Shown: one piece after another, positions 1 to 56,698 of the stretch
Position numbering within the stretch: the stretch's first letter is position 1
Layout of the letters: every line of letters starts with the position of its first letter
Assembly (NCBI GenBank): GCA_016184115.1
Contig: JACPDH010000085.1
Location: 1 to 56,698, forward strand
Direction: 5' to 3'
DNA: 56,698 bases
From: Acidobacteriota bacterium
GTDB taxonomy: Bacteria > Acidobacteriota > Thermoanaerobaculia > Gp7-AA8
Program-made: the position numbers and the translations under genes
Notes under the pieces: generated by a model
The model's input: the letters and a program-made list of their open reading frames with translations, nothing else
What the model was told of the DNA's origin: nothing
Databases searched by the model: none

Positions 1-141
1 GAACGTCTTCAGCTCGCGCTCGCGACCGATCTCGTCGGCGCCGCGCTTGCAGACGGCGGCGTGCCCGTCGACGATCTCGCCTCGGTGATACCGCCGGACA
101 AGCTCGACGACGTCTGCGGGATGCTGTTCCTGGAGCCGTAA
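1..141 (+). CDS. C-terminal fragment of an unidentified protein
   Basis: Reading frame 1 is open from the window edge to a TAA at 139-141 and gives 46 residues ending in DVCGMLFLEP. Composition and third-position GC look like real coding sequence. The gene starts outside the window and the fragment is too short for me to assign a family. It converges with the response regulator that ends at 306. The 164 bases between them show no clear terminator hairpin. Confidence 0.5.
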   Translation, partial: ERLQLALATDLVGAALADGGVPVDDLASVIPPDKLDDVCGMLFLEP

Positions 142-305
142 GTCGCTGGCGTGACGCCGCGTCTCGAGTTGATCGCGCCCCCGTCGTCGCCTGCATCGTG
201 CTCAAACCGGCGAAGGAGCGCGAGGCAAAACCACACCAACCTCGCAAAGGCACGCTCTACGGTGCCCTTATCCGTTCGTGCCCGGCCTGGTCGGCCTAGC
301 CTTGT

Positions 306-1669
<1,364 letters not shown>

Positions 1670-1673
<4 letters not shown>

Positions 1674-2245
1674 CTGGAACCTCCTGAATGCGCTTCGGAT
1701 CTCGCGGCGCTCTTCTGCGTTCCCGACGCTTCCCGCAGCAGTGTCGTGCAGTCGTCGCAGTAGCCGCTTCCTTTCGCGTCGAGTTGTTCGATGTTGGTCG
1801 ACAGGCTCATCACGCATCCCGTGTCGCCGCAGTGCGTGATCCCGTAGGTATGCCCCATTTCGTGAAGCGCTTCTTTGCGAGCGCGAACGAGCAGAAGCGC
1901 TCTGTTCGGCGGCAGACCGTAAAACTCCTGCCTCAGCCGTGCGAGCGACAGCACCGCGACGGGACCGTCGAGCTGCGCCTGCCCGTATACGAACGAAAGC
2001 ATCGGAATGAAGATGTCGCGCTCGGTGATCACGAGGAGCTTCGACGCGTTCGCGGGAAGGCGCGCAAGGGCGTCGTGCAACACGAGTGTCGAGCTGTACT
2101 GTCCACGACTCGCATCGTAGGCATAGCCGGGATCGGGGACGGGCGAAATCCTCTCGGTGTCGTCTCCGATCTCCGTCGCGAGGCACCCTTCGATCCAGGC
2201 GACTGCCTCACCATCGACTTTGCCCGCCGTCGCGATCGCTATCAT
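1670..2245 (-). CDS. amzA: Archaemetzincin-type zinc metalloprotease
   Basis: A protein of about 191 residues with the archaemetzincin signature: HEMGHTYGITHC near residues 118-129 supplies three zinc-binding histidines and the catalytic Glu. It is followed by a second Cys, the Met-turn VM, and a downstream CDDC pair, giving the family's extra four-Cys zinc site. The N-terminal half resembles the family's mixed alpha/beta region (LLVITERDIF, FVYGQAQL). No signal peptide is seen, so it should be cytosolic. It lies between a sensor kinase and a response regulator, overlapping the kinase stop by 1 base (TGATG; a GTG one codon earlier is the alternative) and the regulator start by 4. That packing implies co-expression. 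The substrate is unknown; a role in the signalling pathway is inference from context. Confidence 0.9.
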
Positions 2246-3861
2246 CACGTGTCGACCTTGCCCATCGTTCCGTCTCCGTTAGGCGACGGCTGGAGCGGGA
2301 GCCTCACGCGGAACCTGGTTCCCCGGCCCAGCGCGCTTTCGACTTCGACCTCGCCGCCGTGCGCCTCGACGATGCCGTAGACGACCGCGAGCCCGAGCCC
2401 CACTCCCTTCCCTTCCTCCTTCGTCGTGAAGAAGGGATCGAAGATCTTGTCGACGACCTCCGGCGACATTCCCGCGCCGTCGTCGCGCACTTCGAGCACG
2501 ACGCTCTTCTCGTCGTCGCTCGCGCGCGTGCTGACGGAGACCGTCCCGCCGCCGTGAATCGCTTCGGCGCCGTTCATCACCAGGTTCATGATCACCTGCT
2601 GGATCTGCGACGAATCGCAGCAGACGGCCGGCAGCGGCTGCGCGAGATCGAGATCGACCGCAACGTTTCCGAGCTGCAGCTTGTGGTTGACCAGCGACAC
2701 GGTCGTTCGGATCAGCGCGTTGAGGTCGGCCTGCGTGCTCTGCGGCTTCGAGCGGCGCGAAAAGGAGAGAAGGTCGGAGACGATTCGCCCGACGCGCGAC
2801 GTCTCGCTCGCCACCTGGCCGAGGTACCTGCGAAAGTCGGAGATCCTGCCGGGCGGGATCCCGTCGTCTTTCAGGATTCTCTGCATCAGCATGGAGAGAT
2901 TGAGGACGCCGGAGATCGGGTTGTTGATCTCGTGCGCAACGCTCGCAGCAAGCTGGCCGAGCGACGCGAGACGGTCGGTCTGCATCAGCTTGTGCTGCGC
3001 CACCTTGAGCTGCGCGGTCCGCTGCTCGACCTTCGTCTCGAGCTTCTGCGTGAATTCGGCGTTCTCTTCGACGGAGCTCTTCAGACGCAGGCGCATCGTG
3101 TCGAACGAATGCGCGAGCTCGGCGAGCTCCTCGCTCGACTTGATGGTCACCGGCTGGTCGAGCTGCATCTCACTGATCGCACGCGTTCCCGCGATCAGTT
3201 TGCGAATCGGCGTCTCCACGAAGCGCGACGTGAAGAAGACGAGGAAGGCCCAGATCAACGCAATCTCGACGACGGTGAGGAGCGCGGTCCGCATCCGGAT
3301 CGCGCGCATTTCCTCGTCAACGCGGCTGACGTCGAGCCGCAGGTCGAGAACGCCGAGCACGCTGAGACTCGCCGGATGCGCGTGACACGACGCCTCGCTG
3401 CACGATGGCTCGTTGTAGATCGGGGTGATCATCGTCATCGTCCGCCGGTCGTCCCCTCCTCGGAAAACCCGCGTGCGCGAGGGCAGCTCGACGTTGACGC
3501 GCGGCGGCGTGTGCGCGTGGCATGGCGTGCAGACCTCTGCGCTCTCGTCGATTCGCAGCTCCTCGTTCGCGACCGTCGAGAACATCAGCGTTCCGTCCTT
3601 GTTGAACATCCGGATCCGCTCGACGCCCTGCTTCTCGGCAATGGTGTTCATCACCTGGTAGGCGCTGGTCCGCTGGTCGGAGAGCATCGCGTGCCACGTC
3701 GCGCTCGTGATGCTGCGCGAGAGCTGATCGGCTCCCGCGGTCATGCTCTGCAGCAGCTGCGCCTCCTGCGTCGACAGGTTCACCCAGAGCGCGACCGTCT
3801 TCACCAGGAGGACGATGACGACGAGCGAGAAGATCAGTTTCGAAGACAGGCGCCGGAGCAC
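2245..3861 (-). CDS. Di-heme c-type sensor histidine kinase
   Basis: A 538-residue membrane sensor kinase. TM1 is near residues 8-28. A periplasmic domain of about 160 residues follows and carries two c-type heme motifs, CTPCH (about 111-115) and the CX4CH variant CSEASCH (about 154-160). TM2 is at about 190-212, then come HAMP, a coiled coil, a HisKA box SVAHEINNP with H310, and an HATPase domain with N box, DDGAGM and GVGLGLA. The heme domain suggests a redox, gas or electron-transport signal sensed in the periplasm; that is inference from related kinases. I chose the GTG at 3861 because GGAGGG precedes it by about 7 bases and TM1 follows at once. A GTG at 3906 would add 15 Gly/Arg-rich residues. 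It is the first gene of the operon with amzA and the NtrC-type regulator. Confidence 0.93.
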   Translation of the reverse strand: MLRRLSSKLIFSLVVIVLLVKTVALWVNLSTQEAQLLQSMTAGADQLSRSITSATWHAMLSDQRTSAYQVMNTIAEKQGVERIRMFNKDGTLMFSTVANEELRIDESAEVCTPCHAHTPPRVNVELPSRTRVFRGGDDRRTMTMITPIYNEPSCSEASCHAHPASLSVLGVLDLRLDVSRVDEEMRAIRMRTALLTVVEIALIWAFLVFFTSRFVETPIRKLIAGTRAISEMQLDQPVTIKSSEELAELAHSFDTMRLRLKSSVEENAEFTQKLETKVEQRTAQLKVAQHKLMQTDRLASLGQLAASVAHEINNPISGVLNLSMLMQRILKDDGIPPGRISDFRRYLGQVASETSRVGRIVSDLLSFSRRSKPQSTQADLNALIRTTVSLVNHKLQLGNVAVDLDLAQPLPAVCCDSSQIQQVIMNLVMNGAEAIHGGGTVSVSTRASDDEKSVVLEVRDDGAGMSPEVVDKIFDPFFTTKEEGKGVGLGLAVVYGIVEAHGGEVEVESALGRGTRFRVRLPLQPSPNGDGTMGKVDT

Positions 3862-4613
3862 GGTCGTCCCTCCCGCCCGGCGCGCACCCTCGCGGCGCGC
3901 TCCCACGGGCGCAGTCCCGATTATTCGGTGAGGCGATGGCAGGGGGAGGCGCGCGCGTCACGCGAGGTGACGTCGGGCGTCACGGGGCCGACGCCCGATT
4001 CGCACACGCGGGATCGGCGAAGCTGGTGGCCTGCATTGGAGGAATTGGTACCGCCGTCGCGGACGCCGCGCGGCCAGATGCGAGCCGGCGCGACGTAGGC
4101 GATGCCGGGGCATCGTCGAGGAGCGACGGCGAAGCAGATGGCCGCGCGCCGTCCGCAACCCAAAGGACTGGTGGTGGTTGCCGGGGAATCCCGGCGTCTC
4201 TCGTCGTTGACGATGCCACCGCATCGCTTCCTCTTCGTTCCTTGATCTTCCCCGGCAAGCACCACCAGCGGCGGTACCAATTCCTCCAATACAGGCCAGT
4301 AGTCGGCACGAATCGAGCGGATTGTCGTCCCGAGAAGCGACTCCGCGAAGCGGGGGAGCGACGAGGGACCTCGCGGGCTGGTACGAGCGTGCGGCCGGCG
4401 CCAGCCTCGGGGCGAATGCCTTGCACTGTGGAAGCGACGGTAACCGTTTCGCTTCCGCCAGGGCGGCGGCCGGTGGATTGACGCGCGGTCTCCACGGCGA
4501 GATGATCGTCAGTACGCCAATCCGCACGCCGACGATTTCGCGCACCTCGAGTCCGGATGACATGCGACGGGGATCACATCGGGTGTCGCGCTGCGGATCG
4601 GCGGGGCTGTCCA
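3862..4613. other. Non-coding block between two divergent operons
   Basis: I find no convincing gene in these roughly 750 bases; the open frames present have arginine/proline-rich shadow composition. The block should contain the promoters of the sensor-kinase operon (minus) and of the MmcQ-like gene (plus), but I see no strong -35/-10 pair. It is full of palindromes: the MITE-like element at 4027-4298, a perfect CGATGCC/GGCATCG palindrome near 4100-4116, and a hairpin at about 4430-4457 (GGAAGCGA with TCGCTTCC). Confidence 0.6.
4027..4298. repeat. MITE-like element with 30-bp terminal inverted repeats
   Basis: Positions 4027-4056 and 4269-4298 are inverted copies of each other with one mismatch over 30 bases (ends TGGCCTG and CAGGCCA). 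A second inverted pair, 4168-4188 with 4248-4268, matches over 21 bases with one mismatch and abuts the right terminal repeat. No transposase frame lies inside the roughly 270 bases. I could not see a convincing target-site duplication. A non-autonomous mobile element or a long structured transcript are both possible. Confidence 0.7.
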
Positions 4614-4991
4614 ATGGCCACGCGCCGCAAGAGCAGCACGCCCGTTGTCGTCGATTTCGGGACGGCGAGAAAGATGGCGCTTGCGCTTCCCGAAGTCGCC
4701 GAAGGGCTCTGCTACGGCACGCCCGCCTTTCGCGTGAAGAACCGCCTCTTCGCGCGCCTCTGGGAAGACGGTGAGACTCTCGTCGTCAGCGCCGACAGCG
4801 GCACCCGCGAGGCGCTCATCAAGGCGAGACCTGAAACCTTCTTCGTCACCGATCACTACGTCAGTTACGACTGGGTGCTCGTCAGGCTCCCCGCCATCGC
4901 CGAGACGGAGCTTCGCGACCTGATTACCTTCGCATGGCGTCGCAAGGCGCCGTCAGCGCTCGTCGCAGCGGTCGGCGGAAAATCGAAGTAG
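4614..4991 (+). CDS. MmcQ/YjbR family DNA-binding-like protein
   Basis: A 125-residue protein with the MmcQ/YjbR fold signature: ARKMALALPEV near the N-terminus, CYGTPAFRVKNRLFARL, then a central strand region and a C-terminal WVLVRL and AWRRKAP segment. Length matches the family (about 110-130). Members are small cytosolic proteins with a double-wing, CyaY-like fold; the biochemical role is unknown despite the DNA-binding label. The ATG at 4614 sits just before the conserved domain. An upstream in-frame start would add 19 residues with no homology-like pattern. It lies 48 bases before the DinB-like gene on the same strand, so the two may be co-transcribed. Confidence 0.85.
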   Translation: MATRRKSSTPVVVDFGTARKMALALPEVAEGLCYGTPAFRVKNRLFARLWEDGETLVVSADSGTREALIKARPETFFVTDHYVSYDWVLVRLPAIAETELRDLITFAWRRKAPSALVAAVGGKSK

Positions 4992-5039
4992 CATAGCCGC
5001 TTCGTCCCCTCATCATCGTCGAGAAAGGAAATCCGTTCG

Positions 5040-5489
5040 ATGCCTGTCTCCGCCGCATTCGCCGAAAGCAACCGAAGCCAGACCGCAAGGCTGAAGTCCC
5101 TCATCGCCCGCCTCGACGCGAACGCGCTCCGCCATCGCCTTCCAAATGGCTGGACCGTCGCCGTCGCCCTGGCTCACGTCGCGTTCTGGGACCGTCAGCG
5201 CCTCTGCCTGATGCGCGCGTGGGCCGCGGGTGTCGAGTGCACCGGTGACTACGCCGGCGACGTCTTCAACGACGCAATGCAGCCTCTGCTCGAAGCGATC
5301 CCGCCCGAGCGCGCGGCCGCCCTCGCGATTGCAGCAGCGGACGAGGTCGACGCGCAACTCCTCGAGCTTTCTGACGACGTCATCAGTGCCGCGCTCGCCC
5401 GCCCCGACAAGCCGAATCTCGATCGCGGCTCGCACCGGGAGCATCACCTCGACGAGATCGAGGCAGAGCTGGCGAAGGTAGGGCGTTGA
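5040..5489 (+). CDS. DinB / mycothiol-dependent maleylpyruvate isomerase-like protein
   Basis: A 149-residue, mostly helical protein. The pattern of a short first helix, GWTVAVALAHVAFWDRQRL (a DinB-like segment with an H at the usual metal-ligand position), a central acidic helix, and HREHHLDEIEAEL at the C-terminus fits the four-helix DinB/MDMPI metal-binding superfamily. The histidines in the first and last segments could form the metal site. AAGGAA lies about 9 bases before the ATG. Substrate unknown; many relatives are thiol-dependent transferases. Confidence 0.7.
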   Translation: MPVSAAFAESNRSQTARLKSLIARLDANALRHRLPNGWTVAVALAHVAFWDRQRLCLMRAWAAGVECTGDYAGDVFNDAMQPLLEAIPPERAAALAIAAADEVDAQLLELSDDVISAALARPDKPNLDRGSHREHHLDEIEAELAKVGR

Positions 5490-5532
5490 CAGATAGCGGG
5501 CTTTCGGATGCTCCGCAGTTTGGGAACCGAGA

Positions 5533-5709
5533 AGCCGCACTCGGGCGCGGGCGCGGGCCCGTTCACGGGCAACTTCCCGGCAGCCTGGACGAGCTACGGA
5601 ACGTCTTGTCGAGACCCGTGCGGCTCGCAATCCCGTGAACGTGAACGCTCCCGAGCCCGCGCCCGGTCGTTGACACAACGTTCCGCATTCCGCATTCCGC
5701 ATTCCCGCC
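5533..5709. repeat. Inverted GC-rich repeats and a short heptamer array before glyQ
   Basis: 5540-5569 is inversely repeated at 5632-5665 (imperfect, several matched blocks such as CCCGTTCACGGG-like arms and CTCGGGCGCGGGC). An 8-base pair AGCCGCAC/GTGCGGCT (5533-5540, 5618-5625) crosses it, so a pseudoknot order is possible. 5681-5709 is a 7-bp tandem array of ATTCCGC units. No protein is supported here; the remaining bases up to 5750 hold only the glyQ promoter region. Confidence 0.6.
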
Positions 5710-5735
5710 GCTTCGTCCCGCCTCGCCACTTCCAT

Positions 5736-5741
5736 TAGAAT
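5736..5741 (+). promoter_or_regulatory. Possible -10 element of glyQ, near-leaderless
   Basis: TAGAAT ends 9 bases before the glyQ ATG. If it is used as a -10 box, transcription would begin at or within a few bases of the start codon. No good -35 hexamer is visible 17 bases upstream and there is no Shine-Dalgarno sequence, which fits a leaderless start but does not prove it. Confidence 0.35.
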
Positions 5742-5750
5742 GCGCCCCGT

Positions 5751-6683
5751 ATGGACCAGCTGACTTTTCAGAAGCTCATCCTCTCGCTCCAGAACTTCTG
5801 GGCGGAGAAGGGCTGCATCATCGAATGTCCTCTCGACCTCGAGGTCGGCGCCGGAACGATGCACCCAGCGACCTTCCTCCGCGTCCTCGGCCCCGAGCCA
5901 TGGAACGTCGGCTACGTCCAGCCCTCGCGCCGCCCCGCCGACGGCCGCTACGGCGACAATCCCTTCCGGCTCTATAAGCACTACCAGTTTCAGGTCATCC
6001 TCAAGCCCTCGCCGCTCGAGATTCAGGAGATGTACCTCGACTCGCTCCGCGCGATCGGCCTCGACTTGACGAAGCACGACATCCGCTTCGAAGAAGACAA
6101 CTGGGAGTCGCCGACCCTCGGAGCCTGGGGTGTCGGCTGGCAGGTGCTTCTCGACGGGATGGAGATCTCGCAGTTCACCTACTTCCAGCAGGCGGGCGGC
6201 ATCGACCTCGCGCCGATGTCGGGCGAGATCACCTACGGCCTCGAGCGCCTCACGATGTTCCTCTCGCGCAAGGGCTCGGTGTACGACATCGAGTGGGGCG
6301 GCGGCTTCGAGTACGGGAAGATCCGCCAGCAGGAAGAGTATGAGTTCTCGAAGTTCTACTTCGAGGAAGCGGACGTGGCGATGCACTGGAAGTTGTTCGA
6401 CATGTACGAGGCGGAGTCGAAGCGACTTCTCGCCCTCGAGAGCCCGCTCGTCCTTCCCGCATACGACTTCACACTGAAGTGCTCGCATATGTTCAACACG
6501 CTCGATGCGCGCGGCGCGATCTCGGTGACCGAACGCGTCGGCGTGATCAAGCGCGTGCGCGATCTCGCGGTCGGCTGCGCGAACGCGTTCCTCGCCGCGC
6601 GGCGCAAGCTCGGCTTCCCGCTGCTGAGCGAGGACGCACGAACCAAATTCTTCGACGAGGAGAGCCGCGCCGCTGCGCGCTGA
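5751..6683 (+). CDS. glyQ: Glycyl-tRNA synthetase alpha subunit
   Basis: A 310-residue class II aminoacyl-tRNA synthetase catalytic subunit of the bacterial alpha2beta2 GlyRS. It activates glycine and charges tRNA-Gly. Family hallmarks are clear along the whole length: [89 protein letters not shown] and ITYGLERL. Length is typical (about 290-310). glyS follows after a 7-base gap, so the two subunits are co-expressed. No Shine-Dalgarno is seen; see the possible leaderless -10. Confidence 0.98.
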
Positions 6684-6690
6684 GCCGCCC

Positions 6691-8769
6691 ATGAGCCACG
6701 AGTACCTATTTGAGCTCCTCGTCGAGGAGATCCCCGCCTGGATGCTTCCGCACCCTGGGCTTCGCGACGGCCTCGCGCAACTCTGTAAGGCCGAGCTCGG
6801 CATCGATCCGGCGACCTCCGTGACCATCGGTGCGACGCCGCGACGCATCTTCTTCCGCCTCTCCGGTCTGCCGGCAAAACAGCCCGACCGCCAGCTCGAG
6901 GTGAAGGGTCCGCCGATCCGCGCGGCATTCGACGACAAGGGCGAGCCGACGCAGGCGCTCCTCGGTTTCCTGCGCAAGAACAACGCGACGATGGAGCACG
7001 TCGTCCGCGGCGAGCAGTACGTCACCGTCGAAAGGACGGTCGAAGGGCGCGCGATCGCCGAGATCCTCGCCGAGCGCATTCCCGCGATCGTTGCCGGACT
7101 CCGCTGGCCGAAGATGATGCGCTGGGGACGCGGCGAGCACGCGTTCATTCGCCCCGTTCACTCGATCGTCTCGATCTTCGACGGCAAGCCGGTCGCGATG
7201 GAGATGTTTGGGGTCAGGTCTTCGAATGTGACGACCGGCCACCGCGTCCTCGCGCCGCAGCCAATTGAAGTTTCGTCGTATGACGACTACCTTTCCAGGC
7301 TCCGCGCCGCGGGCGTCGTCGCGCTCGAAGCAGAGCGCGAGCGCGCAATGCGCGACCGCTGTCGCGAGCTCGCAAAACAGGTCGGAGGAACCCCTCGGGA
7401 GGATGCGTCGATCTGGGAGCAGTGGCGATACCTGACCGAGCAACCGGGAATCGTGCTCTCGTCGTTTCGCGAGGAGTTCCTGTCGATCCCCGAGGAAGTG
7501 CTCATCACCGTGATGCGGGTTCACCAGAAACAGCTGCCGATCATCAAGAAGGATGGCTCGCTCTCGAACAGTTACCTCTCGGTGATGGACAACTCCGCCG
7601 ACCTCGACGGCAACGCGGCGCATGGAAATTCATTCGTGACGAACGCCCGTTTCGCCGACGCGAAGTTCTTCCACGACACCGATCGGAAGCGCTCGCTCGA
7701 GAGTCGCGTCGACGACCTGTCGCACCTCCAGTTCCAGGAGAAGCTCGGCGACTACAGGCTGAAGACCGAACGGATCGTTGCGATCGCGGCGGCAATCTGC
7801 AAGGCGACGAAGCACGACGACCGAGACGTCCTCCACGCCGCGCGTCTCTGCAAGACCGACCTCATGACCGACATGGTCAAGGAGTTCACCGAGCTCCAGG
7901 GACAGGTCGGCGGAATCTACGCCCGGCAGGAAGGACTCTCCGAGCCGGTCTGGCAGGCGATCTACGACCACTACAAGCCGGTGGCCGCGGATGATCCGCT
8001 GCCGCGTGGCGCGGAGGGCGCGATTGTCTCGCTCGCCGACCGCATCGATACGCTCGTCGGCTTCTTCCACATCGGCGCGCGTCCAACGGGCTCGAAGGAT
8101 CCCTTTGCACTGCGTCGCGCGGCGCAAGGGTTCGTGCAGATCCTGCTCAACAACGCGAACTGGGAGATCGCGATCGGCCCCGAGCAACTCGTCGATATCG
8201 CGACCGACATCCACGGCGCGGGCAACGTCGCGAAAGGCGACCTGCTCGACTTTCTCGCCGAGCGCGTACGCACGATTCTCGAATCGGAGCCGTGGAGCTT
8301 CGCCTACGACGAGATCGCCGCGGCGATGGACGCGCGCTGGGCCGACTCACTGACCGACCTCACTGCTCGCATCGCTGCGCTTCGGTCGATCCGCAACGAG
8401 CCTGGCTTCCTCTCGATCCTCGACTCGGCAAAACGCATCGCGAACATCGTCGCCTCGGCGACACCTGGCGCGGTCGTCGCCTCGCGGCTCGAGCACCCGA
8501 CTGAGCTCAGGCTTCACGCGCTTTCGACGCTCGTCAGCGAACAAATCGCGGAGCTCGCCGCGGCAAAGGAGTACCGCGCCGCGCTCGAATCATTCGCCGG
8601 TATGGCCCCCGAGCTCGAAAAGTTCTTCGTCGATGTCATGGTCATGGTCGACGACCCAACAGTACGCGACAACAGGATGGCGCTCCTACAGTCGGTCGGT
8701 AAGGCGGCGGGGGCGATTGCGGATGTAACGAAAGTGGTCGTCGACCGGCGTGAACTGCGGAGCCGTTGA
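6691..8769 (+). CDS. glyS: Glycyl-tRNA synthetase beta subunit
   Basis: A 692-residue beta subunit, the tRNA-binding partner of GlyQ in the tetrameric enzyme. The start MSHEYLFELLVEEIPAWMLP is the family's typical N-terminus. Conserved blocks follow: GPPIRAAFDDKGEPTQALLGF, KMMRWGRGEHAFIRPVHSI, HRVLAP, FLSIPEEVLITVMRVHQKQ, HDTDRKRSLESRVDDL and a C-terminal DALR-like anticodon-binding helical region (FVDVMVMVDDPTVRDNRMALL). Length is normal. It is followed almost immediately by a lipoprotein gene that may be read from the same transcript. Confidence 0.97.
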   Translation: MSHEYLFELLVEEIPAWMLPHPGLRDGLAQLCKAELGIDPATSVTIGATPRRIFFRLSGLPAKQPDRQLEVKGPPIRAAFDDKGEPTQALLGFLRKNNATMEHVVRGEQYVTVERTVEGRAIAEILAERIPAIVAGLRWPKMMRWGRGEHAFIRPVHSIVSIFDGKPVAMEMFGVRSSNVTTGHRVLAPQPIEVSSYDDYLSRLRAAGVVALEAERERAMRDRCRELAKQVGGTPREDASIWEQWRYLTEQPGIVLSSFREEFLSIPEEVLITVMRVHQKQLPIIKKDGSLSNSYLSVMDNSADLDGNAAHGNSFVTNARFADAKFFHDTDRKRSLESRVDDLSHLQFQEKLGDYRLKTERIVAIAAAICKATKHDDRDVLHAARLCKTDLMTDMVKEFTELQGQVGGIYARQEGLSEPVWQAIYDHYKPVAADDPLPRGAEGAIVSLADRIDTLVGFFHIGARPTGSKDPFALRRAAQGFVQILLNNANWEIAIGPEQLVDIATDIHGAGNVAKGDLLDFLAERVRTILESEPWSFAYDEIAAAMDARWADSLTDLTARIAALRSIRNEPGFLSILDSAKRIANIVASATPGAVVASRLEHPTELRLHALSTLVSEQIAELAAAKEYRAALESFAGMAPELEKFFVDVMVMVDDPTVRDNRMALLQSVGKAAGAIADVTKVVVDRRELRSR

Positions 8770-8776
8770 TCGGGTC

Positions 8777-10021
8777 GTGCGCGGCCTCGCGGCCGCAGCG
8801 CTTTTCGCCTGCGCGCTTCTCGCCACAGGATGCGGCGAGAGTGTGGATCCCGCGCCACCGGCCCCCGATCCCAACGCTCGCCCCGCGGGCTGGGGCCCCG
8901 TCGTCGCCGACGACGAGTTGCTCACGCCAACTCGGGGCGCCGTCATCGCCGACCGCTCGGGCGAGTTCTCGTACATGGGAAGCGCACTCAACGTCATCGA
9001 TGCCGACAATGCAACACAATGGGTGTCGCCGCCGAAGGATCCGGTGCAGTGGGTCGTCATCGAGCTTCCCGCAATGTCGCGCATCAGACGTGTCGGAGCC
9101 TCGACGGGCGAACCGTATGCTCCGAGCAGCCCCGTCAAGACCCTCCGCTTTGAAGGTTCGCGCGACGGCCGCACGTTCACCGCGCTCCGGACAATCGACG
9201 TCGAACCGAAAAAGAACGATCAGCTCTTCGATATCGAGCCTGCCGACGTCCGCTTCCTGCGCGTCACGACGCTCGCGAATCATGACAACCCCAACGTGAC
9301 CATCGTCCCAACGCTTCATCTGCGCGGGGAAGAGCTCGAGCCGGTCGCACCCCCCTCCTTCTCGGGGCGTTGGGAAGTGAACGGCGAGTCGCTCGAGCTC
9401 TCTCAGGACGGCAATACCCTTTACGGCGCTTTGAAGATCGACCCTCCGATGCTCTTTTGCGGCGTCGTCACCGGACGAGTCGCCCGCCTCGCCTGGAGCC
9501 GCGGCAACGAGAAAGGCATCGCCTGGCTCGCCGTCAACCCGTCGTCGGCGAAGCTCTCCGGCACCTGGTGGTGGCTCGATCCGAACCTCAACTTCTACTT
9601 CGGTGAAGCGTGGATCGGCGATCGGACGGGCGAGGCTCCTCGATTCACCGTGCCGATCCCAAAGGTCGCCGACGTTCACCTTCGTAAAGTCGGCCGCTTC
9701 CCGCTTTACGGCCTCGTCGTACGCCCCGACGGCGAGCTCGACGTCGAGGCAAGCGCGAGCGGACTCACTTTCGTCCGCGAGGCGCTCGCCGCGTTCCCAA
9801 CCTACCGCGTGCGCCTCGAGCTCGTGGAGTGCGACTCATGGGTCGAGGCGAAGAACCTCGAACGTGGACACGCACGCGCGGCTAAGCTCGCTGCCTCACT
9901 CGAACGCGCTGGGTTGCCGAAGGAACGGCTCCTGATCCAAGCCCGATCACGAACCGATCTTCATTCGGTGCGGCAGCGGCTCATGTACGACCAGGTCGAG
10001 TTCTCCCTCGCCGGAAATTGA
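8777..10021 (+). CDS. Lipoprotein with discoidin-like and OmpA-like regions
   Basis: About 414 residues. The N-terminus MRGLAAAALFACALLATGC is a lipoprotein signal with lipobox ATGC. Residues about 35-160 (VIDADNATQWVSP, WVVIELPAMSRIRRVG, YAPSSPVKTLRFEGSRDG, VRFLRVTTL) match the discoidin/F5-8C fold used in carbohydrate or surface binding. A central beta-rich segment follows. The last 100 residues (FPTYRVRLELVECDSW...LERGHARAAKLAASLERAGL) have the shape of an OmpA-like peptidoglycan-binding domain. The start is uncertain: GTG 8777 gives a textbook signal peptide, while GTG 8750 would overlap glyS by 20 bases. A cell-envelope role is inferred; there is no link to glycyl-tRNA synthesis beyond position. 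Confidence 0.8.
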   Translation: MRGLAAAALFACALLATGCGESVDPAPPAPDPNARPAGWGPVVADDELLTPTRGAVIADRSGEFSYMGSALNVIDADNATQWVSPPKDPVQWVVIELPAMSRIRRVGASTGEPYAPSSPVKTLRFEGSRDGRTFTALRTIDVEPKKNDQLFDIEPADVRFLRVTTLANHDNPNVTIVPTLHLRGEELEPVAPPSFSGRWEVNGESLELSQDGNTLYGALKIDPPMLFCGVVTGRVARLAWSRGNEKGIAWLAVNPSSAKLSGTWWWLDPNLNFYFGEAWIGDRTGEAPRFTVPIPKVADVHLRKVGRFPLYGLVVRPDGELDVEASASGLTFVREALAAFPTYRVRLELVECDSWVEAKNLERGHARAAKLAASLERAGLPKERLLIQARSRTDLHSVRQRLMYDQVEFSLAGN

Positions 10022-10082
10022 TCCAAACGTCTGGCACCAACAGGCGAATGGCAATTCATCGCGTGAGCCGAGGGCATGACGG

Positions 10083-10109
10083 TTGACCCGCGGCGCGGTG
10101 GGATATCAT
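10083..10109 (+). promoter_or_regulatory. Candidate sigma-70 promoter for ppdK
   Basis: TTGACC (10083-10088) and TATCAT (10104-10109) are separated by 15 bases, slightly short of the ideal 17. Transcription would begin near 10116, leaving a leader of about 45 bases with CAGGAG before the ATG. Confidence 0.45.
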
Positions 10110-10159
10110 TCCGATCAGCCCTTCGTTCTCTCGACCTACAACAACAGGAGTGTGATCGC

Positions 10160-12892
<2,733 letters not shown>

Positions 12893-12896
12893 GGCA

Positions 12897-12924
12897 GGCC
12901 AAAGGCCAGAGGTCAGAGGCAAAA
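12897..12924. repeat. Heptamer array GGCCAAA/GGCCAGA just after ppdK
   Basis: Four consecutive degenerate 7-base units (GGCCAAA, GGCCAGA, GGTCAGA, GGCAAAA) begin five bases after the ppdK stop codon. The same word family reappears at the 3' end of the metH/metF-type gene near 46808-46835 in inverted orientation. Confidence 0.7.
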
Positions 12925-13004
12925 GCAGGCATACGCCCTGTCGAGTTAGGCGAGAGCAGGTGGACGGCCTTCGTTTGCTTGAACTGGCGTCGCGCTGGGG
13001 GAAG

Positions 13005-13103
13005 GTAGTGGCAACGGCCTCTGGCCGTTGCGGCGGCGCCACCGGCGCCGCACCCCTGCGGCGCTCACGCGCCGCCACGGAGGCGGGACGCCTCCGCCAC
13101 TAC
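13005..13103. repeat. Four hairpins inside an outer stem (REP-like cloverleaf)
   Basis: An outer stem GTAGTGGC (13005-13012) with GCCACTAC (13096-13103) encloses four consecutive perfect hairpins with 3-4 base loops: 13011-13031 (9 bp, loop TCT), 13034-13050 (7 bp, loop ACC), 13058-13075 (7 bp, loop TCAC) and 13079-13095 (7 bp, loop GGA). The first hairpin shares two bases with the outer stem. There is no T-run, so it is not a standard terminator. It lies between the convergent ppdK and the minus-strand genes below. Confidence 0.75.
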
Positions 13104-13146
13104 TGCACGTCACTCCGGATTGTGGGGGCGACCGCCTTCGCCGCGA

Positions 13147-13440
13147 TCACGTCGCCGTTCCCTCGTCACGCCAGGTCCGCCACACGGCCGTCGCACGCTC
13201 GACGTCGTTCCACCCGAGAGTCCCATCAGCCTTCACACCGTTGATGCAGGCGATCGCCGCCTCCGCTTCGACCGCCGACGCAGGCTCGCACTGCTGCCAT
13301 TGCATGTGCGGAAAATACCAGCGCACTTCGGTCCGCGCCCCACGAACGATCACGAGGAACACACGCCCCGTTGGACGAGCACCGACGAGAAACCAGGAGA
13401 GACCTCGTGGAGAGTCAGAACCCGAATCGAGCACGATCAT
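13147..13440 (-). CDS. Small hypothetical protein
   Basis: A 97-residue frame with plausible composition (five Trp, segments FLVIVRGARTEVRWYFPHM and VEAEAAIACINGVKADG). It is downstream of, and on the same strand as, the MshEN gene after a 58-base gap, so it could be its last co-transcribed partner. The start ATG has no clear Shine-Dalgarno. I recognise no family. Antisense frames here have arginine/serine-rich shadow composition, which favours this strand, but the call is tentative. Confidence 0.45.
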   Translation of the reverse strand: MIVLDSGSDSPRGLSWFLVGARPTGRVFLVIVRGARTEVRWYFPHMQWQQCEPASAVEAEAAIACINGVKADGTLGWNDVERATAVWRTWRDEGTAT

Positions 13441-13498
13441 GACGCGTGTTCAACCCCGTCTCGTGGACCGGTCGCGGCCAGCCGCGACGAGCCGGTCG

Positions 13499-14281
13499 CT
13501 ATTCGTGATGCCGCGCCGTGACGCGCTCACGCATCGCCTCGGCAGCTTCGACCTTGCGCAGCACGCGCTCGACCAGCATCCAGATTTCGTCGAGCCGCGC
13601 CTCGATCTTCCCGAGTCGTGCGTCCAGATCCGCATTCTCGATCTCCTCGATCAGATCCATGAACATCGGATCTGACGGCGCGTTATAGGCGGGTCCCTGT
13701 GCCACATCGGTCGCCGTGCTGTCGGGGTCCTGTTGCGTGATCTCGGGGTAGAGCTCCCGTACCATCTTCTCGATCGAGCTCTGCGGTGCGATCATCGGGC
13801 TCACGTCCATACCTGTCGCGTCTTCAATCGCATGGATGACCGCGAGGTCGGTCGGATCCGACATCGCAACCTGCAACTTCTCTCCGTCGAGGCGTACCGG
13901 CACCGCGTGAAATTCGCGCGCAATCTTCGGCGGGATCCGCCGCAACACCTTCTTCGGAATGTCGATGTTGAGCAGGCTGATGCACGGCACGTCGATCTGT
14001 TTCGAGAGAAAGGCGGCGAGTACGTTCTCGTCGATGAACTTCAGCTCGACGAGCGTCGAGCCGAATTTGCGCCCCGTGCGCTTCTGTTGCTCGAGCGCGA
14101 CCGACATCTGAACCTCGTCGATCAGATTGGCAGCGAGCAGCATGTAGCCTAGATTCTGGCGCTCCACGGGCGATGATCTCCGAAAGGATTCTACGCCGTG
14201 GCGAAAGGTCGGATCCTTATCCGACGATAGTTCCGTTCCTGTCACCTCGATCGCGGAAACTGCGCCGCCCGACCCAGCCAT
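13499..14281 (-). CDS. Stand-alone MshEN (GspE/PilB N-terminal) domain protein
   Basis: 260 residues. Residues about 42-110 carry two tandem MshEN-type motifs, LGYMLLAANLIDEVQMSVAL and FGSTLVELKFIDENVLAAFL, the c-di-GMP-binding pattern known from MshE/PilB N-termini. They are followed by the usual VPCISLLNIDIPKKVLRRIP and REFHAVPVRLDGEKLQVAMS of the T2SSE_N domain. No Walker A or AAA+ ATPase follows. Instead there is a C-terminal acidic region and a coiled-coil-like tail (ARLGKIEARLDEIWMLVERVL). So it looks like a free-standing regulatory or adaptor domain rather than a motor. Binding of c-di-GMP is inferred from the motifs; some positions deviate (Asn for the usual Gly in the first motif). 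Confidence 0.85.
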   Translation of the reverse strand: MAGSGGAVSAIEVTGTELSSDKDPTFRHGVESFRRSSPVERQNLGYMLLAANLIDEVQMSVALEQQKRTGRKFGSTLVELKFIDENVLAAFLSKQIDVPCISLLNIDIPKKVLRRIPPKIAREFHAVPVRLDGEKLQVAMSDPTDLAVIHAIEDATGMDVSPMIAPQSSIEKMVRELYPEITQQDPDSTATDVAQGPAYNAPSDPMFMDLIEEIENADLDARLGKIEARLDEIWMLVERVLRKVEAAEAMRERVTARHHE

Positions 14282-14351
14282 ATCTTCACCACCCGAGGCG
14301 TCAGCAGCGGCGACACACTAAACTTACGACGCAGCCGCACGACGCACGCTG

Positions 14352-15758
14352 ATGGAGACCGTAGATCGCAAGCGCGAGCAACACGATGGAGTAGGCGGCG
14401 AGAAGGGCGAGATCATCGGCGTTCGTGCGTCAACCGGGGGCGTGGTCGTTTTCCTCGCAGCGATCTTCGCATCGATGCCCCCCGCGTCGTCGAGACTCGG
14501 CGTCACGGCGTTTCTCGCCTTGTACGCGACGGCGCTCGCGCTCTGGTTCACACTCGCGCGGCAATCGCGGCTGCAGAAGCTTCCCCCCGCGTTCGCCGTG
14601 ACTGTCACCGTGGCGATCATTCTTCGCGCTGCGTTTCTTCCATTCGATCCCACCCTCTCACAAGATGTGCAGCGCTACCGCTGGGATGGCCTGGTCGCGA
14701 AGAGCGGCGCGAACCCTTATCGATACCCTCCCGAAGCTCCAGAGCTCGCGCAGCTCCACACCAACTGGCACCGGCTCATCAACCACCCCGAGATCGCGAC
14801 GATCTATCCCCCCGCGGCCCAGGGGCTGTTTGCGTTGCTCGCCCTTGCCGGAAATTCACTTTTCGTGTGGCGCCTCGCCTTTCTCGCGTTTGATCTCGCC
14901 ACGATCCGATTGCTCCGCCCGCGTGACGCGTGGCTCTGGGCGACCTGCCCTCTCGTCGTCGTCGAAGGCTTCTGGAGCCTGCATCTCGAGATCGCCGCCG
15001 TAGCGCTTCTGGTCGCGTCGGTGCGCGCTGTCGCGCAACGCAACTCCGCCACAGGAGGGGTCGCCGCGGGTCTCGCAGCGGGAATGAAGGTCGTGCCTAT
15101 CGCCGCACTCCCCGCGCTCGCGTTATTCAGCAATCGCCGCGCGCGCTTCGTCGCGTTCGCTCTCGTAACACTGATCGCGCCGGCACTGCCGTTCCTTTCG
15201 ATGGGGCCGCTGATGCCAGGCTTCGGTGACTATGCCAGCCGCTGGGAGTTCAACGCACCGCTCTACGAATCGGTGCACTGGCTCGTCGATGCCGCACACA
15301 TCGACAACGCCGCGAAAACGCTCTTTACCTCGCTCAAGGATCCTCTGCATGCGGAGTCGATCGCGCCGTTCGTCTATGCACAGCTTCACGCCGAACGGAT
15401 GGCTCGGGCGATCTGCCTTCTCGCCTTCCTCGCCGGGCTTTTCGCCGCCGTGCGACTCCCAACTCTCGAGGCGCGCGTCGCGTGGTCGATCGCGGCGCTC
15501 CTCATCGTCTCGCCGGCGCTCCATCCATGGTACTGGCTCGTCCTGCTCCCGTTCGCCTTCGAGGCGGAGTCGTTTCTCCTCGTCGCCCTCGCCGTCGCAA
15601 GTCCTGCGTCCTACCTCCTCTATGGCGGCGGAGCGGTCATGACCGCCGCGGCGCGGAGCATGGCCTGGCTCGTCCCGGCAATCACCGCCCTTGTGTACCG
15701 GCGTAGAATAGGATTCTCGAGACCGGAGGCCCCGGTGAATCAAGCCCCGGCCGCGTAA
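14352..15758 (+). CDS. GT-C fold membrane glycosyltransferase (GT87/DUF2029-like)
   Basis: A 468-residue polytopic protein with around 10-12 predicted membrane segments. The first extracytoplasmic loop has the catalytic-type pattern DPTLSQDVQRYRWDGLVAKSGANPYRYPP, close to the D..RY.WDG...G.NPY motif of polyprenol-phosphate mannose-dependent transferases. IYPPAAQGLFAL and a C-terminal SPALHPWYWLVLLPF segment also fit. It probably moves a sugar from a polyprenyl-phosphate donor onto a glycan or protein on the outer face of the inner membrane. Acceptor and sugar cannot be read from sequence. The soluble N-terminal 24 residues are basic and the exact start is uncertain. Confidence 0.8.
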   Translation: METVDRKREQHDGVGGEKGEIIGVRASTGGVVVFLAAIFASMPPASSRLGVTAFLALYATALALWFTLARQSRLQKLPPAFAVTVTVAIILRAAFLPFDPTLSQDVQRYRWDGLVAKSGANPYRYPPEAPELAQLHTNWHRLINHPEIATIYPPAAQGLFALLALAGNSLFVWRLAFLAFDLATIRLLRPRDAWLWATCPLVVVEGFWSLHLEIAAVALLVASVRAVAQRNSATGGVAAGLAAGMKVVPIAALPALALFSNRRARFVAFALVTLIAPALPFLSMGPLMPGFGDYASRWEFNAPLYESVHWLVDAAHIDNAAKTLFTSLKDPLHAESIAPFVYAQLHAERMARAICLLAFLAGLFAAVRLPTLEARVAWSIAALLIVSPALHPWYWLVLLPFAFEAESFLLVALAVASPASYLLYGGGAVMTAAARSMAWLVPAITALVYRRRIGFSRPEAPVNQAPAA

Positions 15759-15794
15759 CGAAACCCGGAGTCGTAACGCGGCGTCAAAGGCAAA

Positions 15795-17015
15795 GTGCGA
15801 CTCACGTACACGACCATTCTGCTTCTCCTCGCGATCGGCGCACTCTCCACCGCGTGCGGCGGAGGAACGACTGACGCGTCGTCCGCGACGGCGAACGTCC
15901 CTCTTCTCGTCACGCGCGGCGACTTCCGCGAAACCATCCATCTCTCGGGTGAGATCGAGGCCGCGGAGGGAGTGACGATCACCGTTCCCCGCCTGCCAAA
16001 CTGGCAGACGACGATCAAGACGATCGTCGCCGACGGCACGCGCGTCGAACAAGGCGCCGTGATCGCCGAGCTCGACTCGACGCCGTTCTCCACCGGCCTC
16101 GAGCAAAAGCGCGACCAGTACGCCGACAACGTTCAAGAACGCACGAAACAGCTCTCGCGCAGTGCGGCCGACCTGGAGAAGCTCGAGCTCGACCTCGAAA
16201 AGGCACGGATCGAGCTCGAGAAAGCGAAGACCAAAGCGGCGGTCCCGCCCGAGATCCTGCCTCGGCGTGAGTACGAAGAGAACCAGCTCGCACTTCGCCG
16301 CGCCGAAGTCACGCACGAAAAGGCGCGCAACGACCTCGAGTCGCGGAGGCGCGCCGAAAAGGCAACCCTCGCCAATCTCCAGATTCAGATCGAAAAGGCA
16401 GGCGCCGAGATCGGCACCGCCGAAGCAGCGATCTCGTCGATGTCGCTCCTCGCTCCCTCGGCCGGCGTTGTCATCGTAGGCGAAAACCCCGAGACCGGCA
16501 GGAAGTTCCAGCAGAGCGACACCGTCTGGGTCGGAATGGAGATCATCTCCATCCCTAACCTCGACACTCTTCGCGTCAGCGCAATCGTCGTCGATGTCGA
16601 CGACGGCAGAGTCGTGCCGGGCCAGCGCGTCGAGGTCGTACCCGACGCCTACCCCGAGATCAGGCTCGTCGGTCGCATCGAATCGGTCACGACCGCAGCG
16701 AACAGCCTAACGCCGGAATCGCTCCGTCGCGGCTTCATCGCGACCGTCGCCATCGACCGCGACTCGACGACCGACAAGCTCCGCCCCGGCTTCTCGGTGC
16801 GCGCGACCGTCGTTCGGAGTGAGACGAAGGGAGCGCTTCTCGTCCCGCGCGCCGCGCTCGTCGCGACTGCGGACGGCTCGAAGGCGCGACTGCGCAATGG
16901 CGCGCTGGTTCCCGTGAAGCTCGGCGCGTGCAACGACCACGACTGCATTCTTCTCGACGGGCTCGAGCTCGGAGACGCCCTCTCCTCCGTGCCTTCCGCA
17001 AAGGAGAGCTCGTGA
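15795..17015 (+). CDS. HlyD/MacA-type periplasmic adaptor, lipoprotein (first of three)
   Basis: A 406-residue membrane fusion protein. The N-terminus MRLTYTTILLLLAIGALSTACG is a lipoprotein signal with lipobox STAC. A barrel-sandwich half (GDFRETIHLSGEIEAAEGVTI...VADGTRVEQGAVIAELD) precedes a long coiled-coil hairpin (about residues 95-205). Then come the second lipoyl half and beta-barrel domains ending LLVPRAALVATADGSKARLRNG. It starts with GTG at 15795. It overlaps the next adaptor by 4 bases, so translation is coupled. Adaptors of this class link inner-membrane ABC permeases to TolC-like channels. Confidence 0.9.
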   Translation: MRLTYTTILLLLAIGALSTACGGGTTDASSATANVPLLVTRGDFRETIHLSGEIEAAEGVTITVPRLPNWQTTIKTIVADGTRVEQGAVIAELDSTPFSTGLEQKRDQYADNVQERTKQLSRSAADLEKLELDLEKARIELEKAKTKAAVPPEILPRREYEENQLALRRAEVTHEKARNDLESRRRAEKATLANLQIQIEKAGAEIGTAEAAISSMSLLAPSAGVVIVGENPETGRKFQQSDTVWVGMEIISIPNLDTLRVSAIVVDVDDGRVVPGQRVEVVPDAYPEIRLVGRIESVTTAANSLTPESLRRGFIATVAIDRDSTTDKLRPGFSVRATVVRSETKGALLVPRAALVATADGSKARLRNGALVPVKLGACNDHDCILLDGLELGDALSSVPSAKESS

Positions 17016-18247
17016 CGCCGCGTCGCCGCAGACTCTCCATCGGCGGCGCAGCCGTCGCGCTCGCCCTGTTCGGCGTCGCCGCGATCGACCGACAGCTCTC
17101 CGAGACGAACGCATCGTTCGAGACGGCGAAGCGCGAAGATCTCGTCATCGGCGCCGAGGTCCGCGGTTCCCTGTTCGCGGAGGAGACCGACACGCTCACG
17201 CCACCACAGTTGCAGAACGTCTGGCGCTACCAGATCGCGAGCCTCGCTCCCGAAGGGGGAGACGTAAAGAAGGGCGATCCCGTGATCGGCTTCGACACTT
17301 CGGAGCAGTCGCGTGAGCTGCAGGAGGAGACGGCGAAGCGCGATTCGGTCCAGAAACAGATCGAGAAGCGACGCGCAGATCTCAAGCTCGAGAGGGCGAC
17401 CGAGTCGCTCGCCCTCGAGGAGGCGCGCGCACGCCTTCGCAAGGCCGCTCTCAAACTCGAGACGCCTTCGAGCGTCATCTCGATCACCGAGCTACAGACT
17501 GCGCGGGCCGATCACGAGATCGCGCGCCAGGAGATCATCCACCTCGAAACGAGGCTCGAGGCGATCGACGACGCCGCGGTCGAGGAGCTCGAGTTGCTCG
17601 TACGCCGCTTCGAGCGCGCGAAGCGGCGTACGAGCGAGCTCGAGTTTGCGATCGAGGCGATGACGGTCAAGGCGCCACGCGACGGCATCGTCGTCATGGT
17701 TCAGTCGTGGAACGGCGAGAAGAAGAAGGTCGGCGACGCCGCCTGGCGCGGCGAACCGATCGTCGAGATCCCCAACCTCGAGAAGATGCGCGCCCGAGGT
17801 GACGTCGACGAGGCCGAGTCGGGGCGCCTCGAGAAAGCGCAGGGGGTCTCGCTGCGCCTCGACGCACAACCTGACCTCGAGCTTCGCGGCCGGATCGACG
17901 TCGTCGCCGAAGGAGTACGCAACGAATCGCGCAGCGTGTCCCTCAAAGTTCTCCCGGTCGAGATCGCTCTCGACCGCGTCGACAAGGCACTCATGAAGCC
18001 GGGCATGCGCTTCCGCGGCACGGTCGAGTACGAGCGCGTCGCGAACGCCGTCGTCGTGCCGCTCGACGCGATCTTCGACTCGCCGGCCGGCCCGGTCGTT
18101 CGCCGCAAGGGTCTCTGGGGCACCCGCAACATCGAAGTCCAGCTAGGAAAGAGAAATCGTGAAAAGGTCGAGGTGCTGTCGGGCGTCGAATCGGGCGATC
18201 GCGTGCTCGTGAGGCGCGAAGCCTCCTCCGAGGAGGATTCGAAATGA
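17012..18247 (+). CDS. HlyD/MacA-type periplasmic adaptor (second of three)
   Basis: A 411-residue adaptor with an N-terminal membrane anchor (RRLSIGGAAVALALFGVAAI), a lipoyl-like strand pair (TLTPPQLQNVWRYQIASLAPEGGDVKKGDPVIGFD), a long charged coiled coil (about residues 90-205), and a C-terminal barrel (ANAVVVPLDAIFDSPAGPVVRR). The GTG start at 17012 overlaps the first adaptor's stop and has AAGGAGAG upstream; a longer reading of the frame would run back into the preceding gene. Its stop overlaps the third adaptor (ATGA). Sequence similarity to its neighbours is modest, suggesting an old duplication rather than a recent copy. Confidence 0.88.
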   Translation: MTPRRRRLSIGGAAVALALFGVAAIDRQLSETNASFETAKREDLVIGAEVRGSLFAEETDTLTPPQLQNVWRYQIASLAPEGGDVKKGDPVIGFDTSEQSRELQEETAKRDSVQKQIEKRRADLKLERATESLALEEARARLRKAALKLETPSSVISITELQTARADHEIARQEIIHLETRLEAIDDAAVEELELLVRRFERAKRRTSELEFAIEAMTVKAPRDGIVVMVQSWNGEKKKVGDAAWRGEPIVEIPNLEKMRARGDVDEAESGRLEKAQGVSLRLDAQPDLELRGRIDVVAEGVRNESRSVSLKVLPVEIALDRVDKALMKPGMRFRGTVEYERVANAVVVPLDAIFDSPAGPVVRRKGLWGTRNIEVQLGKRNREKVEVLSGVESGDRVLVRREASSEEDSK

Positions 18248-19473
18248 CGCGCCGCCGCATGATCGTTCTCGCCGCCGCCGTCGCCAGCGCCGCGATCACG
18301 CTCGTCGTCGTCGTCCGGTGGCGGCAGGCCCCCGAGATCCCGACCTTCACCGTCACCGAAAGCCCCTTTCGCCGGCACGTCACGGCCGAAGGCGAGCTCC
18401 GCGCGCTGAAATCGACCCCGGTCACGACCCCGGTTCGAATCCGGCGGCCAGTCCGCGTTGCGACGCTCTTACCTAACGGCTCGCGCGTGAAGAAGGACGA
18501 CATTCTCGTCACCTTCGATCCCACCGATTTCGAGAACGAAATGCGCGATGGCCAGTCGGCATCCGGAACCGCACGGAACAACCTCGAGCGGCAGGACATG
18601 CTGAGCGCCGCCACGTCGAAGAACCTCACGCTCGACGCGAATCAGGCGCAGCGCGAGTACGACGCGGCGCAGCAGTTCGCTTCCAAGGACGTGGAGATCT
18701 TCTCCCGCTTCGTCGTGATCGAGTCGCAGATCGACCAGGACCTGGCGCTGCAGCGCCGCGACAACGCCGAAAACAACAAGACGACGCGCGGACAGCAGGC
18801 CGCCGCCGATCGACAGATCGCCGAGATCGAACGGCGCGTAGCCGAGATCAAGATCGATGGCGCGCGCGAAGGGCTCGACTCACTCGTCATCCGCGCTCCG
18901 CACGACGGCGTCTTCGTCCTCAAGCCTAACCCGTGGGACGGCGATTTCGTCAAGGTCGGCAAGACGGTCTGGCGCGGCATGCCGATCGGCGAGCTCCCCG
19001 ATCTCGCCACCATGGAGGCCGAGATCTTCGTCCTCGAGGCGGACGCAGGTGGACTCAAGAGTGGAGTACCCGTCTCGCTCGTCGTCGAGTCGGATGGCGG
19101 CAGGAAGCACGAGGGGAAGATCAAGAGCGTCGAGCCGCTCGCTCGTCCCCGCACGCGCGGCGTGCCGGTACAGTTCTTCAGCGCGATCGTCGAGATCGCG
19201 AAGACCGATCCCGCCGTGATGAAGCCGGGCGCGCGCATCCGCGCCACGCTCATTCTCGAGAAGCGCGACAAAGCAATCGCGATCCCCCGCAACGCCCTTT
19301 TCGAGCGAAAGGGGAAGCGCGTCGTCTTCCGTCGCAACGGCGGCTCCTTCGTTCCTGTCGAGGTCACGCTCGGCTCCGCATCGCCCGGCAAGGTGATCGT
19401 CGAGAAGGGGCTCAAACCGGGCGATGTCATCGCCCTCGCCGATCCCGAAGCGGAGAAGGAGGCGCGACAATGA
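18244..19473 (+). CDS. HlyD/MacA-type periplasmic adaptor (third of three)
   Basis: A 409-residue adaptor. TM anchor RRRMIVLAAAVASAAITLVVVV, barrel-sandwich half with VATLLPNGSRVKKDDILVTFDPTDFE, coiled coil (about residues 90-205), then PHDGVFVLKPNPWDGDFVKVGKTVWRG, the second lipoyl half, and a beta-barrel ending AIAIPRNALFERKGKRVVF. The ATG overlaps the previous stop, and its own stop overlaps the permease start, so all four genes form one coupled string. It is the adaptor closest to the permease and therefore the best candidate for its direct MacA-type partner. Confidence 0.9.
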   Translation: MTRRRMIVLAAAVASAAITLVVVVRWRQAPEIPTFTVTESPFRRHVTAEGELRALKSTPVTTPVRIRRPVRVATLLPNGSRVKKDDILVTFDPTDFENEMRDGQSASGTARNNLERQDMLSAATSKNLTLDANQAQREYDAAQQFASKDVEIFSRFVVIESQIDQDLALQRRDNAENNKTTRGQQAAADRQIAEIERRVAEIKIDGAREGLDSLVIRAPHDGVFVLKPNPWDGDFVKVGKTVWRGMPIGELPDLATMEAEIFVLEADAGGLKSGVPVSLVVESDGGRKHEGKIKSVEPLARPRTRGVPVQFFSAIVEIAKTDPAVMKPGARIRATLILEKRDKAIAIPRNALFERKGKRVVFRRNGGSFVPVEVTLGSASPGKVIVEKGLKPGDVIALADPEAEKEARQ

Positions 19474-20702
19474 CCTTCGAGGAGTCGCTCCTCACCGCGC
19501 TCGCCAACCTGCGCGCGCACAAACTGCGAACGACGCTCACCATGCTCGGCATGATCTTCGGCGTCGGCGCGGTCATCGCGATGCTCTCGATCGGCGCCGG
19601 AGCCGAAAAGCAGGCGCTCGCCTCGATCGGAAGTCTCGGTGTGCGCAACGTCCTCATCCGAACGACCGAGCTCGATGACGAAGAAACGAAGGAGATCCGA
19701 AAGAAGTCGCTCGGTGTCTCGATCCGCGATGGTGAAGCGATCGCCGAGGCGGTCGACGGCGTCGAAGCGGTGCTCCCGCGCATCGAAGTCAAAGTGCACC
19801 GAATCTCCTCGGCGGGACGCAAGACCGAGGGAAAGGTGCAGGGCGTTGCGTGGACGAGCTCTCGTGCGCTGCCGCTCGTCGAGGGACGCAGCCTCGACGC
19901 ACGCGACGAGTCGACACACGCCCAGGTCTGCCTCATCGGCCCGAGGATCCGCAACGAGCTCTTCGGCTACGGCACCGCGGTCGGCCGGACGCTGAAGGTC
20001 AACGACGTCTGGCTCGAGGTCGTCGGCGTCCTCGGTTCGTCGCCGGGAAGTGCATCGAAGGTCGAGGGGATGCCGGCGATGTCGACTTCACGCGAGATCT
20101 ATCTGCCCGTCTCCACCGCGCAGCGGAAGTTCGACCGCAACCCGCTCGACTCCCCGGTCGACGAGCTCGTCGTCCGGCTGCGTGTAGGCGTCTCGCCCGC
20201 CGCGTCCGCGGAGCTGATGAAGACACTTCTCGACCGGCTCCATGCTGGAGAGAAAGACTACGAGATCATCGTCCCTGAAGCGCTGCTCGAGCAGAGCAGG
20301 AAGACGCAGAGGATCTTCGCGATCGTGATGGGCTCGATCGCCGGAATCTCGCTCCTCGTCGGCGGGATCGGGATCATGAACATCATGCTCGCGTCGGTGC
20401 TCGAGCGGACGCGCGAGATCGGCATCCGCCGCGCTCTCGGGGCGCGGCCCAAGGACATCCGCACGCAGTTCGTGATCGAAGCGTTCTCGATCAGCATCGC
20501 CGGCGGCTTCGTCGGCATCGTCACGGGAGTTGCGCTCGCGCGCGTCGTCGCGGCCTCGGCCGGCTGGCCGACCGTGGTGACGATCGCGTCGCTCGTACTC
20601 TCCACTGGCGTGTCGATGCTCGTCGGCCTCGCGTCGGGAATCTACCCCGCCATGCGCGCCGCAGAGCTCGATCCGATCGAAGCGCTCAGTGCTAAGTCCT
20701 GA
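19470..20702 (+). CDS. MacB-type ABC transporter permease (FtsX-like)
   Basis: A 410-residue permease of the MacB/LolE family. N-terminal TM1 with ALANLRAHKLRTTLTMLGMIFGVGAVIAML, a large periplasmic domain (about residues 45-270), then three C-terminal membrane segments with the hallmark GGIGIMNIMLASVLERTREIGIRRALGA and a final PAMRAAELDPIEALSAK. These proteins use mechanotransmission to push substrates from the periplasm through TolC. No ATP-binding subunit or fused nucleotide-binding domain is present in the operon. The ATG at 19470 overlaps the third adaptor's stop. The last codons and the stop TGA lie inside the heptamer array that follows. Confidence 0.93.
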   Translation: MTFEESLLTALANLRAHKLRTTLTMLGMIFGVGAVIAMLSIGAGAEKQALASIGSLGVRNVLIRTTELDDEETKEIRKKSLGVSIRDGEAIAEAVDGVEAVLPRIEVKVHRISSAGRKTEGKVQGVAWTSSRALPLVEGRSLDARDESTHAQVCLIGPRIRNELFGYGTAVGRTLKVNDVWLEVVGVLGSSPGSASKVEGMPAMSTSREIYLPVSTAQRKFDRNPLDSPVDELVVRLRVGVSPAASAELMKTLLDRLHAGEKDYEIIVPEALLEQSRKTQRIFAIVMGSIAGISLLVGGIGIMNIMLASVLERTREIGIRRALGARPKDIRTQFVIEAFSISIAGGFVGIVTGVALARVVAASAGWPTVVTIASLVLSTGVSMLVGLASGIYPAMRAAELDPIEALSAKS

Positions 20703-20989
20703 GTCCTCAGTCCTCAGTCCTGAGTCCTCAGTCCTGAGTCCTAAGTCCCGAGCCCTGAGTACGGGGTGTGCTGAGCGACAAACCGCGAGGACTCAGCAGG
20801 GAGAGCGCAGGAACGACACATCGCACTGAGTAGATGTCCAAGGCCGTTTTGGCTCGATTCGCGCGGTTCTACGAGTTGGAGTACTGGAGACCCGCCCTGA
20901 AATCAGCGATCAACATCGCAAACCCAATACTAGGTACTCAGGACTAAGGACTCAGGACTCAGGACTGAGGACTCAGGACTGAGGACTCA
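20684..20989. repeat. Facing heptamer arrays (AGTCCTN) between convergent genes
   Basis: About ten units of the pattern AGTCCTG/AGTCCTC run from about 20684 to 20760. The inverted version (GGACTCA/GGACTGA) runs from about 20934 to 20989. They can pair into a long stem around a loop of about 170 bases. The TGA stop codons of both convergent neighbours (permease at 20700-20702, gpsA at 20989-20987) are part of the repeat word TGAGTCC. It is not CRISPR: there are no spacers. No promoter or gene is seen in the loop. Confidence 0.9.
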
Positions 20990-21930
20990 AAGATGCTCGG
21001 CCTTCAGGCCTCGCGTCATGAGCCGCTGGATTGCGTTTCGCGGCGTTTCGTTCTCGTAGAGCACGCGGAACATCTCGTGGGTGATCGGCATCTCGATGCC
21101 GAGCTTCGCAGAGAGGTCGTTGGCGGAGCGTGTGGTTTTCACCCCTTCCGCGACCTCGCGCGATGGTTGCGCGACAGCGCGCCGGTGCACGTCAGGATGA
21201 GATCGCCCATCCCGGCGAGGCCACCGATCGTCTCGGGACGTGCGCCTAACGCCAGTCCAAGGCGCCCCATTTCGTGAAGTCCGCGGGTGAGCATCGCGGC
21301 GGTCGTGTTCGAGCCGAGCCCGATGCCTTCGATGATCCCCGCCGCGATCGCCATGACGTTCTTCATCGATCCGCCGATCTCCGCGCCCGTGACGTCGTCC
21401 GAACTGTAAAGACGAAAATACTTGCACGAAAACGCTTCCTGGATCTCCCTGGCCAGCTCGGCATCGGTCGACGCGATGACGGCGGCGGTCGGATCGCAGC
21501 GCGAAAGTTCCGCCGCGAATGTTGGACCGGAGAGGCAGCCGAAGGACGTGAGCTGGTCGCCCAGCACATCGGAGCTGATCTCCGACATCCGCTTGAGTGA
21601 GTCGTTCTCGATTCCTTTCGTCGCCGAGATCACGCGCACCGGGCCGGGAAGGTCCTTCTTGATCTTCCCGAGCACGGTCCGGTAGTGATGGCTCGGTGTG
21701 ACCATCAACAGCGTCGACGAAAAGTTCGCTGCCGCCTCGATCGAGTTCGTCGCCTCGAGGCGATAGCTGAATTTCGCCTGCGGAAGATAGACGGGATTGC
21801 TTCGCGACTCCGTGATCGCCGATACGACCTCAGGCTCGTGCGCCCAGAGCATCACGTCGTGTCCACAGCGCTCCGCGAGCTCGGCGAGCGCCGTGCCCCA
21901 TGATCCCGCTCCGATCACCGCTATCTTCAC
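20987..21930 (-). pseudogene. gpsA: Glycerol-3-phosphate dehydrogenase, frameshifted with internal deletion
   Basis: The first 246 or so codons are a normal NAD(P)H-dependent sn-glycerol-3-phosphate dehydrogenase: GAGSWGTALA nucleotide-binding loop, ISATKGIE, LSGPTFA, GGSMKNVMAIAAGI and GMGDLILTCTGALSRN. Directly after SRN the frame runs to a stop (HRARSRKG). The expected C-terminus (EVAEGVKTTRSANDLSAKLG...EMPITHEMFRVLYENETPRNAIQRLM) continues in another frame. Compared with the usual family spacing, about 18 residues are missing between SRN and VAEGVKTT, so a deletion of roughly 50-55 bases, not a single-base slip, broke the frame near 21160-21185. The enzyme makes glycerol-3-phosphate for phospholipids, feeding PlsY next door, and is normally essential. 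An assembly or sequencing error is therefore a serious alternative. Confidence 0.8.
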
Positions 21931-21940
21931 AATCCCCTCC

Positions 21941-22585
21941 TCACTTCGGAAACCTGTCCTCGCTGCCGCCCAGAATGCGTCTGAGATTCGATTGGTGCTT
22001 GACGATGATCAACAGGGAAATCGCCGCGCTGAAAATCAGAATCCACTTCGGCTCATGGAAGACGTAGCTCAGCACCGGCGGCATCGTCGCCGCCGAGGCG
22101 ACTGAGCCTAACGACACGTAGTGCGTCGTCAACGCCACGAGAAGGAAGACGACCACCGCGACGACCATCGCTGCCGGATTGAGCCCGAGGAAGACTCCTG
22201 CAGCGGTGGCGACTCCTTTGCCTCCCCGAAAGCCGAGCCACATCGGAAAGACATGCGCCACGACTGCGAGCAGCGCCGCAAGACCAAGCCAGAAGGCGCG
22301 CGACGTCTCCGGACCGCCACTCGCGTCGAGTACCCAGGGCCACGACGGACGCGACAGGAGATAGCGCGCGAGCCAGATCGCAAACCACCCTTTCGCCAGG
22401 TCGAGCGTAAGCGCGAGCGCGCCGGGCAGCTTCCCGTGGGTCCGAAGTACGTTCGTCGCCCCGACGTTTCCGCTTCCCTGCGTTCGGATGTCTTCGCCCG
22501 ACACGTATCGCGCGACGAGATAGCTGAACGGTATCGAACCGAGCAGGTAACAACCTGCGATGAGATAGAGAGGCATCAATTGCAC
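21941..22585 (-). CDS. plsY: Acyl-phosphate:glycerol-3-phosphate acyltransferase
   Basis: A 214-residue inner-membrane enzyme that acylates glycerol-3-phosphate from acyl-phosphate, the first step of phospholipid synthesis. The three family motifs are visible: GSIPFSYLVAR, GSGNVGATNVLRTHGK and FRGGKGVATAAGVF. About seven hydrophobic segments are present. It sits just upstream of gpsA, whose product is its substrate. The start could be GTG 22585, six bases after a TAGAAT box (leaderless type), or ATG 22576. Confidence 0.95.
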   Translation of the reverse strand: MQLMPLYLIAGCYLLGSIPFSYLVARYVSGEDIRTQGSGNVGATNVLRTHGKLPGALALTLDLAKGWFAIWLARYLLSRPSWPWVLDASGGPETSRAFWLGLAALLAVVAHVFPMWLGFRGGKGVATAAGVFLGLNPAAMVVAVVVFLLVALTTHYVSLGSVASAATMPPVLSYVFHEPKWILIFSAAISLLIIVKHQSNLRRILGGSEDRFPK

Positions 22586-22639
22586 GGCGACATTCTAAAC
22601 GCAGGTGAGAGGTGAGGACAGAGACGGGAGCAAGTGCGT

Positions 22640-22772
22640 GTGGAGCGCACACGTTGAGCTTGCGCCCTTCCATGTCGAAGCGAAGCTTCGGCGAGACACT
22701 TCGTTCGATCCAGGAGGCGGAAGCTGGCGCTTCCGCCGCGTGGAGAGCGCAAGCTGCGCTTGCGCACTCCAC
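22640..22772. repeat. Hairpin cluster (REP-like) upstream of plsY
   Basis: At least three strong hairpins lie in tandem: 22676-22690 (CGAAGC, loop GAA), 22716-22737 (9 bp GGCGGAAGC, loop TGGC) and 22740-22772 (GTGGAG and GCGCAAGC arms with one internal A-A mismatch, loop TGC). The words of the last arm also occur once, imperfectly, at 22643-22672. There is no coding frame of credible composition in 22586-22792. Confidence 0.65.
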
Positions 22773-22792
22773 ATGATTCCGCACTCCGTACC

Positions 22793-23293
22793 CTATCGCT
22801 CCCCGCTTTCAGCGACGAGGTGAATGATGTAGCAGCCAAGCAACAGCGCCGCAGGAAGGTTCGCGCCTCGCGGAGTCTCCTCCGCGATCTCGATCGCCCC
22901 TTCCGGACTACCGTCGACCGCGAACCCCGTGTAGAGGAAACGAATGAGCATCTGGCCGGCCGTCGTTACCCAATGCCAGTCCGCTTGCCATGCGTGACTC
23001 ACCCAGGTGTAGCTCCTGCCGTCGGAGAGCTGGACGATGCCGCCACCACCCATCGTCGGCTCGAACCTGCCGAGGCTCTCGCCGCTCTTCGCCTTCTTCA
23101 CGATGATGTGAGGGTTCAGGAAGCCGACCTTTCGCATCACGACACCACCGTCGTGCCACTCGCCCGTCGCGGAATCGTCATTCCATTCGAGCCGGGCAAC
23201 GACGTCGTCGCCATCACGGAACACGTACTCGTTCTTGTCGGAGGAGGGCTTGGTCCAGACGATCTTCTTCGACGAAGTCGCAAGTGGTTTCAT
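22793..23293 (-). CDS. Hypothetical conserved-looking protein
   Basis: 166 residues, probably cytosolic or membrane-associated. The body has alternating charged and aromatic strands (YVFRDGDDVVARLEWNDDSATGEW, GRSYTWVSHAWQADWHWVT) and a hydrophobic C-terminal helix (GANLPAALLLGCYIIHLVA) that may touch the membrane. It resembles the Tubby/LURP-like fold in pattern only; I do not assign a family. I chose ATG 23293 because GGAGAT lies 7 bases before it; an ATG at 23329 would add 12 residues without a ribosome site. It follows the cystathionine lyase gene by 51 bases on the same strand and may be co-transcribed with it. Confidence 0.7.
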   Translation of the reverse strand: MKPLATSSKKIVWTKPSSDKNEYVFRDGDDVVARLEWNDDSATGEWHDGGVVMRKVGFLNPHIIVKKAKSGESLGRFEPTMGGGGIVQLSDGRSYTWVSHAWQADWHWVTTAGQMLIRFLYTGFAVDGSPEGAIEIAEETPRGANLPAALLLGCYIIHLVAESGER

Positions 23294-23344
23294 GATTCGG
23301 ATCTCCGTAGAGATCATATCGAAATTCATTGGGGCTGGAAGAAG

Positions 23345-24484
23345 TCAGAAAGCCGCGAACGCGTGCATCAGGTCCGCCTTGAGGTCGGCAACGTCCTCGA
23401 TCCCGACCGAGATTCGCACGAGCCCTGGCGTGATTCCGAGCTTCGCGCGCGTCTCCTGCGGTACCGACCCGTGCGTCATCGAGACGGGGTGCGAGATCAG
23501 CGTCTCGACGCCGCCGAGCGACTCGCCGAGAGAGCAGAGCCTGACGCGGTCGAGGAATGCCTTCGCTGCCTCGTACGAGCCGAGCTCGAACGCGATCATT
23601 CCGCCGAAGCCCGACATCTGTCGTGTCGCCAGCTCGTGTTGTGGATGCTCCGGCAAACCAGGGTAGTAAACCTTGACGATCTTCGGTTGCTTCGCGAGCC
23701 ACGCGGCGATCTCGCGCCCGTTCTCGTCGTGCTGTCGCATGCGAACCGCGAGCGTCTTCACGCCGCGCGTCACGAGGAACGAGTCGAACGGCGAGAGGAT
23801 CGCACCTGCCGCGTTCTGCAGAAAGCCGATCTTCTGCCCCAGCTCGTCGGTCGTCGTCACCACGACGCCGCCCACCGAGTCGGAATGCCCGTTGAGGTAT
23901 TTCGTCGTCGAGTGGACGACAACGTCGGCGCCAAGCTCGATCGGCCGCTGGAAGTAAGGCGACATGAAGGTGTTGTCGACGACTGTCAGGATGCCGCGCC
24001 CCTTCACCGCATCGACGCATGCAGCGATGTCGCTGATCGTCATCATCGGGTTCGTCGGCGTCTCGAGGTAGAGCATCTTCGTCGTTGGCCGGATCGCCGC
24101 ACGTACCGCGTCGACGTCAGACGTGTCGACGTAGGTGAACTCCAATCCGAATCGGCGGAGCACTTTGTCGAAGAGCCTGAACGAGCCGCCGTACATGTTC
24201 TCGCCTGCGATGACGTGGTCGCCGCCGTCGAGAAGCCGCATGGTGCAGTCGATCGCCGCCATTCCTGACGCGAAGCAGTGCCCGTGCTTCCCCTTCTCGA
24301 GCGCAGCGAGGTTCCGCTCGAGCGCGAAGCGCGTCGGGTTCTGCGTCCGCGCGTACTCGAACCCTTTGTGCCTCCCGAGCTCGGGCTGCACGTAGGTCGA
24401 GGTCTGGAAGATCGGGACCGTCACCGCTCCCGTCACTTCCTCAGGTTCTTGTCCGGCGTGGATGCAGTCGGTGGCGATGCCCAT
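23345..24484 (-). CDS. mccB: Cystathionine gamma-lyase / gamma-synthase family PLP enzyme
   Basis: 379 residues of the Cys/Met metabolism PLP family. Visible motifs are the N-terminal TDCIHAGQEPEEVTGAV, YARTQNPTRFALERNLAALE, FASGMAAIDC, YLETPTNPMM, DNTFMSPYFQRP, the PLP-lysine segment HSTTKYLNGHSDSVGG, and C-terminal SLGESLGGVETLISHP and RISVGIEDV. The family includes MetB, MetC and cystathionine gamma-lyase, which sequence alone does not separate well. Here the upstream gene looks like cystathionine beta-synthase (MccA type), so cystathionine to cysteine is the favoured reaction. The ATG has GGAGG 7 bases upstream. The leader contains the paired heptamer arrays. Confidence 0.85.
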   Translation of the reverse strand: MGIATDCIHAGQEPEEVTGAVTVPIFQTSTYVQPELGRHKGFEYARTQNPTRFALERNLAALEKGKHGHCFASGMAAIDCTMRLLDGGDHVIAGENMYGGSFRLFDKVLRRFGLEFTYVDTSDVDAVRAAIRPTTKMLYLETPTNPMMTISDIAACVDAVKGRGILTVVDNTFMSPYFQRPIELGADVVVHSTTKYLNGHSDSVGGVVVTTTDELGQKIGFLQNAAGAILSPFDSFLVTRGVKTLAVRMRQHDENGREIAAWLAKQPKIVKVYYPGLPEHPQHELATRQMSGFGGMIAFELGSYEAAKAFLDRVRLCSLGESLGGVETLISHPVSMTHGSVPQETRAKLGITPGLVRISVGIEDVADLKADLMHAFAAF

Positions 24485-24489
24485 CGTTA

Positions 24490-24736
24490 TCCTCCGAGTC
24501 CTTAGTCCTTAGTCCTCAGTCCTTAGTCCTCAGTCCTTAGTCCTGAGTCCTTAGTCCTTAGTCCTTAGTATCACGTACCGGGAAAGCAACAGCGAATCCA
24601 ACGCAATCCACTCGTGACGGTGATTCGGAGAAGCGACTGGGGCAGACTGCTCAGCACTCAGGACTGAACACTCAGGACTGAGCACTCAGGACTAAGGACT
24701 AAGCACTCAGGACTAATGACTAAGGACTAAGGACTG
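24490..24736. repeat. Second facing pair of AGTCCTN heptamer arrays
   Basis: About ten AGTCCTT/AGTCCTC units run from about 24496 to 24569. Inverted units (GGACTAA, GGACTGA, with CACTCA variants) run from about 24650 to 24736, leaving a core of about 80 bases. The pair fills the gap between the mccA-like and mccB-like genes, so any read-through transcript would form a very long hairpin before the mccB ribosome site. Same word family as the array at 20684-20989. Confidence 0.9.
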
Positions 24737-24738
24737 CC

Positions 24739-25659
24739 TCACCGCCACTTCGAAAAGATTCCCTTCGACAAATACCGCTCGGCGGTGTCGGGGATGATCG
24801 CGAGAACTCGTTTGCCGGCGCCGAGACGCTGAGCGACAGCGAGCGCCGCACAGACTGCGGCGCCAGAAGACGATCCGGCAAGGATGCCTTCCTCGCGCGC
24901 GAGGCGGCCGACCATCTTCATCGACGGTTCGTCGTGGATCATTACGATCTCGTCGGCAAGAGTGATGTCGAGCGATTGCGGGATGTACGACGACCCGATC
25001 CCTTCGACCTCGTGAGGCCCAGCTTCGCCACCCTGGAACACGGAGCCCTGAGGCTCGACCAGGACACAGCGGATTCCCGCGATCTTCTCTTTGAGAAAGC
25101 GGCTGCAGCCGCTGAATGTGCCACCGGAACCGGCACCCGCGACAAATGCGTCGAGACGCCCTTCCATCTGTTCGTAGATCTCGGGTCCCGTCGTCCGGTA
25201 GTGCGCTTCGCCGTTCGCGGGGTTCTTGAACTGCTGGGGAACCCAGGCTCCGTCGATCGACTGGGCGAGCTCCTCCGCCTTGGCGATCGCAAACTTCATC
25301 CCTTCCTTCGCCGGCGTCAGAATCACCTCGCCGCCGAGCGCAGCCATCAGCTCGCGCTTCTCAGCCGAGAAGTTCTCCGGAACGACCAGGATGACGCGGT
25401 ATCCGAGCTGCACGCCCGCAAGCGCGACGCCGATACCGGTGTTTCCCGCAGTCGGCTCGATGATCGTCCCCCCAGGCTCGAGCAAGCCGCGCGACTCGCC
25501 GTCGCGGATGAGCGCCTCACCCAACCGGTCCTTGACCGAATAGCCTGGGTTGAACGATTCGAGCTTCGCGAAGATGTCGGCGCAGCCTTCGCCGCCAATC
25601 TTTTTCAGGCGAACGACCGGCGTGTCCCCAATGAGATCGAGGACCGACTCGACAGGCAT
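24739..25659 (-). CDS. mccA: Cystathionine beta-synthase / cysteine synthase family (MccA-like)
   Basis: 306-residue fold-type II PLP enzyme. The PLP lysine is in FNPGYSVKDR. EPTAGNTGIGVAL is the substrate-binding Asn loop, AGSGGTFSG the phosphate cup, and ILAGSSSGAA the C-terminal pocket. Segments ETEGIG-like HEVEGIGSSYIP and PDTAERYLSKGIFSKW resemble Bacillus MccA more than housekeeping CysK, pointing to homocysteine plus (O-acetyl)serine to cystathionine. CysK activity remains possible. ATG 25659 has GGAAAG 6 bases before it; a TTG at 25677 is the alternative. A strong promoter lies just upstream. Together with the next gene it can form a reverse transsulfuration route. Confidence 0.88.
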   Translation of the reverse strand: MPVESVLDLIGDTPVVRLKKIGGEGCADIFAKLESFNPGYSVKDRLGEALIRDGESRGLLEPGGTIIEPTAGNTGIGVALAGVQLGYRVILVVPENFSAEKRELMAALGGEVILTPAKEGMKFAIAKAEELAQSIDGAWVPQQFKNPANGEAHYRTTGPEIYEQMEGRLDAFVAGAGSGGTFSGCSRFLKEKIAGIRCVLVEPQGSVFQGGEAGPHEVEGIGSSYIPQSLDITLADEIVMIHDEPSMKMVGRLAREEGILAGSSSGAAVCAALAVAQRLGAGKRVLAIIPDTAERYLSKGIFSKWR

Positions 25660-25686
25660 GAACGGCTTTCCGCGCAAAGCTCGGCC

Positions 25687-25715
25687 ATTCTAGGGAGGGG
25701 GGAGAGTGAGGTCAA
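25687..25715 (-). promoter_or_regulatory. Strong sigma-70-type promoter of the mccA-mccB unit
   Basis: On the minus strand TTGACC (25715-25710) is followed by a 17-base spacer and TAGAAT (25692-25687). This is the best -35/-10 pair I found in the window. It ends 27 bases before the chosen mccA start. Confidence 0.65.
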
Positions 25716-25729
25716 GGCTGGGGGCTTTG

Positions 25730-25860
25730 GATTTCGAATTTCGAATTTCGAACTTCGGATTTCGGATTTCGGAATTGAAAAGCAGGGTCGACGGCGATGG
25801 GAAAACAGCAGTCGTTCGCCCCTTTTCGAATTCGAAGTCCGAAATTCGAAATCGAAAAAG
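25730..25860. repeat. Facing heptamer arrays of TTTCGAA/TTTCGGA units
   Basis: Seven units of the type ATTTCGA, ACTTCGG and ATTTCGG occupy 25730-25778. Inverted, more degenerate units (TTCGAAG, TCCGAAA, TTCGAAA) occupy about 25823-25855. The middle 45 bases are unique. The array runs directly into the terminator of the zinc-ribbon gene. Confidence 0.8.
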
Positions 25861-25881
25861 GCGGGCCGGAGCCCGCCTTTT
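25855..25881 (-). terminator. Intrinsic terminator of the zinc-ribbon gene
   Basis: Perfect 7-bp stem GGCGGGC/GCCCGCC with loop CGGA, flanked by A-run and T-run on both sides, so it can work in either direction. It lies 27 bases after the minus-strand stop codon at 25908. Confidence 0.85.
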
Positions 25882-25907
25882 CAAATGAATGCCCGTAGAT
25901 CGCGCGC

Positions 25908-26210
25908 TTAGCGACGGCGTGACGAGTAGCAGTCGCGGCAATAGACCGGCTTACCGCTCACCGGCTGGAACGGTACCTCGGTCTGCGAGCCGCAGCTCGC
26001 GCAGACGACCGAGAACATCTGGCGGTCACCGCGTCCACCGCCGCCACCGCTCCGCTCGCCGCCACCCGTCTTCCGCTTGTCGCGGCAATTCTTACAGCGC
26101 TTCGGCTCGTTCGTGAATCCGCGCTCCGCGTAAAAGGCCTGCTCGTTCCGCGTGAAGATGAAGCTGCCGCCGCAATCGACGCAGCTCAAAGTCCTGTCTT
26201 GGAATTCCAT
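25908..26210 (-). CDS. Small zinc-ribbon protein with two CxxC pairs at each end
   Basis: 100 residues. The N-terminal half has CVDCGGSFIFTRNEQAFYAERGF and RCKNCRDKRK, the widespread treble-clef or probable zinc-binding domain of short bacterial proteins. A Gly/Arg/Ser-rich linker (residues about 48-65) resembles RGG-type RNA-binding tails. A second zinc ribbon with CASC and YCRDC closes the protein. AGGAGA precedes the ATG. An RNA- or DNA-binding role is likely but inferred. It has its own terminator, so it is probably a single-gene transcript. Confidence 0.85.
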   Translation of the reverse strand: MEFQDRTLSCVDCGGSFIFTRNEQAFYAERGFTNEPKRCKNCRDKRKTGGGERSGGGGGRGDRQMFSVVCASCGSQTEVPFQPVSGKPVYCRDCYSSRRR

Positions 26211-26491
26211 GGAAAGACTTCTCCTGATTGTTGAGGATGATTACCTCAGGGTGAACTGAAGTGAACTGCCGCAGCCGTAGCGCGCGCGGGGTGCCGCGGT
26301 AGCCCCGCATTCACGATCTGATGGCGATGCCGTCTGGCTGGGTCTCACCCCTTCCGCCCCGACCCGGGAGACGACAGCGCAGACCGGGGGAAAAAGCTGG
26401 AATATTTCACACCATTGTGGCACGCGCTACCTCTTCTGGCAATGTGAATCGTAAATCGGCGCGGTCGGATACCCTGAAAAGGTACAGCACC

Positions 26492-27334
26492 ATGATCCGC
26501 ATCGGACCGGCAGGTTGGAGCTACGACGACTGGAACGGGATCGTCTACCCGGCAGGAGGCCGCAAGGCCGATCCGCTCGAATACCTCTCCCGCTACTTCG
26601 ACACGATCGAGGTCAACTCGTCCTTCTACCGCACTCCGCCACAACAGCATTCGAAAAGCTGGGTACGCCGCGTAGACTCGAACCCCGACTTCCGCTTCAC
26701 CACGAAGCTCTACAAGGGATTCACGCACGACGCGGCATTCCCGGTGAGGGAGGAAGTTGCCGCCTTCCTCCGCTACCTCGAGCCGCTTGCCGCCGAGGGG
26801 CGCCTCGGTGCCGTCCTCGCGCAATATCCCTGGAGCTTCCGCAATACGGAGTCGTCTCTACGCCGGATCGCTGACACCGCCGAAGCCCTCGCACCTCATC
26901 CGCTCGTCGTCGAAGTGAGGCATGGCGGGTTCGACGACGCCAGGTTCCTCGCGATGCTCACGCGCCTCGGTGTCGGCTTCGCCAACATCGACCAGCCGGT
27001 CATCGGCGACTCACTCGCTCCGACGGCCGTCGCGACGTCGAACGTCGCCTACCTCCGCTTCCACGGGCGGAACTACGCAAAGTGGTTCCACCACGACGAG
27101 GCCTGGGAGCGCTACGACTATCTCTACACGCCAGAGGAGCTCGAGCCGTTCGTCGCAACGACGAAGAAGCTCGCGTCGAACGGTGATGTCTACGTCGTGA
27201 CGAACAACCACTTTCGCGGCCAGGCGATCGTCAATGCGATCGACATGAAACGCGCCATTGGGCAGAAGACCGAAGTGCCGCCACCTCTCGCGGATTACTA
27301 CGGCGCGAGAGTTAGGGAGCGGGGGGAGAGGTGA
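26492..27334 (+). CDS. DUF72 family protein
   Basis: 280 residues matching the DUF72 TIM-barrel family: MIRIGPAGWSYDDWNGIVYP at the N-terminus, EYLSRYFDTIEVNSSFYRTPP, FRFTTKLYKGFTH, VEVRHGGFDDARF, YLRFHGRNYAKWF and VYVVTNNHFRGQAIVNA. Length is typical. The biochemical role of DUF72 proteins is not settled. The ATG at 26492 starts directly at the conserved N-terminal strand; upstream in-frame codons are Arg/Pro-rich and look non-coding. The 281-base gap before it holds no other gene that I can support. Confidence 0.92.
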   Translation: MIRIGPAGWSYDDWNGIVYPAGGRKADPLEYLSRYFDTIEVNSSFYRTPPQQHSKSWVRRVDSNPDFRFTTKLYKGFTHDAAFPVREEVAAFLRYLEPLAAEGRLGAVLAQYPWSFRNTESSLRRIADTAEALAPHPLVVEVRHGGFDDARFLAMLTRLGVGFANIDQPVIGDSLAPTAVATSNVAYLRFHGRNYAKWFHHDEAWERYDYLYTPEELEPFVATTKKLASNGDVYVVTNNHFRGQAIVNAIDMKRAIGQKTEVPPPLADYYGARVRERGER

Positions 27335-27369
27335 TCGGCCGGTTAAGCCCAATGGCCTGAACTTCGGGA

Positions 27370-27484
27370 CGAAAGTCTCGAAGTTAGAACGATGAACGAC
27401 GAAGTTTGAACCCAGAAAAGGGCCCCGGGCGGGGGTTTCAGGGTTCAACATTCACCGTTCTACGTTCTAACTTCGAGACTTTCG
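27370..27484. repeat. Long imperfect palindrome with 22-bp perfect outer arms
   Basis: 27370-27391 and 27463-27484 are perfect inverted copies over 22 bases (ends CGAAAGTCTCG). A second stem TTGAACCC (27406-27413) with GGGTTCAA (27441-27448) lies inside. The centre holds CCCCGGGCGGGGGTTTC. The arms themselves read as degenerate heptamers (CGTTCTA, CGTTCTA, ACTTCGA). The same core and right arm reappear at 33401-33470. Confidence 0.85.
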
Positions 27485-27533
27485 GCCCTAAGTGCCCCTT
27501 TCGCTAAATTCGACGACACCGGCGAAGAGCCAT

Positions 27534-27834
27534 GCCCCATGGCACGACGATAGAAGCCGGAGAGGCCCTTCGCGTCGCTCAGGGCGACAAGCCGTTCGGC
27601 TCATCAGGAATCGCTCCGAGTCTCGTAACCCGATGGACTGCTTCACGCGCCCCTTCTCGACTCACCTCGCCTTCCTGCCGCCTCTCTGCCCTCGTTGCTC
27701 CTCTTCGATCCTCTCCCGATCCCCCCCTTCTCGCTCCGCCCTTCCCCCCCCACTACCTTCTCTTCACTCTCTTTCCACTCTTCTCGCCCCCTCGCCTTTC
27801 GCCTTTCGGCCGCTTTCATGCAGAATCGCTCGTC
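27534..27834. other. Non-coding leader before selB: REP-like hairpin and pyrimidine tract
   Basis: About 27565-27590 contains CCTTCGCGTCGCTCAGGGCG, a short hairpin word of a kind that is common as an interspersed repeat in many environmental bacteria. From about 27645 to 27823 the plus strand is very rich in C and T, with degenerate 7-base periodicity (TCGCCTT, TCGCCTT, TCGGCCG near the end). No protein frame of normal composition exists here. It lies directly before selB and could affect its transcription or translation. Confidence 0.6.
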
Positions 27835-29733
27835 ATGAAACGCCGCATCATCGGCACCGCCGGGCACATCGACCATGGAAAGACCTCGCTCGTCCGCGCC
27901 ATAACCGGAATCGACTGTGACCGCCTCCCCGAGGAAAAGCGGCGCGGCATCACGATCGATCTCGGTTTCGCCCACTGGAGCGAAGGCGGGATGCAGATCG
28001 GCTTCATCGACGTTCCCGGCCACGAGAAGTTCGTGAAACACATGCTCGCCGGCGTCGGTGGGATCGACTGCGCGCTCCTCGTCATCGCGGCCGACGAGTC
28101 GGTCATGCCGCAGACGCGGGAGCATCTCGCGATCTGCCAGCTACTCAGGATTCCCACCGGCGTCATCGCCGTTACGAAATCGGACCTGGTCGAGCGCGAG
28201 CTCCTGGACCTTGTTAGGCTCGAAGCCGAGGAGCTCGCTCGCGGAACGTTCCTCGAAGGAAAGCCTGTCGTCCCGGTCAGCAGCGTGTCAGGGGCGGGGG
28301 TCGACGAACTTCGCGCAGCACTGCTTCGCGAAATCGGCGCCGCTTCCGACCGCGACGCCGGCGCGCGTGCCTTCCGGCTCCCGATCGATCGCATCTTCAC
28401 GATGAAAGGCTTCGGCACAGTCGTCACCGGAACGACCGTGAGCGGCTCGATCGGTCTCGACGAGCCGCTCGAGATCCTGCCGTCAGGCCTCGTGACGCGT
28501 GCACGGCGAATCCAGGTGCATGGCGAGTCGAGGGACGTCGCCGAGGCAGGTGAACGGACTTCGATCAACCTCGCCGACGTCGCCGTCGACGCGCTCGCAC
28601 GCGGCGAGCAGCTCGTCAGGCCCGGCACGTTGCGCGCGAGCCGGCTCGTCACCGTCGAGCTCGAGCTCCTCCCCGAGGCAAAGCCTCTCGCCGACCAGAC
28701 GCGCATCCGATTCCACCATTTCGCTTCGGAGTTGCTCGGCGGCGTACGCATCCTCGCCTCGGAGGCAAGGGAGGTCGCGCCCGGAACGAAGGCGTTCCTC
28801 CAGATCACGCTCGAGTCGCCCGTTTGCGCCGTCGCCGGCGATCGCTTCGTCGTCCGTCGCTATTCGCCTCCGCTTACGATCGGCGGCGGACGCATCGTCG
28901 ACCCGCTGCTGCCTCGGCTCAAGCGCGGCACGAGGCCCGAGCTTCTGACGACGCTTGCTGACGGCACTCCGACAGAGAGACTGCGACTCCTCGCGAAGTT
29001 AGGCGGTATCGAAGGAACCTCACTCGACGACCTCGCAACGCGCTGGGGCATGCCCCGCGCGAGAGTGATGAGTGCGCTCGGGAACGGCGCGTCAGAAGAG
29101 CTCCTCGTTGTCGGCGATGGGAGCGTGCTACGCTGGGTCCACGCAGAACACGTCGCTACCCTTCGGCGCAACGCGATGGAGTACCTCTCCTCGTATTTCG
29201 TCCAGAACCGGACGGCCGCCGCGCTTCCGAAGGGTGAGCTATTGCAGCGAATCCTCCCGCGTGGCGTCGACTCCGCGATCGCCACATTCGCGCTCGCCGA
29301 CCTTCAACGCGAGAAGATCATCGTGGTCGAGGGCGACCAGGTCGATGTCCCGGGTCGCTCGAAACGCCTCTCGGGCGTCGAGGGAGATCTCGCGCGCACC
29401 ATCGAGGCGCGCTTTCTCGAAGGAGGACTCAAACCGCCTCCTGTCTCGGAGTTGATCCAGACGATCAACCAGAAGAACAAGGTGATCGAAGGGGTCGTCG
29501 GCTATCTCGTCAAGACAGGCGCTCTCGTCCGGATTGCGGAGACGGTTCTGATTCACAAGGACGCCGTTGCCGCAGCGAGGACCGAGCTCGCCAGGCACAA
29601 GGGAGAGACGATCGACGTCGGCTGGTTCAAGGAGAAGTTCGACCTGTCGCGCAAGATCGCAATCCCCCTGCTCGAGCACTTCGACAAAATCGGCGCGACG
29701 AAGCGTCAGGGCGACTCGAGACTGGTGTTGTAG
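27835..29733 (+). CDS. selB: Selenocysteine-specific elongation factor SelB
   Basis: 632-residue translational GTPase that delivers Sec-tRNA to UGA codons marked by a SECIS element. Motifs: G1 GTAGHIDHGKTSLV, switch GITIDLGFAHW, G3 DVPGHEKF, G4 TKSD, and G5 region PVSSVSG. Domains II and III follow. The C-terminal third has the winged-helix repeats that bind SECIS RNA (ERLRLLAKLGGIEGTSLDDLATRWGM..., GETIDVGWFKEKFDLSRKIAIPLLEHFDKIG). The ATG at 27835 is where the GTPase domain begins; the open frame extends upstream only through the pyrimidine tract. selA, selD and tRNA-Sec are not in the window, and I noticed no gene with an obvious in-frame TGA. Confidence 0.95.
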   Translation: MKRRIIGTAGHIDHGKTSLVRAITGIDCDRLPEEKRRGITIDLGFAHWSEGGMQIGFIDVPGHEKFVKHMLAGVGGIDCALLVIAADESVMPQTREHLAICQLLRIPTGVIAVTKSDLVERELLDLVRLEAEELARGTFLEGKPVVPVSSVSGAGVDELRAALLREIGAASDRDAGARAFRLPIDRIFTMKGFGTVVTGTTVSGSIGLDEPLEILPSGLVTRARRIQVHGESRDVAEAGERTSINLADVAVDALARGEQLVRPGTLRASRLVTVELELLPEAKPLADQTRIRFHHFASELLGGVRILASEAREVAPGTKAFLQITLESPVCAVAGDRFVVRRYSPPLTIGGGRIVDPLLPRLKRGTRPELLTTLADGTPTERLRLLAKLGGIEGTSLDDLATRWGMPRARVMSALGNGASEELLVVGDGSVLRWVHAEHVATLRRNAMEYLSSYFVQNRTAAALPKGELLQRILPRGVDSAIATFALADLQREKIIVVEGDQVDVPGRSKRLSGVEGDLARTIEARFLEGGLKPPPVSELIQTINQKNKVIEGVVGYLVKTGALVRIAETVLIHKDAVAAARTELARHKGETIDVGWFKEKFDLSRKIAIPLLEHFDKIGATKRQGDSRLVL

Positions 29734-29764
29734 CGTTCGTGGCGATCGGAAGCAGTTGCGACCG

Positions 29765-30262
29765 CTACTTCCACCAGCTGATCTTGCCCGCCACCGCATT
29801 CCAGTAGAGGTGGTACTTCACGCATTCGCCACCAATGTCGATCTCGTTGCACGTCGCCGACTGCACGAAGCCTTCCGGATTCTCGCCGAGCATGTCCGCA
29901 GGGTTGTAGTCCATGCTTCCAATGAAGATCTTGGGAGTCTTCCCGCAGAGCGCGTCCTCGTCGCTCGTGCCGATAGGGAAATCGACGGCCAGAGGAGCCG
30001 TTCCCAGCGACAGGGGGCCGGTGATGACGGCGATGTAGAAGCGGTTCCCCGCCCGACCACTGACGACGAAGTCCTCCTGCCCGTCGCAGTTGAACTCGAG
30101 GGCTTCGATCGCCTTCCCGTTCCATTTGATGTCGGCGCCGAGCGACTGCACTCGCGCAAGAACGTCTTTTCGCGAGCCGGAATCGACCGCAGCATCCGCA
30201 AATGGAGCAGCGACGACGGTCGCGGTGCAAAAGGCGATCGAGGCGAGCAGTGTCTTGTTCAT
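29765..30262 (-). CDS. Secreted hypothetical protein
   Basis: 165 residues with a clear signal peptide (MNKTLLASIAFCTATVVAAPFADA). The mature part has four Cys and FG-GAP-like short repeats only in outline (CDGQEDFVVSGRAGNRFYIAVI). I recognise no family. It ends in GKISWWK. Convergent with selB, with 31 bases between the stop codons. No strong promoter seen upstream. Confidence 0.7.
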   Translation of the reverse strand: MNKTLLASIAFCTATVVAAPFADAAVDSGSRKDVLARVQSLGADIKWNGKAIEALEFNCDGQEDFVVSGRAGNRFYIAVITGPLSLGTAPLAVDFPIGTSDEDALCGKTPKIFIGSMDYNPADMLGENPEGFVQSATCNEIDIGGECVKYHLYWNAVAGKISWWK

Positions 30263-30421
30263 CGGCGAATAGGCTCCAAAATCGTCACGGTCTTGTGAAC
30301 TGGTCGGGGGAAATGATAGCGGACAGAGCGAGAAAGTCCATGAATCCGACGATTTCGCACTCCAAAAGGTTTCGCCGGGGCGCAAACTGGCCTCGTTTCA
30401 CGGTCTCAGCGACCTTCGCGA

Positions 30422-30868
30422 TCAGCCCGGGACCGAGGCCTCGACGAGCTGGGCGAGCAGCACGAGCGATTCCTGCCAACCGAGGTAACAGGCCTCGGCC
30501 GGAATCGCCTCCGGGATTCCTTCCTGCACCACGCTCAACTCGGTGCCGCAGAATACCGCCTTTAACGAGATCGTCGTGACCATTTCTCCCGGCAGATTCG
30601 GGTCGTCGAAGCTGTCCGTGTGACGGATGCGTTCGTTAGGCACAAGCTCGAGGTACTTGCCGCCAAACGAGTGAGAGTTTCCCGACGTGAAGTTCGTGAA
30701 CGACATCCTGTAGCTGCCGCCCACCGCAGCGTTCAACTCGTGGATCGTCCCGGTGAAGCCGTGCGGCGGCAGCCATTTCACCAACGCATAGGGGTCGAGG
30801 AATGCCCGATAGACCCGCTCGGGGGTTGCGCGAAGCACGCGGTGAAGACGAACTGTATTTGTGGGCAT
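30422..30868 (-). CDS. SRPBCC (AHSA1-like) domain protein
   Basis: 148 residues of the START/Bet v1-like fold. RVLRATPERVYRAFLDPYALVKWLPPHGFTG is the typical N-terminus of the Hsp90-activator-homology family. SFGGKYLELVPNERIRHTDSF, MVTTISLKAVFCGTELSVVQEGIP and a C-terminal helix GWQESLVLLAQLVEA complete the cavity fold. Such proteins bind hydrophobic ligands; the ligand here is unknown. Confidence 0.9.
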   Translation of the reverse strand: MPTNTVRLHRVLRATPERVYRAFLDPYALVKWLPPHGFTGTIHELNAAVGGSYRMSFTNFTSGNSHSFGGKYLELVPNERIRHTDSFDDPNLPGEMVTTISLKAVFCGTELSVVQEGIPEAIPAEACYLGWQESLVLLAQLVEASVPG

Positions 30869-31043
30869 GTGAAACTCCCCTTTCCTCTCGTCGCATGTCG
30901 TGTGTCGAGGTACCAGGATAGCATGGGCGACCCCTCCTACCGGATCGGACGCCTAACAGGATCCGCTCGGCACCCGCGCGGCTCCGTCGAGCCCACACGG
31001 CGCACGCGCCCACCGCACAATCATCCTGAAATCGGCGTGCGAC

Positions 31044-33281
31044 TTGCTCCCCGATCCTCTCCGTGCCACTATCTCGAAACTCATGGTCGTGGCTCTTTTG
31101 CTCGTAGCCGTCCTGGCTGCTGCGCCTCAGGCCATGGCAGCGGTCACGGTCACCGTCGACGCGAACGCAAACCGCCACACGATCGACGAGCGCATTTACG
31201 GCGTGGCCTGGGCTGACGCGACCGCGATCTCCGATCTCGAGATTCCGATCAACCGCTGGGGCGGCAATGCGATGAGCCGTTACAACTGGGTTTTCAGCAC
31301 GGCGAATCGCTGCAAGGATTACTACTTCTACAACATCCCTGACGGCGTGTCGTCGGGCGACGGATCGAACGGGAAATCGGCCGATGACTTCATCGGCATG
31401 ACTCGCGCCGCCGGCGCGCAACCGCTCATGACGATCCCAATGCTCTCTCTACTGCCGAAGGATCGCACAAAGCGCTGTTCCTACCCGCAAGGCCTTTACG
31501 CAAACCAGGAGGATTTCTCGACCTTTGAGCCGGTGACCTGCGGCAACGGCCGCTACGACGACGGTAACGGCATCGTTGGCGACGGCGATCGCATCCTCAC
31601 GACGCCTGACCCGAATGGCATCGCCACAAGCTATTCCGCATCCCATCAAGGCGACTGGGTGCAGCACATGATCGACACCTGGGGAGATGCAACGAGCGGC
31701 GGCATGAAGTACTACGCACTCGACAATGAGCCCGGCCTCTGGAGCTTCGACCATTGGGACGTCCACCCCGACGGTGCGACCTACGACGAGGTGTGGTCGA
31801 AGATGGAGGAGCACGCGGCGCTGATCCGCTCGAAGGATCCGAACGCGATCATCACTGGAGGCGAAGAGTGGGGCTGGTCCGGCTACTTCATGAGCGGTCT
31901 CGACATGGAGAACGGCGACGACGCCGACCGCGACGCACACGGAGGCGTCGAGTGGTACGACTGGATGCTCGATCAATTCAAAGCATACGACGACGCGAAC
32001 GGCACACGCCTCCTCGACATCCTCACCGTTCACATCTATCCCCAGAGCGGCGAGTTTTCCGACGATGTGTCGGCGAGCATGCAGCAGCTGCGCAACCGTT
32101 CGACCCGCTCCCTTTGGGATACGACGTACGTCGACGAATCGTGGATCGGCGGGACGTTTCACGAAGGGAAAGTGCAGCTCATTCCTCGCCTCAAATCGTG
32201 GGCGACGCGCTATCCCGGCACGAAGATCGGCATCACCGAATACAACTGGGGCGCCGAGCAACACATCAACGGCGCGACCGCCCAAGCCGACATCCTCGGC
32301 ATTTTTGGACGCGAAGCCGTCGACCTCGCCACCCGGTGGGAAGTCCCCCCCAACGGCTCGCACGTCTACAACGCCTTCAAGATGTACCGCAACTACGACG
32401 GCGCGCATTCAAAATTCGGCGACGTCAGCGTCAGTGCGAGCGGTCCGAATCCCGACGACGTCGCGGTCTTCGCCGCCCTTCGCTCGACGGACAATGCACT
32501 CACCGTGATGCTCGTTTGCAAGACGGCAGGCGCGTCCACGGCCGCTACCGTGAATCTCGCGAATTTCGCCGCGTCAGGAGATGCCGAGCGCTGGCAGCTC
32601 GGTTCGAGCAACGTCATCTCGCAGCTCGCCGACATCACCGTGAGCTCGTCCTCCATTTCGCTCACGCTCCCCGCGCAGACCGTCACACTCCTGGTGATCC
32701 CGGGCCCGCCAGCGCCCCAGGCACCGACCGGATTCTCGGCTTCGGCGACGAGCACGACACAGGTCGCGGCGACGTGGACTGCGGCCGCCGGTGCCACGCT
32801 CTATGAGGTTTATCGAAGCGCAGGCAACAGCGCGTTCTCTCTCGTGAGCTCGACATCGACGACGTCGTTCAATGACACGAGCCTAACGGCGAATACGACC
32901 TATCTCTATCGACTACGCGCCGTCGCTGGGTCGGCAGCATCACCGTTCACCGCGATCGACCCCGCCACGACGATAATCTTCACGGACGACCCGCTGAACG
33001 TCGGCATGACCGCGAAGGCGGCGCACGTGACGCAGCTCCGCACGGCGGTCAACGCGATGCGCACCGCGGCAGGACTCACGCCGCAGTCGTTTTCCGACCC
33101 GTCCCTCAGTCCCGGATTGGCAATCAAGCGCGCCCACCTCACCGAGCTGCGCACCGCGCTCGACGAAGCTCGCGGCGCGATCGGCATCTCCGCCATGGCA
33201 TACACCGATCCCGTCATCACGTCACAAATCACGCCCATGAAGGCGACGCACATTCGCGACCTTCGCGATGGCGTGAAGTAG
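31044..33281 (+). CDS. Secreted glycoside hydrolase family 44 endoglucanase-like enzyme
   Basis: 745 residues with a signal peptide ending near QAMA. The GH44 catalytic domain covers about residues 35-555: RWGGNAMSRYNWVFSTANRC, proposed acid/base E229 in ALDNEPGLW, EEWGWSGYF, and nucleophile E399 in GITEYNWG. An Fn3 domain (about 560-640) and a C-terminal region of two or three repeats (KAAHVTQLRTAVNAMR, KRAHLTELRTALDEAR, KATHIRDLRDGVK) follow, a kind of tail common in secreted Acidobacteriota proteins. GH44 enzymes cut beta-1,4 glucans and xyloglucan. The start is uncertain: TTG 31044 gives a charged n-region; ATG 31083 gives a shorter signal without one. Confidence 0.9.
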   Translation: MLPDPLRATISKLMVVALLLVAVLAAAPQAMAAVTVTVDANANRHTIDERIYGVAWADATAISDLEIPINRWGGNAMSRYNWVFSTANRCKDYYFYNIPDGVSSGDGSNGKSADDFIGMTRAAGAQPLMTIPMLSLLPKDRTKRCSYPQGLYANQEDFSTFEPVTCGNGRYDDGNGIVGDGDRILTTPDPNGIATSYSASHQGDWVQHMIDTWGDATSGGMKYYALDNEPGLWSFDHWDVHPDGATYDEVWSKMEEHAALIRSKDPNAIITGGEEWGWSGYFMSGLDMENGDDADRDAHGGVEWYDWMLDQFKAYDDANGTRLLDILTVHIYPQSGEFSDDVSASMQQLRNRSTRSLWDTTYVDESWIGGTFHEGKVQLIPRLKSWATRYPGTKIGITEYNWGAEQHINGATAQADILGIFGREAVDLATRWEVPPNGSHVYNAFKMYRNYDGAHSKFGDVSVSASGPNPDDVAVFAALRSTDNALTVMLVCKTAGASTAATVNLANFAASGDAERWQLGSSNVISQLADITVSSSSISLTLPAQTVTLLVIPGPPAPQAPTGFSASATSTTQVAATWTAAAGATLYEVYRSAGNSAFSLVSSTSTTSFNDTSLTANTTYLYRLRAVAGSAASPFTAIDPATTIIFTDDPLNVGMTAKAAHVTQLRTAVNAMRTAAGLTPQSFSDPSLSPGLAIKRAHLTELRTALDEARGAIGISAMAYTDPVITSQITPMKATHIRDLRDGVK

Positions 33282-33400
33282 CGCCCGCGCAGGTCGAGGT
33301 CTCTCCGCGCCTAACGTTTCAATTCCAAGAGGCGGGAGCGTCGTGAAGACATTGGCTTCCGTCGAGGCGAGTTACGAAAGCCGTTCGCAGCAGGAACTAG

Positions 33401-33470
33401 CCCCCGGGCGGGGGTTTCTGGGTTCGCACCTCATCGTTCAGCGTTCTCACTTCGGCCTCTTTCCCGTAAC
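33401..33470. repeat. Second copy of the CCCCGGGCGGGGGTTTC repeat
   Basis: The central CCCCGGGCGGGGGTTTC word and the following heptamer-like arm (GTTCAGCGTTCTCACTTCGG) match the core and right half of the palindrome at 27370-27484. The left half is degenerate or missing. It ends at the stop codon of the minus-strand gene at 33470. Confidence 0.7.
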
Positions 33471-34561
33471 TAATGCCCATTGGGTTTGACCCGCAGGACG
33501 AGCGGCATTGGCCGATCGGGCGCTGCGGTCGCGATCTCGCGATTGAAACGCAGCGTCGTGCCGTCGAACGTCCAACCGCCATCGCTACAGCGCGAGCTCG
33601 TCTCGATCGCCTTCCCCTCGCGTACACGCAACGCATTCGCCGTCGCCTCTCGTTCGGCGCGGTATCGGAACGCGCGGCGCCAGACGGATGACAGGTCGGT
33701 CCCCAGGTCATTCATCGGCGTCGTCACTTCGCAACGGGTCTCGTTGAACAGCGCTTCGGCGATCCGGCGATCTCGCTCGACCGACGCCGCGAGCCACTTC
33801 GTCGGTAACATCCGCTCGCTACCCTCGCAGTACGAGGCGGCCTGATGTTGAAACCCTTCGAGCAACGGGCGAAGATCGTCTCGCTCCTGCAGCTCGGCGT
33901 ACCATGCGGGCGCGGGTAGCGGCATCTTCCATGCGACCGCGTTGATCATCCGCACGATCGAGAACGCGGCGGTCCGCGCCATCATCTGCGGCTGGCCGTC
34001 CAGTGAGCGCGCGAGATTCCACGCGGCGTGCAGGTCGTCCCACCCCGCCGCATCGTTTGCGCGCGCCTTCGTCAACGCACTTGCGACGAGCGCCCGCGCC
34101 GCCATCATCTGCACCGCGCGCATCGCAGACGTCTGGCTGTCGCCAAGCCCTTCGCGTCGCTCCCATACGATTTGCTCGTGCAGCAACAGGTCGCGGATCC
34201 CAGCGATGTCGGAGAGCGTCGGCGGTTCCCCGATACTCAGCTCGCCCCGCGCGATCTCGCGCCATACGAACTCGCCGGCGTCGTCGTTCTTCGGCAGCGC
34301 GTTGACGAGCGCAGTCAGCTTGATCGACGCGTCATTCGCCGGCTGTGACGGATATCGGCCGGCAACGGTGTCGAGCGGCCCCATCCCTCCCGGCCACGGC
34401 CGTGCGGCCGAAGTCGTCACGGCCTCCCCCGCCCAGAACCATGAGACGGCTTGGGTGCCCAGCCAGAAGACGAGCCAGACGCCGAGCGCGAACGCGACGA
34501 TCACGACGAGTACTTTCTTCAGCACTGCGTTCGTGACTCTACCTCGTTCGCTTCGCAACAT
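33470..34561 (-). CDS. Hypothetical membrane-anchored protein
   Basis: 363 residues. One N-terminal membrane segment ([23 protein letters not shown]) is followed by a mostly helical periplasmic or exported domain of about 310 residues with several Trp and a few Cys. A Thr/Ser/Pro-rich stalk follows the anchor. I recognise no family. Tetratricopeptide-like helix spacing is possible ([33 protein letters not shown]) but not certain. Transcribed divergently from the RND operon. Confidence 0.75.
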
Positions 34562-34938
34562 TGATCAGCACCGAGGCAGCGTCGGGCGTTCGGGAGCTGT
34601 CGTTTCGCGGCACGGTTCCTCCACTCGAAGTCACCGCATGATGCCCCGATCAACCGATCGTGTCGAGACAACGAAAGTCTCGCCGGTTAGACGCGGCCTC
34701 TGCACATCAGGTCTCGATGCCGAATGCCCGGCGTTGCTCTGTCCACAATAGGTGGAATCCCGCACGCCTCAACCCCAAAAACCGGCGAAGAATGGCTTGT
34801 TTTCCGGTTCGAAAGGACGGAAATCGCGGACGCGCCGTACAATCGAGCCACACCACAGACGCCGGATCGCTTCGTCACCCCCTTCACAAAGTTCAAGACG
34901 AACTCGTGTCCGCGTGTCACCGAATCGAGGTACCTCGC
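34562..34938. promoter_or_regulatory. Divergent promoter region upstream of the RND operon
   Basis: 377 bases between divergent genes. A TACAAT box lies near 34837-34842 on the plus strand without a convincing -35 hexamer. An imperfect AAAACCGG/CCGGTT inverted pair sits near 34775-34810 and could be an operator. No repressor gene is adjacent and no coding frame is credible. Confidence 0.35.
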
Positions 34939-36060
34939 ATGAAACGTCGGATGCTCATCATGGTGGTCTGCGTCATCGTGTTTCTCACGATCGTCGGAGG
35001 CATGAAGTCTCTCCAAATCCGCGCCGCGATGGCGGGCCAGTCCTTTCAACCTCCTCCAGAGGCCGTCACGTCGGTTGTCGCGAGGGAACAGCAGTGGGAG
35101 CAGACCCTTGCGATCATCGGCTCGGTCGAATCAGTTCAAGGCGTGACGGTGAGTGCCGACCTGCCTGGCGTTGTAAGAAGCATCGATTTCGAGTCGGGCC
35201 GCAGAGTCTCGAAAGGCGAGATTCTCGTACAACTCGACACGAGCCAGGAGCAGGCGCAGCTCGCAGCTGCCGAGGCGCGGTTGAACCTCGCCAGGGTCGA
35301 CCTCGCACGCTACAAGGAGCTGAGCGAACTGGAGGTCGCGCCGAGGTCCGCGTATGACCATGCTGCCGCGGAAGCGAAGCAGGCCGAAGCGCTCGTCGGT
35401 GAGATTCGCGCGACGATTGGTCGCAAAGTCATTCGCGCGCCGTTCTCGGGCGTTCTCGGAATCCGCCAGGTCAATCTCGGTCAATACCTCGAGGGCGGTG
35501 CGGAGATCGTGCAGTTGCAGTCGCTCGACCCGATCTACGTGAACTTCGCGGTACCTCAGCAGGAAGTCAGCCGGCTGCACCTTGGCGATGACGTGCGAAT
35601 CACCGCCGAGGGAACGGCGATTCAGCGATCGGGCGAGGTGACAGCGATCGATTCGAAGATCGATGAATCGACGCGAAACGTGCAGGTGCAGGCGACGTTA
35701 TCGAATCGTTCCGGCGAGTTGCGACCGGGAATGTTCGTCGAGACTCTGCTCGTCAGCGGCTCGACGCAAGCGGTGATTGCGATCCCCGCGTCGGCAATCA
35801 GCTACGCCCCCTTCGGTGACTCGGTCTTCGTCATCGAGGATATGAAGGACAAAGACGGCAAGGCCTACCGAGGCGTGCGTCAGCAATTCGTGAAACTTGG
35901 CTCCGCGCGCGGCGATCAGATTGCGGTTCTGTCGGGGATCAAACCGGGCGAAGAAGTGGTCAGCGCGGGCGCGTTCAAGCTGCGGAATGGCGCCGCAGTG
36001 AAGGTCGACAACTCTGTGCAGCCGCCTAACGACCTCGCCCCGAAGCCGGAGAACAGCTGA
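34939..36060 (+). CDS. RND efflux periplasmic adaptor subunit
   Basis: 373-residue membrane fusion protein of the AcrA/MexA type. TM anchor MLIMVVCVIVFLTIVGGM, lipoyl halves GVVRSIDFESGRRVSKGEILVQLDTSQEQAQL and APFSGVLGIRQVNLGQYLEGG joined by a short coiled coil, then a beta-barrel (VNFAVPQQEVSRLHLGDDVRIT) and a membrane-proximal domain ending VVSAGAFKLRNGAAVKVD. GAGG lies 8 bases before the ATG at 34939. Its stop overlaps the pump start by one base (TGATG), so the two are translationally coupled. No TolC-type outer membrane gene is in the operon. Confidence 0.95.
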   Translation: MKRRMLIMVVCVIVFLTIVGGMKSLQIRAAMAGQSFQPPPEAVTSVVAREQQWEQTLAIIGSVESVQGVTVSADLPGVVRSIDFESGRRVSKGEILVQLDTSQEQAQLAAAEARLNLARVDLARYKELSELEVAPRSAYDHAAAEAKQAEALVGEIRATIGRKVIRAPFSGVLGIRQVNLGQYLEGGAEIVQLQSLDPIYVNFAVPQQEVSRLHLGDDVRITAEGTAIQRSGEVTAIDSKIDESTRNVQVQATLSNRSGELRPGMFVETLLVSGSTQAVIAIPASAISYAPFGDSVFVIEDMKDKDGKAYRGVRQQFVKLGSARGDQIAVLSGIKPGEEVVSAGAFKLRNGAAVKVDNSVQPPNDLAPKPENS

Positions 36061-39000
36061 TGAGATTCACTGATCTCTTCATCCGGCGGCCGGTCCTCGC
36101 GACGGTCGTCAACCTCGTGATCCTCATCGCGGGGTTGCAGGCAGTTCGTTCGCTGAGTGTTCGGCAATTCCCACGCAGCGACACGGCGAACGTCGTCGTC
36201 ACGACCTCGTACGTCGGCGCGAGCGCGGACCTCGTGCGCGGGTTCATTACGACGCCGCTCGAGCGCGTGATCGCAAGCGCCGACGGCATCGAGTATCTCG
36301 AATCGTCGAGCACGCAGGGAGTCAGTACGATCACGGTGCACCTGAAGCTCAACTACGACACGAACGCCGCCCTCACGCAGATTCAGTCGAAGGTCGCGCA
36401 GGTGCGCAACCAGCTCCCTCCGGAGGCTGAGGCGCCCATCATCGATCTGCAGCCGGCGGACGCGCAGATCGCCGCTGCCTATCTCGGCTTCTCGTCGTCG
36501 GATCTCGACCAGAATCAAATCACCGACTACATCGTGCGCGTGGTTCAGCCACGGCTTAGCGCGATCGACGGCGTCCAGAAGGCGGAGATCTTCGGCGATC
36601 GCACGTTCGCGATGCGCGTCTGGCTCGACCCCGGCAAGATGGCCGCCCTCGGAGTCTCTCCCTCCCAGGTTGGGGACGCTCTCCGACAGAACAACTACCT
36701 CTCGGCACTCGGCCGTACCAAGGGAACGATGACCTCGGTCAACCTGGTGGCGAACACGAATCTGGAAACGACCGAAGAGTTCAAGAAACTCGTGGTTAAG
36801 GAGGACGGAGGCGCCGTCGTGCGCCTGGGCGACCTCGCCGACGTCGTCCTTGGGGCCGAAACCTACGAGCAGGAGGTCCGATTCAACGGCGAGTCCGCCG
36901 TGTTCATCGCAGTCTTCGTTCTCCCGACCGCAAATACGCTCGAAGTGATGGAGCGTGTGCGGGAGGCGATGCCGGAGATCCAGGCCCAGTTGCCCGCAGG
37001 AATGAAGGCCGGCGTTCCCTATGACTCCTCGGCGTACATTCAAGACTCGATCAACGAAGTGCTGAAGACGCTCGCCGAGACGCTTCTCATCGTTATACTC
37101 GTGATCTTCCTGTTCCTGGGATCGGCGCGAGGCGTGCTCATCCCGATCGTGGCGATTCCGATCTCGCTCATCGGCGCGGTGATGCTGATGCTCGTGTTCG
37201 GGTTCACGATCAACCTATTGACGCTTCTCGCGATCGTCCTCTCCGTCGGTCTCGTCGTCGACGACGCGATCGTCATGGTGGAGAACATCGAACGGCATCT
37301 CCACATGGGGAAGTCGCCATTTGATGCCGCGATCGATGCGGCACGAGAGCTGGTCGCGCCGATCATCGCGATGACAATCACGCTGGCGTCCGTGTATACG
37401 CCGGTCGCGCTCCAGGGAGGCCTCACAGGATCACTATTCCGCGAGTTCGCATTCACGCTCGCAGGGTCCGTGATCATCTCCGGCATCGTGGCGCTCACGC
37501 TCTCGCCAATGATGGGCTCGAAGCTGCTGCGCGCGGGAGACACGGACAAGGGTTTCGCAGGCTGGGTCAATCACCGGTTCGACAAGCTACGCATTCGCTA
37601 CACGGGATCACTGAGCCGGTCGCTCGACTACCGGCCGGTGACCCTGACGCTCTGGGCCATCGTCGTCGCGCTCATCGTCCCGTTCTACATGTTCTCGCAG
37701 AAAGAGCTCGCACCGACGGAAGACCAGAGCTTTTTCTTCTGCTTCATTCAATCGTCAGCGAACTCCACTCTCGATCAAACGAGGCTCTTCGCCTCCCAGG
37801 TCGACAAGGCGTTCCTCTCCCTGCCTGAGACAGCGGGAACGTTTCAGGTGATCTTCCCGACGTTCGGCTTCGGCGGCATGGTGACCAAGCCATTCGAGGA
37901 GCGCGAGCGCGGGATCGAGGAGATCATGCAGGCGGCGTCGGAGAAGACGAGCGCGATTCCGGGGATTCGAGTGGTTCCGATCATTCCCCCGGCGCTACCG
38001 GGAGGTGGGGGTGGGTTTCCGGTCGACTTCGCGATTCTCTCGACGGCCGAGCCGGAGCGCCTCGCGGAGCTCGCCGACCAACTCGTCGGCAAGGCGTTCG
38101 AGAGCGGGATGTTCATGTACGCCGACACCGATCTGAAATTCGACCAGCCGCAAACCGAGGTGGTTTTCGATCGGGACAAGGTGCGTTCGTTAGGCGTCGA
38201 CCTCTCGGAGGCGGGGCGCGATCTCTCCGTCCTCATGGGCGGTAACTACGTGAACCGATTCAGCATTCACGGCCGGAGTTACAAGGTGATCCCGCAGGTG
38301 AAGCGGAGCGAGCGCCTAAATGCCGATCAGATGAAGCAAATGTACGTCACGGGCCCGGAAGGCAAGCTCGTGCCGCTTGCGACGTTCGCGACCCTGGAAA
38401 CGACGACGCAGCCCAGGGAGCTGAAACGATTCCAGCAGCTCAACGCGGTTCGCGTTCAGGGTGCGATTCCACCCGGCGTGCCGCTCGACACGGCCCTCAG
38501 GTTTCTGGAAGGCGAAGCAGAGAAGACTCTCCCGCGCGGATTCACCGTCGACTACGCAGGCGAGTCGCGTCAACTGCGCACCGAGGGCGGCAAGTTCCTC
38601 GGCGTCTTTCTCCTCTCGGCGATCATGATCTATCTCGTGCTCGCCGCGCAGTTCGAGAGCTTCCGCGATCCGTTCATCATTCTTGCCGGTTCCGTGCCGC
38701 TCGCGCTCTCCGGTTCGCTTCTCTTTTCGTTCCTCGGTCTCACCTCGATCAACATCTACAGTCAGGTGGGACTGATCACGCTCGTGGGCCTCGTCTCGCG
38801 CAACGGCATCCTGATCGTACAGTTCGCGAACCACCTGCAGGAAACCGGCCTCGAGAAGGTTCGCGCGGTCGTTGAAGCGGCCGGCACGAGGCTGCGGCCG
38901 GTGCTCATGACGACCGCGGCAACCGTGATGGGACACCTGCCGCTCGTCTTCGCGCGTGGCGCCGGCGCAGGCGCGCGAAACAGCATCGGCATCATGCTTG

Positions 39001-39155
39001 TGACCGGCATGATCATCGGGACGATGTTCACACTGTTCGTGGTGCCAGCAATCTATGTGCTCGTGGCGCGACGTCGTGGCGAGAACGTGGTCGAAGACGA
39101 GCGCGTAAGCGGAAGCGGACTAGCGGGCGACGTGGAGCAGGTGGCAGCGACGTGA
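36060..39155 (+). CDS. RND multidrug efflux pump (HAE1 family)
   Basis: 1031-residue inner-membrane proton antiporter with 12 membrane segments and two large periplasmic loops. The N-terminus MRFTDLFIRRPVLATVVNLVIL is typical. TM4 has the proton-relay acidic pair in LSVGLVVDDAIVMVENIERHL. The C-terminal half repeats the fold (LTSINIYSQVGLITLVGLVSRNGILIVQFAN, GIMLVTGMIIGTMFTLFVVPAIYV). Overall arrangement is closest to MdtB/MexB-like drug or envelope-component exporters. Substrate cannot be predicted. It works with the adaptor encoded just upstream and needs a TolC-like channel encoded elsewhere. Confidence 0.96.
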   Translation: MRFTDLFIRRPVLATVVNLVILIAGLQAVRSLSVRQFPRSDTANVVVTTSYVGASADLVRGFITTPLERVIASADGIEYLESSSTQGVSTITVHLKLNYDTNAALTQIQSKVAQVRNQLPPEAEAPIIDLQPADAQIAAAYLGFSSSDLDQNQITDYIVRVVQPRLSAIDGVQKAEIFGDRTFAMRVWLDPGKMAALGVSPSQVGDALRQNNYLSALGRTKGTMTSVNLVANTNLETTEEFKKLVVKEDGGAVVRLGDLADVVLGAETYEQEVRFNGESAVFIAVFVLPTANTLEVMERVREAMPEIQAQLPAGMKAGVPYDSSAYIQDSINEVLKTLAETLLIVILVIFLFLGSARGVLIPIVAIPISLIGAVMLMLVFGFTINLLTLLAIVLSVGLVVDDAIVMVENIERHLHMGKSPFDAAIDAARELVAPIIAMTITLASVYTPVALQGGLTGSLFREFAFTLAGSVIISGIVALTLSPMMGSKLLRAGDTDKGFAGWVNHRFDKLRIRYTGSLSRSLDYRPVTLTLWAIVVALIVPFYMFSQKELAPTEDQSFFFCFIQSSANSTLDQTRLFASQVDKAFLSLPETAGTFQVIFPTFGFGGMVTKPFEERERGIEEIMQAASEKTSAIPGIRVVPIIPPALPGGGGGFPVDFAILSTAEPERLAELADQLVGKAFESGMFMYADTDLKFDQPQTEVVFDRDKVRSLGVDLSEAGRDLSVLMGGNYVNRFSIHGRSYKVIPQVKRSERLNADQMKQMYVTGPEGKLVPLATFATLETTTQPRELKRFQQLNAVRVQGAIPPGVPLDTALRFLEGEAEKTLPRGFTVDYAGESRQLRTEGGKFLGVFLLSAIMIYLVLAAQFESFRDPFIILAGSVPLALSGSLLFSFLGLTSINIYSQVGLITLVGLVSRNGILIVQFANHLQETGLEKVRAVVEAAGTRLRPVLMTTAATVMGHLPLVFARGAGAGARNSIGIMLVTGMIIGTMFTLFVVPAIYVLVARRRGENVVEDERVSGSGLAGDVEQVAAT

Positions 39156-39187
39156 GGGGTGCGTTGAGATCCGCGTGAACGTCGCGG

Positions 39188-39646
39188 TTAGGTATCGGAC
39201 GGGGAGCTTCTCAGGCTCGTACGATTTGCGACAACGAACAGACTGACAGCAGCGATGAGCAGAACCGGCGACGAATAGACCCCTGGAGCCGGTCGACGCC
39301 AGTAGATTGACGCGCCGAGATGGCCAAGGGCATTTCCGACCATCACGAACGCAAGGAGCATGGACACGACGCGCATCCGGCGAGAATCTGAATCGAGGAA
39401 CGGCGTCACCGCGAGCATGGCCGTCACCGCCGCTACGAGGCCCGTAAGCCACACCTGAAATGTGAACGTGGGCAACGGCACAAACGGATAATTGGCTCGG
39501 ACGTCTCGAACGATCGCGTTGTAGACAGGGAGAAATCCCGTGAGCGCCTCATCCGTGACGTGGAGCGCGAGGGCGATCGCGAGGCCCACCCACGCTACTC
39601 TCCAGCGGCGGATTTGAGTGTCCACGGTTTTCGGGCGCGGATCCAT
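39188..39646 (-). CDS. Small membrane protein, HXXEE-domain-like
   Basis: 152 residues with four membrane helices. HVTDEALTGF in the first helix, a central TFTFQVWLTGLVAA, and NALGHLGASIYWRRPAPGVYSSPVL with a conserved-looking Asn-His and Pro-Gly turn resemble HXXEE-domain membrane proteins. Function unknown. Convergent with the RND pump, 32 bases between stop codons. Confidence 0.7.
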   Translation of the reverse strand: MDPRPKTVDTQIRRWRVAWVGLAIALALHVTDEALTGFLPVYNAIVRDVRANYPFVPLPTFTFQVWLTGLVAAVTAMLAVTPFLDSDSRRMRVVSMLLAFVMVGNALGHLGASIYWRRPAPGVYSSPVLLIAAVSLFVVANRTSLRSSPSDT

Positions 39647-39858
39647 GCTCCGATGCCTACCGCCGGCGTTCAGCTGCGCCGGCGCGCATGGGCCAATGTA
39701 ACACGGCCCCTACGCGCTCGTTGTGCACCGCCCCGTTGCAGGCGCGTGTTCGCCGGCCGCCGTTCAGGGACACTTATGCCTCTCCGGCCAACTCCAGCGA
39801 ACGGATATGGGCTCGTCCTTCGACGACCGATCATCGTCGAGACGCTTGACGCGCACAA

Positions 39859-41436
39859 CTACCGCTTGCGGAGCCCGATGATGTCGATCGCACCGCTCTG
39901 CCAGCGATCGACGACGTCGCGTCGCTTCGCAAGCTCTTCAACGAAGACATCGCCCTTGTCGTACGACCACGGACCGAGACGCAGGAGCCAGACCGTGGGG
40001 ACGCGTTCCGTCGCAGGTGCTTCAGCAATCGCGCGCAACGTTTCGCGTGACAGCGAAACGGCTCCTCGGCCTCCGTTCGGGTGCCAGCCGATGCCAGTCG
40101 ACGGAACGGCAGTTGGAATCGGTCGCGTCGGGAGCGTGAGCCCGACGTCGCGCACCGCGCGGTCGAGTGGAAGCGCTCCTTCGTTCGGATAGGCGTAGAT
40201 CACGTCGCCAGGTCGCATCCGTTGCTCCAACCATCGAACCGCACCGTACCAGTCTTCCCGCGGTCCGGCGCGCCTCGCGATCACGTCGACGGTGATCATC
40301 TGCGAGAGGACGACGAGCAGAAACGCAAGCGACGCAAGTCGCCACTTCCCGAAGAGACTCGCCCCCCCCGCCGCTTGCAGGAGTAGAGCCGGAATCGCCA
40401 CGGGGCTGAGCGTACGGATCAAGAACACCGGCGAGACGGTCATCGACAGTGCGACCGCGAGAGCCGGCGGAAGCACGGCACAGATCACTAGCGCCATCGC
40501 CGTTCGAAAGTTCCGACGCTCGTACGACCTGTAAAGCGCGAGCGCGATGAGGAGCGCCGCGGAGACGATCGCGACGATTCCGTTCGCGCCCCATAGCGCT
40601 GCGAGCTTCCAGTGCAGGCCGTCCAATCGAAACGTGAGCCACGTTGACTCGGTCCAAGCCGTTGCCTGGTCGAGAAGCATCAGGAACCCCGGCAGGTAAA
40701 GCAGCGCAACGAGGACGTGCCCGCCGGCCAGAAACCCAAGCTCCCGCTTCTCCTTGACGCAACCGGCTACGAGCACCACGAACGCGATTGTGAGGCTCGC
40801 GCCGAAGAGAGGGCCCACATTGTGAAGCCAGAAAGTCAGCGTGAGCCCCACCAGATAGAGGAGAAACGCCCCCTGTTCGACGCGCCCAGTGTCGCGGCAA
40901 TCTCGAACTGCTCGGAGCATTCCCGCGAGTGCGAGCGTGAAGGCGAGAATCATCGCGGCGTAAGGCCGGACCTCACGGCTCATCGCGATCATGAGAGGCG
41001 AGAACGCCGCCAACAATGCGGAGCACGCAACGAGCATGGGACCATCGAGATCGAGTGAACGGGCAAGCTCGAAGGCTGCGAACGCGACAATGACAATCGT
41101 CAAGAGGCCGCAGACGACGCCGAACATTCGCAGACCCGCCAGCGAGTCGCCCGCGAGGAGCGACCAGAGTCCCAGAATCGTGTAGTAGAGCGGTGGGTGA
41201 ACGTCGTAAGTAGGGACCACTGTCCAGGTGAAGGCAAAACCCTTCTCCACGGCGTGCGCGCTGTACGCCTCGTCGAGCCAGAGAGGAGCGCGGAAGAGCC
41301 TCGACGCGCGGAACCATACCGCGACGGCAGAGAGAACGACCGCAACTGCCGGCAGGAAGTTGCGCGAACGCGCGGAGCTTCGTGTCACCGCGAAAGAATA
41401 GAGTATTTGGCTGCGCCTTGCTCCGTCGGCTGTCAT
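39859..41436 (-). CDS. GT-C membrane glycosyltransferase (GT39/ArnT-like)
   Basis: About 525 residues with at least ten membrane helices. The first outer loop has FRAPLWLDEAYSAHAVEKG, the family's catalytic DE motif, followed by YDVHPPLYYTILGLW, the HPP motif of ArnT/PMT-type transferases. The soluble C-terminal part has REDWYGAVRWLEQRMRPGDVIYAYPNEG, also common in these proteins. Likely transfers a sugar from polyprenyl phosphate to lipid A, a glycan or protein on the periplasmic face. The start is uncertain (ATG 41436, or GTG 41529 with a Cys/Arg-rich extension). The 212-base gap below it (39647-39858) holds a CGCCGGCG palindrome pair but no gene. Confidence 0.85.
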   Translation of the reverse strand: MTADGARRSQILYSFAVTRSSARSRNFLPAVAVVLSAVAVWFRASRLFRAPLWLDEAYSAHAVEKGFAFTWTVVPTYDVHPPLYYTILGLWSLLAGDSLAGLRMFGVVCGLLTIVIVAFAAFELARSLDLDGPMLVACSALLAAFSPLMIAMSREVRPYAAMILAFTLALAGMLRAVRDCRDTGRVEQGAFLLYLVGLTLTFWLHNVGPLFGASLTIAFVVLVAGCVKEKRELGFLAGGHVLVALLYLPGFLMLLDQATAWTESTWLTFRLDGLHWKLAALWGANGIVAIVSAALLIALALYRSYERRNFRTAMALVICAVLPPALAVALSMTVSPVFLIRTLSPVAIPALLLQAAGGASLFGKWRLASLAFLLVVLSQMITVDVIARRAGPREDWYGAVRWLEQRMRPGDVIYAYPNEGALPLDRAVRDVGLTLPTRPIPTAVPSTGIGWHPNGGRGAVSLSRETLRAIAEAPATERVPTVWLLRLGPWSYDKGDVFVEELAKRRDVVDRWQSGAIDIIGLRKR

Positions 41437-41583
41437 GCCTCGGAATATGTCTGCGGGGGCAACACCGTCCGAGCTGCAGACGAACGCGCCGGTCCCCTGA
41501 CCGCGCGCTTCGCACGTCTTTCGTTTCACATCGGGTGGAGCGGATTCGCCACACCGCGTCGCGTCGCAACGCGACCGCCGGTC

Positions 41584-42978
41584 TCAGAAGAGCTCGTCGA
41601 CCGGCTGGTAGAGGCCGTCCTTTGCCGAGGGAACGTACTCGAACCCGCGACCGAGCGGATCGTCGTATCGGATCGTCGTGTAGTCGATTCCGAGTGCGGA
41701 GTAGAGCGTCGCGGTCAGGTCCTCCGGCCTCACGTCCCGCTGCGGCGCCCATCCCCAGTCCACGACCGCGTCTCCCGTCGCGTTCGTCCTTCCGATTACG
41801 CGCCCGCCTTTCACTCCTCCACCCGCGAGCACGTAGGAGAGCCTGGGGTAGTGGTCGCGTCCCGATTGCCCATTGAGGCTCCCCGTCGTCCTTCCGAACT
41901 CGGCCATTACAACGACCATCGTCTCGTCGAGCAGTGTCTTCCCTGCCGCGACTCCAGGCGTCATTGCGAGGTCGTCGAGAAGCGAGGCGAACGCGGGGTC
42001 GAACTGACTGCACTGCGTGAAGAGCGAGTCACCTGCCGCGCCGTAGATATTGTCATGATGATCCCAGCCACCCAGTGTCACCTGCACGAAGCGCGCACCA
42101 CGATTCGCCGCAAGCAGCTTCTTCGCGATGACCATCGAGCCGCCGAACGCACTCGACCCATACCGGGCGTACTCTTCGTCCGAATAGCCGAAGAGCGCCC
42201 CCACCTCCGGGGTGTCGACCATCGTCTTCGCCTGGTCGTAGAAGTCGTTCATGTCGAGCGTGACCTTGCCGAGGCGCCCACTCGAACGGTCGAGATCGAC
42301 AGATCCCAGTCGTTCCCAGCGCGTGTCGAACCTCGCTTTTCCATCGGGGTGCGCAAGCGTGGTCAAACCTTCAGCACTCGGCTGCACGGAGAACGGACCA
42401 AGCGAAGCCGGCATGTAGCCAGCTCCGGGCAGATTGCCGCTGTTGAGCGCGATGAACGACGGCAGCACGTCACCCTCCGCGCGCGACGCCTGCATCTCGA
42501 GCGAGACTACCGCTCCGACGTGCGGCGAAACGCTGCCTAACGCTCCAGTCGGGTTGCGCGAGATCTGACTCCAGAGCTGCGCGAGCTGGTGCACGAGTGC
42601 CCACGCCATTCCGGGCCGAACGATCGCAATCGTTCCGAGATGCTCGCCGGTCTTCGGGAGAAGCCCCTGCGGCCAGCGAACGCCGCCATACGACGTGGGG
42701 GCGAGCGACGAAGGAGTCCAGGAGCCCTCCTTCAGATCCCACATGTCGACCTGGCTGGGCGCGCCGGAGAGGAAGACGAGAATACAGTTTCGCGCGGTAC
42801 GCTGGAGCGACGGCGCAACGCCGTTCGCGGCGTAAAGGAGTCTCGGATCGGCAACGTCAGCGAACCAGGAGGCAACGATGCCGGTCCCCGCCACACGGAG
42901 GAAGCGGCGGCGCGAGAAGCCGTCGCCTCGGAGCGGAAACGCGCCGCCATGCGAACAGTTGTTGCAGTCGTGCTTCAT
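41584..42978 (-). CDS. DUF1501 family protein with Tat signal
   Basis: 464 residues. The N-terminus has a twin-arginine signal (SRRRFLRVAGTGIVASWF) after a Cys/His-rich start (HDCNNCSH). The body is the DUF1501 alkaline-phosphatase-like fold: CILVFLSGAPSQVDMWDLKEG, RFVQVTLGGWDHHDNI, MVVVMAEFGRTTG and GRDHYPRLSYVLAGGGVKGGRVIG with conserved Asp/His metal-site candidates. These proteins are exported sulfatase-like enzymes of unknown substrate, abundant in Planctomycetes, Verrucomicrobia and Acidobacteriota. GGAGG precedes the ATG. It follows the DUF1549/DUF1553 gene by 11 bases, the standard pairing. Confidence 0.93.
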   Translation of the reverse strand: MKHDCNNCSHGGAFPLRGDGFSRRRFLRVAGTGIVASWFADVADPRLLYAANGVAPSLQRTARNCILVFLSGAPSQVDMWDLKEGSWTPSSLAPTSYGGVRWPQGLLPKTGEHLGTIAIVRPGMAWALVHQLAQLWSQISRNPTGALGSVSPHVGAVVSLEMQASRAEGDVLPSFIALNSGNLPGAGYMPASLGPFSVQPSAEGLTTLAHPDGKARFDTRWERLGSVDLDRSSGRLGKVTLDMNDFYDQAKTMVDTPEVGALFGYSDEEYARYGSSAFGGSMVIAKKLLAANRGARFVQVTLGGWDHHDNIYGAAGDSLFTQCSQFDPAFASLLDDLAMTPGVAAGKTLLDETMVVVMAEFGRTTGSLNGQSGRDHYPRLSYVLAGGGVKGGRVIGRTNATGDAVVDWGWAPQRDVRPEDLTATLYSALGIDYTTIRYDDPLGRGFEYVPSAKDGLYQPVDELF

Positions 42979-42989
42979 CTCCGCCTCCC

Positions 42990-44891
42990 TTAGTTGAACA
43001 GGAACTCCAGACTGTTGAGCAGGACGAACTGGAGATCTTCGGTCGCGGAAATGCGGCCGCTACTCTGCATCGCCGTGATCGCCGCCATTCGCTCTTCGGT
43101 TGTTGGACGACGCGAGAGTGTCGCGGTGTAGATTGCGTCGACGACCGCGCCATCGTCCGCGTGCGCGGCGAGCGCCGTCGCGACCGTCGAACCGCGCGTC
43201 GCGTTCTTGATGCGATCGGTGACGAAGCGGTCGTTCATCATGCCTAACGCCTGCAGAATCGAGCCATCATACGTACGACGGTTCTGGTCGCGATCGCCTC
43301 TCCCGAAGGAGCTCATGAAACGCGCGACGGCGTTGCGCTGATTCGGTGTGAGCGGGTCGGGGAGAGCCATCGCATCGCTGAACGTGCCGAGGCCTTCGAT
43401 CGCGAAGCTCGGCGGCAGTTGCGTCGCCGTCGCGATCGCATCGACGAGCGACTCCGCCATCAGCCGCCTTGGGTAGTGTCGCGCGAAGTACGGCGTCCAC
43501 TCATCCTGCCACTCGCCCGGGGTGTACTCAGTGGCGAGCTGGTAGGCGCTCGAGGTCGTCATGAGACGCAACAGCGCGCGAAGGTCATAGCCGTCCTCCT
43601 CGAATCGGGCCGCCATCGATTCGAGGAGCTGCGGGTGTGTCGGTTGCAGTACGGCCCCCTGCGCCAACGTCGCCGGATCGAGCCTCGCGAGGTCGAAGCC
43701 GTCGACCGGCTCGACGATGCCAAGGTGGAAGAGCTCGCTCCAGAGGTAGTTGACGGTGGCGCGCGCGAACTGCCGGTCGCCGGTCAGATGACGCGCGAAA
43801 GCGGCGCGGTACGTCTCTCCACTGCCGACTCCACCATCCCCGAGAATGAAGGCCGGCGTCACGGTGGAGTCCTCTCCCGCCGCGGGCTGTCGCGGCGTCT
43901 TGTTCCCCGTCGTCGTGTTGAGCTGGTAGCTGCCATTCGCGTTGTCCGAGACGAGGAACTTGAGCGTCACGGGGTCCTCAGTGAGACGAACGGGCCGGAT
44001 CGAGACACGAGCAAAGAACGCGGCACTCTCCCAGAAGTCACTCCGCTGCTTCTTTGCGAGCCAGGAATTGACGAGCTCGAGGTGCCCTGGGCCGGAATGG
44101 CAGGAAAGGCATTCGAACGGAATCGCCATGAACTTCTCGACCGAGCGGGCGGCGAGGTTGTCGTAGGTGTCCTGGGCCGGGCCGTTACGCTGGATCTGAC
44201 GAACGGCGTAGTTAGGCGGCCCGGAGAGATAGCTGTCGCCGGCACCGGCAATCAACTCGCGCACCATCGCGTCGTACGGCTTGCCGGTGCGAATCGCGTC
44301 GCGGATCCAGAGGTAGTAGGCATTCCGCCCTCCGGCGTAAAGGCGTGCGTTGCTCGAAACGACGACGTTCTGTACGAGGTCGCCGAACCAGAGGGTCCAG
44401 CGATCGACGAATGCGTCGGACGCGAGCAGCTCGTCGACGAGCCGGTCGCGCTTGTCCGTCCCGCTGTCCGCAACGAAGGAGGCGACGCGCGACGAGCTCG
44501 GGATGTCGCCAGTCAGGTCGAGCGTTACGCGACGAATGAACTCTTCGTCGGTCGTGAGGCGTGATGGCGCGATCTTCGCGGCCACCATCGCACCAAAGAT
44601 CTCGTCGTCGACGAAGTTCTTATGGGGGATGGTCGGAGACGCCGCGTCTGGACGCGTCGGCCGGCGGCGAGTGGCCGTCTCGGCCGCGACGCGCTCCGCG
44701 TCGCGCGACAGTGCGCGCCAGCGCTGCGCAGGCCGCTCGACCCGCTCGATGTCGAAGCTGCACTCGCTCGTCGCGACGGCAACAGCGTCTTCATTTTCTT
44801 CTGCAGGCAGCACCCGTGCCGGAAGGAGCGCGACGATACCGGCGGCGATGATACCTGCACGGCGACCGAGGATAGATCGACACGTCCTCAT
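42990..44891 (-). CDS. DUF1549 and DUF1553 domain protein with c-type heme motif
   Basis: 633 residues, exported by an N-terminal signal (ILGRRAGIIAAGIVALLPARVLPA). DUF1549 spans about residues 95-300 (FVDDEIFGAMVAAKIAPSRLTTDEEFIRRVTLDLTGDIPS, FAIPFECLSCHSGPGHLELV). CLSCH is a possible c-type heme attachment site within it. DUF1553 spans about 360-630 (QFARATVNYLWSELFHLGIVEPVDGFD, YPRRLMAESLVDAI, ALGMMNDRFV). GGAGGT lies 7 bases before the ATG. It forms an operon with the DUF1501 gene. The pair is thought to act in the periplasm, possibly in polysaccharide or sulfated-glycan use; that function is not proven. Confidence 0.92.
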   Translation of the reverse strand: MRTCRSILGRRAGIIAAGIVALLPARVLPAEENEDAVAVATSECSFDIERVERPAQRWRALSRDAERVAAETATRRRPTRPDAASPTIPHKNFVDDEIFGAMVAAKIAPSRLTTDEEFIRRVTLDLTGDIPSSSRVASFVADSGTDKRDRLVDELLASDAFVDRWTLWFGDLVQNVVVSSNARLYAGGRNAYYLWIRDAIRTGKPYDAMVRELIAGAGDSYLSGPPNYAVRQIQRNGPAQDTYDNLAARSVEKFMAIPFECLSCHSGPGHLELVNSWLAKKQRSDFWESAAFFARVSIRPVRLTEDPVTLKFLVSDNANGSYQLNTTTGNKTPRQPAAGEDSTVTPAFILGDGGVGSGETYRAAFARHLTGDRQFARATVNYLWSELFHLGIVEPVDGFDLARLDPATLAQGAVLQPTHPQLLESMAARFEEDGYDLRALLRLMTTSSAYQLATEYTPGEWQDEWTPYFARHYPRRLMAESLVDAIATATQLPPSFAIEGLGTFSDAMALPDPLTPNQRNAVARFMSSFGRGDRDQNRRTYDGSILQALGMMNDRFVTDRIKNATRGSTVATALAAHADDGAVVDAIYTATLSRRPTTEERMAAITAMQSSGRISATEDLQFVLLNSLEFLFN

Positions 44892-45097
44892 CGGACCAAC
44901 CTCCGAGCGTCAGGGGTCAGGGACAACGTTCATGCACGATTCGGAACCGGGTTTCGGGGGATCGACTCGCAGTTTAGATGAAGCGGAAGGCTTTGGCGTT
45001 TACACGAAGTGAGGAAACTGCTCGACACAGAGGCGTACCATTCATGTTGGCGTTTGTTTCCATCGGTCGCGTATCACTCCGCCCTATGCTGGCGGGA

Positions 45098-46465
45098 ATG
45101 AGAACGGCGCAAACGATGACGGCTGCTGCGTCACGAAGGGTGATCCCCGGATTGCTGGGAGTAGTCGCGGCGCTGCTCGCCTCGACCGGCTGCACGCTGC
45201 GGAGCGAGATGACGCTCTCGCCACTCGCCCTGAAGCCGAGCGATACGGTTCGAGCGGCCAACCGCGTGGAGGATCTCGTCGAAGTCGGCGACTATCCGCG
45301 CGCGCTCGCCCTCGCGTCCGCGGTCGACGCAAAGCCGAACGCGACCGTCGCCGAGCTCAACGCGCTCGGTAAAGCGGAGCTCGTCTCCGGACGGCTCGCG
45401 GACGCGAAACGACACTTCCGCCAGGCGCTCGTTCGCAAGCCGTTCCGCGACGTCTACGCCGACATCGCCTGGAATCTATCGCAGGCGGAGCTGCTCGACG
45501 GCGAGTTCGCGGCGTCGCTCCACTGGGCTCAAACGGCAGTCGAGTACGGGCTCGAGATCCGCAGCTGGCACCTCGAGCTTCTCGAAGCGCTGCAAACCGA
45601 GCGTCCGTTCGTCGTCGGCGGCGTCAAGGACACCGAAGTGCCGATGGAGCATCGCACGCCGGCGATCCCGCGCGTCGAGGTGCGAATCAACGAGGCACGC
45701 GTGATGGGGATCATCGACTCGGGTGCGGTGATGACCATCGTGTCGGACCGCCTCGCGGCGGAGGCGAAGCTTCGGAGCCTCGGCGATTTCACCGGCACGT
45801 TTTATGGGCTCCTCGGCGAGCCCATCCAGGTGCGCTTCGCGATGATCGACTCGATGACGATCGGTGACCTGGTGATCGAATCGGTCCCGGTCGCGATCAT
45901 GGCGGGCGAAAAGATGAAGTTCTTCACGCTCAATCGCACGCCATTCCATATCGACCTGTTGCTCGGAGCGAATCTGCTCCGTGAGTTCCGCCTTTCACTC
46001 GATTTCGAGAGGAACGAAGTGTCGTTCCATCATCTCGACGCCAGTGAGAAGGTTCCGGCAACGGACCAGAATCTCTTCATCCTCAATGCGAAGCCGTATG
46101 TGCACGGCTCGCTCAATGGCCAGGGATGGTTCCTATACCAGCTCGACACCGGTTCGGAGATCACGTATCTCAACAGCGTGGAGATCAGCCGTTGGAAACT
46201 GCAACGTAACTTCGCGATGATGTATCGGGGAGCGGAATTGCAGGGACTCGGCGGGGCGACGAAACGCGGCGTGATGGTCGACGACGTGAGCGTCGGGATC
46301 GGCGCGTGGCAGGGAACGTTCAAGACGCTGCCGCTTTACTCGTCGGAGAAATCGGGGGCCATTGGCTTGATTGGCGAGAACTTCCTCAAGCACTTCCGCC
46401 TCACGATCGATTTCGGCACGATGAAGATCCTGCTCGACCCCCCAAGCCGCAAGAACGAGGAGTGA
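45098..46465 (+). CDS. Lipoprotein with TPR region and two retropepsin-like protease domains
   Basis: About 455 residues. Signal and lipobox-like STGC with Cys32 near the N-terminus, then a TPR-like helical region (about 55-165). The first retropepsin-like domain has D207-S-G in RVMGIIDSGAVMTIVS and the closing hydrophobic-Gly motif IDLLLGANLL. The second has D350-T-G in GWFLYQLDTGSEITYLNS and IGLIGENFLKHFRLTIDF. Retropepsins normally dimerise so that two Asp meet; here both halves are in one chain, as in pepsins. Both catalytic Asp are present, so activity is plausible. Envelope localisation is inferred. Start uncertain: ATG 45098 is chosen because the signal peptide follows; 44978 is in frame upstream. 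Confidence 0.85.
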   Translation: MRTAQTMTAAASRRVIPGLLGVVAALLASTGCTLRSEMTLSPLALKPSDTVRAANRVEDLVEVGDYPRALALASAVDAKPNATVAELNALGKAELVSGRLADAKRHFRQALVRKPFRDVYADIAWNLSQAELLDGEFAASLHWAQTAVEYGLEIRSWHLELLEALQTERPFVVGGVKDTEVPMEHRTPAIPRVEVRINEARVMGIIDSGAVMTIVSDRLAAEAKLRSLGDFTGTFYGLLGEPIQVRFAMIDSMTIGDLVIESVPVAIMAGEKMKFFTLNRTPFHIDLLLGANLLREFRLSLDFERNEVSFHHLDASEKVPATDQNLFILNAKPYVHGSLNGQGWFLYQLDTGSEITYLNSVEISRWKLQRNFAMMYRGAELQGLGGATKRGVMVDDVSVGIGAWQGTFKTLPLYSSEKSGAIGLIGENFLKHFRLTIDFGTMKILLDPPSRKNEE

Positions 46466-46472
46466 GGCGCGA

Positions 46473-46545
46473 ATGCGGAGTGTGGAATTCGGAATGCGGA
46501 ATAGGAGAGCCGGAGCATTTCAGATCTCGGAATTCGGATCTTCCT
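46473..46545. repeat. Heptamer array AATGCGG/AATTCGG after the retropepsin gene
   Basis: Units AATGCGG, AGTGTGG, AATTCGG, AATGCGG and AATAGGA run from about 46473 to 46507, eight bases after the stop codon. A looser set (GATCTCG, GAATTCG, GATCTTC) follows at about 46521-46545. The words are the complement of the ATTCCGC array before glyQ. Confidence 0.7.
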
Positions 46546-46608
46546 TCGCCCGGCTTAACGAAACGCATGACCTCTTTTCTTGAGACATCGGCTGCAGGGG
46601 AACGCGCT

Positions 46609-46797
46609 TCGCCGCGTAGCGGCGAGAGATCGGTAGCCCCCGGCTTCAGCCGGGGGAAGAGGCGTACCGGTTGATCGCGCCGCGTAGCGGCGCAGGGATG
46701 CGTCGTCCTGCGGCGCTTCGCGGCGCAAATCGCATTTCGCCCCGCGAACCCCGGGCTGAAGCCCGGGGCTACCGATCCTGTGGCGCTTCGCGCCACA
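46609..46797. repeat. BIME-like cluster of six hairpins with inverted outer arms
   Basis: Outer arms GATCGGTAGCC (46628-46638) and GGCTACCGATC (46767-46777) match perfectly. Hairpins: 46609-46625 (7 bp, loop GTA), 46637-46656 (9 bp CCCCCGGCT), 46677-46693 (7 bp, loop GTA), 46709-46727 (one G-G mismatch), 46749-46768 (9 bp CCCCGGGCT) and 46780-46796 (7 bp, loop TTC). The two 9-bp hairpins are inverted copies of one unit. This resembles REP/BIME elements linked to REP-associated tyrosine transposases in other bacteria. No such transposase is in the window. Confidence 0.8.
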
Positions 46798-46806
46798 CAC
46801 CGCCTG

Positions 46807-48675
46807 CTATGACCGTTGGCCGCTGGCCTGCCTCTCCACGAAGCCGTCGAACACTTCGAGCGCGAGGTCGGCGCGACCGAGAGGCGCAGAGACCTGGCAG
46901 CCGGCAACGTCGGGGCGCACGCGCTGAAGCACTTCGCGCGCGATCGCAATCCCTTCGTGCAGTGCATGCTCGCGGCTCTTCTCGTTGGCGATGCGCATCC
47001 GCTCGATGACGTCGTCGGGCACGGTGACCCCCGGAACTTCGTTATTCATGAACTGCGCGTTCCGGTAGCTGAGGAGCGGCCAGATTCCGACGACGACGGG
47101 GAGGTGCATCCACTCGATCCGGCGGAGGAAGCTCTCGAGCTGCGAAGCGTCAAAGACAGGTTGCGTGATCGCGTACTCGGCGCCCGCCTTCACTTTCCAA
47201 TCGAGGCGCGCAAGCTCGTGGTCGAGGTCGAGGTGTGCAGGGTTGACACCGACGCCGATCGTGAACGACGTCGGCTTGCCGAACGGGTTCCCGCCGAGGT
47301 CGAGTCCGCGGTTCATGAGGCTGACCATGTTGGTGAGGCCGATCGAGTCGATGTCGAAAACCGCGGTCGCCTCGGGGTAGGGGCCCATCTTGGGCGGATC
47401 GCCTGTGATGAGCAGCAAGTTATGGAGACCGAGGGCAGCGGCGCCTAACAGGTCGGAATGCATGCCGAGCAGATTGCGGTCGCGGCAGCAGTAGTGAAGT
47501 ACGGCCTCGACGCCGGCCGTTTGCTGGATCAGGAGGGCGACCGCCATCGCCCCCATCCGGTTTTGCGCGCGCGGACCGTCAGGAACATTGACGGCGTCGA
47601 TACCGGCGGCTTCGATGAGTCGCACGCTCTCGAGCATCCTGGCCGGGTCGGGACCCTTCGGCGGGACGATCTCGATCGTGGTTACGAACTCGCCGGTCGC
47701 GAGCTTCCTCCCCCACCGCGAGCGCTCCGCCATCGGAACCGGCTGCACGCCAGCCGCGCTCTCGTGGCGCTCGCGATCGACCGCGACGAGCTGGCGGCGT
47801 GGAGAGAGCGGGCGCACGCTGTCGGCAACGTACTTGATGTGCTCTGGCGTCGTCCCACAACAACCACCGATGTACTTCACCCCTTTCTGGATCAGTCGCT
47901 TCGCGTATCTGGCGACGTACTCCGGAGAGGCCATGTACATCTGGCGTCCATGGACCTCACGCGGAAGCCCTGCGTTAGGCTGGCACGAAATGCGCTTGTT
48001 CGTGACAGCGGCCATCTCCTCGATGGCGTCGAGCATGACATCGGGACCGACCGAACAGTTCAGGCCGATGACGTCGGCCTTTGTGGCGTCGAGGCGACGG
48101 GCAATCGCGCGCGGCGTGTCTCCATAGGTCGTCCGGCCATCCTGGCCGATCGTCATCTGCGCGATGATCGGAAGCGAGCAGATGTCGCGGATCGCAAGGA
48201 TTCCCTGTTCCATTTCGGCGATGTTCGAGATCGTTTCGAGAACGAAGACGTCAACGCCGCCCGACATCAGCGCCTTCGCCTGAATGCGAAACCAGTCGCG
48301 CGCTTCCTCGAGCCCCGTGGGGCCGTACGGCTCGAGCCGGATACCAAGCGGACCGATGGCCCCTGCGACGAAGACGCCGTCACCCGCCGCCTTGCGCGCA
48401 AGCTGCGCCCCTTTCTCGTTGATCGCGTCGAGCTCCTCGTTGAGCCCGAACGCACGAAGCTTGGGGACGTTTGCCCCGTAGGTGTTGGTCTCGATGATCT
48501 CGGCTCCGGAACGGACGTATTGCCGGTGCACGTCGAGCACGATCTCCGGATCGCGGAGGTTCAGCTCGTCGTAGCAGCGGTTGATGAACACGCCGCGCTG
48601 GTAGAGCATCGTTCCCATCGCTCCGTCGAAGAGGTAGATGTGCGAATCGGCGAGCGTCTGGATGAAGTCCTGCAT
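46807..48675 (-). CDS. Homocysteine S-methyltransferase / methylenetetrahydrofolate reductase fusion
   Basis: 622 residues (YitJ-type). The N-terminal domain (about 1-300) is a zinc-dependent homocysteine methyltransferase barrel: FDGAMGTMLYQRG, ETNTYGAN, and zinc Cys207 (GLNCSVG) and Cys272/Cys273 (GGCCGTTP). The C-terminal domain (about 325-610) is an FAD-dependent MTHFR: EIVPPKGPDP, NVPDGPRAQNRM, LLITGDPP and AITQPVFD. It lacks the cobalamin and activation domains of full MetH, so the methyl acceptor/donor partner is encoded elsewhere or the domain works alone. The ATG has AAGGA about 9 bases upstream. A SAM-II-like riboswitch and terminator precede it. The final codons and stop fall in a heptamer array, so the last ten residues (FVERQASGQRS) are repeat-derived. 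Confidence 0.93.
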   Translation of the reverse strand: MQDFIQTLADSHIYLFDGAMGTMLYQRGVFINRCYDELNLRDPEIVLDVHRQYVRSGAEIIETNTYGANVPKLRAFGLNEELDAINEKGAQLARKAAGDGVFVAGAIGPLGIRLEPYGPTGLEEARDWFRIQAKALMSGGVDVFVLETISNIAEMEQGILAIRDICSLPIIAQMTIGQDGRTTYGDTPRAIARRLDATKADVIGLNCSVGPDVMLDAIEEMAAVTNKRISCQPNAGLPREVHGRQMYMASPEYVARYAKRLIQKGVKYIGGCCGTTPEHIKYVADSVRPLSPRRQLVAVDRERHESAAGVQPVPMAERSRWGRKLATGEFVTTIEIVPPKGPDPARMLESVRLIEAAGIDAVNVPDGPRAQNRMGAMAVALLIQQTAGVEAVLHYCCRDRNLLGMHSDLLGAAALGLHNLLLITGDPPKMGPYPEATAVFDIDSIGLTNMVSLMNRGLDLGGNPFGKPTSFTIGVGVNPAHLDLDHELARLDWKVKAGAEYAITQPVFDASQLESFLRRIEWMHLPVVVGIWPLLSYRNAQFMNNEVPGVTVPDDVIERMRIANEKSREHALHEGIAIAREVLQRVRPDVAGCQVSAPLGRADLALEVFDGFVERQASGQRS

Positions 48676-48700
48676 GTCGTACCGTCCTTCGACTCCGCGA

Positions 48701-48730
48701 AAAGAAAAACGCCCCGCGGAAAACGGGGCG
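48701..48730 (-). terminator. Intrinsic terminator in the leader of the methyltransferase gene
   Basis: On the minus strand a CGCCCCG/CGGGGCG stem with a short TTTTCCG-type loop (48730-48710) is followed by a run of T (48709-48701). It lies between the SAM-II-like aptamer and the start codon at 48675, so it would stop transcription before the gene. This is where an expression platform is expected. Confidence 0.85.
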
Positions 48731-48747
48731 TTGGGAAAAGACTTCCT

Positions 48748-48807
48748 TCCGCAGCGTCTTTAGCTTTTTTTAGGCTGGTTGCAAGCGGCCCCAAATCAAT
48801 CCAGCTG
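48748..48807 (-). promoter_or_regulatory. SAM-II-like riboswitch aptamer
   Basis: Read on the minus strand, P1 GCTGG (48805-48801) pairs with CCAGC (48778-48774). The 22-base loop holds the diagnostic GATTT, CCGCTTGCAA pattern. After P1 come an A-rich stretch and AGCTAAAGA. The loop CCGC (48788-48785) can pair with GCGG (48752-48749) to make the H-type pseudoknot. These features match the SAM-II consensus (loop CCG..UGCA, then GCUAAA, then CGG). Gene context (homocysteine methylation to methionine) and the terminator directly after it agree. SAM-V, which has a similar core, is the main alternative. Confidence 0.8.
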
Positions 48808-48852
48808 ACAACAATGTAGGCCCTGCGTGAGGGGTGTGTCAAACGGGCGGGG

Positions 48853-49013
48853 AAGTTGGTTGTTGGTTGTTAGTTGTTAGTTGTTAGTCGCGCGTCGCGG
48901 GGTGCTCGAATCGCCCGTCGCCGGTGCGCTTGATGGAACGGAACCACGCCACGCGTTTCTCCCGTCCAGCTCGCGTCGCCGGTCCAACAACCAACAACTA
49001 ACAACTAACAACC
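48853..49013. repeat. Facing heptamer arrays of GTTAGTT/GTTGGTT units
   Basis: Five units (TTGGTTG, TTGGTTG, TTAGTTG, TTAGTTG, TTAGTCG) occupy 48855-48889. Inverted units (CAACAAC, CAACTAA) occupy 48985-49013. About 95 bases separate them. The pair lies between the TPR gene's stop (49023) and the riboswitch leader. Same architecture as the AGTCCTN pairs but an unrelated word. Confidence 0.85.
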
Positions 49014-49022
49014 TGCGCCCCC

Positions 49023-49940
49023 CTAGTCGATGCTCTCGTAGAAGTTCCTCACGCGCGGCGAGAAGTACTTCGCACTGAGCCGCAACGAGGGCCTCAGCTG
49101 GCGCGCGCGGCGGAACGCCTCTTCCGCGCCGCTCTTCATCGTCGTGCTCGATTCACCCGAAAGGATCCATGCGTTGTACTTCGACGCGCCGAGGAAGGCC
49201 CAGATCATCGGATTCGACTCCTGCTCCTTGCTGAGCAGATCGAGTGCGATCTCACTTCTCTGAAAGTCGCCTCTGAAGTACGAGCCGAGCGCATCACGCA
49301 CCTTCGCCTTGAGTGCAGCTGAGTCGCCTACCGGCCCGGTCGGCTGCTGCTGTAGAACCTGTTGTGGCGGCCGGACCGGTTGCTGCTGTGGAACCTGCTG
49401 CGGCGGCCGCGTCGGTTGCTGTTGCGGCGGTTGTTGCGGTGGCTGCTGCGCCGGCCGCGTCGGCTGTTGTTGTGGTTGCTGCTGCTGTGGCTGCTGCTGC
49501 GGCGGCTGTTGAGGCTGCTGCTGTGGCTGTTGTTGCGGTTGCTGCTGCGGTTGCTGCTGCGGCGTGCTGTAGCGCATCCGGTCTTCAGCGCGGAGCACCC
49601 ACGAATCAGGCGTTCCGAGGTTGATGCGCCCCACGCCCAGGGCCTTCTGCAGATCGTCGATCGCCTCGGGATAATTGCCGAGATTGAAGTACGCGATACC
49701 GCGGTAGTAGTAAGGGTGATAAGGGAAGAAGTTCGCGCCGTAGCTCCGTTCCCGCCTGTTCTCCCTGGGGTTCTTCTTGATCGCATCGGTCATTTTCGCG
49801 ATGACCGTATTCCACTCTTTCGACTCGACGGCCTTGAGGCCCTCGTCGTACGACTCGTAAAACTCCTTCGCCGACGCGACGCTGCTTCCGAAGAGCGCAA
49901 TGACGATGGCGAGAACGAGGGTGCGGAGTGCGCGTCTCAT
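49023..49940 (-). CDS. Exported TPR protein with a long Gln/Pro repeat
   Basis: 305 residues. Signal peptide MRRALRTLVLAIVIALFGSSVASA. A TPR-like region (about 25-110: YDEGLKAVESKEWNTVIAKM, YYRGIAYFNLGNYPEAIDDLQKAL) is followed by about 75 residues made mostly of QQQP, QQP and PTRPPQQ units (about 126-200). A second helical repeat region (DALGSYFRGDFQRSEIALDLLSKEQ..., ASKYNAWILSG) closes the protein. The Gln/Pro tract is unlikely to be folded and may be a flexible spacer or a length-variable segment. Its ATG overlaps the kinase stop (ATGA), so it is translationally coupled to that kinase and probably works with it. Confidence 0.88.
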   Translation of the reverse strand: MRRALRTLVLAIVIALFGSSVASAKEFYESYDEGLKAVESKEWNTVIAKMTDAIKKNPRENRRERSYGANFFPYHPYYYRGIAYFNLGNYPEAIDDLQKALGVGRINLGTPDSWVLRAEDRMRYSTPQQQPQQQPQQQPQQQPQQPPQQQPQQQQPQQQPTRPAQQPPQQPPQQQPTRPPQQVPQQQPVRPPQQVLQQQPTGPVGDSAALKAKVRDALGSYFRGDFQRSEIALDLLSKEQESNPMIWAFLGASKYNAWILSGESSTTMKSGAEEAFRRARQLRPSLRLSAKYFSPRVRNFYESID

Positions 49941-51745
49941 GGTTTGACCACCTCGTCGACGAGCTGGTCAAGGTTCACCTTCAGCTCCTGCGGATCGATG
50001 CGCGCCTCTTTTCCTGCTTCGATACTGACCTCGCGGGTCCAGGTCGTACCCGACGAATCTTCGAAGGTAAATCGGTAGCGCCCGGGATCGAGCTCGGCAC
50101 GAAGTGGAACGCTCGTCTGGGAGAGAGCGACAGCCTTGTTCGTGTCGACATTCTGCGCGGTGACCTTTTCACCGTACGGGCTCGTCATGAGGACGACTCC
50201 GCGCGAGGCGACTGGAACGACCGTAGTCGCAGTCGTGTCGGTCGACGACCCCGTATCTGGCTTGAGGAAGAACCATGCGCCGACGATTACGACGACGAGA
50301 ACTGCGGCGATGCCGGCGATCAGCGCGAGCTTGCTCTTCGACGCCTCGCCCTGAATCGTGACGCGACGCTCGACGAGCGTAGGTTCGGCGCCCGCGACCG
50401 TCGAGGGCGCGCCGCCCCACGTCTGGCGTCCCTCGACGACCGTGGGGGCGCTGCCTGAGACCTGGTCGGCGACGGTGGCCATCGGCATGCCCGCGCGCTC
50501 GACCACGGTCGGCTGTGCGCCGGTGCTACCGGTCGCGACGTGGTCGACGACGGTCGCCCCTCCCGAAAAGGTCGATGGCCGGTCGGTAACGGTCGCTCCA
50601 CCGGGAAAGGTCTGCGGCACGTCGGCAACCGTGCCGGTATCGACGCGGGTCGCCGGCGCGCCTGGGCGGCCTGGCACGGTCGAGCCGAGTGTCGGGCTCG
50701 TACCCGTGCTCCTCACTTTTCCGCCCGCCGTGCGCCCCGAGAGGGTCGCTAGCTTCTGGTTGAAGTCGACCGCATCAGCCGGCAGGGCGTCGCGCACCGC
50801 TTCGAGGTCGTTCACCATGTCGGACGCGGAGTGATAGCGGGCGTTGCGGTCTTTTTCGAGAGCGCGCATCACGATGCGCTCGAGCGTTTCGTTCACCCGC
50901 GCTTCGGCATTGATCTGCGAGATCGGCGACGGCTTCTCGGTGACGTGCTTGAGAATGTAGCCCTGCGGGTTCGTCGCGACGAACGGAGCACGGCCCGCGA
51001 GCATCTCGTAAAGCACGATGCCGTAAGAATAAATGTCGCTTCGCGGGTCGATGTGCTCGTCTTCCTTGAGAAAGCCGGCCTGCTCGGGTGAGGCGTACTT
51101 GAGCTTCCCGACGAACATGCCGGTCTGCGTCAGCCCCTGTCCTCCCTCCCCTTCGGAGAGCTGCTTGGCGATGCCGAAGTCGATGACCTTCGCGAGAAGT
51201 TTCCCGTGATGATCGGTCGACAGCATGATGTTCTCGGGGGAGATGTCGCGGTGGATCAACCCCATCTGATGCAAATGCTCGAGGCCATTGAGCGCCTGGA
51301 TCGAGATCTCCGTGGCGAAGCGCTGCGACACGGGTCCGTTGCCGGCGACCCACTTTTGAATGTTCGTGCCGTCGATGTACTCCCACACCATGTAGTAGGA
51401 GCCGTCTTCGAGAGTGGAAAAGTCGTAGAGCATCGCAAGATTGCGATGCTTGATCATGGTCGAGGTGCGAGCTTCCTGGAGAAATCGCTGAAGCGACTGG
51501 TCGTCCGATGCGATGTTGGCGCGCATGATCTTGATCACGCGCTCTTCGTTGAGGTGGATGTGGCGAACCTTGAAGATCTCCCCCATTCCTCCGACGCCTA
51601 GGCGTTCGAGGATCTGGTACTTGCCGTCGATCAGCCGCGTCGAGTAGGTCCGCTGAAAGTGCGTGACTCTCTCTCCGCAGTTGGGGCACTGCTCAGCGGC
51701 GCCGTCGAAAGACGCCTGGCAGCGCAAGCATCGGATTTCCGCCAT
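49937..51745 (-). CDS. Transmembrane Ser/Thr kinase with zinc ribbon and PEGA domain
   Basis: 602 residues. N-terminal zinc ribbon (C6, C9, C20, C23). Kinase domain about 43-320: glycine loop LGVGGMGEIF, Lys72 in VIKIM, catalytic HRDISPEN with D167, IDFG with D189. A low-complexity linker (about 340-470) repeats TVVE/TVAD-type Thr/Val/Pro units. TM at about 472-494, then a periplasmic PEGA-like domain (VPLRAELDPGRYRFTFEDSSGTTWTREVSIEAG). The cytosolic kinase thus senses through an outside PEGA domain or carries signals outward. HRDIS replaces the more usual HRDIK, a change seen in a number of bacterial kinases. GGAG 7 bases before the ATG. Confidence 0.93.
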   Translation of the reverse strand: MAEIRCLRCQASFDGAAEQCPNCGERVTHFQRTYSTRLIDGKYQILERLGVGGMGEIFKVRHIHLNEERVIKIMRANIASDDQSLQRFLQEARTSTMIKHRNLAMLYDFSTLEDGSYYMVWEYIDGTNIQKWVAGNGPVSQRFATEISIQALNGLEHLHQMGLIHRDISPENIMLSTDHHGKLLAKVIDFGIAKQLSEGEGGQGLTQTGMFVGKLKYASPEQAGFLKEDEHIDPRSDIYSYGIVLYEMLAGRAPFVATNPQGYILKHVTEKPSPISQINAEARVNETLERIVMRALEKDRNARYHSASDMVNDLEAVRDALPADAVDFNQKLATLSGRTAGGKVRSTGTSPTLGSTVPGRPGAPATRVDTGTVADVPQTFPGGATVTDRPSTFSGGATVVDHVATGSTGAQPTVVERAGMPMATVADQVSGSAPTVVEGRQTWGGAPSTVAGAEPTLVERRVTIQGEASKSKLALIAGIAAVLVVVIVGAWFFLKPDTGSSTDTTATTVVPVASRGVVLMTSPYGEKVTAQNVDTNKAVALSQTSVPLRAELDPGRYRFTFEDSSGTTWTREVSIEAGKEARIDPQELKVNLDQLVDEVVKP

Positions 51746-51791
51746 CGATAGTCTCCGAAGGGGGAGATCTTACCCGTTTTGACGACTCATT

Positions 51792-53021
51792 TCATGTCGC
51801 CAGTGACTTGACGACGTAGCTGCAAGTCGGGTCGGCACCGAATCGAATCACGTCGCCGTCGTTGACGTTGGAGCGATCGACCCGGTTGTTATTGACGAAT
51901 GTGCCGTTAGCCGACTTCAGGTCTTCCACCGCGAGCTGTCCTCCCGCGAGCAGGAAGCGCGCATGGCGGCGCGAGACTGCCGGGTGGGCGAGAACGATGC
52001 CGCAGGAGCGGTCGCGGCCGACGAGCGCATCGTCACCCGGGATTTCGTGCATCTCTGAGCCGTTGGTATGGACGATCTGCCAGCGGAGCGCGGCGGGCGG
52101 AGAGAGTTTCGCGGTCGGGGCGGCTGGGGGGACGAGGCGCGGGCCAAGCGGGCGGATCGCCACCCATTCCTCGAGCGCCTCGAAGAACTCGCGCGCGCTC
52201 GCGTAGCGCTTCGCCTGATCGGGCTCCATCGCACGAAGGACGATTCCCTCGAGCTCTTTGTCGATCTCGGGGCGAGTCGAGGAGGGAAGCGCCTTTTCCC
52301 CACGATAGATCGCGTCGATCAGCTTCGGCAGCGACCTGCTGTTGAACGGAAGCGCGCCGGTGAGCATCTCGTACAGGACGACGCCGCTCGAGTAGACGTC
52401 GCTCTTCGAGCCGGCGTCCTTCGGCTCGCGAATCTGCTCGGGCGACATGTAGTGCGGCGTTCCGAGGAGGAATCCCGACTTGGTGAGAACGGTCTGTCCC
52501 TGCCCTCCGCCGGAGCCCTCCCGCATCTTGGCAATGCCAAAGTCGGTCACCTTCACGAAGCCGTTAGGCTGAAAGATCAGGTTCGCAGGCTTGATGTCGC
52601 GATGGACGATATTTCTGTTGTGCGCGTAGACGAGCGCCTCGAGCAGGCACTGCGTAATCGTCACCGCGGTCTCGACCGGGAGCTGCTTCTTGTCGGCGAG
52701 CAGCTTGTCGACCGGAGCCCCTTCGACGAACTCCATGACGAGGACCGCACCCGTATCGCGCGCGATGAACTCGAAGAAGCGAGTGATGTAGCGGTGCCGG
52801 AGCTTCGAGAGAATCTGCGCTTCCTTGAGAAACCGCTTCTTCGCCGTCGCCTCGTTCGCGAGCTCCTCGCTCATGACCTTGAGCACGACCCGGAAATCCT
52901 CCGGGAGCAGCTCATTCCGCGTCAGGGTGCGACCGACGAAGACGGTCGACATTCCTCCTTCACCGAGCTCGCGCTCGACGCGGTAGTTGCCGACCACCGA
53001 TCCGATGAATGACTCGCTCAT
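51792..53021 (-). CDS. Cytosolic Ser/Thr kinase with C-terminal FHA domain
   Basis: 409 residues. Kinase domain about 10-280 with LGEGGMSTVF, Lys48, HRDIKPANL (D142), TDFG (D160), GTPHYMSPEQ and SDVYSSGVVLYEML, all residues needed for activity. A short Pro/Ala linker leads to an FHA domain (about 330-405) with LVGRDRSCGIVL, AVSRRHARF and SANGTFVNN, which binds phosphothreonine. No TM. The FHA tail could bind its own autophosphorylated loop or phosphorylated partners in the cluster. The ATG overlaps the preceding FHA gene's stop (ATGA). Confidence 0.95.
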   Translation of the reverse strand: MSESFIGSVVGNYRVERELGEGGMSTVFVGRTLTRNELLPEDFRVVLKVMSEELANEATAKKRFLKEAQILSKLRHRYITRFFEFIARDTGAVLVMEFVEGAPVDKLLADKKQLPVETAVTITQCLLEALVYAHNRNIVHRDIKPANLIFQPNGFVKVTDFGIAKMREGSGGGQGQTVLTKSGFLLGTPHYMSPEQIREPKDAGSKSDVYSSGVVLYEMLTGALPFNSRSLPKLIDAIYRGEKALPSSTRPEIDKELEGIVLRAMEPDQAKRYASAREFFEALEEWVAIRPLGPRLVPPAAPTAKLSPPAALRWQIVHTNGSEMHEIPGDDALVGRDRSCGIVLAHPAVSRRHARFLLAGGQLAVEDLKSANGTFVNNNRVDRSNVNDGDVIRFGADPTCSYVVKSLAT

Positions 53022-53608
53022 CGATCCTGAACCCCGTCATCCCAGCGAAACCGGTCATCGAGCAGCGAAACGAAGAGGAACTTGTGGCGGCCGACGGTGA
53101 CGACGTCGCGGTCGACGAGATCCCGTCGCGGTTCGAGCTCGACTTCGTTGACGTACGTCCCGTTCGTCGAGTTGTGGTCCATGAGAATGTAGCGCCCTTC
53201 TTCAGGGCGGTAGACGAGATCGGCGTGGTGTCCGGATGCCTGCTCGTCGTTGATATAGACGTCGCACTTGCGGTCGCGGCCGAGGGTGTTGCGGCCGACG
53301 CGGACCACGAATGACTCCCCTTTCGCCGCACCCTCGAGGCAGACGAGCCACCCCGCGGTGTAGCGCGCGTGTTCGGCTTCGCCCGCGACTTCGACTTTCG
53401 CCGCGCTCACGGTGCGCTCGACGGGGGGAGGAACCGAAGGGAGCGGCGCCGCGGCGGGGCGTGGCGCCGGTGGCTCCCGACGCACGTGCGAATCGATTCG
53501 CGAGGTCTTCGGCCCTTCGGCCGGCGCCCCTTTCACCGGTGGACAGTAGGGACAGATGTCCCAGGACTCGTCGATGAAATGCCCATTCTTGCAGCGCTTG
53601 TCGGCCAA
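53018..53608 (-). CDS. Zinc-ribbon FHA-domain protein
   Basis: 196 residues. N-terminal Cys/His zinc ribbon-like KRCKNGHFIDESWDICPYCPP, a Pro/Ala-rich linker (about 25-75), then an FHA domain (about 95-185) with NTLGRDRKCDVYIND and NSTNGTYVNEVELE. The usual SxxH loop reads ASGHHADL, so the phospho-binding Arg nearby is the typical GR Arg only. TTG at 53608 appears to be the start, with GTGAGGG just upstream, and lies four bases after the pseudoprotease stop. Likely a phospho-dependent adaptor for the two kinases. Confidence 0.88.
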   Translation of the reverse strand: MADKRCKNGHFIDESWDICPYCPPVKGAPAEGPKTSRIDSHVRREPPAPRPAAAPLPSVPPPVERTVSAAKVEVAGEAEHARYTAGWLVCLEGAAKGESFVVRVGRNTLGRDRKCDVYINDEQASGHHADLVYRPEEGRYILMDHNSTNGTYVNEVELEPRRDLVDRDVVTVGRHKFLFVSLLDDRFRWDDGVQDR

Positions 53609-53612
53609 ACCC

Positions 53613-55241
53613 TCACCCCTCGAACGCGACAGTCACCGCGTTCGCTCCTCCGAAGTAGATTATGTCACCATCCTTCAGGATTCTCCTGTCGATCTTCCGG
53701 CCGTTGACCCACGTCCCGTTCGCGGAACCGCGGTCGACGAGCGCAATTCCTTCGACATCCTCGGCGATCTCTGCGTGCAGGCGCGAGACCTTCGGATGCT
53801 CGAACAGTACGTCGCTCGAGCGCGCCTCACGGCCGATGACAAGCAGTGGTCCCGAGAGGAAGATCCTCTCGCCCTTGCGAGCGCCAGAGACGATGACGAA
53901 ACTCCCGAGCGACGGGCCGCGCGTCTCGGCCGAGCGGCCGCGCGGCATCGCCTCGGTCTCGCAACGAACCTCCGGGATTTCCACGTTCGGCTTCCTGCTC
54001 GAACCGCGCCGGAGCAAGGCGTAAGCAAGGATCGCGAGGATCGCGAGCGCCGCGATGATGCCGACGGGAATCGCAATACGCACGACGCGCTCGGATTCGC
54101 GCTCGTGTTTCGCCGCCTCACCGCGGAGTCGGACGAGGTCGGGAAACGACGGAAAGAGCCGGTCGGCGGCGGCGAGCTTCTCTCCCGCGGAGGCCCAGTC
54201 ACCTCTCTCCGCGGAGTCGAGCGCCTGCGCGTAGGTTTCCTGGAACGCTCCGCGGTCACTGCTCGTCACGCCGCGGCTCGCGAGCATCACGACGATCGCG
54301 TCTGCAGAGACCACGAGCTTCTTTCGATCTCCACCCGTGCGGATAGCGACGCCGATCACGCCGCCATGATCGCGATCGATCGCGGGCCCGCCCGAGTAGC
54401 CTTCATAGACGGCCGCGTTCGTCTCGAGGAGCGCGAGGTCACCGGAGCCTTGCGGGGAGCCGACGACCTCACCGGGATTGAACGCGGCGTCGAGCTCTGC
54501 GTCCTGCGACTCCCAACCGAGGAGCGGACCGTCGCCGCGCGTTGCGACGGCGGGAAAGCCGACGACCCAGAGGCGCGTGCCCGGCTTGGGCCTGGCCCCG
54601 GCGGCAAGCTCGAGCGACGGAAGGTTGCGCCGATCGACGCGCAGGAGGGCGATGCTCGGGGAGCCGCTTGCGAGCTCCGCCGATTCCGCCTCACGTTGAT
54701 AGGCGAGCGCGGCACCGTTGGCGAGCTCGACCGCGTCGACGACGCGCACAGAGTCGACGGTGCCCGCAAGCGCAAGCTGCTCGACGGCGAGACCGATCGT
54801 CCCCGCACGCAACGCGGCGTCGAGCGCCTCGTCCTCGAAGTGTCGTTCGAGGGCGGCGCGCGCGCCGTTGCGGCGCAGCTCGCTTTCGATGGCGACCCGA
54901 TCGCTCAGTAAGCGCGGGCCGCGGGCGTCGGTCACGATCCATCCATCGGGATGAACGATGAAGCCGCTCGATGACCCTCCGGCGCCAGTCTCAACCTCGC
55001 CGGAAGCGACTGGCCGGCGCAGCGATTCGGCGGGTCGCGCGAGTCTCAGCGACGCCGCGGAGCGCTCGATGTCGGCCGTGCTCCAGGAAAACGTGCCCGT
55101 GGCGTAGGACGAAACGCGGACGACTCCGGGGCGCGATTCGAGGGTTCGACGACGGTCGCGATCGAGGCGCGGAAGTTCGCCGAGGCAACCTGAAATGAGG
55201 AGTGCCGCGAGTAGTGCCGCACTCGTTCGTTTCGCGAGCAT
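53613..55241 (-). CDS. Lipoprotein-anchored trypsin-like pseudoprotease with TM and FHA domain
   Basis: 542 residues. Signal with lipobox ISGC (Cys19). An extracytoplasmic DegP-like domain covers about 85-320. The usual TNAH catalytic His position reads TDAR (R107), the catalytic Asp position reads SIALLRVD with S196, while Ser283 in GYSGGPAI is kept. So two of three triad residues are replaced. A helical TPR-like region (about 335-385) precedes a TM (about 388-410), and an FHA domain (about 450-540: VIGREARSSDVLFEHPKVSRLHAEI, GSANGTWVNG) ends the chain in the cytosol. M at 55241 is chosen for its signal peptide; a longer frame to 55307 overlaps the phosphatase gene. Confidence 0.85.
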   Translation of the reverse strand: MLAKRTSAALLAALLISGCLGELPRLDRDRRRTLESRPGVVRVSSYATGTFSWSTADIERSAASLRLARPAESLRRPVASGEVETGAGGSSSGFIVHPDGWIVTDARGPRLLSDRVAIESELRRNGARAALERHFEDEALDAALRAGTIGLAVEQLALAGTVDSVRVVDAVELANGAALAYQREAESAELASGSPSIALLRVDRRNLPSLELAAGARPKPGTRLWVVGFPAVATRGDGPLLGWESQDAELDAAFNPGEVVGSPQGSGDLALLETNAAVYEGYSGGPAIDRDHGGVIGVAIRTGGDRKKLVVSADAIVVMLASRGVTSSDRGAFQETYAQALDSAERGDWASAGEKLAAADRLFPSFPDLVRLRGEAAKHERESERVVRIAIPVGIIAALAILAILAYALLRRGSSRKPNVEIPEVRCETEAMPRGRSAETRGPSLGSFVIVSGARKGERIFLSGPLLVIGREARSSDVLFEHPKVSRLHAEIAEDVEGIALVDRGSANGTWVNGRKIDRRILKDGDIIYFGGANAVTVAFEG

Positions 55242-55278
55242 CTGCGAGTTCCCGGCCGGCCGCCGCCGGCGTCCCCGT

Positions 55279-56436
55279 TCACTTCGACGAAAGGAAAACC
55301 CAGGCAAGCGCGGCGGCCAGGGCCAGCACGATCACGGCGCCTAACAACCATCCACCTCCCGACCCCCGCGGCGCAGCTTCCCTCACCGGAGGTGGAGGTA
55401 GAGGCGCCTTCGCCGGCGGCTCGGCGGCTCGCGCCGGCGGGGGGCTCGGCAAGGGCGCTGTCGGCGCCTCACTGATGTCGTCCTCCGCCTCCGCGAATAC
55501 CTCGTCGGGCAGCGCTACCATCCGCTGCGTCGTGACTTCCGACTGGTCGTGGATTTCGAGCTCCTCGGTGGGAGCGAGCAGACTCACCTGAGTTCGTTCG
55601 CGCTCTTCGCGCGCCGCGACCTGCCACTTCTCGAGCTCTTCGGCGTTGATTTCTTCGGCACGGCCGACGACGACCGTGACATTGTCGGGCGCACCGCGCT
55701 CGAGAGCGAGGTTCACGAGCTCACGCGCGGCATCCTCGATGCCGAGTTGCGCGAGCTGGAGGATCTCTTCGGGACGGACGAGCCCGTGCAGTCCATCGCT
55801 GCAAAGAACGAACGTGTCTCCCGGATACACCTCGAACGGGCCGCGAGCGTCGATCTCGACCGACTGGCCGACACCCATTGAGCGTTGGAGCACATTGCGG
55901 CGCGGATGTACTTCCGCTTCCTGCGACGTCAGCAATCCCTCGCGCACCATCGACGCGACGAGCGAGTGGTCATCGGTCAACTGCGAGATCGCGCCGGCGC
56001 GAATGAGATAGATGCGCGAGTCGCCGACGTGTGCGAGGAAGCCCTCGCGCCCGCGGATGACGAGCGCCGAGCAGGTCGTGCCCATGCCGCGAAGCTCGGG
56101 ATTGACCTGCGACTCCGCCCAGATCCGCGCGTTCGCGCGCTCGAGAGCGCGCGTCAATACGGCGGGGATATCGTCGCTTCCGTCGCGGAAGTACTCGTCC
56201 TTGGTGATGGTGGCCGCCATGCGTGAGGCGGTCGCGCCGCCGCGATGCCCGCCCATGCCGTCCGCGACGAGGAGCAGACGTCCCATGCTGCGATCGACTT
56301 CATCGGCAGGCGCGCTGAGGATTGCGAAGTCTTGATTCTCGGAGCGGACGCGACCGACATCGGAGAGTTGCGCGACGCGGACGACGAGGGGCCTTCCCGT
56401 CGATTCTGCGGGTGTCGGCTCGATTTGATCGGTCAT
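55279..56436 (-). CDS. PP2C-family Ser/Thr phosphatase with C-terminal TM anchor
   Basis: 385 residues. PP2C motifs in order: SDVGRVRSENQD, VADGMGGHRGG, GTTCSALVI, LAHVGDSRIYL, LCSDGLHG and GAPDNVTVVV, supplying the two-metal Asp set. A Pro/Ala-rich linker (about 320-360) leads to one C-terminal membrane helix (WLLGAVIVLALAAALAWVFL), so the phosphatase faces the cytosol. It is the first gene of the minus-strand cluster and presumably reverses the kinases encoded downstream. Confidence 0.95.
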   Translation of the reverse strand: MTDQIEPTPAESTGRPLVVRVAQLSDVGRVRSENQDFAILSAPADEVDRSMGRLLLVADGMGGHRGGATASRMAATITKDEYFRDGSDDIPAVLTRALERANARIWAESQVNPELRGMGTTCSALVIRGREGFLAHVGDSRIYLIRAGAISQLTDDHSLVASMVREGLLTSQEAEVHPRRNVLQRSMGVGQSVEIDARGPFEVYPGDTFVLCSDGLHGLVRPEEILQLAQLGIEDAARELVNLALERGAPDNVTVVVGRAEEINAEELEKWQVAAREERERTQVSLLAPTEELEIHDQSEVTTQRMVALPDEVFAEAEDDISEAPTAPLPSPPPARAAEPPAKAPLPPPPVREAAPRGSGGGWLLGAVIVLALAAALAWVFLSSK

Positions 56437-56503
56437 GTCGGATTGCCCGAAATAGTTTTCGGAAACGCTCCTCAGATTCTACGTTGTGCTCGAGTGAACG
56501 CCA

Positions 56504-56593
56504 ATTATAAACGAGCTTTCATCGCACTTCGCGCGGCTGTCAAGGAGGAGAGGCAAATCTGCCAGTGCGCCCGTCGCCCGGGGTCGCTATAAT
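56504..56593. promoter_or_regulatory. Divergent -10 boxes between PP2C and FHA genes
   Basis: A perfect TATAAT occurs on the plus strand at 56588-56593, 24 bases before the ATG at 56618. Another occurs on the minus strand at 56509-56504. No good -35 pairs with either; a minus-strand TTGACA lies 28 bases upstream of its box, too far for standard spacing. Confidence 0.4.
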
Positions 56594-56617
56594 TTCGGAC
56601 GGCCCTGGGACAATTCG

Positions 56618-56698
56618 ATGGATCAGCTCCAACTGCACTACGTGGATCTTGGCGTCCCTCGCGTGTTCGACCTGAACCGTGACGCATTCGATATCGGC
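56618..56698 (+). CDS. N-terminus of an FHA-domain protein (partial)
   Basis: 27 residues, MDQLQLHYVDLGVPRVFDLN..., running off the window edge at FDIG. The pattern of a strand, then F.L....F.IG matches the first two FHA strands before the GR motif. The ATG has no strong Shine-Dalgarno. Divergent from the PP2C gene, so it likely belongs to the same phospho-signalling locus. Confidence 0.6.
   Translation, partial: MDQLQLHYVDLGVPRVFDLNRDAFDIG

Follow-up and report, generated by a model that had tools for sequence, protein, structure and literature searches.

A probable SAM-II riboswitch with a transcription terminator upstream of methionine synthesis genes in one order of Acidobacteriota

Results

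The leader of a homocysteine methyltransferase/methylenetetrahydrofolate reductase (HcyMT/MTHFR) fusion gene in the window (the whole stretch of 56,698 nucleotides that was analysed) very probably contains a SAM-II riboswitch that switches methionine synthesis off by transcription termination (probability of about 0.87). At high SAM concentration, the leader RNA would fold around SAM, with P1 and the P2 pseudoknot in place, after which the terminator would form and leave the HcyMT/MTHFR gene untranscribed. At low SAM concentration, one aptamer strand would base-pair with the 5' terminator arm while the 3' arm is still to be synthesized, and the polymerase would read through. Promoter, terminator, gene context and a homologous, conserved aptamer are all observed at this locus; SAM binding, the direction of control and the kinetics of the switch are what we infer.

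On the minus strand, the promoter (48842-48813) is followed by the SAM-II-like aptamer (48810-48750), the terminator (48732-48708), a candidate Shine-Dalgarno sequence and the ATG (48675). The -35 box TTGACA (48837-48842) and the -10 box TACATT (48813-48818), located 18 nt further downstream, together present 10 of 12 consensus matches (0.1 expected from shuffles), and the RNA would begin close to the first nucleotide of the aptamer. A sigma-70-like promoter scoring at least 9/12 was identified in 27 of 35 distinct members of the motif, nearly always 6-9 nt before P1. The original prediction of a terminator between the aptamer and the start codon is confirmed: the hairpin AACGCCCCGT-TTTCC-GCGGGGCGTT, followed by the T-rich tail TTTCTTTT, has a stem of 10 bp, a loop of 5 nt and a predicted energy of -17.6 kcal/mol. 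The possible Shine-Dalgarno sequence GAAGGA (48685-48690), identified by sequence, precedes the ATG by 9 nt. The target gene (46807-48675, minus strand) encodes a bifunctional protein of 622 aa with the domains PF02574 and PF02219, and its score of 731.7 bits against NCBIfam NF006396 (cut-off 453) agrees with the predicted YitJ-type fusion. The attribution of the host to Acidobacteriota was also supported, as MAGs labelled "Thermoanaerobaculia" and "Acidobacteria gp7 AA8" have orthologues with 77% identity.

The SAM-II covariance model RF01726 matches positions 48810-48750 of the minus strand with 41.0 bits (E = 2.2e-6 for the 601 bases searched; E = 3.8e-6 for the same match over the 4.4 Mb genome). 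Despite this significant E-value, the score is 3 bits short of the gathering score of 44 bits; an Rfam scan of the window at gathering thresholds therefore reported no match. Of the two families initially proposed for the Infernal check, RF00521 (SAM_alpha) gave 27.6 bits (E = 3e-4) for a cut-off of 36 bits, and RF01826 (SAM-V) gave no match at E<=10 in a permissive scan of the leader. The lineage model R1 scores the window copy, which belongs to its training set, at 75.5 bits. Simple MFE folding of the leader gave a z of -1.5. Rfam matches to ncS54 (27 bits) and suhB (22 bits) were rejected, as they rest on the terminator hairpin. Judged from its sequence by architecture and E-value, the element is a SAM-II aptamer; judged by the curated cut-off, it lies just outside the family. 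The gathering cut-off is a curator's bound and not a structural feature.

The SAM-II layout that had been recognised is fully present, and it is kept across the order at the same gene. P1 pairs GCTGG (48801-48805) with CCAGC (48774-48778); in a structural alignment of 33 sequences, its 5 bp are paired in 98% of cells and covary, the first pair being G-C in 16 members and C-G in 14. L1 forms the 5' strand of the pseudoknot (48787-48797, GATTTGGGGCC region) and includes the triplex strand GATTT and the 5' strand of P2b, GGC (48790-48788); in relatives, its GGGGCC is predicted to double as the anti-terminator strand. The 3' strand of the aptamer (GCTAAAGACGCT, 48753-48764) carries the conserved SAM-binding GCTAAA, then the 3' strand of P2b. 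The window leader also displays the loop with GATTTGGGGCCGCTTGCAA, an A-rich run, GCTAAAGA (48764-48757) and GCGG (48752-48749). The positions in contact with SAM (third-strand U, U:A.U triple, U and A of UAAA), whose roles are taken from PMC6061858, are present and nearly invariant in the alignment. Three copies (L002, L099 and L077) read GCCTAAA in place of GCTAAA in the SAM-binding strand, with one additional C.

The strands UUGC/GCUAA of the P2 pseudoknot are invariant in all 33 aligned sequences, and its outer helix GGC/GCC is paired in 97% of cells with almost no covariation. The CCGC/GCGG register of the original prediction has to be abandoned, as it is paired in 56% of cells across relatives, and the alternative register 26-29/62-65 (79% of cells) was rejected as well. 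P2b has only 3 bp. In the window copy, GACGCTGCGG replaces the GAGCCGGCA of relatives in the 3' strand of P2, and the outer helix therefore needs a register shifted by one base and a G-U pair, the partner of GGC being GCU, one position later (GCT 48755-48753); nearly all relatives have GCC there.

We searched the class with the lineage model. The SAM-II motif was found in 19/19 genomes of the order (the 18 genomes of the window's family and one other genome); it was absent from the 130 genomes that make up the rest of the class. This order is probably GTDB Gp7-AA8, an assumption based on members such as "Acidobacteria bacterium gp7 AA8" and a Thermoanaerobaculia MAG. The usual number is two copies per genome, one before the HcyMT/MTHFR fusion gene and one before metH; in the window's genome, the second copy is upstream of metH. 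All 33 members examined lie directly upstream of one of these two genes, with for instance metH after L002 (TIGR02082, 1667 bits). Three genomes have a single copy: a contig end truncates the second target gene in G074 and G042, and no HcyMT/MTHFR fusion gene was found in G070, a genus mate. None of the copies in the order is at or above the RF01726 cut-off (32-43.5 bits vs. 44), which means that the Rfam cut-off overlooks an entire conserved clade. A close relative of the motif was also observed in the uncultured bacterium 3300027893_57 (L077, 1016-1074; R1 67.8 bits, the sequence having been used to train R1). Its P1 is GGTGG/CCACC, the fusion gene downstream of it is 56% identical, and no matching terminator is present.

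SAM-I riboswitches were detected in 47 genomes of the class outside the order, and in 0/19 genomes within it. At two SAM-I loci of sister orders, the next gene is homologous to the fusion gene of the window, with about 40% identity. SAM-II thus stands where sister orders have SAM-I on a homologous gene, which is most simply read as one class of SAM riboswitch having taken the place of the other at this gene.

Two G residues of L1 (48792-48791) are conserved yet have no partner inside the aptamer. Nearly all terminators of the order start with GGCCCC or AGCCCC, which are complementary to the GGGGCC or GGGGCU of L1. We folded nascent transcripts ending at the terminator loop with ViennaRNA, which predicts nested structures only and leaves pseudoknots out of its reach. 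The MFE fold joins L1 to the 5' terminator arm in 27 of 29 members, compared with 37% for shuffled arms and 26% for other terminators of the window's genome (controls drawn from about 300 kb). In terms of expected pairs, this pairing concerns 28 of 31 members (90%), vs. 20% with unrelated terminators of the same genome. Moreover, the loop-arm energy is -16.0 kcal/mol for own pairs and -14.7 kcal/mol for swapped ones, a value as strong being reached in 0/5000 swaps, and in 1/5000 when swaps were confined within metH or fusion groups; these statistics, like the folding ones, ignore kinship, and some rows are near-identical genomes, so that the counts are not independent. A recognisable terminator was found in all but three members (L101, L104 and L108). 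In this order, the complementarity between loop and terminator exceeds chance, and the folds suggest that the anti-terminator would normally be built from L1 (GGGGCC with GGCCCC).

The window copy is one of the two exceptions to L1-arm pairing in the MFE fold. Folding would here favour the 3' strand of the aptamer, which pairs with the terminator at -22.0 kcal/mol (AAGACG/CGTTTT and GCG/CGC), vs. -18.6 kcal/mol when the L1 fold (GGGGC/GCCCC) is forced. This 3'-strand pairing is matched by 5 of 29 control terminators and, taken alone, is no better than chance; among 26 control terminators, 15% attain the loop/arm energy of the window copy, -11.8 kcal/mol.

SAM-II is known mainly from Proteobacteria, Bacteroidetes and marine samples. 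The window case had been presented as extending this range. The presence of SAM-II in Acidobacteriota stands, but the claim was too strong for a single case, because at least five other families of the phylum (f37, f47, f79, f80 and f90) have SAM-II-like leaders. These were detected as weaker matches of the lineage model, and six loci (L199, L200, L212, L210, L207 and L201) are above the RF00521 threshold, with 36.3-53.6 bits. Many of the loci outside the order precede frames that, by eye, resemble metH, HcyMT/MTHFR, O-acetylhomocysteine sulfhydrylase or aspartokinase genes. In our literature search, to which neither McCown et al. 2017 nor the complete Rfam listing belonged, no paper reporting SAM-II from Acidobacteriota came up.

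In the nested folds predicted for these other families, the 3' aptamer strand is the partner of the terminator at 13 of the 15 loci that have one (93% vs. 26% for swapped arms and 24% for unrelated terminators). For the metZ loci of S. meliloti and Shinella, the predicted fold also has the terminator arm paired with GGCCGG, the 3' strand of P2; these two rhizobial loci form the whole non-Acidobacteriota sample for strand wiring, and their strands are self-complementary, which makes either side usable. Since both groups pair the terminator with the 3' strand, the L1 wiring looks particular to the order. We consider it reasonably probable that the SAM-II switch changed strands in this order, with a 5' (L1) anti-terminator and two competing pseudoknots (or an open P1), the 3' strand being used elsewhere. 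If true, one aptamer class would have two opposite wirings to a terminator, which suggests that the switching strand can change while the aptamer stays fixed.

Two other loci deserve mention. In another Acidobacteriota family (G481), a SAM-II above the Rfam cut-off (L143, 6292-6230 minus; RF01726 48.6 bits) precedes a gene for a 1058-aa TonB-dependent, Oar-like outer-membrane receptor and not one for a methionine enzyme. In this SAM-II, L1 (GATTTGTGG) has a perfect complement downstream, CCACAAATC. L201 carries tandem SAM-II matches about 90 nt apart (1652-1596 and 1508-1455 minus; 34.7 and 21.2 bits).

Discussion

Among known systems, RF01726 is the long-loop SAM-II, listed for "Bacteroidetes, marine" (PMC2864571). 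The copies of the order share with it P1, the third strand GATTTG, TTGCAACC, the A-rich linker, GCTAAAG, the P2 pseudoknot and the methionine genes downstream; they differ from it by their origin in Acidobacteriota, their systematically lower scores, the extra conserved GG of L1 unused by P2b and the complementarity of L1 to the terminator arm. The SAM_alpha or metA motif (RF00521; PMC1273637) has the same aptamer architecture and promoter-proximal position and is often followed by terminators, but its model scores the window copy below the cut-off and the terminator arm of the rhizobial metZ loci does not pair with L1. SAM-V (RF01826) has a nearly identical SAM pocket according to the literature (PMC6061858), but it acts on translation and its model finds no match in the window leader. 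The SAM-I riboswitches (RF00162) of sister families also precede a homologous homocysteine methyltransferase gene, but their aptamer is unrelated.

Terminators after many SAM-II aptamers were already known (PMC1273637, PMC9373788), and how SAM-II aptamers control expression was described in a survey as not experimentally established (PMC2258182). The terminator could be constitutive, with control by translation, or could merely limit expression, as reported for S. meliloti metA, for which no response of the terminator to SAM is predicted (PMC9373788). The anti-terminator of the window copy, not above chance by itself, is compatible with this explanation, which is nevertheless improbable: P2 leaves the Shine-Dalgarno sequence uncovered, the candidate GAAGGA being about 60 nt downstream, and in the lineage the terminator arm matches the aptamer loop. 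Control by termination is thus the preferred reading, and the lineage provides a family-wide comparative case for transcriptional control by SAM-II.

A derived RNA with the SAM-II fold could also sense another ligand such as SAH, which belongs to the same pathway, and the score under the Rfam cut-off would fit such a derivation. We regard this as very unlikely, given that the sulfonium-reading U:A.U triple is preserved along with the UAAA contacts, that GATTT, CTTGC and GCTAAA are invariant or nearly so, and that the target genes are methionine synthases, as with SAM riboswitches. Finally, although the window copy deviates from its relatives in the 3' strand of P2, a chance or decayed match has a negligible probability, chance being ruled out because the motif is kept at the same site before the same gene in every genome of the order, with an invariant core and a covarying P1.

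Outside the SAM-II leader itself, we observed long intergenic inverted repeats in the window (20685-20989, 24496-24736, 27361-27493 and 48849-49022), the last of which adjoins the riboswitch promoter on its upstream side. Three of the four consist of degenerate 7-bp tandem words (AGTCCTC/AGTCCTT; GTTGTTA/GTTGTTG). The word GTTAGTTGTTAGTTGTT occurs 26 times in the genome and 0 times in the reversed control, and similar CCTGAGTCCTGAGT arrays follow the terminator in three relatives (L092, L098 and L109).
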